A stretch of DNA of 22,274 bases from a virus: positions 1 to 22,274 of the IMG/VR virus record IMGVR_UViG_3300012920_000310. The stretch is one strand, 5' to 3'. The position numbers and the translations under genes were made by a program. Below the pieces are notes generated by a model, which was not told the origin of the DNA, ran no database searches, and was given only the letters and a program-made list of their open reading frames with translations. Positions 1-22,274 of the stretch are shown in pieces. How positions within the stretch are numbered: position 1 is the first letter of the stretch; each line of letters opens with the position of its first letter.

Positions 1-19
1 CATTGTATAGGAAATAAAT

Positions 20-661
20 GTGAGTGTTGTGAACATGAAGTCGAAATTTAAACAAATCTTTTCTCCATTTATATGGAAAAGCACTATTAATGAGCATAAA
101 GAAATTAAAGACTATATTATGCCGATAATAGACGATTATCAAACAAATAATAATTATAGTCCGGACTGGCCAGTTGATACTTCATACGAATCCGGCTATG
201 ATATTGAGTGGTGGCCGTGTATAAAACATTACAAAAATTATGTAAATGATTTTCATACGGAATATTTCGGTTATAATCCTAATTGGGAAATAATTGGACA
301 ACCATGGTATACATCGTATAAACGTGAACAAATGGCGCAAATGCATGAACATATACCAGATCACTTTTCAGTCTTACATATTCTGAAATTTTCTGATTTA
401 CACCACGAACCAATAGTATTTATTAATCCAGAAGAAAAGCTTATAAAATCAAACTATATTAGAGGCGAGTTTTTACAAACCTTAGAAAAATCTGAATCAC
501 ATAGAGGAACAGACGGTTATTTTAATCTATGGCATCATGCAGAAATTGTTGAATCAAATATTCTTATATGGCCTAGTACGTTACAACACTTTGTTCCAAA
601 ATCAAAATCAGATGAAAGAAGGATAACAATCGCTTTTAATTATAACATAACAGAAAGTTAA
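20..661 (+). CDS. 2OG-Fe(II) oxygenase-like protein
   Basis: This 213-residue protein resembles the small 2OG-Fe(II) oxygenase-like proteins common in marine T4-like phages. Seen: a His cluster MHEH (H109, H111) followed by a hydrophobic strand, then WPSTLQHFVPKS with H190, then DERRITIAFNY with R200/R201. This matches the family pattern of a first metal-binding His region, a distal His in a 'P-S-x-x-x-H' turn, and an Arg that would bind the 2-oxoglutarate carboxylate. The family hydroxylates or otherwise oxidises a substrate using iron, O2 and 2-oxoglutarate; the phage substrate is unknown. I chose the GTG start at 20 because AGGA lies 7 nt upstream; an in-frame ATG at 35 has no good ribosome site. 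The gene ends 10 nt before the next start and sits just upstream of the tail sheath, so a role in modifying virion proteins or in assembly is conceivable but not shown. Confidence 0.72.
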   Translation: MSVVNMKSKFKQIFSPFIWKSTINEHKEIKDYIMPIIDDYQTNNNYSPDWPVDTSYESGYDIEWWPCIKHYKNYVNDFHTEYFGYNPNWEIIGQPWYTSYKREQMAQMHEHIPDHFSVLHILKFSDLHHEPIVFINPEEKLIKSNYIRGEFLQTLEKSESHRGTDGYFNLWHHAEIVESNILIWPSTLQHFVPKSKSDERRITIAFNYNITES

Positions 662-671
662 GGAGATCATC

Positions 672-980
672 ATGGCAGATGAAATTAAATTCACAGAAGA
701 AGAATTAAAGTCTCTACAGGAATTGCAAACTAATTATAGAAATTTGCAAATGCAAATGGGTGCTTTAAAGCTTCAACAAATTGCTCACGATAAACAGGCA
801 GATCAGCTAGCAGCTACAGAAGAAGAGCTAATGAATCAATTAGCTGAAATGCAAGCTACTGAGCAAACTCAAGCAAAAGAGTTAAACGACAAATATGGTC
901 AAGGAACTCTTGATCCGGCAACTGGCGTTTTTACACCAACTCCAAATGAAGCTGCTGAAGAAGTTAAGGAAGAATCTTAA
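672..980 (+). CDS. small coiled-coil protein upstream of the tail sheath
   Basis: This is a 102-residue acidic protein with a strong ribosome site (AAGGAG, 660-665) ahead of the ATG. Residues about 8-75 are rich in Leu, Gln, Glu and Ala with heptad-like spacing (EEELKSLQELQTNYRNLQMQ and onward), which predicts one long prefoldin-like helix. A short tail follows with GTLDPATGVFTPTP and an acidic end. It has no Cys, no membrane segment and no signal peptide. It lies between the oxygenase gene and the sheath gene. I recognise it only as a type of small coiled-coil protein seen near tail genes of T4-like phages. A chaperone or minor structural role is inference. Confidence 0.7.
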   Translation: MADEIKFTEEELKSLQELQTNYRNLQMQMGALKLQQIAHDKQADQLAATEEELMNQLAEMQATEQTQAKELNDKYGQGTLDPATGVFTPTPNEAAEEVKEES

Positions 981-1009
981 ACAGCATTTTGAAGTTTTGA
1001 CAATATATT

Positions 1010-1017
1010 TATAAACA
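1010..1017 (+). promoter_or_regulatory. possible T4-type late promoter box
   Basis: The octamer TATAAACA differs by one base from the T4 late promoter TATAAATA. It lies about 50 nt upstream of the tail sheath ATG in an AT-rich spacer, a suitable place for late transcription of a structural gene. A single match in AT-rich DNA is weak evidence. Confidence 0.3.
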
Positions 1018-1035
1018 GAATATTATTGTTTTTAG

Positions 1036-1051
1036 TAATTAACGTTAATTA
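1036..1051. repeat. 16-bp perfect palindrome upstream of the tail sheath
   Basis: TAATTAACGTTAATTA is a perfect inverted repeat with no spacer. It ends 14 nt before the sheath ATG and just before the ribosome site GGAG (1054-1057). It could be a dimeric protein-binding site or a short mRNA hairpin affecting initiation, or it could be chance in AT-rich DNA. Confidence 0.5.
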
Positions 1052-1065
1052 ACCGGAGAAATTCA

Positions 1066-3435
1066 ATGGCAGAGAGAATCGTCTCACCAGGCGTATTTAC
1101 TCGAGAAAAAGACCTGTCATTTCTACCTCAAGGGATTGCAGAAATCGGTGCAGCAATCATCGGACCAACTAAAAAAGGTCCTGCTTTTGTTCCAACGACT
1201 GTACGTAATTTTACTGAGTTTACTGAAATGTTTGGTGGCTTATCTCAAGATTTATACGTCCCATTTACCGTTCGCGAGTATCTACGTAGTGCTGGCACGG
1301 TAACAATTGTAAGAGTACTCGGATTAGGTGGATACAGTGTAGGATCAGTTGAAATCGCTTCTCATAAAAGTGGTTCTTCAGGTTCAGCAAACTATAAAGT
1401 ATATGCTGTACTCGCTCCAAATGCAACAGCTCCAACCGCAACATTTGCAGGCACAACAGTTGCAGGAACCGCAGAAGCCTTTTGTGTAAAAACAGGCTCA
1501 TACTCAGTTTCTGCTTCATTAGTACCTACAAATGCAAAGTATATGGAAAATGTATTTAGTAAGAGTCCTCTCTCAACTAAAGCAAATGGACAAACTAATC
1601 CATTCTACTTATATAAAATCTATAAAAGTGCCGCATCCGCAAATCTAACTTCAGGTTCAGCATCTATTCAAGGATCTGTTGCTAGTATTGCCCTTGCACA
1701 GGATTATCAAAACGCCGCTACACCAACAATTACATCTCAAAAGATTGATGGTGCAACAGCTGATCTTTTTAAAATTAAATTAAGATCACACGGTGAAACT
1801 GATACTCATGGAAAATACAAAGTTGGTGTTCTTAATGTAAAGAATGCTGGTTCTGTAGCAGGGTCAGATTATGGTACATTTTCAATTCAAGTAAGAGAAA
1901 TTGATCAACAAACATATAAAGAATCTGATGATACTATTGTTGAACAATTTGATAATTTAAGCATGGATCCAAAAGCTGCAAATTATTTTGTACGCAAAAT
2001 TGGTGATAGATATGTAACTATTGACGCAAATGGTAAACTTACCTATAACGGTGACTGGCCAAATATGTCAAAGTATATTTACATTTCTAATTATTCCGAT
2101 ATACAAGCTGGTAATATGCCTAAATCATACGTTCCTTTTGGACACGCAGCTCTTATTCAAACTCACACATCATCTGCAAGTAATCAAGTTGTTACTTCGT
2201 CTTTCACTAGTGAACAGACAAATGCAACTACACAAGCATTTGATACATCAGTATTCTATGGATTTAATTTTGCCGATCAAGATAACAGGCAATTTTTAGC
2301 TCCTCTTGATACTGCTGGCATTGCTGAAAACAATGCAACATTTAGTTTGAACGATCAAATAGGTCACCCTTCTGCTTCTGCAGCTGACTTTGCTGGATCT
2401 TCACAATTTGTAACAAGTGCATCTAATTTAGCGCTTGGAACATCTAATGTTGCTCAGCATAAATTCATAGTACCTTTCCAAGGTGGATTTGACGGTGCTA
2501 ATCCAGCAATCAAAAAGAATACAGGTGGTGATATAACTGCAACAAATCAGCAAGGCTTTGATTGTTCTACTGCAACAGCAAGTGGATCAATTGCGTATAA
2601 GCGTGCTATGAATGCAATAAGTAACCAAGATGAGTTTGATATTAACATGCTTGTAACTCCAGGATTGATCTATACGTTGCATCCTAATCCAATAAACCAC
2701 GGTATTTCAACCGCAGAAAATAGAGGTGATACATTCTTTGTATTTGATGCATCTGGATGGTCAGCTAATATATCTGCAACAGTAAATGCTGTATCTACAT
2801 TGGATACAAATTATGCTGCAACATATTATCCTTGGGTAAAAGTACTTGATGATAGCATAAACTTACCAACTTGGGTACCACCTTCAGTAGTACTACCAGG
2901 AGTATATTCACAGAACGATAGAGTCGCTCATGAATGGTTTGCTCCCGCTGGTTTAAATAGAGGTGGATTGAGCAATGTACTTGAAGCAAAAACAAGATTA
3001 ACACACGCTGAGCGTGATCTTCTGTATGAAGATAGAGTTAATCCGATTGCTTCATTTCCAGGTCAAGGTGTAGTAGTTTTCGGACAGAAAACATTACAAG
3101 CTAAACCTTCTGCTCTTGATAGAATCAATGTAAGAAGACTATTAATTAGATTGAAGAAATTCATTGCAAGTTCTTCAAGATACTTAGTCTTTGAACAGAA
3201 TACAGTTGCTACACGTAACCGTTTCTTAAACATTGTTAATCCTTACTTAGAATCAGTACAATCCAATTCCGGATTATCTGCATTCAGAGTAGTAATGGAT
3301 GATTCTAACAATACACCTGATGTGATAGATCGTAACCAATTAGTTGGTCAGATCTTCATTCAACCAACACGTACAGCAGAGTTCATTGTATTGGACTTCG
3401 TAGTACAGCCTACTGGAGCTAGCTTCCCAAGCTAA
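1066..3435 (+). CDS. 18: contractile tail sheath protein (gp18)
   Basis: This is a 789-residue tail sheath, longer than T4 gp18 (659). The N-terminus (MAERIVSPGVFTREKDLSFL, then GIAEIGAAIIGPTKKGPAFVP) is the conserved sheath start, in which the first residues link neighbouring subunits. The C-terminal domain (VNPIASFPGQGVVVFGQKTL through IFIQPTRTAEFIVLDFVVQP) is the conserved sheath core; its final strand also joins the inter-subunit sheet. The middle, about residues 90-500, is Ser/Thr/Ala-rich and variable, as expected for the surface-exposed domains. The sheath surrounds the tube and contracts to drive it through the host envelope. The ribosome site is GGAG 8 nt before the ATG. The gene is followed directly by a strong terminator, so it may form its own highly expressed late transcript. 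Confidence 0.96.
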   Translation: MAERIVSPGVFTREKDLSFLPQGIAEIGAAIIGPTKKGPAFVPTTVRNFTEFTEMFGGLSQDLYVPFTVREYLRSAGTVTIVRVLGLGGYSVGSVEIASHKSGSSGSANYKVYAVLAPNATAPTATFAGTTVAGTAEAFCVKTGSYSVSASLVPTNAKYMENVFSKSPLSTKANGQTNPFYLYKIYKSAASANLTSGSASIQGSVASIALAQDYQNAATPTITSQKIDGATADLFKIKLRSHGETDTHGKYKVGVLNVKNAGSVAGSDYGTFSIQVREIDQQTYKESDDTIVEQFDNLSMDPKAANYFVRKIGDRYVTIDANGKLTYNGDWPNMSKYIYISNYSDIQAGNMPKSYVPFGHAALIQTHTSSASNQVVTSSFTSEQTNATTQAFDTSVFYGFNFADQDNRQFLAPLDTAGIAENNATFSLNDQIGHPSASAADFAGSSQFVTSASNLALGTSNVAQHKFIVPFQGGFDGANPAIKKNTGGDITATNQQGFDCSTATASGSIAYKRAMNAISNQDEFDINMLVTPGLIYTLHPNPINHGISTAENRGDTFFVFDASGWSANISATVNAVSTLDTNYAATYYPWVKVLDDSINLPTWVPPSVVLPGVYSQNDRVAHEWFAPAGLNRGGLSNVLEAKTRLTHAERDLLYEDRVNPIASFPGQGVVVFGQKTLQAKPSALDRINVRRLLIRLKKFIASSSRYLVFEQNTVATRNRFLNIVNPYLESVQSNSGLSAFRVVMDDSNNTPDVIDRNQLVGQIFIQPTRTAEFIVLDFVVQPTGASFPS

Positions 3436-3453
3436 ATTCATACATAGGTATAT

Positions 3454-3489
3454 AAAAAAGCCCGGACTATAACAGCTCCGGGCTTTTTT
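3454..3489 (+). terminator. rho-independent terminator after tail sheath
   Basis: The left arm AAAAAAGCCCGGA (3454-3466) pairs perfectly with TCCGGGCTTTTTT (3477-3489) around a 10-nt loop. The GC-rich core followed by six T is a textbook intrinsic terminator, 18 nt after the sheath stop codon. The A-rich left flank makes it symmetric, so it could also work on the other strand, where no gene ends nearby. Confidence 0.92.
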
Positions 3490-3492
3490 AAT

Positions 3493-3504
3493 TCCGGCTT
3501 TTTT
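3493..3504 (+). repeat. duplicated 3' arm of the sheath terminator
   Basis: TCCGGCTTTTTT repeats the right arm of the terminator only 4 nt after it, missing one G. It could pair with the same left arm (3454-3466) with one bulged C, giving a second, alternative termination hairpin with its own T-tract. Confidence 0.55.
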
Positions 3505-3558
3505 CTTACCTCCGTAATATTTATTATCAAATAACATACTTTAATATGGAGAATTAGA

Positions 3559-4047
3559 ATGCCACAATTAATTGATCCGAACGATATAATGTTCACACAA
3601 TTTGAACCTAAAACTCAAAATAGGTTCATCATGTATATCGAAGGAATTCCTGCATATACTATTAAGGCCGCTGCAAGACCTACGATCCAATTCGAAACAG
3701 TTACATTGGATCATATTAACGTCAAACGATACGTAAAAGGGAAAGGTGAATGGCAAACTCTTGACATTACACTTTATGATCCTGTTGTTCCATCTGCTGC
3801 ACAAGCATGTATGGAATGGGTTCGTTTATCACACGAATCAGTAACAGGTCGTGACGGCTACTCAGATTTTTATAAGAAAAATGTAACCTTCAACGTTCTC
3901 GGACCAGTCGGAGATATTGTTGAAGAATGGCAGTTAGTAGGTGCTTATATAGAAGCTGCTAACTTTGGCGAAATGGATTGGAGTACAACTGATCCGATCA
4001 ACGTTACGTTGACTCTTCGCTACGATTACGCTATATTACAGTTCTAA
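3559..4047 (+). CDS. 19: tail tube protein (gp19)
   Basis: This 162-residue protein matches T4 gp19 in size (163) and type. Typical elements are the N-terminal QNRFIMYIEGIPAYTIKAAA, the central GEWQTLDITLYDPVVPSAAQ, and the C-terminal NVTLTLRYDYAILQF. The family builds the inner tail tube as stacked hexameric rings of beta-barrels, through which DNA passes. The start is supported by GGAG 8 nt upstream. The order sheath then tube is standard for contractile tails. The terminator in between suggests separate transcription of this gene. Confidence 0.96.
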   Translation: MPQLIDPNDIMFTQFEPKTQNRFIMYIEGIPAYTIKAAARPTIQFETVTLDHINVKRYVKGKGEWQTLDITLYDPVVPSAAQACMEWVRLSHESVTGRDGYSDFYKKNVTFNVLGPVGDIVEEWQLVGAYIEAANFGEMDWSTTDPINVTLTLRYDYAILQF

Positions 4048-4067
4048 TTTTAGCAGTACGAAATATT

Positions 4068-4110
4068 ACAATTAAGAATAGAGTTGTGGCATTCTTTATT
4101 CGTTAATTGT
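4068..4110 (+). promoter_or_regulatory. imperfect stem-loop in the tube-gp26 spacer
   Basis: ACAATTAAGAATA (4068-4080) pairs with TATTCGTTAATTGT (4097-4110), leaving one bulged G (4102). The loop can form a competing inner stem, AAGAAT with ATTCTT. No T-tract follows, so this is not a standard terminator. It could mark the mRNA 3' end of the tube message, an RNA-processing site or an attenuator. Confidence 0.5.
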
Positions 4111-4167
4111 CGGTAAAATGTTATAGTTTTTACTATATATATTAAAGGTTAATGTTAAGGAGTTATA

Positions 4168-4983
4168 ATGGCTAATAAAGAAACTAAACAGAAGGCACCT
4201 GTACAGACGCAGGCTCCTCAGGAAGTTGAAAAACCTAAATTCCCAACGGAAATGATAGATCTCCCTAGTAAAGGTCTACTCTATCCTGAAGGCCATCCTT
4301 TGAGAGAAGGACAGATTGAGATTAAGTATATGACCGCTAGGGAAGAAGACATACTTACATCAAATAATCTCATTCAAAAAGGTCTAGTGATAGATGAATT
4401 ATTGAAATCAGTAATAGTTACTAAGTTTGACTTTAATGATATTTCAATAGGTGATAAGAATGCTGTTATGTTATCAACACGTATATTTGGATATGGAAAA
4501 TCTTACCAAACTGATGTAAAATGTCCAGCATGTGGTAATACAGAAGCAGATTGTGAGTTTGATCTTACAACATTAGAATATAAAGAAATAGATGAAGAAG
4601 ATTTTCAAAATGCAAATTCTTTTGAATACATACTTCCAAATTCTAATAGAACTATCACTTTCAAATATTTGACTCATGGTGATGAATCTAATATTCAGAA
4701 AGAACTTGAAAGAGTTGCTAAACACGTTGGAAAAGTACAACCAGAAATTACTACTAGACTACGTTATCAAATAACAAGTGTTGATGGCGAAAAAGATCCA
4801 AAAGTAATTAATAATTTTATACAGAATGAATTATTTGCTATGGATTCTAAAGCGTTTAGAGAATTTTATTTGGCACTTCAACCTGATGTAGACTTTGATA
4901 TGGGATATCTTTGTCCAGCATGTGGTGCACAAGAAACAGTTGATTTACCTATTTCAGTAAATTTCTTCTGGCCTTCCCGGTAA
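4168..4983 (+). CDS. 26: baseplate hub/tail assembly protein gp26, zinc-ribbon type
   Basis: This 271-residue protein resembles the T4 gp26 family of baseplate hub proteins (T4 gp26 is 208 residues). Seen: a disordered Lys/Gln/Pro N-terminus to about residue 25, then FPTEMIDLPSKGLLYPEGHP, the typical family start, and the MTAREEDILTSNNLIQKG region. Two C-P-A-C-G knuckles (C119/C122 and C249/C252) probably bind one zinc; they are encoded by identical 15-nt stretches. The frame ends VNFFWPSR-stop. The ribosome site is AAGGAG before the ATG. A -1 frame carrying the gp51 sequence overlaps its 3' end, and the A AAT TTC heptamer at 4959-4965 suggests some ribosomes shift to make a gp26-gp51 fusion. 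In T4, gp26 is needed for hub assembly; its position between tube and tape measure suggests an assembly-chaperone-like role. Confidence 0.85.
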   Translation: MANKETKQKAPVQTQAPQEVEKPKFPTEMIDLPSKGLLYPEGHPLREGQIEIKYMTAREEDILTSNNLIQKGLVIDELLKSVIVTKFDFNDISIGDKNAVMLSTRIFGYGKSYQTDVKCPACGNTEADCEFDLTTLEYKEIDEEDFQNANSFEYILPNSNRTITFKYLTHGDESNIQKELERVAKHVGKVQPEITTRLRYQITSVDGEKDPKVINNFIQNELFAMDSKAFREFYLALQPDVDFDMGYLCPACGAQETVDLPISVNFFWPSR

Positions 4984-4989
4984 CACCGG
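4959..4989 (+). promoter_or_regulatory. putative programmed -1 frameshift signal (gp26/gp51)
   Basis: A AAT TTC (4959-4965), read in the gp26 frame, fits the X XXY YYZ slippery pattern. After an 11-nt spacer comes a GC-rich hairpin, CCGGT (4977-4981) with ACCGG (4985-4989), that includes the gp26 stop codon. A -1 shift enters the gp51 frame, which is open from 4944 to 5168. The spacer is slightly longer than the usual 5-9 nt, and nothing experimental is available here. Confidence 0.6.
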
Positions 4990-5168
4990 AGTACAGACCC
5001 AAAGTACACGAATCGATCTTTCAATTAAGTTATTTTAGTGAAGGAGCGATATCATTTTCAGAAGCATACGAGATGCCCCTACATCTTAGGCGCTTTTACA
5101 TGGACCAGTTAGTTAAACAAAAGAAGACAGAAAACGAACGTATCAAAGGTGCGTCAACATCAAAATAA
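4965..5168 (+). CDS. 51: gp51-like baseplate hub assembly protein, probably made by -1 frameshift
   Basis: This frame is open from 4944 to the TAA at 5166-5168. From 4965 it encodes 67 residues including TPEYRPKVHESIFQLSYFSE, then GAISFSEAYEMPLHLRRFYM and a Lys-rich tail. The 'YEMP-x-x-x-RRF' signature is characteristic of the short gp51-type hub assembly proteins of T4-like phages. No ATG, GTG or TTG lies upstream of the conserved part; the first ATG (5073) would keep only about 31 residues. The gene therefore seems to be expressed as a -1 extension of gp26, giving a protein of about 333 residues. The start given here is the first codon after the slip. A rare CTG start at 4968 is the main alternative. 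In T4, gp51 acts catalytically in hub assembly and is not a known virion part. Confidence 0.7.
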   Translation, partial: LLAFPVTPEYRPKVHESIFQLSYFSEGAISFSEAYEMPLHLRRFYMDQLVKQKKTENERIKGASTSK

Positions 5169-5224
5169 CTTTCATTAAATCATATTTATTCTTGTATTAA
5201 TCCGCTCAAAGATTGGAGTTTATA

Positions 5225-5476
5225 ATGTCTAAAAAAGATAAAATTGATGAAAACTTTCTTGGTGATCTTGCAAAAAATGTCGGAATATTTTTAGCAGTTA
5301 AAGTTGCTAAAGGCAGAATGCCTAAAACAGTTCAAAACGATCCGGAACTAAAACAAATCTGGGCTGATTTTGAAAAAGCTCAATCAGCTGCTGAAGCTGC
5401 AGCGAAGAAACGACTTGCAAAACTACCTAAAGATAGACAAAAAAGAGTCGCCAAGATTATAAGTCAAATGAAATAA
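5225..5476 (+). CDS. small basic protein between gp51 and tape measure
   Basis: This 83-residue protein is rich in Lys and Ala. The N-terminal half contains FLGDLAKNVGIFLAVKVAKG, a possible amphipathic helix. The second half, DPELKQIWADFEKAQSAAEA and onward, looks helical, and the protein ends in a basic stretch (KDRQKRVAKIISQMK). I chose the ATG at 5225 over an in-frame TTG at 5213 because the TTG overlaps the GGAG ribosome site (5215-5218). I do not recognise a family. Its place immediately before the tape measure gene, 12 nt away, suggests a tail assembly role, which is inference. Confidence 0.72.
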   Translation: MSKKDKIDENFLGDLAKNVGIFLAVKVAKGRMPKTVQNDPELKQIWADFEKAQSAAEAAAKKRLAKLPKDRQKRVAKIISQMK

Positions 5477-5488
5477 GTTTAATTACCC

Positions 5489-8404
5489 ATGCCACCAACC
5501 AACAAAAGAAATAGAAACCTTAGACAAAAGGAAATAGAAGCTAAAAAGGCTGAACAGGCCGCTAGGCGATCACAGAAAGCTGCTGAAGACGCAAAGAAAC
5601 TTGCAGACGCTTTTGGTGAAGCAAATAGTAAAGCCGCTGCTGAAGCTAAAAAAGCTTTTGAAGCCGCAGAAGCTGCCGCTAAAAAACAAAGGGCTGCTTA
5701 TGACCAGGCTATAAAGCAATCCGAAGAATTAAGAAAACAAGTCTATAAGATAGGTGTCGAAGCTAATGAAGCTGCCAAAGAAAATGAAAAAATGGGTGGT
5801 GCATTTGGTAAAATGGGTAAAGATGCTAAAACAATGTGGGCTTCTGTTCAAGAAGCCGCCGAAAGGTATTACAAATCAGGACAAGATAGTCAAGCACAAA
5901 CATTACTTGCGATAGCAGAAACAAATAAAGAAGTTATGAAAATGGATTCTAATCGAGCTAGAGGTATAGAAATATCTGCAGAAGAAATAATGATGCTCGA
6001 AACACAGTTAGTTTCAAAAGCTCAAATACTTCAATTAGATGAAGCAGATCAAGAAATTGCTTTAAAGACCAATGACGTTATAAAAGAAAAACTTCGATTA
6101 ATGCAGAGAGAAAAAAGAATAGCTGATGAAATAAATGAAGAAAGAGAAAAAGGTCTAGGTATTATTGATGACATGATCGTGGGAGCTCGAAAATTATTGG
6201 GTGTACAGGGTCTATTGATTGCTGCCGTTACAGTATTAACAAACACGTTGAAAAAAGGTGTTGAAAATACAAAAGCTATTAATACTCAATTGGGTATAGG
6301 TGTTGGTCAATCTGCAAAGATAACTGCAAATCTAGCAATGGCTGCTCCATTAGCTGCAGCAGCAGGTTTCAGTGGAGAAATGTCAGATGCGGCCGCAAAT
6401 GCTGCATTAATATCTGGTAATTTAGATCTTGCAAAAAATGCAGCAATCGCTACAAGTGATGCGGCAATTGCATTTCAAACTGGAATGGACGCAACACAAG
6501 TTGCACAATTAGCAGAAAATCTAACAATTACCACAAATTTATCTAGAGAAGGTGCATCAGCAATGTTAGGATCTGTTGCATCTCTAGCACAAATGAATAA
6601 AGTTGCACCTAAAAAAGTATTAGAAGATTTAGCTAGCAATGCAGAATCAATGGCTAAGTTTACGGATGGATCAGCAGAAAGTTTAGCTAAAGCTGCAGTA
6701 CAAGCCGCAAGACTTGGAATTGAACTTTCTAAATCAGCTGCAATAGGTGAAAAATTATTAGATCTTGAATCTTCAATTGAAGCAGAAATGGAAGCATCTG
6801 TTTTGATTGGAAAAGAATTGAATTATGATAGGGCTAGACAACTTGCATTAAATAACGATATTGAAGGAGCTGTAAATGAAGTTGTTAAACAATTAGGTTC
6901 TGAAGCAGAATTCAATAAAATGAATGCAATACAGCGTCAAGCTTTAGCAGATTCAATTGGAGTTGGCGTAGAAGATTTAGCAAGTATGGTTTCTAAAAGA
7001 GGTAAAGCCGATCTAGAAGAAGATAATGTTCCTCAAAAACAATTAAAGACTCAAATGGATCTTGTCAAACAAGGTTATATTATGAGTGGTAAAGCAGAAG
7101 AACATTTAGATCTACTATCGCAAATATTAACTGCAATCATAGCATTAGGCATAGGTGGAAAACTAACAAAAGGTATTGGAAGAGCATTTGGTAATATGTT
7201 TGGTAAAATGAGAGCGGGTGCTAGACTTGGTGGTATGGGAAAAATGGGTAGAGGCGGTAGAATTGGAGGTGCTTTAAAAGGTGCAGCAAGATCAGGATTA
7301 GGTAAAGCTATCGGAATAGCAGGAGTTGCAATAGAAGGATTTAAAGCTTTTGGAAATCTTAAAAAAGGTTTCTTTGATAAAAATGTTCCAACTGAAGAAC
7401 GTAATACTGCTAGAGGTGCAGGCGTTGGTGGTGCAGCAGGTATGGCAATCGGTGCTGTATTCGGTGGACCTATCGGCGCAGCAATTGGAGGATTCTTAGG
7501 TAGAAAAATGGGTGGATACATTGGAAAGAATTGGGGTAAAATACAAAAAGGATTTTCAAAGTTAACGTCAGCTGGAAAAGAACTTGGTGGTAAATTATTT
7601 GAATTAGGTAAAGATGGATTTGATGCTGCAAAAGAAAAAGTAGCTGCATTTGCACCTAAAGTAATGGACTTTGGTAAAAAGATCTTTATGGTTGCTACAC
7701 CAATAGGAATAGCAACTTCAGCATTTAAAAAGTTTAAAGAAAAGCTACCTGCAATAAAAGAAGGTTTAGGCGCAGCAAAAGATAAATTTATCTCAGCATC
7801 AAAACAAATTGGTGAAAAAATAGGTGCTGGTTTAGAAGTTGCAAAAGAAAAAGTAGAAGTATTTCGTAATAATATAAAAGATAAATTTGGTAGCGCAATT
7901 AATACGGCTAAAGAAAAAATGGCCGCATTAGGTGCCGCAGCAAAAGAAAAATTTCAAAGTATAAAAACAAAAGTTAGTGAAGTTGCATCAGCATTACCTG
8001 GTAAAATATCTGCAGCATTAAGTAAAGCTGGCGAATTACATAAAAGATTTGTTGAGAGTGGTGGATTATTAGGAAAAGCAAAAGGTGCATTTAACTTTGT
8101 AAAAGAATTAGTTGTTGGAAAAAGTGTTGAAGGCGCAAAAGCTGATGGAGGTGGAATCCACAAATCGGGTACTTATCTTGTAGGTGAAGAAGGACCTGAA
8201 TTAGTTAATTTATCAAGAGGATCTCAAGTTGTACCAAATGATAAATTACAAGGAGCTTTAGCTGAAGGTCAATTCGGTGAAGTTAACATGGAACCTTTAG
8301 TAAATGCTATTATGGAATTAAAAACTGAATTACAACAAATCAAGACTCATACAAAATCAACTGCTAGAGGCGTTGATGGAATTAAAGTAGGAAGTGCAAC
8401 ATAA
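5489..8404 (+). CDS. tail tape measure protein
   Basis: This 971-residue protein has the architecture of a tape measure. Residues about 5-120 form an Ala/Lys/Glu-rich coiled coil. Hydrophobic segments lie at about 237-252 and 541-557, and a Gly/Ala-rich membrane-like stretch at about 644-680. Alternating Lys/Ala helices follow to about 860. The C-terminal GGGIHKSGTYLVGEEGPELV (about 887-906), followed by SRGSQVVPN, is the 'G-E-x-G-P-E' ending common to many phage tape measures. The length of such proteins sets tail length, and 971 residues implies a tail of roughly 140 nm by the usual 1.5 Å per residue rule. The protein is chaperoned during tube assembly and enters the cell envelope with the DNA. 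No clear ribosome site precedes the ATG, so translation may be coupled to the gene 12 nt upstream. The stop overlaps the next ATG by one base. It is not closely similar to T4 gp29 by eye. Confidence 0.88.
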   Translation: MPPTNKRNRNLRQKEIEAKKAEQAARRSQKAAEDAKKLADAFGEANSKAAAEAKKAFEAAEAAAKKQRAAYDQAIKQSEELRKQVYKIGVEANEAAKENEKMGGAFGKMGKDAKTMWASVQEAAERYYKSGQDSQAQTLLAIAETNKEVMKMDSNRARGIEISAEEIMMLETQLVSKAQILQLDEADQEIALKTNDVIKEKLRLMQREKRIADEINEEREKGLGIIDDMIVGARKLLGVQGLLIAAVTVLTNTLKKGVENTKAINTQLGIGVGQSAKITANLAMAAPLAAAAGFSGEMSDAAANAALISGNLDLAKNAAIATSDAAIAFQTGMDATQVAQLAENLTITTNLSREGASAMLGSVASLAQMNKVAPKKVLEDLASNAESMAKFTDGSAESLAKAAVQAARLGIELSKSAAIGEKLLDLESSIEAEMEASVLIGKELNYDRARQLALNNDIEGAVNEVVKQLGSEAEFNKMNAIQRQALADSIGVGVEDLASMVSKRGKADLEEDNVPQKQLKTQMDLVKQGYIMSGKAEEHLDLLSQILTAIIALGIGGKLTKGIGRAFGNMFGKMRAGARLGGMGKMGRGGRIGGALKGAARSGLGKAIGIAGVAIEGFKAFGNLKKGFFDKNVPTEERNTARGAGVGGAAGMAIGAVFGGPIGAAIGGFLGRKMGGYIGKNWGKIQKGFSKLTSAGKELGGKLFELGKDGFDAAKEKVAAFAPKVMDFGKKIFMVATPIGIATSAFKKFKEKLPAIKEGLGAAKDKFISASKQIGEKIGAGLEVAKEKVEVFRNNIKDKFGSAINTAKEKMAALGAAAKEKFQSIKTKVSEVASALPGKISAALSKAGELHKRFVESGGLLGKAKGAFNFVKELVVGKSVEGAKADGGGIHKSGTYLVGEEGPELVNLSRGSQVVPNDKLQGALAEGQFGEVNMEPLVNAIMELKTELQQIKTHTKSTARGVDGIKVGSAT

Positions 8405-11400
8405 TGGCGTTAAAAGATTTCGATCCAAGTAAAATAATAAATTTTACATATCACAGTACAGAAACTAGAACTCCTCAAAATTTCGAAGATGGACATTCTG
8501 GTACTGTTGTTTCAGGTCAAAGGGATAAGATTGAAGAACAATTTATGGCGGCTGGTAAAACGTTACAGGAAGCATCAGCTTATGATATTAATACTGATCC
8601 TCCTGCAGCGCAAAGCTTCGAAGCAAACAATGCTACGGTTACAGGTGTTAGAGATTTAATAGTTGAAAAATTTTTAGAAGGTGATCCTTTAACAAGTAAA
8701 ACTGGTGCTACTGTTTATGATGACACAATAGGATCTAAGCCTGACAATACACAAGAGTTTGTTGCAAATGGATATCAAATTACAGGTAATAAAAATAAAA
8801 TAGAAAACTTACTTAATGCTGCTGATGATACTTTAGGATTATTAAATGCTGGCGGTTTTACAGGAGACATTACAGAGTTTCAAAATTCTTTAGGTGGATA
8901 CGGTCAAGTACTTGATCAAGTTACTGGTGAACCTCAAACATATACAATAACAAATAATGCTGGCCAATATAATATAACTGGATTAAAAGGTTCAACTACA
9001 TTCGATGACTTAGATGATTTAAAATCAAAAAGTATAATTATAAGTGCATTAGACAATGCGGTTGAAAATAATACAATGAGATCTTGGGCCGCTCCAAATA
9101 CTAACAGTGCAGAAAAAGGATGGAGACAAATACCCATAGGAATAAGAGATTTTGGATCAGGTGAATTAGATTCAGGACCACAAAGATTAGGTGGAAACAC
9201 AACGCTTCCTGGTTTTACAGTATATCCAATAAATCCTTCATGGGTTGGACCAATAACAGAAAACTATACTGATATTGTTACTACAAATAGTTTTTATGGT
9301 AGATTTACAAGTAAACTTTTAGGTCTTGCTGAAGATCAAATTATGGCTGGAGACGACAAAGTATTCGGCAACTTATTTACTCAGGTTGACATATTAGGAT
9401 TAGGAGCAGGATTTGTCCCTGGTGTTAGAGGAATAACTTTTGGTAGCGCTTTTGGTGGTAAACCTCAGTATACTAAACATACATCAATATACGGTCTTAA
9501 TACTACAGATGGATTAGAAGCAGAAACTGTTGAATCTGGACAATTTTCTGGTGATTCGGATTTTGATGAACAAACTATGCCGAAAATGATGTACTTATAT
9601 GACAAGTTTATTTTAGGCTCAGAAACAGTTCCAGATCCACATTTAACGGCACAAACTTTTGAACAAGGACATTTAGGTTTTTCTGCTGATCAATTAAATA
9701 ATGCATCTGCTGTTGCGACTGCTGGCGCTAATTTTGTATTGAATTGGGCATTAGATGCATTTAATAAAAAATATCCTATAATTCCTACTCAAAATTATAC
9801 TAATATGTTAGGTTCTGGAACTAACTATATATCGCATACTGATACTAGATATTATGCAAAAACAACTGATGTGCCAACAAACGATTCAAGCAGAACTGTT
9901 CCAATATTAACATCTGCAGTAATTGATGGAGATAACACACCTTTTATAGGAAATCAATTTATAAATGAAGAAGGTGGAATAAATGAGGAAGCTACTGATG
10001 CAGATTTAAGAAATCAACCTAGACTTGCAAATCTATATAAGAAAATTATTTTAGACGGTGAACAAATATTAGGTGAACAATACGAAAAAATCTTTAAAGG
10101 ATCAAACAATAAATATAATACTCCTAATTCATCGGTAATTTCTCAACATCCACAAGGTAATACGACTCAAGGTAGAAAATTTACAGACGGACAAAAATAT
10201 GTTTCACAAAAAGTTAAACCTAGAACATATCTTAATGACAAACAAAATATAGAAGGTGGCGATAATCCGTTTCAATTTTATTCGAAACATTCAACAACTA
10301 ATTTACGGTATGATGCAAACAATGATAAAGATTTAATATCTAAATTTGATTCTAATGAATTTAAATCAAATGATGTTTTTAAAGATAGAATAGCCGGAGT
10401 TTCAGGAAGTCTAGATCATACAAAGTCTATACTTTCTAAATTAACTGATGCAAAACCAGATGATGTATCAGGTAGACTTGCAATAAAAGATTTAGCAAAT
10501 GATGGAGAAGTACTAGGTAAAATTCCTATTATATCTCGTGACAAATTAACACCTGAAAGTGCTAGTTCACTTCCATATTCACAACTTGGAGATTCAATGG
10601 CTTACAGAAAAATACTATTAAGTCCAAGTGAGTTTTCAGTAGATGGTCCTCAAACAAAAGAGGGTCTTGTTGAAATTGATAATGGTGAAGCAAAATCAGA
10701 TGGAACCGGATTAAGAAATGATGGAAGAAATAAAATATATCAGATTGGAAAAACTGGTTTCCATCGTACTTCACTGTATACTCCAAAGCAAGACGATTTC
10801 CTAGGATATGTTAAAAAAGATGGTGAAAATTATGTAACTGAAGAAGTTGATAAAGTTAATATTATTACTTATAGAAATTCTATGGATGGAGGAGATGTTT
10901 CACCGTATGACAATTTAGATTTTGTACCATTAGTTTTTCAAGACGTTTACAATGAAAAAGATATAGTTTTTAGAGCTATACTTGGTAGTATTGAAGATAA
11001 ACATACTCCTGACTGGGAAGAAACATCATTTGTTGGAAGACCTAAAAAGTCTTATACATACAAAGGAGTTGACAGAGAATTAAGTTTTGATTTTAAAGTT
11101 TATCCAAAAACAAAACAAGAGTTTCCAGTACTACTAGAAAAAATAAATTATTTATCAGGCTTAGCTTATCCAAATTTAGACAAGTATTATAGAATGGCTG
11201 GTCCTTTATGTAAATTGACATTAGGTGATATTTGTAAACGACAGTTAGGATTTTTAAGTGATATCGGAGTTACTTTTCCAGAAGATAGTACATGGGAAAC
11301 TCAAAAAGGTTTACGATTTACAAAATTAATTAATGTGACAATAAGCTTTAAATATATTGGCGGATATATTCCTGTATCAACTGGAAAACATTATGAATTA

Positions 11401-11523
11401 GATTGGCTTAATGGTACAGATTATACATCAGATGGTGTAGCATTTGGATCAGATGAAGTTACCAGAAATAGTGATCAAATGAATACGATTGTAGATAATG
11501 CGTCTCAAATAGGAACAATATAA
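8404..11523 (+). CDS. large baseplate/tail structural protein with N-terminal repeats
   Basis: This protein has 1039 residues. Residues about 1-200 carry degenerate repeats of the form 'Q-x-F-(E)-x-N-x-x-x-V-T-G-x-x-x-x-I-E' at about 24-54, 69-97 and 115-144, with a weaker copy at about 177-207. The middle is Gly/Asn/Thr-rich with few charged helices, like an extended virion protein. The C-terminal block (about 839-992) includes DIVFRAILGSIEDKHTPDWE, SFVGRPKKSYTYKGVDRELS, and a YP-rich stretch ending TLGDICKRQLGFLSDIGVTF. It resembles the conserved domain of phage baseplate proteins that cap or surround the tail tube (gp48/gp54-like in position). I cannot assign a T4 number. It overlaps the tape measure stop by one base and is followed 1 nt later by the gp53-like gene, so it belongs to the same tail operon. 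Confidence 0.75.
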   Translation: MALKDFDPSKIINFTYHSTETRTPQNFEDGHSGTVVSGQRDKIEEQFMAAGKTLQEASAYDINTDPPAAQSFEANNATVTGVRDLIVEKFLEGDPLTSKTGATVYDDTIGSKPDNTQEFVANGYQITGNKNKIENLLNAADDTLGLLNAGGFTGDITEFQNSLGGYGQVLDQVTGEPQTYTITNNAGQYNITGLKGSTTFDDLDDLKSKSIIISALDNAVENNTMRSWAAPNTNSAEKGWRQIPIGIRDFGSGELDSGPQRLGGNTTLPGFTVYPINPSWVGPITENYTDIVTTNSFYGRFTSKLLGLAEDQIMAGDDKVFGNLFTQVDILGLGAGFVPGVRGITFGSAFGGKPQYTKHTSIYGLNTTDGLEAETVESGQFSGDSDFDEQTMPKMMYLYDKFILGSETVPDPHLTAQTFEQGHLGFSADQLNNASAVATAGANFVLNWALDAFNKKYPIIPTQNYTNMLGSGTNYISHTDTRYYAKTTDVPTNDSSRTVPILTSAVIDGDNTPFIGNQFINEEGGINEEATDADLRNQPRLANLYKKIILDGEQILGEQYEKIFKGSNNKYNTPNSSVISQHPQGNTTQGRKFTDGQKYVSQKVKPRTYLNDKQNIEGGDNPFQFYSKHSTTNLRYDANNDKDLISKFDSNEFKSNDVFKDRIAGVSGSLDHTKSILSKLTDAKPDDVSGRLAIKDLANDGEVLGKIPIISRDKLTPESASSLPYSQLGDSMAYRKILLSPSEFSVDGPQTKEGLVEIDNGEAKSDGTGLRNDGRNKIYQIGKTGFHRTSLYTPKQDDFLGYVKKDGENYVTEEVDKVNIITYRNSMDGGDVSPYDNLDFVPLVFQDVYNEKDIVFRAILGSIEDKHTPDWEETSFVGRPKKSYTYKGVDRELSFDFKVYPKTKQEFPVLLEKINYLSGLAYPNLDKYYRMAGPLCKLTLGDICKRQLGFLSDIGVTFPEDSTWETQKGLRFTKLINVTISFKYIGGYIPVSTGKHYELDWLNGTDYTSDGVAFGSDEVTRNSDQMNTIVDNASQIGTI

Positions 11524-11524
11524 A

Positions 11525-11830
11525 ATGTTTAATAGATATAATAGCGCAAGAATAAAGATAGATGAAAAAACAAAAGCAAGGTACTATAAACCTTCTTTTT
11601 ATCCGGACATACCTGAAAAAGATTCTGACATACAACATATTGTTAGACCAGGTGAAAGACTAGATCTTTTAGCACATAAGTATTATAAAGATGTTGGATT
11701 ATGGTGGGTAATAAGTAGAGCAAATCGACTTGATCCGTCAGATATAGGGTTACGAGCTTCAACAACACTTAGGATACCAACCGATATAGGAGAAGTAATT
11801 AGAGCTTTTAAGGCATTAAACGCGGAGTAG
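11525..11830 (+). CDS. 53: LysM-domain baseplate wedge protein, gp53-like
   Basis: This 101-residue protein has a LysM-type fold at about residues 38-88: HIVRPGERLDLLAHKYYKDV, then GLWWVISRANRLDPSDIGLR, then LRIP. The pattern of V-x-x-G-x-x-L-x-x-L-A followed by W-W-x-I-x-x-A-N matches the LysM-like baseplate proteins (T4 gp53; tail protein X in P2-like phages). These act inside the baseplate as clamps between hub and wedge rather than as peptidoglycan binders. The protein is about half the length of T4 gp53 and is essentially the LysM domain with a short N-terminal arm. It lies 1 nt after the preceding stop and 3 nt before the next start, which suggests translational coupling. Confidence 0.82.
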   Translation: MFNRYNSARIKIDEKTKARYYKPSFYPDIPEKDSDIQHIVRPGERLDLLAHKYYKDVGLWWVISRANRLDPSDIGLRASTTLRIPTDIGEVIRAFKALNAE

Positions 11831-11833
11831 GTT

Positions 11834-14776
11834 TTGGGAATATTTAGAAAAAACATTGACCGTAATATCCAAATAGGATTAAATGCGAGAATAAGAGCAA
11901 TGAGTGATTACGGCGGTACAAGTATCGTTAGTGATCAATTATCTTCTGTAACAGATAATGATTTACAAGCTGCAGACTTTTCATTATCAAAAGAATCTCA
12001 ACTTGCTAAATCACCGTTTATACGATTAATCGCACCAGGAACAGAATTTACACATGTCCTATATGGAATGTTTAATGTCACTTTACAAGGTGGAACAGTC
12101 GGTGAATTTAGTGAAGGAGCCACTGATGCTTTTACTTCGTTACAAGATAAAGTTCAAGGTTCAGAACAATCCTTTTACAATTTATCAGATGCTGCAAAAA
12201 GTACATCAGCTGGTTATGAGTTTGGAAGGCCTCAAGCTGGAATACGAGAAATAAGTGTAGATTTTGTAAAGACAGGCGGCGCAGTAAGAAAAGCAGAAGT
12301 GCAATGGACAGTATTTTCATTAAATGAATTAGAAAAATACCATGAAACATTTTTATCTTTAGGACGATATGTCGTATTAGATTGGGGTTGGGTTAGAAGT
12401 GTAAAAGGTTTAGATAATATTCCTGCATTAATTAAAGAAGAAAACGGAATAAAATCTATAGATCCAGGATTATTTGAAAAAGAACAAAAAGAAATTGACG
12501 GTAAAAAAGTTTCTAATGGTCCTTCTAGATGGCAAAAGCTATTTCAAGAATATTATGGAGATTGGTCAGGTTTAGTTGGAGTAATTTCTAGCTTTGATTG
12601 GGAACAACGAGAAGATGGTGGATTTGATTGTACAACAACTATAATGGCTCAAGGTACAAGCATATTCCAACAGGATTTACCAAAAGTAAAAGATAAAGCC
12701 ACAAGTCAAGAAGTCGCAATGAATGTAAAAGACTTTGATGATTTTATGGCCGATTTAACTAAAGACCTTAACGGATCAGTTAAAGATGCAGATGGAACAC
12801 CAATACAATTAAATATAGGTGATGTTGTTGAAGCAATGTCAGGACCTAAATTAAATATAGTTGAAAGAATTAATAGTTTAGATGTTGAAATACTTGACAA
12901 ATATTTTGGACATATTATAGATGAAAAAGCTAAATTATTACGTGAAGCGCAACAAGGAGAACAAAAAGATCAAAGTTCTGGAGAATTTCCTTTGCCTGGT
13001 GCATTTGTTTCTGATGACGGTTGCATTGCTGCAATAATAAATCCAACAAATACAACTATACCTGGTGGGTTCATTGAAATATTTGATGAATCGTCTCAAG
13101 CTTATAAAAATGAAGATAAAGCCGCAAAAAGAGCTGGAGACTTTGCAGCTACTATATGGGTTAAATGGGGCTGGTTTGAAGATAATGTAGTTTCTTATTA
13201 TTGTAGAACTAAAACTAAAGAAGGTAGAAGAGATATTGAATTTAGATCTATAATGCCTTATCAAGAAAATGGACAAACACAAGCAATACCAATTTATAAT
13301 TCACCAGAACTGTATACTCATGATCCAAGTTTATATATTTTACCAGGACAAACACCAACCGATTGGTTTCAAAAAGATGTTCCATTAGATGAAAATGGAA
13401 AACCTACGGATCCAATACCTTCACTGTATGAACAATTAGCACATAAAATTAATGATCAATGCGAAGCATTTGGTAATTTTGAAGATAAGGATAAGCCTGT
13501 TGGATATTTGAGAAATATGTTTGTCAATTTAAAATTGATTCAAAGTAACTTTGGTTCTGGTGGTCAAAGTATTAATAGCGCAATGTTAAACATTTGTAAA
13601 GGTTTAAATTCGTCAATACAAATTTGGGACTGGGAAACATATTCACAAGACGATTTAACAAATAACATTGTAACGCAATTTATTTACGATAAAAATACTC
13701 CACCGCCTGTAACAAAACCTGATGTACAACCCACACCAGAATTACCTCAATTTGATAATGATCCTAAAAAATCATATATTTTTGAAAACTATGGATTTAA
13801 TTCTATTATAAAAGATATTAATGTAAAAACTGAAATATCAAGTAAAATGGCCGCAATGATGGGAATAAGTAGAGGTGGAGCCGATGAAAAAACAACAGAT
13901 GCGATAAAACAAATAATTACCAAACCACCTGGTAGTAAAAGTCCAGAAGAATTAGAAGCTGAAGCTTATGCTCGTTTCTTTTCATCTTTATCTCAAAAAG
14001 ATAAAGACTTATTAAAATCAAATGTTATTGAAGAGGGTGATGAATTTTACGGTAATAAATCAGTGAGTGCAGTTTCACCAGGCAATTTAAATGATACTGG
14101 ATTAGACTCAGCATCAAGATGGAATCATAAAATAAATCCTTTACTTGTAAAAGCTAATCCGACATCAAGAGCTAATTACGCAGAAATTGCTGAAAGAAAA
14201 ATGCATGAACAATTGTCTAAACAAGAACTTGAAATAATGACTACCAGTGGAGAAAAAGTTGTAATTGAAGGTGGTACTATTCTTCCAAAAGGAGCATCTG
14301 ATAATGAATCTATACTTTTAGAATATAGAAAACCTTATGGATTAGACGGTAAGATGAGATCTCATTTTGTAAGAACACTTCAATGGTATCATGAAGATAG
14401 TCCTATGACAATGGTTAAATCCAGCTCACCAGATATTTTAATGCCTTTATCAGTTGATATGACATTAGAAGGTATAGGTGGAATTTATCCAGGCAATGTG
14501 TTTAGATTAGCATATTTACCAACAAGATACGGACAAGCTCCTGGTCCTGATATGCTTCCAAAAACTGGCTTTGTTGTTATGAGCGTTAATCACTCAATAA
14601 CTGATTCTGGATGGGAAACTAAAATAGGTGCACAAATGTATATGATTAAAAGTAATGAGCCTAAAGATGGCGAAACTACTGATGAAATTTCAAAAAGAGA
14701 ATTTTACAAACAAAATAAAGATATAATTGATAAAGCATTTAAATCTAATTTTCAAAAAATGATAGACTTAGAATAA
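11834..14776 (+). CDS. large baseplate hub-like structural protein
   Basis: This protein has 980 residues. I accept the TTG start because GGAG (11824-11827) lies 6 nt upstream and MGIFRKNIDRNIQIGLN follows directly. Features include PQAGIREISVDFVKTGGAVR, repeated W-G-W motifs (YVVLDWGWVRS at about 178; IWVKWGWFED at about 443) and a C-terminal domain with LEGIGGIYPGNVFRLAYLPT followed by FVVMSVNHSITDSGWETKIG. The last part matches a motif common in large hub proteins of marine myoviruses: 'G-I-x-P-G-x-x-F' then 'H-x-I-x-x-x-x-W-x-T'. The protein probably forms the central hub below the tube. I see no lysozyme domain and no proven similarity to T4 gp27 or gp5. It overlaps the next gene by one base. 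Confidence 0.76.
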   Translation: MGIFRKNIDRNIQIGLNARIRAMSDYGGTSIVSDQLSSVTDNDLQAADFSLSKESQLAKSPFIRLIAPGTEFTHVLYGMFNVTLQGGTVGEFSEGATDAFTSLQDKVQGSEQSFYNLSDAAKSTSAGYEFGRPQAGIREISVDFVKTGGAVRKAEVQWTVFSLNELEKYHETFLSLGRYVVLDWGWVRSVKGLDNIPALIKEENGIKSIDPGLFEKEQKEIDGKKVSNGPSRWQKLFQEYYGDWSGLVGVISSFDWEQREDGGFDCTTTIMAQGTSIFQQDLPKVKDKATSQEVAMNVKDFDDFMADLTKDLNGSVKDADGTPIQLNIGDVVEAMSGPKLNIVERINSLDVEILDKYFGHIIDEKAKLLREAQQGEQKDQSSGEFPLPGAFVSDDGCIAAIINPTNTTIPGGFIEIFDESSQAYKNEDKAAKRAGDFAATIWVKWGWFEDNVVSYYCRTKTKEGRRDIEFRSIMPYQENGQTQAIPIYNSPELYTHDPSLYILPGQTPTDWFQKDVPLDENGKPTDPIPSLYEQLAHKINDQCEAFGNFEDKDKPVGYLRNMFVNLKLIQSNFGSGGQSINSAMLNICKGLNSSIQIWDWETYSQDDLTNNIVTQFIYDKNTPPPVTKPDVQPTPELPQFDNDPKKSYIFENYGFNSIIKDINVKTEISSKMAAMMGISRGGADEKTTDAIKQIITKPPGSKSPEELEAEAYARFFSSLSQKDKDLLKSNVIEEGDEFYGNKSVSAVSPGNLNDTGLDSASRWNHKINPLLVKANPTSRANYAEIAERKMHEQLSKQELEIMTTSGEKVVIEGGTILPKGASDNESILLEYRKPYGLDGKMRSHFVRTLQWYHEDSPMTMVKSSSPDILMPLSVDMTLEGIGGIYPGNVFRLAYLPTRYGQAPGPDMLPKTGFVVMSVNHSITDSGWETKIGAQMYMIKSNEPKDGETTDEISKREFYKQNKDIIDKAFKSNFQKMIDLE

Positions 14777-15468
14777 TGGCAATAGAACGAACAGAAGGAC
14801 CTTTTTTAACACAGAAGCATGAATTTTTATATGTTGACAGTGATATTTGGGTTTTGCCAGGTATACCATATAAGGTAAATTATATGACAGGTAAAACAAT
14901 AGTATATAAAATTGAAAAGACTGATGAATTAATTACTGCTACAAGAAAAAAACCTTTAGAGATATATCAAAAGCTAACTGGTAAACTAAGAGATACATAT
15001 CCAAAGAAAATTTATCCTACTATAAAAAATTTACCGTTTGAACAAAAGTTTATATCAAGAGTTTTTACACAAAATAAACTTATTGAAGATGCCGAAATAT
15101 ACGAAACAACAGCTCAGACCAATACAGTTAGCTATAGTTTTGTTACTATACAATGGCAAATTTCTGGTCCTGAAGCCCAAGCAAAAATACATAATGAACA
15201 AGTTTTACAGGTTGCTGAAAGAAGTTTGCCTGGAATTTCAGAAGTTTTACCTCCATTACAACTACATCAATCAAAAATAGTAAGAGAATTAGATCCTGCT
15301 CAACTTATACGAAAAAATCCAATGTATAACAATTTAGCATCGTCTGATGTACTAGATAACTTGACTTCACCACCGATTGAAAAGAAAGTAAAAACTATTA
15401 AAAAGAAGAGAAAGAAAAGACGAAAGAAAAAGGGAGCCAAAAAGACTCCCTCAATCTTACTTAAATAA
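14776..15468 (+). CDS. tail-operon protein with Lys/Arg-rich C-terminus
   Basis: This 230-residue protein has no recognised family. It overlaps the hub gene stop by one base and closes the tail operon, so a virion or assembly role is likely. Residues 1-170 look like a mixed alpha/beta domain (for example FLYVDSDIWVLPGIPYKVNY). Residues about 203-225 are strikingly basic (KKVKTIKKKRKKRRKKKGAK), which suggests binding to nucleic acid, membrane or an acidic protein surface. The DNA encoding this basic tail doubles as the terminator of the convergent minus-strand gene, whose 3' end overlaps by 12 bp. The poly-A coding stretch could also have been shaped by that terminator. Confidence 0.72.
   Translation: MAIERTEGPFLTQKHEFLYVDSDIWVLPGIPYKVNYMTGKTIVYKIEKTDELITATRKKPLEIYQKLTGKLRDTYPKKIYPTIKNLPFEQKFISRVFTQNKLIEDAEIYETTAQTNTVSYSFVTIQWQISGPEAQAKIHNEQVLQVAERSLPGISEVLPPLQLHQSKIVRELDPAQLIRKNPMYNNLASSDVLDNLTSPPIEKKVKTIKKKRKKRRKKKGAKKTPSILLK
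15426..15451 (-). terminator. intrinsic terminator of the minus-strand TonB-like gene
   Basis: Read on the minus strand, AGGGAG (complement of 15446-15451) and CTCCCT (complement of 15431-15436) form a 6-bp stem with a 9-nt loop. A T-rich run follows (complement of 15426-15430). On the plus strand no T-tract follows the stem, so the polarity fits the minus gene, which ends 6 bp away. It lies wholly inside the 3' coding part of the plus-strand gene. Confidence 0.8.
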
Positions 15469-15786
15469 AATAGGTAAGTTATACCTAATTTGGACTGGAC
15501 GTCCGTTTTGCAACGCAGGTTCAAATTCTATTGCCATAACTTTATCTATGATAGTTTGAGACCAATCATGATTGAAGGTGTCAACTATTTCTGGATTGAC
15601 AACATTTCCTTCTTCGTTTACTTCGAATTGTACTACAATTTGTCCTTCTTGATCTAATCCGGTATGTGGTAATTCGTAATACGAAATATGAAATGGAACT
15701 TTTATTTCTGGTTGCCGGCTCTTACCAGAAGGTAAGTTTTGGGCGGCCAACACGCCCACTAGTAATAAACACGCTAGGGTCCTCAT
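15457..15786 (-). CDS. secreted TonB C-terminal-domain protein
   Basis: This 109-residue protein is the only minus-strand gene in the window. Residues 1-16 (MRTLACLLLVGVLAAQ) look like a short signal peptide with a probable signal peptidase I site near LAA. The Cys at position 6 is too early for a lipobox. Residues about 42-108 form a TonB C-terminal domain: GQIVVQFEVNEEGNVVNPEI, then MAIEFEPALQNGRPVQIRYN and LPILFK. This matches the family pattern 'V-x-F-x-V-x-x-x-G-x-V' then 'F-x-P-A-x-x-x-G-x-P-V'. It lacks the membrane anchor and Pro-rich linker of true TonB, so it cannot transduce energy itself. It may bind the TonB box of outer membrane receptors in the periplasm. AAGGAG lies 7 nt before the ATG. 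Its strand, secretion signal and own terminator suggest an acquired, separately transcribed gene. Confidence 0.85.
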   Translation of the reverse strand: MRTLACLLLVGVLAAQNLPSGKSRQPEIKVPFHISYYELPHTGLDQEGQIVVQFEVNEEGNVVNPEIVDTFNHDWSQTIIDKVMAIEFEPALQNGRPVQIRYNLPILFK

Positions 15787-15884
15787 GTGTTTTCTCCTTA
15801 TGATTTAGCAGGTTTCAAAACTAAGTAGTTATATACAGGGAATTAATTCGTATTTTTCCCAAAATTTTTCATATATATTATCAA
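15787..15884. promoter_or_regulatory. divergent spacer, probable promoter region
   Basis: These 98 nt lie between the minus-strand TonB-like gene and the plus-strand polymerase gene, so promoters for both are expected here. On the minus strand, TGTATATAAC (complement of about 15828-15837) resembles an extended -10 element. GAATTAATTC (15840-15849) is a perfect 10-bp palindrome and could be an operator. No certain promoter can be named. Confidence 0.35.
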
Positions 15885-17180
15885 ATGGTTATAGAATCTC
15901 GATCCACATACGAGGAAATGTTACAACATATTTCTGGAAAAGAAGTATATGCTGTGCCGATTAGGGACGATTTTAGAACTCATCCTGCTGAGTCTAATAT
16001 TGTTTTAATGTCACTTGCATGTCAAGACAAAACATATCATGTCGTATATCATCATACTGAATCATTAACTCCAGGATTTGAATTAAACGATTTATCTTGT
16101 GTTAAACGATTCTGGGTTGAAGACGTAAAACAATTTTATCATTTAACTAAATTTGAAAATGCTTATGAAATAAAACTTAATTGCTGGATAAATGATACAG
16201 AATTTAAAGAATTAGAATTACCTGATGTATTTAGACATGTTTATTCAAATTCAAATAACAATAGGGAATCAAATAAAAGAGTTCCAATCTTTAAAGTTGT
16301 AGAATATGCAAAAGAACGATTGACAAATTTATTATTACATTCAGAATCGTTATGTGCATCTAAACCTTTTATAAAATATAATCAAGCATTATTAGGTCTT
16401 GCCAAAATGGAATCAAACGGGTTAAGAATCGTTCCAGGATCATATCATAATACATTTAAAAACGGATATGCATTTTGCAATTATAGTATTAACACTGTTA
16501 CTGGACGACCATCAAATACATTCAATGGAGTCAACTTTGGAGCATTAAATAAAAATGATGGAACAAGAGATGCATTTATTTCTAGACACGATAAAGGAAT
16601 GTTAATAGAATTTGATTATGATGCATACCATTTAAGACTCCTAGGTGAAATACTTGAGTGGGATTTTCCAAAACACAAATCTGTTCATCAATATTTTGCG
16701 GATGAAGTATATCACTGTGAATATAAAGAAGCAAAAAAGATATCGTTTCAAATGTTATATGGTCAAATACAAACAACTGCAGAAAGAAATCCATTTTTTT
16801 ATGGTGTAGAGAGGCTGTCCCAGGTATTGCTCGACTCTTTTACAGCAGATAAACATTTAAAATCTCATATTTATGGAAAAGAATTTTGTCTTGAAGGAGT
16901 GGAAGGGCTCAATAAAAATAAGCTACTTAATTACTTCATTCAATCATTTGAAACTGAAAGAAATTTAAATGTAATTAAAAACGTTAATAAATTTCTTGAA
17001 ACAAAGAGAACAAAAATGATATTGTACACCTATGATAGCTTTTTATTTGATTTTGATATTACTGAAGGATTACCAATACTTACAGAATTAAAGTCTATAT
17101 TAGAAGATAATACATATCCAATTAAATGCAAAGCTGGGCAGACATACAATACTATGGACGATATTACGGAGAGGTTATAA
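15885..17180 (+). CDS. short family A DNA polymerase-like protein
   Basis: This 431-residue protein carries the three polymerase motifs of DNA polymerase I. A TGRPS block with following N and G residues comes first (about 206-223; compare TGRLS in PolA). Motif A is LIEFDYDAYHLRLL with D244 in the place of catalytic Asp705. Motif B is KEAKKISFQMLYG, where K284, F288 and Y292 line up with Lys758, Phe762 and Tyr766. Motif C is YTYDSFLFDF, where D384 matches Asp882. Differences are His249 where PolA has the steric-gate Glu710, and Ser385 where it has Glu883. The first about 150 residues may be a decayed exonuclease fold, but I see no D-x-E exonuclease motif. Both metal-binding Asp are kept, so it may be active. 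No ribosome site precedes the ATG. The stop overlaps the next ATG. T4-like phages normally replicate with the family B enzyme gp43. Confidence 0.75.
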   Translation: MVIESRSTYEEMLQHISGKEVYAVPIRDDFRTHPAESNIVLMSLACQDKTYHVVYHHTESLTPGFELNDLSCVKRFWVEDVKQFYHLTKFENAYEIKLNCWINDTEFKELELPDVFRHVYSNSNNNRESNKRVPIFKVVEYAKERLTNLLLHSESLCASKPFIKYNQALLGLAKMESNGLRIVPGSYHNTFKNGYAFCNYSINTVTGRPSNTFNGVNFGALNKNDGTRDAFISRHDKGMLIEFDYDAYHLRLLGEILEWDFPKHKSVHQYFADEVYHCEYKEAKKISFQMLYGQIQTTAERNPFFYGVERLSQVLLDSFTADKHLKSHIYGKEFCLEGVEGLNKNKLLNYFIQSFETERNLNVIKNVNKFLETKRTKMILYTYDSFLFDFDITEGLPILTELKSILEDNTYPIKCKAGQTYNTMDDITERL

Positions 17181-19369
17181 TGAATTATTCTCAATTAATA
17201 GAAAAAGCAGTTAATGATGCTTCTTATAACACTAAATCAGGAATAATCGATTTAAACAACGAATATGACCTTTTTTTAGTTATAGAAGAGTTAGAAAAAC
17301 ATTTTCCAAAAGAACTTATACACAAAGCATTATTTGAAGCCGTTTCTCAAAAACCTGAAGATTATAAAAATATTGGCGGTAAAGGTTATGTCCTTAAAAA
17401 AGATTTGCCTAAAGATTGGGAACTAGGTAAACCTGTACCTGATAAAGCTCAAAGATTTACAAAAGGTGAGGATGGAAAATTTAAAGAACAAGATAAAGGT
17501 GACGAAAAAGAAAAACCTCAATCTACCGATAAATCAGATTTTCTAAATAACACTAGTAAAGAAGGTGAACCACCAACCGATCAAGAACTTGAACAGTTAG
17601 GTAATCATGAAAAAGACTATCAAGAAAAACCTACAAATGAAAAAGCCGTAAGAAAAGCTCCAAATTCTACAGCATTTAAAAAAGTACAAGAAGAAATAGA
17701 TGGAATGCCAGAAGGATCGCAAAAAGAAAATGCTCAAGAATTAATGAGGCTGTTGAATGATTATGCTAACGCTAAAAATCCTGAAGAAAGAATGGGTATT
17801 ATTCGTACTATGGTCGACAAAGGCTTGATACAAAGAAATGCTCCAGGAACAAGTACAGTTAAATTTTATGTAGATCCAAAAACAGGTTTAAATTATAAAG
17901 CTTTTGGAGAAAATACCTCTATCCATCAATCTATATGCGCATACGATAAAAAATATAGAGCAGAAAACGATAATCAACCATTAATACCTGAATTAAGAGA
18001 AGGTAATATGGGAAATAAAAAAGTTCATCCAGGAGGTATCTTTGGAAAAGACGGAGTTACTAACGTTAAGATAGAAAAAAGAGAAGACGGAAAAGTTGTA
18101 ATGGATGGAGTAGAATATGAAAAACAACCACATCCTGATAATGATCCAACATTTAAAAGAAAATTAGAAGAATCAAAAAAATACTTATTTAGAGAAATTC
18201 ATGGTAAAGGTACACCTGAATATAAAAATGCAGTTAAAGCCATTGAAAGACATAATGCTATTTTAGATAAAATTGAAGATGTATTAGTTGAAGGTGGAGA
18301 ACTAGAAATATTTAATCCTTTCCATCCAGAAGAGCATGTTGCTCCTGATACACCTGAAAACAGAAAAAAGATTAGAGATAAGACTGGTCAAAAAGTTATT
18401 TCAAAATTAGAAGCTGAAATAAAAGCAATGGGCAAAAAAATCTCACCAGAACATAAAGCAATATTTGATAAGATAAGGTCTCTTGAAGGTTTAAGCGGTG
18501 CAGAATATGAAAAAGCCGTTGAAGAAGCATTAACGATGCTAAACAAGCATCCTGATACAAGCCGAGGCTTATCTGACTTATGTGAAACATTTTCTTACAT
18601 GACCGCATTAGGAAACGATAAAGCTGCTTATTTGCCTTCTGCAGGTAATTTTCCATTAGGAGATGTATTAGCTGCATCAACCACAAAAATAGATCCTGAA
18701 AAAGATTCACCAGAAGATATTGCTAATAAAATACAGCTTATAACGACAAGTGTTGAAAACAGATCTGTTAAAAAAGGTGGTGGAGCACCAAGTTCTTCTC
18801 ATAAGAAAAATAGCTTAACTAAATTCAAAGACGGAAAAGATGCAAATGGTAACCCATTATCAGCAGATCAAATAGCACAAGACACTCAAGATATGGCAGA
18901 TGACAATTATGTAAGAATATTCGGTGGAGATCTTGATGAAGCTGAAAGTAAAAATAAAGAATATGCAGAAAGATACGGTTTAGATTTAGAAGATCCAGAT
19001 TATGTTGCAAGAAAAAATAAAAGTGTTGCAGCGGCCATGGGTCAAATAAATGGTAAACGTTTAAAGGCAGGTGAAGAGCCTCTTGAAGTTGGAAGTCCTG
19101 AATATAAAGAACAAATAAGAATCTTAGAAGCATATTATGATAATGGAAAAATATATCAAAAAGCATACAATGAAAATTTTGAAGTTCAATATTTTACTAA
19201 TGATGATTATGTTATTGATAAAAACGGCGCTGTTTCAAGAGACAGTACTGATGGAATATGTACCGTTTCAGAAGTAAAATTTGAATTTAATGTCGGATTC
19301 AGTAAAAAAGGAACACCAGGTAATAAAGTACCTACTAGATTCCATAACGTTAATAGGTGTGAAGTATGA
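17180..19369 (+). CDS. large hydrophilic protein of unknown function
   Basis: This 729-residue protein is very rich in Lys, Glu and Asp. I chose the ATG at 17180 because GGAGAGG (17167-17173) precedes it and it overlaps the polymerase stop by one base; an in-frame ATG 54 nt upstream lies inside the polymerase gene. Residues about 61-95 hold GKGYVLKKDLPKDWELGKPV and QRFTKGEDGKF; a disordered charged linker follows to about 160. A central part has helices (for example EEIDGMPEGSQKENAQELMR). Near residue 470 comes LSDLCETFSYMTALGNDKAA, then LPSAGNFPLGDVLAAS and a GGGAPSSSHKK segment. The C-terminus (EVKFEFNVGFSKKGTPGNKV, ending FHNVNRCEV) looks conserved. I do not recognise the family. The last part overlaps the next gene by 4 nt, so it sits in the operon with the polymerase-like and small genes. 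Confidence 0.75.
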   Translation: MNYSQLIEKAVNDASYNTKSGIIDLNNEYDLFLVIEELEKHFPKELIHKALFEAVSQKPEDYKNIGGKGYVLKKDLPKDWELGKPVPDKAQRFTKGEDGKFKEQDKGDEKEKPQSTDKSDFLNNTSKEGEPPTDQELEQLGNHEKDYQEKPTNEKAVRKAPNSTAFKKVQEEIDGMPEGSQKENAQELMRLLNDYANAKNPEERMGIIRTMVDKGLIQRNAPGTSTVKFYVDPKTGLNYKAFGENTSIHQSICAYDKKYRAENDNQPLIPELREGNMGNKKVHPGGIFGKDGVTNVKIEKREDGKVVMDGVEYEKQPHPDNDPTFKRKLEESKKYLFREIHGKGTPEYKNAVKAIERHNAILDKIEDVLVEGGELEIFNPFHPEEHVAPDTPENRKKIRDKTGQKVISKLEAEIKAMGKKISPEHKAIFDKIRSLEGLSGAEYEKAVEEALTMLNKHPDTSRGLSDLCETFSYMTALGNDKAAYLPSAGNFPLGDVLAASTTKIDPEKDSPEDIANKIQLITTSVENRSVKKGGGAPSSSHKKNSLTKFKDGKDANGNPLSADQIAQDTQDMADDNYVRIFGGDLDEAESKNKEYAERYGLDLEDPDYVARKNKSVAAAMGQINGKRLKAGEEPLEVGSPEYKEQIRILEAYYDNGKIYQKAYNENFEVQYFTNDDYVIDKNGAVSRDSTDGICTVSEVKFEFNVGFSKKGTPGNKVPTRFHNVNRCEV

Positions 19370-19569
19370 GATTAACTGCAATATATGAAAAAATTAAAAA
19401 AGAACTAGAAGAAAAATATTATATAAGAAAAAGGTCTTGTACACAATCAGATGGTGATAAAGGCAATACAGTATTAACATATACCGATAAAAAAGGTAAG
19501 AAACACACTAACTGCCATACATCTAAAAAACGAGCAAAAGGCCAAATCGCTGCTATTGAGGCCCCTTAA
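19366..19569 (+). CDS. small basic protein, unknown function
   Basis: This 67-residue protein starts at an ATGA overlap with the previous gene. Its N-terminal helix is strongly charged (YEKIKKELEEKYYIRKR). A Cys at 25 and a Cys at 50 flank DGDKGNTVLTYTDKKGKKHT, and the C-terminus is TSKKRAKGQIAAIEAP. The 'K-x-x-A-x-x-Q-x-x-A-I' ending occurs in several small phage proteins, but I cannot name a function. Its tight coupling suggests it works with the 729-residue protein. Confidence 0.65.
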   Translation: MRLTAIYEKIKKELEEKYYIRKRSCTQSDGDKGNTVLTYTDKKGKKHTNCHTSKKRAKGQIAAIEAP

Positions 19570-19571
19570 TA

Positions 19572-19715
19572 ATGATTAAACATTTAGTTGAAAATAAAAT
19601 GTCTTATTGGGAGCATTGGTTTAGAGCTATGAAAATTAGTGGAGCATTATTTGTCCACGCATGGTTACCAGATGTATTAACAGATTATGCTAGTAAAGAA
19701 ATATGTGATGATTAA
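19572..19715 (+). CDS. DUF6356-like small protein
   Basis: This 47-residue ORF is easy to miss because it is short. It starts 2 nt after the preceding stop, with GAGG (19558-19561) 10 nt upstream. The core KMSYWEHWFRAMKISGALFV, followed by HAWLPDVLTDYAS, matches the small DUF6356-type proteins of marine T4-like phages: a Y-x-x-H start, then a hydrophobic stretch, then H-A-x-x-P and a final Ala-Ser. The hydrophobic stretch (about residues 22-34) may associate with the membrane. Function is unknown. It overlaps the Nudix gene start by 8 nt, which suggests coupled translation. Confidence 0.7.
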   Translation: MIKHLVENKMSYWEHWFRAMKISGALFVHAWLPDVLTDYASKEICDD

Positions 19716-20112
19716 ATTGAAAGAATTAATATTAGAAGAAAAAGCCTGTGATACTGCAGGAATAATTTTAAGACATCCTATAATGGGTGTTGTACTTGTA
19801 AAAGATATGAAAGACTCATACGACTGGGGTATTCCAAAGGGTAAAGTGGAGCCAGGTGAAGAACCAATCGATGCAGCTTGCAGAGAGACTATTGAAGAAG
19901 TCTCTATTCTTATAAAAAAAGAGGGATGTAATATAAACAGCCCTGTTAAATTAAAAGCCACTAAGAAAAACTCTAGAGAGGCAAATTATTATATCTACGA
20001 AAGTAATATGAAAATGGCAGTTATGCCAACTAAAAGTTTAGAGCACGAAGAAGTGCGCTGGTTTGATAAATTACCAGAAAACACAGATCCACGATTAAAG
20101 GATTTAATATAA
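19708..20112 (+). CDS. Nudix hydrolase
   Basis: This 134-residue protein carries a Nudix box, G45 to I67: G-(x5)-E51-(x7)-R59-E60-T-I-E63-E64-V-S-I. The core R-E-x-x-E-E that binds divalent metal is intact; the usual late Gly is Ser66. Nudix enzymes hydrolyse nucleoside diphosphates linked to another group, such as oxidised dNTPs, ADP-ribose or capped RNA; the substrate cannot be told from the sequence. WGIPKGKVEPGEEP just before and within the box is typical of MutT-like members. I chose the ATG at 19708; in-frame alternatives are GTG 19705 and ATG 19687, none with a strong ribosome site, so translation is probably coupled to the overlapping 47-residue gene. The stop overlaps the next ATG by one base. 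Confidence 0.88.
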   Translation: MIKLKELILEEKACDTAGIILRHPIMGVVLVKDMKDSYDWGIPKGKVEPGEEPIDAACRETIEEVSILIKKEGCNINSPVKLKATKKNSREANYYIYESNMKMAVMPTKSLEHEEVRWFDKLPENTDPRLKDLI

Positions 20113-20501
20113 TGAAAACACAATTATTATGTACTTTTTGTTCAAAGTATGATTTTGATGATTCAATAGAATTAATTAAATTAGGTGCAAATATTGTCTT
20201 TAATAAAATATATGCATTCGAAAACTTAGAAAATGATAACCAATTAATCTGTACTTATAATGTAGAAAAATTAGATGACTTTGTACAGAACAGTAAAACA
20301 ATGGCTATTCATCGTAAAAAAGAAACTAATACCTTATATACTATAAACGCTTTAAATGAAGCAATAAGGGAAGACAACAATGGTATTTTAGACAAGTCTT
20401 TCTCATTAGACTGGTCAAAATATCAAAACAGTTTACTTTTAACAAACGATTCAGGTCTTAATATTATTAAAACAAAGCTTTATAAAATTATTAATGTTTA
20501 G
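20112..20501 (+). CDS. conserved T4-like phage protein, unknown function
   Basis: This 129-residue protein begins on the overlapping TAATG after the Nudix gene. The N-terminus, MKTQLLCTFCSKYDFDDSIE, is followed by ICTYNVEK. The most distinctive part is MAIHRKKETNTLYTINALNE with the downstream GILDKSFSLDWSKYQNSLLL and KTKLYKIINV. This pattern seems familiar to me from marine T4-like genomes, where the product is annotated without function. It has no signal peptide and no membrane segment. Its stop codon overlaps the AGGAGG ribosome site of the next gene, so translation of the two is probably linked. Confidence 0.75.
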   Translation: MKTQLLCTFCSKYDFDDSIELIKLGANIVFNKIYAFENLENDNQLICTYNVEKLDDFVQNSKTMAIHRKKETNTLYTINALNEAIREDNNGILDKSFSLDWSKYQNSLLLTNDSGLNIIKTKLYKIINV

Positions 20502-20505
20502 GAGG
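20500..20505 (+). promoter_or_regulatory. strong ribosome site fixing the selenoprotein start
   Basis: AGGAGG lies 5 nt before GTG 20511. The ATG at 20509, one base out of frame with respect to that GTG, opens a frame that stops after 5 codons. The GTG frame is therefore the productive one. The ribosome site overlaps the upstream TAG stop (20499-20501). Confidence 0.75.
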
Positions 20506-20510
20506 CACAT

Positions 20511-20747
20511 GTGGAAATATCTATAGAATATTGCATGCAATGAAACTACGAGCCTAAAGCCTTCAGTTTGAGGGAAGAACTCGCTAGTAGATATCCAACT
20601 GATATAGACGACTTCAATATGATTCAATCTGGCGGTGGAGTATTTGAAGTTAAACAACACAATAATGATGGAACCGAAATATTACTTTTTAGTAAAAAAG
20701 AACTTAAAAGGTTTCCTCATGAAAACGAAATAAAAATTAACAAATAA
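20511..20747 (+). CDS. SelW/Rdx-family selenoprotein-like gene with in-frame TGA
   Basis: Reading through one TGA (20541-20543) gives a 78-residue protein: M-E-I-S-I-E-Y-C8-M-Q-U11-N-Y-E-P, then KAFSLREELASRYPTDIDDF, then SGGGVFEV (40-47) and SKKELKRFPHENEIKINK. This is the complete SelW/SelT/SelH-type Rdx thioredoxin-like fold: a C-x-x-U (or C-x-x-C) redox motif after the first strand, a following helix, 'G-G-V-F-E-V', and 'S-K-K-x-x-x-R-F-P' near the end. The TGA sits exactly at the second redox Cys position, as in true selenoproteins. A SECIS-like hairpin follows it. TGA is not recoded elsewhere, since the 729-residue gene ends in TGA. Expression as a full protein needs host SelA/SelB/SelC/SelD. 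Family members are small cytosolic thiol or selenol redox proteins. The gene lies between a phage protein and gp32. If Sec is not inserted, only a 10-residue peptide is made. Confidence 0.85.
20549..20583 (+). promoter_or_regulatory. SECIS-like hairpin directing selenocysteine at the TGA
   Basis: A lower stem CGAG (20549-20552) pairs with CTCG (20580-20583). An upper stem pairs CCU (20560-20562) with AGG (20571-20573), leaves U20563 bulged, then pairs CA (20564-20565) with UG (20569-20570) around loop GUU (20566-20568). The apical loop begins 22 nt after the TGA, within the 16-37 nt expected for bacterial SECIS, and has G first. The bulged U two pairs below a loop containing G-U mirrors the E. 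coli fdhF SECIS recognised by SelB. An alternative pairing without the bulge (six pairs, 20560-20565 with 20569-20574) is also possible. Confidence 0.7.
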
Positions 20748-20822
20748 AATCTGATTTTCAATATATATCTGTATATATATTTTTGATAATACAATGAAAA
20801 ATAACAATAGGAGTTAAATGTT
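20748..20822 (+). promoter_or_regulatory. AT-rich leader of gp32, probable promoter and ribosome site
   Basis: This 75-nt spacer holds an inverted AT repeat (ATATATA, 20761-20767, and TATATAT, 20772-20778), a -10-like GATAAT (20785-20790) and the ribosome site AGGAG (20809-20813). An ATG at 20818 is a decoy that stops after four codons; the gp32 start is 20823. In T4 this mRNA leader is where gp32 represses its own translation, and the AT-rich unstructured leader here would suit that, but this is inference. Confidence 0.45.
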
Positions 20823-21578
20823 ATGGACATAAAAGCCATCAAAGCGCGTCTTAACCAGTTACAACAAGTTAATACACGTACCTCTTCACTTTGGAAACCC
20901 TCACCTGGAAAAAGTCAGGTTCGTATTGTGCCTTATAAGCATAATCCTGATTCTCCATTTATAGAATTGTACTTCCATTATGATATCGGTGAAAAATCTT
21001 ATTTGTCACCGCAGTCATTTGGACGTCCTGATCCAATTGAAGAGTTTGCTGTAAAACTAAAAACATCTGGAAACAAAGACGACTACAAATTAGGTAGAAA
21101 AATCGAAGCCAAAATGCGTACATTCGCACCCGTTATTGTGCGCGGCGAAGAGAGTGAAGGTGTAAAGTTCTGGGGATTCGGAAAAACAGTTTATCAAGAA
21201 CTTCTTTCAATAATCGCAGATCCAGATTACGGTGATATTACTGATCCTGTAAGTGGAAGAGATATTGTGGTTGAGTTTAAAACTAAAGAAGAAACTGGTA
21301 AGTCATTTCCTATGACAGCTGTTCGTGCTAAACCTAATCAAACACCAGTCACAGAAGAACCTGAGGTTATGAAAACAATAAAAGATACTCAAAAACAAAT
21401 CACTGAGATTTATCAAGAACAATCTTATGATGATTTGAAAGAGGTACTTAATAACTTTCTAAATCAAGAATCTGATGTTTCAGATAGTGATATGAATATG
21501 ACTGCAGTAAAAACACCTGCAAAAGCTGAGAAAGTTGAAGACGTATCATCCGCATTTGACGATCTTTTTAATAACTAA
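20823..21578 (+). CDS. 32: single-stranded DNA-binding protein (gp32)
   Basis: This 251-residue protein is a T4 gp32 homologue (T4: 301). The N-terminal basic helix MDIKAIKARLNQLQQVN is the self-association region. LWKPSPGKSQVRIVPY begins the OB-fold core, with aromatic and basic residues that contact ssDNA (for example IELYFHYDIGEKSYLSPQSF and FWGFGKTVYQELL). The C-terminus is acidic and ends DVSSAFDDLFNN, the tail that binds partner replication and recombination proteins. There is no Cys anywhere, so the zinc site of T4 gp32 is absent; the segment YLSPQSFGRPDPIEEFA seems to replace it. The protein coats ssDNA during replication and recombination and works with UvsX, encoded next. Confidence 0.92.
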   Translation: MDIKAIKARLNQLQQVNTRTSSLWKPSPGKSQVRIVPYKHNPDSPFIELYFHYDIGEKSYLSPQSFGRPDPIEEFAVKLKTSGNKDDYKLGRKIEAKMRTFAPVIVRGEESEGVKFWGFGKTVYQELLSIIADPDYGDITDPVSGRDIVVEFKTKEETGKSFPMTAVRAKPNQTPVTEEPEVMKTIKDTQKQITEIYQEQSYDDLKEVLNNFLNQESDVSDSDMNMTAVKTPAKAEKVEDVSSAFDDLFNN

Positions 21579-21587
21579 AATAAGAAA

Positions 21588-21617
21588 CACAAAGCGAGGC
21601 TCTTTGTGAGCCTCGCT
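21588..21617 (+). promoter_or_regulatory. overlapping alternative hairpins between gp32 and uvsX
   Basis: AGCGAGGCTC (21593-21602) pairs perfectly with GAGCCTCGCT (21608-21617) around a 5-nt loop. CACAAAG (21588-21594) can instead pair with CTTTGTG (21602-21608). The two stems share bases and cannot coexist. No T-tract follows, so this is not a standard terminator. An mRNA-processing, stabilising or attenuating element between two genes needed at different levels is likely. Confidence 0.75.
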
Positions 21618-21633
21618 ATACTAGGGGAATAAT

Positions 21634-22274
21634 ATGGCAAAAAAGAATAAGGATTCATTGGCTCTGGATTTAGCAGATTCACTGAATAGTAAATTTAAAG
21701 GTCAAAAAGTTGCATATTTTTTAGATGGAAAGCATTCAACACCAACTGATGTAACAGATTTTATATCAACAGGTTCATCTATGCTTGATTTAGCAATATC
21801 AAATCAAAAAGATGGTGGAATTGCTGTTGGAAGAATAACAGAAATAAATGGATTATCTTCTACCGGTAAATCTTTACTTGGAGCTCATATACTTGCAGAA
21901 ACTCAAAAGCAAGGTGGTGTTGCTGTTTATATTGATACAGAAACTGCTGTTAGTAGACAATTTTTAGAAGCTATTGGTTGTGACGTTCCTAATCTTCTTT
22001 ATCTTCATATAGAAACTGTTGAGCAAATTTTTCAATCAATTGAAGATATTGTATTAAAAGTTAGAGAATCTGATAAAGATAAAATGGTAACTATACTCGT
22101 TGATAGTCTTGCTGCCGCTTCAACTGAAGTTGAAATGGAATCAGATTATGGTAAAGATGGTTGGGCTACAACTAAAGCTCTTATTATTTCAAAAGCCATG
22201 AGAAAATTAACGCAAATGATCGGCCGACATAAAATCACTCTTGTATTTACCAATCAGCTAAGACAAAAATTAGG
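21634..22274 (+). CDS. uvsX: UvsX/RecA-like recombinase (5' part, cut by window end)
   Basis: The first 213 codons are present and the frame is still open at the window edge. Walker A is G73-LSST-GKS80, a canonical G-x4-G-K-S unlike the altered P-loop of T4 UvsX. YIDTE (99-103) contains the probable catalytic Glu, Walker B is TILVDSL (143-149), and FTNQLRQKLG (205-214) matches the RecA 'N-Q-x-R-x-K-x-G' segment before loop L2. ISTGSSMLDLAIS and GGIAVGRITEI are typical RecA-family core starts. The enzyme polymerises on ssDNA and drives strand exchange in recombination-dependent replication and repair. AGGGG precedes the ATG. It follows gp32, its functional partner. Confidence 0.93.
   Translation, partial: MAKKNKDSLALDLADSLNSKFKGQKVAYFLDGKHSTPTDVTDFISTGSSMLDLAISNQKDGGIAVGRITEINGLSSTGKSLLGAHILAETQKQGGVAVYIDTETAVSRQFLEAIGCDVPNLLYLHIETVEQIFQSIEDIVLKVRESDKDKMVTILVDSLAAASTEVEMESDYGKDGWATTKALIISKAMRKLTQMIGRHKITLVFTNQLRQKL

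Follow-up and report, generated by a model that had tools for sequence, protein, structure and literature searches.

The window, i.e., the entire 22,274-base stretch of DNA analyzed, contains at positions 20511–20747 (plus strand) what appears to be an intact phage selenoprotein gene, in which the in-frame UGA at 20541–20543 would be read as selenocysteine (Sec) by the host's Sec machinery via a SECIS element at 20560–20574, yielding an oxidoreductase of the SelW/Rdx family. The probability of this interpretation is estimated at approximately 93%. It combines the family assignment, a TGA at the Sec site, selection acting beyond this TGA, a conserved and covarying hairpin as well as ordinary TGA stops elsewhere, all deduced from sequence data. 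According to the proposed mechanism, host SelA, SelB, SelC and SelD would decode the UGA as Sec during infection, the SECIS hairpin would guide Sec insertion, and the resulting 78-residue C-x-x-U oxidoreductase would reduce thiols or selenols in the course of infection.

Gene product and genomic context

The gene starts with GTG (20511–20513), located five bases downstream of the Shine-Dalgarno motif AGGAGG (20500–20505, +), in agreement with the original prediction. Likewise as predicted, the TGA represents residue 11 within YCMQ-U-NY and is followed by 67 codons leading to the stop codon TAA (20745–20747). Membership of the product in the SelW/Rdx family, which had been claimed from motif features, was corroborated by profile searches with C in place of U, yielding 66.4 bits for PF10262 Rdx (E-value 2.7e-18, residues 2–75, cut-off 22.6) and 52.3 bits for TIGR02174 CXXU_selWTH (cut-off 34.2). 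The redox motif C8-M-Q-U11 is situated in the N-terminal loop following strand 2–8. The AlphaFold model of the protein reached a pLDDT of 94.4, and all 21 of its PDB matches with E-values ≤0.001 are SelW-like (TM 0.72–0.78); the same SelW-like crystal structures were retrieved by sequence using a profile built from seven phage versions. A SelW-like family was not found in PHROGs, nor was a close fold found in the viral structure library. The product is predicted to be a thioredoxin-fold oxidoreductase of the SelW/Rdx family featuring a C-x-x-U redox pair.

The window originates from a T4-like myophage encoding a tail sheath protein (phrog_23), a T4 baseplate protein, a DNA polymerase A-like protein, a NUDIX hydrolase, gp32 and UvsX/RecA. 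The NUDIX hydrolase gene (19687–20112, +; PF00293) is an upstream neighbor of the SelW gene, and a 129-residue ORF (20112–20501, +), a conserved neighbor that served to locate related phages, lies immediately upstream. Downstream, genes for a gp32-like ssDNA-binding protein (20823–21578, +; PF08804, phrog_1192) and a UvsX/RecA-like recombinase extending past the window end (21634–22274, +; PF00154) are present. The location next to replication genes noted in the original prediction holds for the window, but not for some other phages, in which SelW lies away from gp32/uvsX. Elsewhere in the window, a putative 2OG-Fe(II) oxygenase (PF13759) is encoded at 20–661, ahead of the tail genes, and a GC-rich hairpin between A and T runs (AAAAAAGCCCGG...CCGGGCTTTTTT) at 3451–3492 probably represents a two-way terminator; this hairpin accounts for weak Thr_leader matches in the window.

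In IMG/VR, 18 distinct phage versions of SelW were identified on 28 contigs (window included) from many metagenomes, with identities among them falling to approximately 40% in some cases. These relatives were retrieved via neighboring genes and then via profiles; with the window protein as sole query, no relatives were found in IMG/VR or among 50,697 cultured-phage records, and the SelW protein of one relative yielded noise only when used as query. The closest relative is a 132-kb contig sharing 84% (sheath) and 94% (gp32) identity, in which SelW is kept at 69% protein identity. Contigs with SelW but without the window's genes still encode baseplate wedge proteins of the T4 type in the cases tested (G086, G088, G090, G093). 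As the UGA and the hairpin are both retained on 27 related viral contigs, selenoproteins would be a trait that a phage group maintains, rather than one confined to cells.

SelW is an accessory gene, as an Rdx match was obtained for 1 of 80 records retrieved via gp32. The interval between the 129-residue ORF and gp32 varies from approximately 100 bases to more than 3 kb among related phages (e.g., L086, L098, L058) and looks like a cargo site with SelW as one of its occupants, and other phages carry SelW at different loci. Between SelW and gp32 of one contig (L015: 1774–1966), a manA RNA-like structure was noticed, scoring 52.0 bits for RF01745 (gathering score 55.2).

Probable read-through of the UGA and the SECIS hairpin

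The reading frame past the TGA was evaluated with hairpin codons excluded. dN/dS values were 0.07–0.12 within the close L239–L242 group and mostly 0.1–0.5 in wider pairs, for which dS is near saturation; the near-identical pair L237/L238 shows too few changes to be judged. Purifying selection acts on the codons following the TGA. The view that the TGA arose as a sequencing error, or as a nonsense mutation in a Cys-type SelW gene that is decaying, has only the base rate of errors and pseudogenes in its favor. It is extremely improbable given this selection, the covarying hairpin described below, and the same TGA in all 18 distinct versions, which come from many metagenomes (28 contigs) and in which neither varied stops nor frameshifts were observed. 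The original prediction had arrived at the same assessment.

Stop-codon recoding is known from phages, so that a recoded genetic code (code 4 type) was also considered, in which a suppressor tRNA would insert Trp or another standard amino acid at TGA. However, TGA is the stop codon used by 14 of 97, 29 of 105, 8 of 68 and 22 of 72 large ORFs when four large relatives are considered, and by 1 of 16 in the window; furthermore, the gene preceding SelW in L015 stops at a TGA approximately 30 nt ahead of the Sec TGA. Moreover, a tRNA with UCA anticodon was not found in the SelW phage contigs searched, and the in-frame TGA occurs only at the redox-active C-x-x-U/C site. This explanation is scarcely credible, and purifying selection, ordinary TGA stops and the missing UCA-anticodon tRNA together lead to the rejection of general recoding, decay and sequencing error.

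Another possibility is that the UGA mostly functions as a true stop and that Sec read-through acts as a switch, with a 10-residue leader or low read-through tying the SelW level to selenium or the Sec machinery. In general, Sec insertion has a low efficiency and depends on selenium, and the SelW gene is part of a compact operon ahead of gp32, which would fit such control. Nothing points to the 10-residue leader having a role of its own, however, and selection on the full frame argues that it is the complete protein that is maintained, which makes a switch of this kind very improbable compared with an intact gene translated through its UGA.

The predicted SECIS hairpin (20560–20574, +) consists of a six-pair stem with arms at 20560–20565 and 20569–20574 around the loop GUU (20566–20568), which becomes AGUUU in a five-pair reading. 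The stem begins 17 nt past the TGA, and, in agreement with the original prediction, the loop starts with G-U and lies 22 nt past the TGA. Six pairs are formed in 16 and five in two of the 18 phage versions. The SECIS element of E. coli fdhF features a bulged U17 and a GGUCU loop; the phage hairpin resembles it in its similar distance and its small G-U-containing loop, but lacks a conserved bulged U. The fdhF-like bulge initially proposed is compatible with the sequences of the window and a few CCUUCA relatives, whereas in most relatives (CUCUCA-GUU-UGAGAG) the position is paired, and this detail is not supported. Bacterial SelW stems typically read CCGCC/GGCGG around RGUYU; those of the phages are AU-richer, with CUCUC/GAGAG around AGUUU. 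No Rfam match was obtained at the hairpin.

When the peptide was recoded at random with synonymous codons, the full six-pair stem arose in 2.6–5% of cases. Within the set of phage sequences, 98% of cells are paired, and two pairs show changes on both sides. The covariation test comprised 61 sequences, including 45 bacterial SelW genes, and 500 shuffles: 93.7% of cells are paired compared to 74.6% after shuffling, and 86 double changes were counted compared to 28.8, with 0 of 500 shuffles reaching as high a value in either case. Slid versions of the hairpin alignment all scored far lower, and the RNAalifold consensus supports the hairpin. The hairpin exceeds chance expectation. Furthermore, stem pairing constrains codon choice and thereby explains rare codons within the hairpin, e.g., Leu CTC (13/14 versus 2.4% background), next to Ser AGT (17/17 versus 21.6%) and Leu TTG (17/18 versus 8.7%). 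Other conserved Leu/Ser columns mostly show the usual codon mixture, the exception being Ser column 23 just past the stem (TCA 10/10).

An exchange of U for C at position 11, suggested in the original prediction as a property to be sought in homologues, was encountered in bacteria (the Myxococcales form L208 and rhizobial forms) but not seen in phages. Using patterns with a Cys codon, no Cys-type SelW was found in viruses among IMG/VR contigs; several search patterns required a Cys codon at the Sec site, so that the search was biased towards Cys forms. As a point against the Sec reading, four Cys homologues from Rhizobiales and Azospirillum show that the fold can generally do without Sec. Four Cys homologues retain 2–4 of the six stem pairs; in L208, the full stem is still present, as after a recent Sec-to-Cys change. 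A Chloroflexi SelW gene (L225: 3001–3201) carries TGA at both redox positions (Y-U-Q-Q-U).

Sec decoding, candidate hosts and a second selenoprotein candidate

On the 23 phage contigs searched, neither selB nor a tRNA-Sec above cut-off was found, so that decoding would depend on the host. Sub-threshold tRNA-Sec matches on phage contigs turned out to be standard tRNAs for Cys, Tyr, Gly and Ala. Among bacteria, selB was detected above cut-off in all 15 tested genomes holding Sec-form SelW relatives and in five of five tested Fidelibacterota genomes with SelW. The original prediction had proposed examining candidate hosts for Sec machinery; for selB, this examination was positive in Fidelibacterota, the leading candidate group.

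Twelve large phage contigs were scanned for UGA read-through genes, and their SelW genes were recovered by this approach. Three SelW contigs (G083, G085, G088) also encode a thioredoxin/AhpC-like candidate selenoprotein with the active site TSWUPSC or TWUGPC, where the U of WUPSC or WUGPC corresponds to the TGA. The candidate is located at L289: 4358–5242 (G083), near 24100 (minus strand) in G085 and near 8319 (plus strand) in G088, and was also recorded for L339 and L340. The G083-type gene or a 60% relative, with the TGA kept, was found on two further IMG/VR contigs. In the G083 copy, a signal-peptide-like start is followed by thrombospondin-type-3 and dockerin parts. Searches of this copy against 199 Fidelibacterota (Marinimicrobia) genomes gave best matches of up to 255 bits at 49% identity, which have one TGA inside, the same as in the phage gene, versus 48.6 bits for the best match in 200 Pseudomonadota genomes. 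Based on these matches, Fidelibacterota are the foremost host candidates for these phages among the two phyla compared. Fidelibacterota/Marinimicrobia are probably the Sec-decoding host of at least some of the SelW phages.

In the SelW tree (69 columns), all phage proteins form one clade (98/86) beside Alphaproteobacteria (97/88) and not beside Fidelibacterota, which counts against the proposed explanation, although grouping the phages with Fidelibacterota was not rejected (p-AU 0.145). In the window, an ORF with a TonB C-terminal domain was observed at 15457–15786 (−), on the strand opposite to the surrounding phage genes. It scored 41.8 bits in Fidelibacterota versus 31 in Pseudomonadota, a difference too weak alone for a host call, and may be taken as the window phage's sole own hint of its host.

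Possible function and relation to known selenoproteins

For the SelW-like protein, a role as thiol/selenol oxidoreductase is most likely because of its fold and CxxU pair, as judged from the family. In a close relative, a B12-dependent ribonucleoside-triphosphate reductase (TIGR02505, 348.9 bits, above cut-off) is encoded downstream of gp32 and adjoined by a thymidylate synthase. Gene products noticed in related SelW phages comprise the B12-dependent ribonucleoside-triphosphate reductase as well as proteins resembling arginine deiminases/dimethylargininases and cobalamin-biosynthesis proteins (loci L274: 12868–14841, L274: 17485–18396 and L285: 11752–13773). B12-dependent ribonucleotide reductases require a dithiol reductant, from which the idea, not a result, arises that SelW feeds the phage's B12-dependent reductase; such a function is conceivable but unlikely. 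A role in general redox protection is no less possible, and the chances are about even that the same selenoprotein serves in peroxide/thiol defence, balancing the redox state of the infected cell, and not in nucleotide metabolism. Although SelW contigs near gp32 also encode the dithiol-requiring reductase, the B12-dependent reductase is present in 5 of 12 larger contigs and out of step with SelW, which favors defence, as does the occurrence of a second TGA-containing, thioredoxin-like protein with a signal peptide. Moreover, the literature characterizes SelW-like proteins as glutathione-interacting redox proteins whose function is unclear (PMC1088965). A broader scenario, in which T4-like Marinimicrobia phages would possess a selenoproteome of their own (SelW and a secreted thioredoxin-like protein) relying on host Sec decoding, selenium supply together with this decoding would limit host range and infection yield, and the SelW selenol would reduce the B12-dependent reductase, is tentative and rather doubtful.

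Among viruses, poxvirus glutathione peroxidases are also virus-encoded redox selenoproteins decoded by the host; they differ from the phage SelW in belonging to a eukaryotic virus, a eukaryotic SECIS type and an unrelated protein family. For huge wastewater phages, tRNA-Sec was predicted, which likewise suggests phage involvement in Sec decoding; in the passages considered, Sec proteins are deduced there solely from predicted tRNAs, selenoprotein genes not being reported (PMC10747093), whereas here selenoprotein genes are present and a tRNA-Sec above cut-off was not found. The SelW family is the most abundant marine selenoprotein family, and it is known from marine bacteria together with this kind of SECIS (PMC1088965, PMC2398784). 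Phage SelW shares with the bacterial SelW selenoproteins (Rdx, PF10262; TIGR02174) the fold, the C-x-x-U motif, the TGA position as well as the place and loop type of the hairpin, but differs in being phage-encoded, in forming its own clade (98/86) and in that Sec machinery was not found on the phage contigs.

In a marine survey of 2021, few or no viral sequences were reported for most selenoprotein families examined (PMC9402790), and two reviews of prokaryotic selenoproteomes leave phages unmentioned. In the open-access literature, with subscription papers and preprints largely outside the scope, no description of a phage selenoprotein was found. The use of SelW with a conserved SECIS as phage cargo appears to be new, the protein family itself being known. 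Selenoproteins have so far been regarded as a cellular trait; conserved phage selenoprotein genes would imply that viruses draw on costly decoding machinery that they seemingly do not encode. It is predicted that such phages are restricted to Sec-decoding hosts, that viruses have a share in marine selenium demand, and that some metagenomic SelW genes hitherto counted as bacterial are of viral origin. Further phage selenoproteins are probably hidden, since gene callers truncate such genes at the UGA. Among cellular replicons, SelW genes with an in-frame TGA missed by the records were noticed on plasmids of Thermomicrobium roseum (L327) and Cytobacillus spongiae (L328); one of the two is annotated solely from behind the TGA, and the other is absent from the table used.
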